Assembly (NCBI GenBank): GCA_018665505.1
Contig: JABJCS010000134.1
Coordinates: 1 to 9,528 of the forward strand
Reading direction: 5' to 3'
Length of the DNA stretch: 9,528 bases
Origin: Alphaproteobacteria bacterium
GTDB lineage: Bacteria > Pseudomonadota > Alphaproteobacteria > UBA8366
Shown here: positions 1 to 9,528 of the stretch, piece by piece
Layout: each line of letters starts with the position of its first letter
How positions within the stretch are numbered: position 1 is the stretch's first letter
Position numbers and translations under genes: made by a program
The notes under the pieces: generated by a model
What the model saw: the letters and a program-made list of their open reading frames with translations, nothing else
What the model was told of the DNA's origin: nothing
The model's database searches: none

Positions 1-77
1 AGTGGCGTTTTAACAACAGTGACCCATCAGCCCAATTATCGCAGCTAAGGCAATGGGTTAGAACAAATATGGGCTAG
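1..77 (+). CDS. C-terminal end of a probable transposase (partial)
   Basis: The frame starting at base 3 is open from the window edge and reads W-R-F-N-N-S-D-P-S-A-Q-L followed by a short basic, amphipathic tail, stopping with TAG at 75-77. Only about 25 residues are visible. A W/F-R-F-N-N/R motif near the end of the protein resembles the C-termini of IS1595-type (ISXO2-like) transposases, and the stop codon falls within the terminal-repeat-like end at 74-94. Both points support a transposase, but the fragment is too short for a firm family call. The other two forward frames close within 50 bases. The gene body lies to the left of the window. Confidence 0.35.
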   Translation, partial: WRFNNSDPSAQLSQLRQWVRTNMG

Positions 78-94
78 TTATCTGGGACAGCCCC
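1..94 (+). mobile_element. Right end of an insertion sequence (IS1595-like, tentative)
   Basis: Bases 74-94 form a typical IS terminus: read inward on the - strand they begin GGGGCTGTCCCAGATAAC. This GGG-start, CTGTCCC-type end is common among IS1595-group and some IS5-group elements. A short open frame ends inside it at 75-77, as expected for a transposase that stops at the terminal repeat. The 8 bases just outside (95-102, TTATTCAT) would be the target duplication if the element is of the 8-bp-duplicating IS1595 type. The left end and its matching repeat lie outside the window, so family and completeness are inferred. Confidence 0.5.
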
Positions 95-224
95 TTATTC
101 ATTTAGGGTATCTTATCGAGCAAACACGCAATTTTCGAGAATTCCGTTGAACCCGATTGGCCGTTTCCGATCACAGGGCTACCTTGATGCGCGAATGGCC
201 GCCACGGAACTTGAGGAGAGCATC

Positions 225-1013
225 ATGGATTACAAAACAATCATTTTCGAGAAGCGCGACGGGGTCGCCTATATCACATTGAATCGCCCCGACGAGGCCA
301 ATGCCCTCGATCTGGCAACCGCGACGGAATTACACGAAGCGGCGCTCGACTGCGATCAGGATGCTGGTGTTCGAGCCATACTTATTACAGCCAACGGTAA
401 AATGTTTTGTGGCGGCGGCGACCTTAAATTCTTCCACGGATCGGACGGCAGCATTGAGAGTTTGCTGATGCAGGTCACGCTGCAGTTCCACCGCGCCATC
501 TCGCTTTTCAACCGCATGGATGCGCCGGTCGTCATGGCCATAAACGGCACCGCCGCTGGGGGTGGTTTCAGTTTCGCGATCTCTGGCGACATCATCTTCG
601 CCGCCGAATCCGCTAAGTTTATCTCCGCCTATACCGCGGCCGGTCTCTCTCCCGACGGCAGTTCGACCTATATGTTACCGCGCTATATCGGCCTGCGTCG
701 CGCCAAGGAATTGATGCTGACCAACCGGGTATTGAGCGCCGATGAGGCCCGGAGCTACGACCTCATCGACTATGTCGTACCGGACGCCGAACTGTTCGAG
801 GCTGCCGACAAACAAGCCCGCGCCTTCGCCAGCGGCCCGACAAAAGCATACGGCGCGGTCAAGCGCTTGCTTGACGGCAGCTTCAACGAAAGCCTGGAGA
901 CGCAAATGGAACTCGAATCGCGTTCGATCTCCAGTTTGGCCGCTGGGACCGATGGTTCGGAAGGCATCGGGGCTTTTGTCGAAAAACGGAAACCCGCGTT
1001 CAAGGGCGAGTAG
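225..1013 (+). CDS. Enoyl-CoA hydratase/isomerase family protein (crotonase fold)
   Basis: A 262-residue crotonase-superfamily protein, the usual length, acting on an acyl-CoA in the cytoplasm. I place the start at ATG 225 because GAGGAG sits about 7 bases upstream and the product then begins M-D-Y-K-T-I-I-F like family members; the in-frame TTG at 147 and ATG at 195 lack such a site. Both oxyanion-hole segments are visible: F-C-G-G-G-D-L (61-67) and N-G-T-A-A-G-G-G (107-114). By alignment from memory with rat crotonase, the two hydratase glutamates are replaced by Ser116 and Tyr136, while Asp144 in S-P-D-G-S-S-T-Y is kept, as in PaaG-type delta-isomerases. Isomerase or another acyl-CoA reaction is therefore more likely than simple hydration. 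It stands alone on its strand, with an IS end about 130 bases upstream of its start. Substrate unknown. Confidence 0.9.
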   Translation: MDYKTIIFEKRDGVAYITLNRPDEANALDLATATELHEAALDCDQDAGVRAILITANGKMFCGGGDLKFFHGSDGSIESLLMQVTLQFHRAISLFNRMDAPVVMAINGTAAGGGFSFAISGDIIFAAESAKFISAYTAAGLSPDGSSTYMLPRYIGLRRAKELMLTNRVLSADEARSYDLIDYVVPDAELFEAADKQARAFASGPTKAYGAVKRLLDGSFNESLETQMELESRSISSLAAGTDGSEGIGAFVEKRKPAFKGE

Positions 1014-1082
1014 GCTTCGCGCCCAGCCGGAAAATCTACCGGACCACGAACTTTGCGCGGCTTATGGTTAACATTTACAGAT

Positions 1083-1111
1083 TTGGCCAAACCGCATTAT
1101 TTGGCTATGAT
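1083..1111 (+). promoter_or_regulatory. Possible sigma-70-type promoter for the receiver-domain gene
   Basis: TTGGCC (1083-1088, 4 of 6 matches to TTGACA) is followed by a 17-base spacer and TATGAT (1106-1111, 5 of 6 matches to TATAAT). This would start transcription near 1118, about 30 bases before the ATG at 1150. The -35 lies inside a 10-base palindrome (1082-1091), and the -10 abuts another palindrome (1110-1122), so regulation is possible. Assigned by pattern only. Confidence 0.4.
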
Positions 1112-1122
1112 GATCAGATCAT
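1110..1122. repeat. 13-base palindrome between -10 and start (possible operator)
   Basis: ATGATC-A-GATCAT is a perfect 6-base inverted repeat around one central base, overlapping the end of the proposed -10 and the likely transcription start. A binding site for a dimeric regulator is plausible. It could also be chance in an AT-rich intergenic stretch. Confidence 0.3.
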
Positions 1123-1149
1123 ATAGACGGGCGGGGCGTACATTGGCCA

Positions 1150-2136
1150 ATGGCTGAGCCAGATTTCGGCGACATTGCGGTCGTGTTGGGGGACCCAAAG
1201 TCGGAAACAAGACGATTAATTCGCGGCGCGATGACGGCCTCCGGGTATCGCGACGTACGCGAGTGTCCGGACGTGAAGGAGCTCGAGAATAATCTCGCTT
1301 CCAGCGTACCGCCGGACTTAGTTATCACCGATACCAAGATGCCGGGCGGCGATATATTTAGCGTCATCACCCAACTCAGGCGCGGCGAAATTGGCGACAA
1401 TCCTTTCGTGCCGGTTATTATGCTGACCTGGGATGCCAATGCGGACATCATCCGCAAAGCGGCCGGATGCGGCGTCGATGATATTCTGGCCGCGCCCATC
1501 TCGCCTTCGGATCTATTCGGCCGAATCAAGGCACTGGTGGCGCGGCGCAAACCTTTTTTGGTCACGAGTGATTATATCGGCCCCGATCGACGCCGAGACG
1601 CCGGATGCGGCGGACCAGACGGTATTCCGCTTATCGATGTGCCGAACACTCTCCGTTCAAAAGCAATGGGCGAACCGATTAGCGTCGCCGATTTGAAGGA
1701 AGCTGTCAGCCAAGTCATGACGGAGATCAACGACCAACGATTGGTGCGGCACTCCTATCAGATTAATTTCTTGGTCGGCATGATTCTGCCGGCCTATCAG
1801 GAAGGTAAGGTCACCCCGGAAATCCGCGTGCATGTGACCCGATTGTCGGATGTCGCCGCCGAAGTCGAAGGGCGTATCGCAGGATCACGGTTCGAACATG
1901 TTGGTGAACTGAGCCGAACCATGAGTGGTGTCGCGCAATCCATCCGCGGCAATTGGCGTGAACCCAACCGTAAGGATGTGGAACTTCTGAAACCATTGTC
2001 GCAAGCCATCTTGGCCGGTTTCAATCCGGACAAGGATTCAAGCGATATGGCGGGTGAGATCAACTCAATGGTCTCAAAATTCTCCGGCAAGGTGAACGAA
2101 GAAGCCCGGCGGGAAATTGAAGACGCGGCTAAATAA
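1150..2136 (+). CDS. Response-regulator-like protein with degenerate receiver domain
   Basis: A 328-residue cytoplasmic protein. Residues about 8-131 form a CheY-like receiver: the phospho-acceptor is Asp61 (V-I-T-D-T-K-M-P-G), the conserved Thr is Thr93 (I-M-L-T-W-D-A) and an acidic residue is Asp15 (L-G-D-P). The first of the usual acidic pair is Gly14, and the conserved lysine before the K-P motif is Ala115 (L-A-A-P-I-S-P). A Y-I-G-P-D-R-R-R linker follows at 142-149, then a largely helical region (about 165-328) with no DNA-binding or output domain that I recognise. It probably acts by protein-protein interaction, or as a signalling adaptor, without direct DNA binding. No histidine kinase is adjacent. 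The ATG at 1150 has only a weak purine-rich stretch upstream. It converges on the PuuD-like gene with 11 bases between the stop codons. Confidence 0.8.
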   Translation: MAEPDFGDIAVVLGDPKSETRRLIRGAMTASGYRDVRECPDVKELENNLASSVPPDLVITDTKMPGGDIFSVITQLRRGEIGDNPFVPVIMLTWDANADIIRKAAGCGVDDILAAPISPSDLFGRIKALVARRKPFLVTSDYIGPDRRRDAGCGGPDGIPLIDVPNTLRSKAMGEPISVADLKEAVSQVMTEINDQRLVRHSYQINFLVGMILPAYQEGKVTPEIRVHVTRLSDVAAEVEGRIAGSRFEHVGELSRTMSGVAQSIRGNWREPNRKDVELLKPLSQAILAGFNPDKDSSDMAGEINSMVSKFSGKVNEEARREIEDAAK

Positions 2137-2147
2137 TAACTGACCAG

Positions 2148-2915
2148 TCAATTTCTCTTTTGATCCCTGACAGCTTCGCCGAATGCTCGAAACAGCGCGC
2201 GGTTGATCGGATTTGTCTGTGGATCGTGCTCGGCGTGCCATTGCACACCCAAGGCGAAACCCGCCGCATCCGCAATTCGGACGGCCTCGATCGTGCCGTC
2301 TTCCGCTAATCCCTCCACTATGATGCGCTCGCCCGGCTTCGTTATGGCTTGCCCATGAAGCGAGTTAACGCGGATTGTCTCACATCCTAAAATCTGGGCA
2401 AAAACACCGTCACTGGTCAGACGAACTTCATGACGGTCCAAAAAGACGACCTTAGGGTCGGGATGGAAATCTCCATTCTCTAACCTCGGCGCACGGTGGT
2501 TCATTCGGCCCGGCAAATCACGAATCTCCGGATGGAGCGTACTTCCAAAGGCAACACCCATCTCCTGGATGCCGCGGCAAATTCCAAAAATGGGAACCCC
2601 TTTCGCAACACAGGCTTTCGTGACCTCCAACGCCACCGCATCCCGGTCCTGATCGTAAGGCTCGTGGCTCACGTGCGGTTCAACGTCGAAATGCGAGGGG
2701 TGAACATTCGCCCGCCCCCCGGTGAGCATGACGCCGTCGACGCAGTCCAGTAAAGAGCCGACATCTGTTATGTCCGGCGCACCAGCAAAAATAATGGGCA
2801 TGGCATCGGCAACTTCAGACACCGCGCGTAGATTCCGTTCTCCGACTCGTTGCACGGGACGGCGTTCATTGATGAGAAATCTGGATCCGATGATCCCGAC
2901 AACAGGCTTTGACAT
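2148..2915 (-). CDS. Gamma-glutamyl-gamma-aminobutyrate hydrolase-like (peptidase C26, class I GATase fold)
   Basis: At 255 residues it nearly matches E. coli PuuD (254). The class I glutamine-amidotransferase triad is present: nucleophile Cys113 in G-I-C-R-G-I-Q-E, and His227/Glu229 in V-Q-W-H-A-E-H-D. The upstream oxyanion region is D-G-V-M-L-T-G-G-R-A-N-V-H-P (60-73). Family members hydrolyse gamma-glutamyl amides, for example gamma-glutamyl-GABA to glutamate and GABA in putrescine breakdown. The next gene upstream on the same strand is a PuuB-type FAD oxidoreductase, ending 110 bases before this start, which supports a gamma-glutamylated amine pathway. No PuuA-like ligase is visible, so the exact substrate is inferred. 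No clear ribosome binding site precedes the ATG. Confidence 0.85.
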   Translation of the reverse strand: MSKPVVGIIGSRFLINERRPVQRVGERNLRAVSEVADAMPIIFAGAPDITDVGSLLDCVDGVMLTGGRANVHPSHFDVEPHVSHEPYDQDRDAVALEVTKACVAKGVPIFGICRGIQEMGVAFGSTLHPEIRDLPGRMNHRAPRLENGDFHPDPKVVFLDRHEVRLTSDGVFAQILGCETIRVNSLHGQAITKPGERIIVEGLAEDGTIEAVRIADAAGFALGVQWHAEHDPQTNPINRALFRAFGEAVRDQKRN

Positions 2916-3025
2916 CGATTGGATTGCGTTTCTTTTGCTAAGGAAGTTTCAGAGTTGGAAATGGGTACATCTGTTTACGCGACGATTCGATGCAAAAACA
3001 GCCTTAGACGTCGGAATCTGATTTC

Positions 3026-4309
3026 CTACATTCCCATCCGATCCTTCATTCCATACCAGAAATACACCATCGGCAGGAACCATGGCCGCCCAAAGTAGAG
3101 GGGCTTGGTGACGAAATCATCCGCTGCGAACGCTGTCTCGGCCTCCGCATTGCCGGCAATGGAATGCGCCGCCTTCATGCCGAGCCAACGCGCCCACACG
3201 ACGCCGGAGCCGCAAAAACCAGTTGCGTAATGGACGCCTTCGTTGACCACGAGCTTCGGCATATAATCGAATGTGAACCCCGTGTAGCCCCACCAAGAGT
3301 GGGTCAGGCCGACATCCTTCAATTCCGGAAAGATTTCGACTAGAACCTTTTTTAAATGCTGGGATTTCTTGACTGAATCGTCGGTGATCGTGCCCGCCTT
3401 GCCGCCGAAAACGATGCGTGTGCCATCCGGCGAAGGACGGAAATAATTATAGAGATTGCGGCTCTCGCCGAGCATCCGCTTCTTCGGCATCAAACGATCC
3501 ATGACTTCAGGGGAAAGCGTCTCTGTAGCGATGATTTGGCTTGGGATTGGAATGACGCGGCGTTGTAGCCAAGGGGTCGCTTTACCCGTATAGCCGTTGG
3601 TCGCCACGACGACGTTTCGCGCCCGGATCGTACCCCGGCTGGTACGCACCTCAAAACGATCACCATCGCGTTGGATGCCGGTTACCTCGGTCCGGTTTTG
3701 CACATCGACCCCTGCTTCCAGAACACGTTCCAACATACCTTGATGCAGTTTGCCGGGATGGACGCCGTGGATATCCGGGCGAATCTGTCCACCGAAATAG
3801 AGGTCGCTGCCGATCTCGTCATGTTGTTCGGCTTTTGGCACCATATAAGCGCCGGTATCCAGATGCTTGTTCAGGAATTCCGCCTCACGGGCCATACTTT
3901 CGTAATGCTTCGGGCGATTGGCGCCGGTCCAGCGGCCGACTTCTTGGTAGTCGCATTCGATGTTTTCCTGTTCGACGAAGCGTTTCAGGTCTTCGCGCGC
4001 GGCATCGCCTTCGCCATAGATCGTCTTCGCACGTTCCACCCCATAGGTCTTCACCATGGTGCTGAACGTCATGTGCAGATTACCGCTGGCAATACCGCCG
4101 TTGCGACTAGACGCCCCCTCGCCGGGGCGGTCCTTTTCCAACACAGTGACTTTCCGCCCGGCTCGCGCCAACACAAGGGCCGCGCTCGATCCGGCAAACC
4201 CGGAACCGACGATTGCCACGTCTGTCTCCGTCGGCAGCGGCCTCTCTTCGAGTTCACGGCGCGGCGCCGCCTCCCACCAAAAAGGATCGAGATCGAGATT
4301 TTGACTCAT
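3026..4309 (-). CDS. FAD-dependent oxidoreductase, DAO family (PuuB/OrdL-like)
   Basis: A 427-residue flavoprotein. I choose the ATG at 4309 because AAGGAG lies about 8 bases upstream and the product starts M-S-Q-N-L-D-L-D-P-F-W-W, a usual beginning for the family; a longer in-frame reading to 4477 would overlap the upstream gene. The FAD-binding Rossmann motif is V-A-I-V-G-S-G-F-A-G (31-40) with Glu58 closing it. S-S-R-N-G-G (67-72), V-V-V-A-T-N-G-Y (233-240) and a C-terminal G-F-C-G-S-G segment (364-369) are typical of DAO-fold amine and amino-acid oxidases. It probably oxidises a secondary amine or gamma-glutamyl amine. It lies 139 bases downstream of the luciferase-like gene and 110 upstream of the PuuD-like gene, same strand; a shared transcript is possible. 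No covalent-FAD site is obvious. Confidence 0.85.
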   Translation of the reverse strand: MSQNLDLDPFWWEAAPRRELEERPLPTETDVAIVGSGFAGSSAALVLARAGRKVTVLEKDRPGEGASSRNGGIASGNLHMTFSTMVKTYGVERAKTIYGEGDAAREDLKRFVEQENIECDYQEVGRWTGANRPKHYESMAREAEFLNKHLDTGAYMVPKAEQHDEIGSDLYFGGQIRPDIHGVHPGKLHQGMLERVLEAGVDVQNRTEVTGIQRDGDRFEVRTSRGTIRARNVVVATNGYTGKATPWLQRRVIPIPSQIIATETLSPEVMDRLMPKKRMLGESRNLYNYFRPSPDGTRIVFGGKAGTITDDSVKKSQHLKKVLVEIFPELKDVGLTHSWWGYTGFTFDYMPKLVVNEGVHYATGFCGSGVVWARWLGMKAAHSIAGNAEAETAFAADDFVTKPLYFGRPWFLPMVYFWYGMKDRMGM

Positions 4310-4408
4310 TTCTGAACTCCTTCGCGCGAAAAATCTGCCTGGCTCAAGCATAACCAAGACATACGATGGTTCCCAGCCACCGTTGAGACATACTCCCTCC
4401 CTCAGACT

Positions 4409-4437
4409 AGCGGTGGCTTTCGAGCCGCCGCTTTTTT
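4409..4437 (+). terminator. GC-rich hairpin with T tract (intrinsic-terminator-like)
   Basis: The arms AGCGGTGGC (4409-4417) and GCCGCCGCT (4424-4432) pair over 9 positions with one G-T wobble and a 6-base loop, followed by six T (4432-4437). It reads as an intrinsic terminator only on the + strand, whereas both flanking genes are on the - strand. In a - strand transcript the same hairpin would follow the luciferase-like stop at 4449, with an A tract before it and no U tract after it. It may block antisense transcription or stabilise the upstream mRNA 3' end. Confidence 0.5.
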
Positions 4438-4448
4438 CTGTCGCTACG

Positions 4449-5552
4449 TTAATAGCGCGGGTCGGTGGTCTCGGCATGTTGGCTCAAACGCGGCATCACG
4501 TCTTCGGCAAGACGGCGCATGGAACCTCGCCATAAATCCTTGTCGTCCCAATCGTGCCCGGTCATGAGTAAAGTGCCGAAAGGTCCGACCTCTTCGCGAT
4601 AGGCAATCAAACGATCCAAGACTGTGTCCGCATCCCCGGCGATCACTTGATCTTCCAGCGCTTCATTCACCCGCGCGGCAACGAACTCTTCCCGCTCCTG
4701 CACGGTCGCGTCCATCATATTGCGCTTGGCCTCGAGGGTCCGAAGATAGTGGAAATAATGCCTGAATCCACCTTCCGCTTGGGCCACGTATTCGTCTGCT
4801 TGCGCATTGCTCTCCGCCACCAACACGCTGCGGCCCGCACGCCAATTCTCGGGATCGGGCCGCTTGCCGAGAAGCTCCCGCTGATTGCAGTAATCCTCCC
4901 ACTGGCTCTTGATGAAACCGGAAGGTACGAAATTCCCGGATATCGGAATCCAGTCGCGTTCCGCCAAGAGTTTCGAGGCACCTGATTGCTGGCTCCGCAT
5001 TGCATAGGCGATCGGCGGTTTCGGTTGCTGCAAAGGCTTCGGCATGCGCCCGACGCCCACACCATCCTCGATGAAATCCTTCAAAGTGACATTCCAGAAA
5101 TCGCCCTTGAATTCTATCGGCGCGTCCTGGGTCCAGAGCATTTCCATGATGTCGACACATTCCACCATCATCTCGTAGGAGCGGTCTCGGTCGACCCCGA
5201 AGATTTCGGAATCGCTAATCAACCCCCCGGGCCCGATACCGACCAATGTCCGTCCACCACTGAGCTGATCAAACATGGCGATCTGCATGCCGAGTTTGAC
5301 CGGGTGATGGTACGAGAGATTGAGGACCGCGGTGCCGAACTTGATGTTCTTGGTCTGATGAATCACGGTCGCCAAAAACAGATAGGGATCAGTGATCGGC
5401 TCGGAGACGGAGGTTTGATGTTCACCGATCCAGGCTTCACTAAAACCGAGTTGGTCGGCTAGAATCACCGCTTCCCGATTCTCCTCCATGACTTCCCGAT
5501 ATACCCGCTCCTTGGGATGTAACGGCATCGCGAAATATCCGAGATGAACCAC
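4449..5552 (-). CDS. LLM-class flavin-dependent oxidoreductase (luciferase-like monooxygenase)
   Basis: A 367-residue TIM-barrel flavin monooxygenase of the bacterial luciferase-like family, which uses reduced FMN supplied by a separate reductase. Visible family segments are G-F-S-E-A-W-I-G-E-H-Q (36-46), the strand T-A-V-L-N-L-S-Y-H-H-P (74-84) and F-D-Q-L-S-G-G-R-T-L-V-G-I-G-P-G-G (94-110), plus a G-D-A-D-T-V segment near the C-terminus. The start is GTG at 5552 with GGAG about 9 bases upstream; no earlier start fits as well. It is the first gene of a leftward set with the FAD oxidoreductase and PuuD-like gene. Upstream it diverges from the AT-rich tcmP cassette, and I cannot pick a convincing promoter for it. 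The substrate is unknown; the family covers alkanes, terpenes, sulfonates and others. Confidence 0.85.
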   Translation of the reverse strand: MVHLGYFAMPLHPKERVYREVMEENREAVILADQLGFSEAWIGEHQTSVSEPITDPYLFLATVIHQTKNIKFGTAVLNLSYHHPVKLGMQIAMFDQLSGGRTLVGIGPGGLISDSEIFGVDRDRSYEMMVECVDIMEMLWTQDAPIEFKGDFWNVTLKDFIEDGVGVGRMPKPLQQPKPPIAYAMRSQQSGASKLLAERDWIPISGNFVPSGFIKSQWEDYCNQRELLGKRPDPENWRAGRSVLVAESNAQADEYVAQAEGGFRHYFHYLRTLEAKRNMMDATVQEREEFVAARVNEALEDQVIAGDADTVLDRLIAYREEVGPFGTLLMTGHDWDDKDLWRGSMRRLAEDVMPRLSQHAETTDPRY

Positions 5553-5660
5553 GATCTAATGCTCCGTGACGACAGTTTGATGAGTAAAAGTAGGCCAGCA
5601 TTGTCTCTAAACCATCGGTCGAAGTTTGCTTTAACAAAATAGTATAAAAAATTCCTAAAC

Positions 5661-5689
5661 TTTACATTGAACTAAGAAGGAGATAAATT
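5661..5689 (+). promoter_or_regulatory. Possible promoter of the tcmP cassette
   Basis: TTTACA (5661-5666) and TAAATT (5684-5689) are separated by 17 bases, matching the -35 and -10 consensus at 5 and 4 of 6 positions. The stretch is very AT-rich, so near-matches arise easily (TATAAA at 5643-5648 is another). This one leaves a leader of about 20 bases before the tcmP ribosome binding site. Confidence 0.3.
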
Positions 5690-5714
5690 TTTAAGAACAT
5701 AATAGGAACAAATA

Positions 5715-6587
5715 ATGAGTGGACACCGATTTGGCGGATCGTGGACAGAAGAAAAATTGAAGAGTGTTGGAAGTTACCTGTCACGATATACAACAGCACT
5801 GAAATACCAATCTTTCGAGTTGGTATATTTCGACGCATTTGCTGGGACAGGTGATCGAGAAGAGGATCCGAAAATTTTTCCGCTATTCAATGATGATCAA
5901 GAATGGCTCAAAGGAGAAGGAATCTTTAAAGGTTCGGCACGGATCTCGCTGGAAACAGAGCCTGCATTCGACAGGTTTATCTTTGTCGAAAAGAGCAAAC
6001 GCAAATTTGATCAATTAAAAAAATTGGCCGCTGAATTTCCTAACAAATCAGATCACATTCAATTTGTCCGTAATGATGCGAACTCCGCAATAGAGGAATT
6101 TTGCCGAACTACAAATTGGCGACGTACACGCGCGGTCATGTTTCTTGATCCTTATGGCATGCAGGTGGATTGGAAAACGATCCAAATGATCGCCGCCACC
6201 AAATCTATAGACCTTTGGTATCTAGTTCCGGCAATGATCGGAATTGCGCGTCTATTAAAGAACGACGGCAACATTCCGGAGCCTTGGGAAGATCGCTTGG
6301 ATCGTAACCTAGGTACAACGAGTTGGCGGGAAGCGTTTTTCGTTGAAGAGACGGAAAAGAATTTATTTGGCGAAATGTCTTCCCATGTATCGAAGACCGC
6401 TGATGTCGGAAGTATAGAGAAATTTATTTTCGAACGTTTATCGTCGGAATTTGAAGCCGCTGCCGAACACGGTCTCCCTCTGAGAAATTCAAGGAACCAA
6501 TGCATGTATCTGTTAATGTTTGCATGCGGTAACAAACGTGGTGCTAGAGTTGCTCTACCTATCGCACGGCATATTCTTGGATATTGA
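5715..6587 (+). CDS. tcmP: Three-Cys-motif partner protein TcmP
   Basis: A 290-residue protein with the family's signature N-terminus, H-R-F-G-G-S-W-T-E-E-K-L (4-15), and location directly before a DUF5131 three-Cys protein, which is what the family is named for. Start ATG 5715 has AGGAA 6 bases upstream. I also see methyltransferase-like motifs: Y-F-D-A-F-A-G-T-G (38-46) like motif I, F-I-F-V-E-K-S (88-94) with an acidic Glu92 like motif II, R-N-D-A-N (119-123) like motif III, and F-L-D-P-Y-G (143-148) like motif IV. They suggest a Rossmann methyltransferase-like fold; this is inference, and the cellular role is unknown. No membrane segment or signal peptide is visible. It is much AT-richer than the flanking genes, consistent with transfer. 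Twelve bases separate it from the partner gene, so they are almost certainly co-transcribed. Confidence 0.85.
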   Translation: MSGHRFGGSWTEEKLKSVGSYLSRYTTALKYQSFELVYFDAFAGTGDREEDPKIFPLFNDDQEWLKGEGIFKGSARISLETEPAFDRFIFVEKSKRKFDQLKKLAAEFPNKSDHIQFVRNDANSAIEEFCRTTNWRRTRAVMFLDPYGMQVDWKTIQMIAATKSIDLWYLVPAMIGIARLLKNDGNIPEPWEDRLDRNLGTTSWREAFFVEETEKNLFGEMSSHVSKTADVGSIEKFIFERLSSEFEAAAEHGLPLRNSRNQCMYLLMFACGNKRGARVALPIARHILGY

Positions 6588-6599
6588 TCGGAGGGATCA

Positions 6600-7367
6600 T
6601 TGGCTCAAAGCGACATAGAGTGGACTGAGGTAACATGGAATCCGCTCGCAGGCTGTAGCGTTCTGTCTCCTGGCTGCTCAAATTGCTATGCGATGCGCAT
6701 GGCTGCGCGTTTGGAAGCGATGGGCCATGCCAAATATGCTGGCACCACGAGGAAATCCGGAACGCGCTCGGTTTGGACCGGTAAGACAAATATCGACGAG
6801 TCTGCTTTACTCATGCCTCTGTCTTGGAAAAAACCGCGCCGAGTGTTCGTAAATTCAATGAGCGACCTCTATCAAGATTCTATACCAACAGAATTCATCG
6901 GCCGCGTTTGGAAGGTTATGGAAGAAGCCGGTCAGCACACGTTTCAAATCCTGACAAAACGTCCAGAAAGAATGGACAGAGTGCATCGCGAATTAAACCT
7001 GAAGCCGCTCAATAACGTTTGGTTAGGCACCTCCATTGAAAGCAGCGAGTTTTTGGGCCGACTAAATACGCTAAGACAAATTCCAGCCACCGTGCGATTT
7101 ATCTCGTTTGAACCGCTGCTCGATAGCGTTGGAAATCTAAATTTAGACCAAATCCACTGGGCCATCGTCGGTGGAGAATCCGGTCCAGGCGCGAGGCCAA
7201 TGAAATCCGAATGGGTCGAAGAAATTCAGGCCGCGTGTCGTCGAAGCAATACCGCGTTCTTTTTCAAGCAATGGGGCGGTACACGGAAAAAGCAGACTGG
7301 CCGTAAGTTCAAGAATCAATATTGGGACGAGTACCCCTACCCCGAATACACGGCATCAATGAGCTGA
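6600..7367 (+). CDS. DUF5131 / phage Gp37-Gp68 family three-Cys-motif protein
   Basis: A 255-residue protein with TTG start at 6600, fixed by a strong GGAGGG (6590-6595) 5 bases upstream and by the standard family N-terminus I-E-W-T-E-V-T-W-N-P (6-15). The three cysteines are Cys19, Cys26 and Cys29 (C-x6-C-x2-C, followed by Tyr-Ala). Further family blocks are V-N-S-M-S-D-L-Y (84-91), I-L-T-K-R-P-E-R-M (117-125), V-W-L-G-T-S-I-E (140-147), I-S-F-E-P-L-L (168-174), V-G-G-E-S-G-P (190-196) and F-F-K-Q-W-G-G (221-227). Evenly spaced strand-like blocks after an N-terminal Cys cluster are reminiscent of a radical-SAM or other Fe-S TIM-barrel enzyme, but the spacing is not the classic C-x3-C-x2-C and no activity is established to my knowledge. 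Second gene of the tcmP pair. The last 31 bases overlap the opposite-strand gene, so the final residues after W-D-E-Y-P are read antisense to it. Confidence 0.85.
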   Translation: MAQSDIEWTEVTWNPLAGCSVLSPGCSNCYAMRMAARLEAMGHAKYAGTTRKSGTRSVWTGKTNIDESALLMPLSWKKPRRVFVNSMSDLYQDSIPTEFIGRVWKVMEEAGQHTFQILTKRPERMDRVHRELNLKPLNNVWLGTSIESSEFLGRLNTLRQIPATVRFISFEPLLDSVGNLNLDQIHWAIVGGESGPGARPMKSEWVEEIQAACRRSNTAFFFKQWGGTRKKQTGRKFKNQYWDEYPYPEYTASMS

Positions 7368-8878
7368 GGCCCGTCCGCCGCGAGCGCCGCTTCCAGCTTT
7401 GCCGTGAAGTCCTCCGCTGTCTCCGCCCGGTGACCTTCCATGCCCATGCCCTTGGCCAGATGCGCCCAGTCGATATCGGGATTGCCGATATCGAAGAGGC
7501 TCTCCGCCTTGGGACCGAGTTCGTTGGCGCCGGTCTTGAAATACTCGTGCTCTAGGATTTTATAGCGCCGATTGGTCAGGATGACCGTGACGATATCCAA
7601 ACTCTCGCGCGCATGGGTCCAGAGCGCTTGGTTCGTATACATGCCGCCGCCGTCGGACTGGATGCAGATGACCTTGCGGTCCGGGCAAGCCACCGCCGCA
7701 CCGGTTGCGACCGGGATCGCTTGACCGATGGAGCCACCCGTCAGGCTGAGCCAATCGTGCGGAACCGCTCCGCGCGTAGCGCCGAAAATTGGCCCGCCGG
7801 ACGTCGTCAGCTCCGCCGACACAATGGCGTTCTCCGGCATCAAGGCACCGATAGCCGCGCCGACACTCTTGGGGTTGAGGGCACCGGTCGGCTTCTCCGG
7901 CACCATGCTGTCGTAGGATTGACCCGGCGCGGTCGCGTCCAATGCCTCGGCGAGCGCTTCCAAGGCGCCCTCCGCATCGTCCGCCGGGCCCGCCAATACA
8001 TGCGTCGGGACACCTTCCGGGATCAACAGGCTGGGATAGCCTTCGTAGGCCAGATAGGCGACCGGCGGCCTGGTCCCGGCTAGGATGATGTTCTTGGCCG
8101 ATCCCAAGGTCTCGAGCGCGATCGGCTGATCGCCCGGCAAGGGGCCGTATTGTCCGCGCCCCGCGCCTCGTGCGGTTCGGGCAGCGAAAACCCCGACCAT
8201 CAACCGGCAACCCGTCTTGGCGACGATGCGGTTGGCGCCGGCGAGACCGCGCTCCGATAGGCCCGTGCCGTTGAGCAGCATGATGGCGGTGTCGTCACTG
8301 GCGAGGGCGGCGGCGATTTTTTCGATCTCTTGATCGGAAGCGCGGCCACGTGGTTTCACGGGCGCCGGGGTCGCCGGAGTGGCATCGCTGCCCCAGGTCG
8401 CGTCTTGCGGCACGATCAACGTCGCGACTTGTCCTTCGTGCGCGGCGGCGACCGCATCGACCGCGTCCTGCCCGACCGTAGCCGGGCTGCTCGCCCGTCG
8501 CACCCAGCCGGAAATCGCCGTCGCCAAACCTTCGAGATTGGCGGAGAGCAACGGATCGTGCGGGCTATGATAGCTCGGGTAGTCACCGGCGATACTGACG
8601 ACGGGGCTATAAGCGCGCTTAGCATTGTGTAAATTCGCCAGTCCATTGGCGAGACCGGGGCCTACATGCAGCAAAGTCGCCGCGGGCTTTCCGGTCATGC
8701 GGGCGTAGCCATCCGCCGCGCCCGTACAGACGCCCTCGAACAGACCCAGGATCGGGCGGAATTCCGGCACCGCATCGAATTCCTTGATGATTTCCATCTC
8801 GGTCGAGCCGGGGTTGGTGAAGACGTGGTCGACGCCGGCGGCGACCAGGCTGCGGATAAGACTTTCTGCGCCGTTCAT
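7337..8878 (-). CDS. Thiamine-diphosphate-dependent enzyme, acetolactate synthase large subunit / benzoylformate decarboxylase-like
   Basis: A 513-residue three-domain ThDP enzyme, shorter than anabolic IlvB and close to the roughly 514-residue acetolactate-synthase-like/MdlC-like group. The Pyr domain carries the cofactor-activating Glu48 (G-L-F-E-G-V-C-T-G-A-A-D-G-Y-A-R). His71 in L-L-H-V-G-P-G sits where benzoylformate decarboxylase has an active-site His. The PP domain has S-D-G-G-G-M-Y-T (408-415) with Asp409 and Asn436 as likely metal ligands; the usual G-D-G is S-D-G here. No IlvN-like small subunit is adjacent. A 2-oxoacid decarboxylase or carboligase in catabolism is more likely than valine/isoleucine synthesis. 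ATG 8878 has GAGG about 6 bases upstream. It starts 20 bases after the acyl-CoA synthetase stop, so the two are probably one operon. Its last 31 bases overlap the DUF5131 gene tail to tail. Confidence 0.85.
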   Translation of the reverse strand: MNGAESLIRSLVAAGVDHVFTNPGSTEMEIIKEFDAVPEFRPILGLFEGVCTGAADGYARMTGKPAATLLHVGPGLANGLANLHNAKRAYSPVVSIAGDYPSYHSPHDPLLSANLEGLATAISGWVRRASSPATVGQDAVDAVAAAHEGQVATLIVPQDATWGSDATPATPAPVKPRGRASDQEIEKIAAALASDDTAIMLLNGTGLSERGLAGANRIVAKTGCRLMVGVFAARTARGAGRGQYGPLPGDQPIALETLGSAKNIILAGTRPPVAYLAYEGYPSLLIPEGVPTHVLAGPADDAEGALEALAEALDATAPGQSYDSMVPEKPTGALNPKSVGAAIGALMPENAIVSAELTTSGGPIFGATRGAVPHDWLSLTGGSIGQAIPVATGAAVACPDRKVICIQSDGGGMYTNQALWTHARESLDIVTVILTNRRYKILEHEYFKTGANELGPKAESLFDIGNPDIDWAHLAKGMGMEGHRAETAEDFTAKLEAALAADGPQLIDAVYSG

Positions 8879-8898
8879 GTGTGCCTCGTATGTCTCTG

Positions 8899-9528
8899 TC
8901 AGAGGGTGAAGTTCTTTGCGGTCTCGCGTAGTTCGAATTTTTGAATCTTACCACTCGCCGTACGTGGGAATTCATCGACCAGTTCAAGCTTCTCCGGAAG
9001 GTAGGTCTTCGACATCCCGCTCGCGAGCAGATGCTCGATCATAGCTTCGAAAGTGAAATTGGCACCGGGCTTGGTCTGCACGAAAGCGCAGGACCGCTCC
9101 CCCAACCGTTCGTCCGGCATAGCGACGATGGCGACGGCTTCGACTGATGGATGTCGGTAGAGTTGATCCTCGACTTCGACCACGGGAATATTCTCGCCGC
9201 CCCGGATGACGATATCCTTGGCGCGCCCGACGATGCGGATGTAGCCGTCGGCATCGATCCGCGCGAGGTCGCCGGTCTCGAACCAACCGTCGTAGGATTC
9301 GTAGGCGTCGGGGCGCTTCAAGTATCCAACGAACATGCCGACGCTTTGGGCCTGCAACCGCCCTTCAGTATCGGGCGGTACGGGATTGCCGTCGTCATCC
9401 ACGATCCGAACCGCCATATTTTCGACCGCCGCACCATCCGTATTAAAGATTTTCTCATCCGGGTCGCCGGGCCGCGTCGTGGTGACGAGGCCATTCTCCG
9501 TCATGCCCCAGCCGGAGAGGATTTGCGC
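8899..9528 (-). CDS. AMP-dependent acyl-CoA synthetase, C-terminal part (cut by window edge)
   Basis: The frame stays open to the right edge, so only the last 209 residues are seen; the ATG at 9504 is internal, lying in G-W-G-M-T-E-N-G, the A5 motif. Further adenylate-forming motifs follow in order: T-G-D-L-A-R-I-D (A7), G-R-A-K-D-I-V-I-R-G-G-E-N-I (A8) and P-R-T-A-S-G-K-I-Q-K-F-E-L-R (A10) with the catalytic lysine in S-G-K. These define an ANL-superfamily ligase that activates a carboxylic acid with ATP and joins it to CoA. It resembles the fatty-acid/cyclohexanecarboxylate-CoA ligase group, but the substrate pocket lies mostly outside the window. It is upstream of, and probably co-transcribed with, the ThDP enzyme. 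Confidence 0.9.
   Translation of the reverse strand, partial: AQILSGWGMTENGLVTTTRPGDPDEKIFNTDGAAVENMAVRIVDDDGNPVPPDTEGRLQAQSVGMFVGYLKRPDAYESYDGWFETGDLARIDADGYIRIVGRAKDIVIRGGENIPVVEVEDQLYRHPSVEAVAIVAMPDERLGERSCAFVQTKPGANFTFEAMIEHLLASGMSKTYLPEKLELVDEFPRTASGKIQKFELRETAKNFTL

Follow-up and report, generated by a model that had tools for sequence, protein, structure and literature searches.

A TcmP-DUF5131 gene pair in an alphaproteobacterial contig, predicted to encode a methyltransferase and a radical SAM enzyme

The combination of a TcmP gene with a DUF5131 gene is not new, since PADLOC-DB already has it as a candidate anti-phage system, PDC-M41, with PDC-M30 as a sister candidate. Such PDC entries were put forward through 'guilt-by-embedding' and are described in two sources as candidates mostly without validation (PMC12988326, PMC10855318). 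In a 100-strain P. aeruginosa panel, 32 strains had a predicted PDC-M30, and phage resistance was seen in 68.8% of these 32 (PMC10855318); this figure is a correlation and concerns the sister type PDC-M30 alone. With 322 TcmP relatives in 84,980 species genomes the pair is widespread, and it is listed under defence, yet no study of the function of TcmP, the 'three-Cys-motif', DUF5131 or PDC-M41, and no paper naming PDC-M41, was found in searches of an open-access library.

The window, meaning the whole stretch of 9,528 nucleotides that was analysed, contains one such pair with the following features:

5553-5714, plus strand: AT-rich intergenic region 5' of TcmP, probable promoter region
5715-6587, plus strand: TcmP, ORF with ATG start, 290 amino acids
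6600-7367, plus strand: DUF5131 (Gp37/Gp68 family), ORF with TTG start, 255 amino acids
7337-7367 (31 bp), no strand assigned: DUF5131 and the convergent TPP-enzyme gene overlap at their 3' ends, from ORF coordinates
7337-8878, minus strand: TPP-enzyme gene, convergent to DUF5131

The ORF coordinates bear out the gap of 12 bases between the two genes that was given in the first-pass annotation, and the TTG start of DUF5131 fits its relatives, many of which start M-A-x-S-D-I-E-W. TcmP scored 194.2 bits against TIGR04474 (curated cut-off 53) and DUF5131 305.9 bits against PF07505 (curated cut-off 28.9); the three-Cys-motif protein expected to adjoin a TIGR04474 member lies 12 bases away. Adjacent matches were obtained to PDC-M41, with E 4.8e-106 for M41A (TcmP) and E 3.7e-103 for M41B. 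Both proteins also match both subunits of PDC-M30, but TcmP fits M41A far better than M30A (E just 4.4e-7). Nothing defining separates the window pair from these candidates apart from its setting outside a defence island, and it fits this known candidate family as an ordinary member. To call its function unknown, as was first done, is strictly correct, although the pair has been catalogued as a defence candidate and the predicted folds point to a methyltransferase and a radical SAM enzyme.

TcmP is clearly AT-rich and DUF5131 mildly so. Their G+C contents are 43.8% and 50.2%, against 55.7-65.0% in the seven other scored genes of the window, one of which is cut by the window's end; at third positions G+C comes to 0.40 and 0.54, with 0.58-0.77 in those seven, so that the AT-rich block first described is distinct for TcmP and faint for DUF5131. 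The direct flanks, a luciferase-like oxidoreductase gene and the TPP-enzyme gene, are both on the minus strand; the description of the pair as inverted relative to all neighbours holds for these two but not for the plus-strand genes at 147-1013 and 1150-2136. The scanned neighbours are mostly of ordinary metabolism, plus one response-regulator protein, and the Pfam scan of window ORFs found no defence genes beside the pair. The single sigma-70-like promoter match (9 of 12 positions, 5661-5689) is no excess over chance, with one in 5500-7450 against 2.9 expected in shuffles.

It is plausible that the window pair is an inserted element. The window copy has no mobile-element mark at its edges (repeats, tRNA, Rfam). 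Within 5300-7600 the repeats found were two-copy direct matches 12-13 nt long and imperfect inverted pairs 12-19 nt long, and TcmP-DUF5131 is bounded by none of them; no tRNA or Rfam family was detected in the window and no integrase among the nine ORFs scanned with Pfam. With the luciferase-like neighbour as query no empty site was shown in 385 alphaproteobacterial genomes, where its best relative has 50% identity, and the 20 luciferase-neighbour loci examined contained none of the other window genes, bar a weak TPP-domain match in L212.

The species genomes were scanned with two peptide patterns, and the best 80 of the 322 TcmP relatives were analysed; these are the closest matches to the window's type and not a random sample, and samples of alphaproteobacterial and cyanobacterial genomes are nearer to random. 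DUF5131 was found at most 500 bp from TcmP in 74 of the best 80 loci, downstream on the same strand in 66, convergent in seven and upstream on the same strand in one. Five of the remaining six have an SplB-like radical SAM partner, divergent in L013, L024, L027 and L053 and downstream on the same strand in L058, and the sixth, L065, breaks off 45 bp beyond the gene. On viral contigs DUF5131 stands beside TcmP in 40 of 41 loci, convergent in 35, the exception (L102) lying at a contig end; the 41 include at least six that nearly duplicate one another (L087, L089, L103 to L106). Among 385 alphaproteobacterial genomes 29 hold TcmP over the cut-off, in 30 copies, and DUF5131 lies at most 1 kb from 29 of these, the exception starting 138 bp from a contig end. 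The same genomes gave 59 DUF5131 matches, 29 paired and 30 without an over-cut-off TcmP within 2 kb. TcmP is over the cut-off in 33 of 194 cyanobacterial genomes (34 matches); 30 of these matches were examined as loci, 23 with DUF5131 and seven with the SplB-like protein, and the two partners never occur together in about 1.5 kb on each side.

In all, 166 of 181 TcmP loci have DUF5131, 12 an SplB-like radical SAM protein and three a contig end; without the duplicates (L027 = L168, L062 = L134) the figures are 165, 11 and 3 of 179. The statement that the two families occur together is confirmed by these counts, and the presence of DUF5131 in phages by the viral pairs and by phage DUF5131 genes without TcmP. 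Of the findings that the first-pass annotation had set against its view, neither rare adjacency nor a fixed core gene set was encountered in the sampled genomes of other species, adjacency being near-total and TcmP confined to the minority of alphaproteobacterial and cyanobacterial genomes given above; conserved pairing with sporadic cross-phylum distribution is strongly supported by the same counts. Fusions, which it had proposed to look for, did not appear, as no ORF with both domains was found in 185 loci by profile search. The order of the genes varies and includes tail-to-tail arrangements, and they are therefore kept together without one fixed operon.

The protein that stands in for DUF5131 in certain cyanobacteria and in a single Limisphaerales genome is called SplB-like here, which we take as a label for the replacing radical SAM group. 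These proteins carry CX3CX2C, and PF04055 was over its cut-off in all four that were scanned; in NCBIfam they come nearest to the models of the PA0069, Rv2578c and mobile-pair B radical SAM families, without reaching the cut-off of any of these. In the seven cyanobacterial sample loci, L027 among them, a profile built from two replacing proteins detected the partner, which is divergent in four and downstream on the same strand in three. The replacement is seen with short TcmP (L167, L168) and with long TcmP (L175, L178 to L181) and may therefore have arisen more than once. Profiles of DUF5131 and the SplB-like partner align over 217 columns with the three cysteines aligned and VNSMSD on LCSGTD (a single comparison with six partner sequences, P 4.4e-4).

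The predicted fold of TcmP is that of a Rossmann SAM-dependent methyltransferase. As expected of a class I enzyme, it has motif I together with an acidic residue in motif IV, with DxFxGxG at residues 40-46 and DP[YF]G at residues 145-148, the latter invariant in 83 of 83 TcmP sequences. The closest fold matches are RlmJ, the 23S rRNA A2030 N6-methyltransferase, and Trm1, which acts on tRNA G26. TcmP differs from both in sequence: neither PF04378 (RlmJ) nor PF02005 (Trm1) matched up to E 0.1, the DPP[YF] of RlmJ is replaced by DP[YF]G, and a profile alignment with one Trm1 was not significant (P 0.095). Trm1 carries a DPFG motif, for which a literature search found no paper. A PDB sequence search gave no useful match, and the absence of a family from the structure-match lists was not counted as proof of difference.

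DUF5131 is predicted to have a radical SAM fold. The first 43 structural matches of the model are all radical SAM enzymes, and strands and helices alternate as in a partial TIM barrel. Spore photoproduct lyase (SPL) is the closest match, about 2 Z above viperin. Three cysteines are present in 79 of 79 sequences, at residues 19, 26 and 29 in the window, but as CX6CX2C and not as the canonical CX3CX2C. Neither PF04055 nor PF20903 matched up to E 0.1, the only matches being PF07505 and a weak GP88. The likeness to SPL thus lies in the fold and in the SplB-like replacement at 12 of 181 loci, and the differences in these missing matches, the cysteine spacing and perhaps the SCYTD cysteine of SPL, which we take to be the H-donor C140 and which in a weak profile alignment (P 0.02) stands opposite a gap beside an invariant S-M.

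The pair is most economically read as a module of a methyltransferase and a radical SAM enzyme with nucleic acid as substrate. TcmP, as an enzyme of the RlmJ/Trm1 kind, would bind SAM and methylate or otherwise prepare a base in DNA or RNA. DUF5131 would hold a [4Fe-4S] cluster on Cys19, Cys26 and Cys29 and, by cleaving a second SAM, generate the 5'-deoxyadenosyl radical with which the same base would be altered. In wybutosine synthesis a tRNA methyltransferase acts before TYW1, a precedent for such a two-step order; the likeness to Trm5/TYW1 is one of order, by analogy and not by sequence comparison, and TYW1 differs in requiring an extra cluster and pyruvate. The module would pass between genomes and phages, and its carrier would most likely be protected against phages or competing mobile elements, with self marked or the invader's nucleic acid altered. 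That the pair is a two-enzyme base-modification module and probably defensive, with chemistry and target both conjectural, is held tentatively and at somewhat less than even confidence; the same module without the defensive role is held more firmly. The pairing, the partner replacement, the predicted folds and the conserved motifs come from computation, and the cluster, the methyl transfer, a common substrate, its type and the part in defence are conjecture. The function is in this way narrowed to two enzymes of which the second is naturally replaced, and the reading opens a direct approach by nucleoside mass spectrometry.

The defensive part draws on the PADLOC listing, the PDC-M30 correlation and several contexts (Hachiman, Hna, BREX, Abi, McrC) that were picked for being annotated and are without a control. 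Of 11 matching plasmid records eight were examined, six of them annotated, and four of the six have named defence genes. BREX adjoins the radical SAM version of the pair on a Nostoc plasmid, two Abi genes (AbiD E 1e-54) are near the pair on a Leisingera plasmid and HamA and HamB of Hachiman on an Agrobacterium plasmid; a Nocardioides plasmid has N-6 methylase, AAA and McrC genes, the McrC-family protein without a PADLOC match. Near the pair on a Deinococcus plasmid are genes for a DNA methyltransferase and for an integrase, and on an Acetobacter plasmid there is nothing clear. An unannotated stretch of S. meliloti pSymA has, in order, an 845-aa ORF, TcmP, a long TcmP-like gene and DUF5131. We infer that the 845-aa ORF is Hna; SMa2245 (Hna) and SMa2243 (TcmP) appear together in a NolR table of one source (PMC12445080). 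Two Gordonia phages have the pair between integrase and immunity repressor. Accessory genes expressed in lysogeny often lie in this position.

PADLOC families were compared around the 80 genome pairs in 136 of 338 near genes (<3 kb) and, at 6 to 10 kb, 136 of 166 far genes; the counts leave out incomplete genes and those shorter than 120 aa, the picks also leave out genes over 900 aa, and the first 136 of 150 far picks were used. A second set comprised 138 of 144 near genes of at least 130 aa from 28 of 29 alphaproteobacterial pairs. No clear defence enrichment was seen in either set, in a blunt test that counts families rather than distinct genes and in which far genes may share the same islands. 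Among the 136 near genes, Pfam picked out restriction, helicase and integrase families along with many of a housekeeping kind, and no family occurred in more than four genes. The early suggestion of defence is thus favoured by the candidate listing and the named contexts, but not by neighbour enrichment or by the surroundings of the window pair.

Lesion repair is an unlikely alternative, in which DUF5131 would mend damaged bases in the manner of SPL and TcmP would bind or flip the damaged base. No DUF5131 cysteine is aligned to the SCYTD cysteine (weak alignment, P 0.02), the methyltransferase-like partner is left without a role, and the position between integrase and immunity repressor in the two Gordonia phages argues against it. 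Similarly improbable is an accessory pair that has a protein, peptide or metabolite as its substrate and nothing to do with nucleic acids or defence. The metabolic neighbours in the window, the weak defence enrichment and the versatility of radical SAM and Rossmann methyltransferase enzymes favour such a role, whereas both folds rank nucleic-acid enzymes first and phages and plasmids carry the pair. A toxin-antitoxin or modify-and-reverse system, with one enzyme making a harmful base change that the other removes, has a slightly smaller chance still. It would suit the near-obligate adjacency, the two-gene make-up and the plasmid and phage carriers, but the genes are often not co-transcribed, being convergent in 35 of 41 viral loci (six of the 41 near copies), the replacing partner is divergent in four of seven cyanobacterial loci and in L013, L024, L027 and L053 (L027 in both), and 30 of 59 DUF5131 matches lack an over-cut-off TcmP within 2 kb. 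A viperin-like maker of modified nucleotides that halt viral polymerases, with TcmP processing the product, is the least probable, since SPL outscores viperin by about 2 Z in the fold comparison of DUF5131 and TcmP is most like nucleic-acid methyltransferases.

An extension of the base-modification module would make TcmP systems a large class of immunity by radical-SAM hypermodification that has been overlooked, in which a fixed methyltransferase and interchangeable modules (DUF5131 or SplB-like) would write an unprecedented base modification for discrimination of self and invader. This extension is doubtful, though better placed than the alternatives above.

The TcmP tree suggests a history of some inheritance and probably much exchange. 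Its 107 rows gave 34 phylum changes against a minimum of 18 and a shuffle mean of 47.1, although binned genomes make up many of the rows and repeated phylum changes do not prove transfer. The window TcmP clusters with Magnetospirillum and two viral loci with support 92/90, under the starred level. Distances of TcmP and DUF5131 are correlated (Mantel r 0.67 for 107 pairs, 0.46 for 68 and 0.74 for 40, with 0 of 2000 permutations as high), which is partly expected from shared ancestry alone.

Some loci depart from the common structure. In three Chloroflexota loci (L042, L047, L069) a convergent DUF5131 scores 95-104 bits, against about 270-340 in most genome loci, and forms a divergent subgroup. 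The S. meliloti and Agrobacterium loci (L186:6343-12004, L190:2196-10962) share a helicase defence set, presumed Hna in the former and HamAB in the latter, followed by a short TcmP and then a convergent long TcmP and DUF5131, with two TcmP types for one DUF5131. The cyanobacterial SplB-like partners at L013:7897-9861 and L053:7894-9849 have LAGLIDADG intein-like inserts in the cluster-cysteine loop and match, below its cut-off, the model of the known intein-bearing Rv2578c family.

DUF5131 without TcmP was found in 13 phage stretches (L230 to L242), in genes longer than that of the window and often amid phage DNA-metabolism genes. An annotated methyltransferase is present in just five of the 13 stretches, and in others pyrophosphohydrolase or dNMP phosphatase genes adjoin; a role of these proteins as DNA-methylase partners is no more than a lead. 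The annotation of Gordonia phage BaxterFox shows several short opposite-strand genes over the DUF5131 region (L195:6948-8292), and that of the related Fairfaxidum (L243) a full DUF5131 gene.
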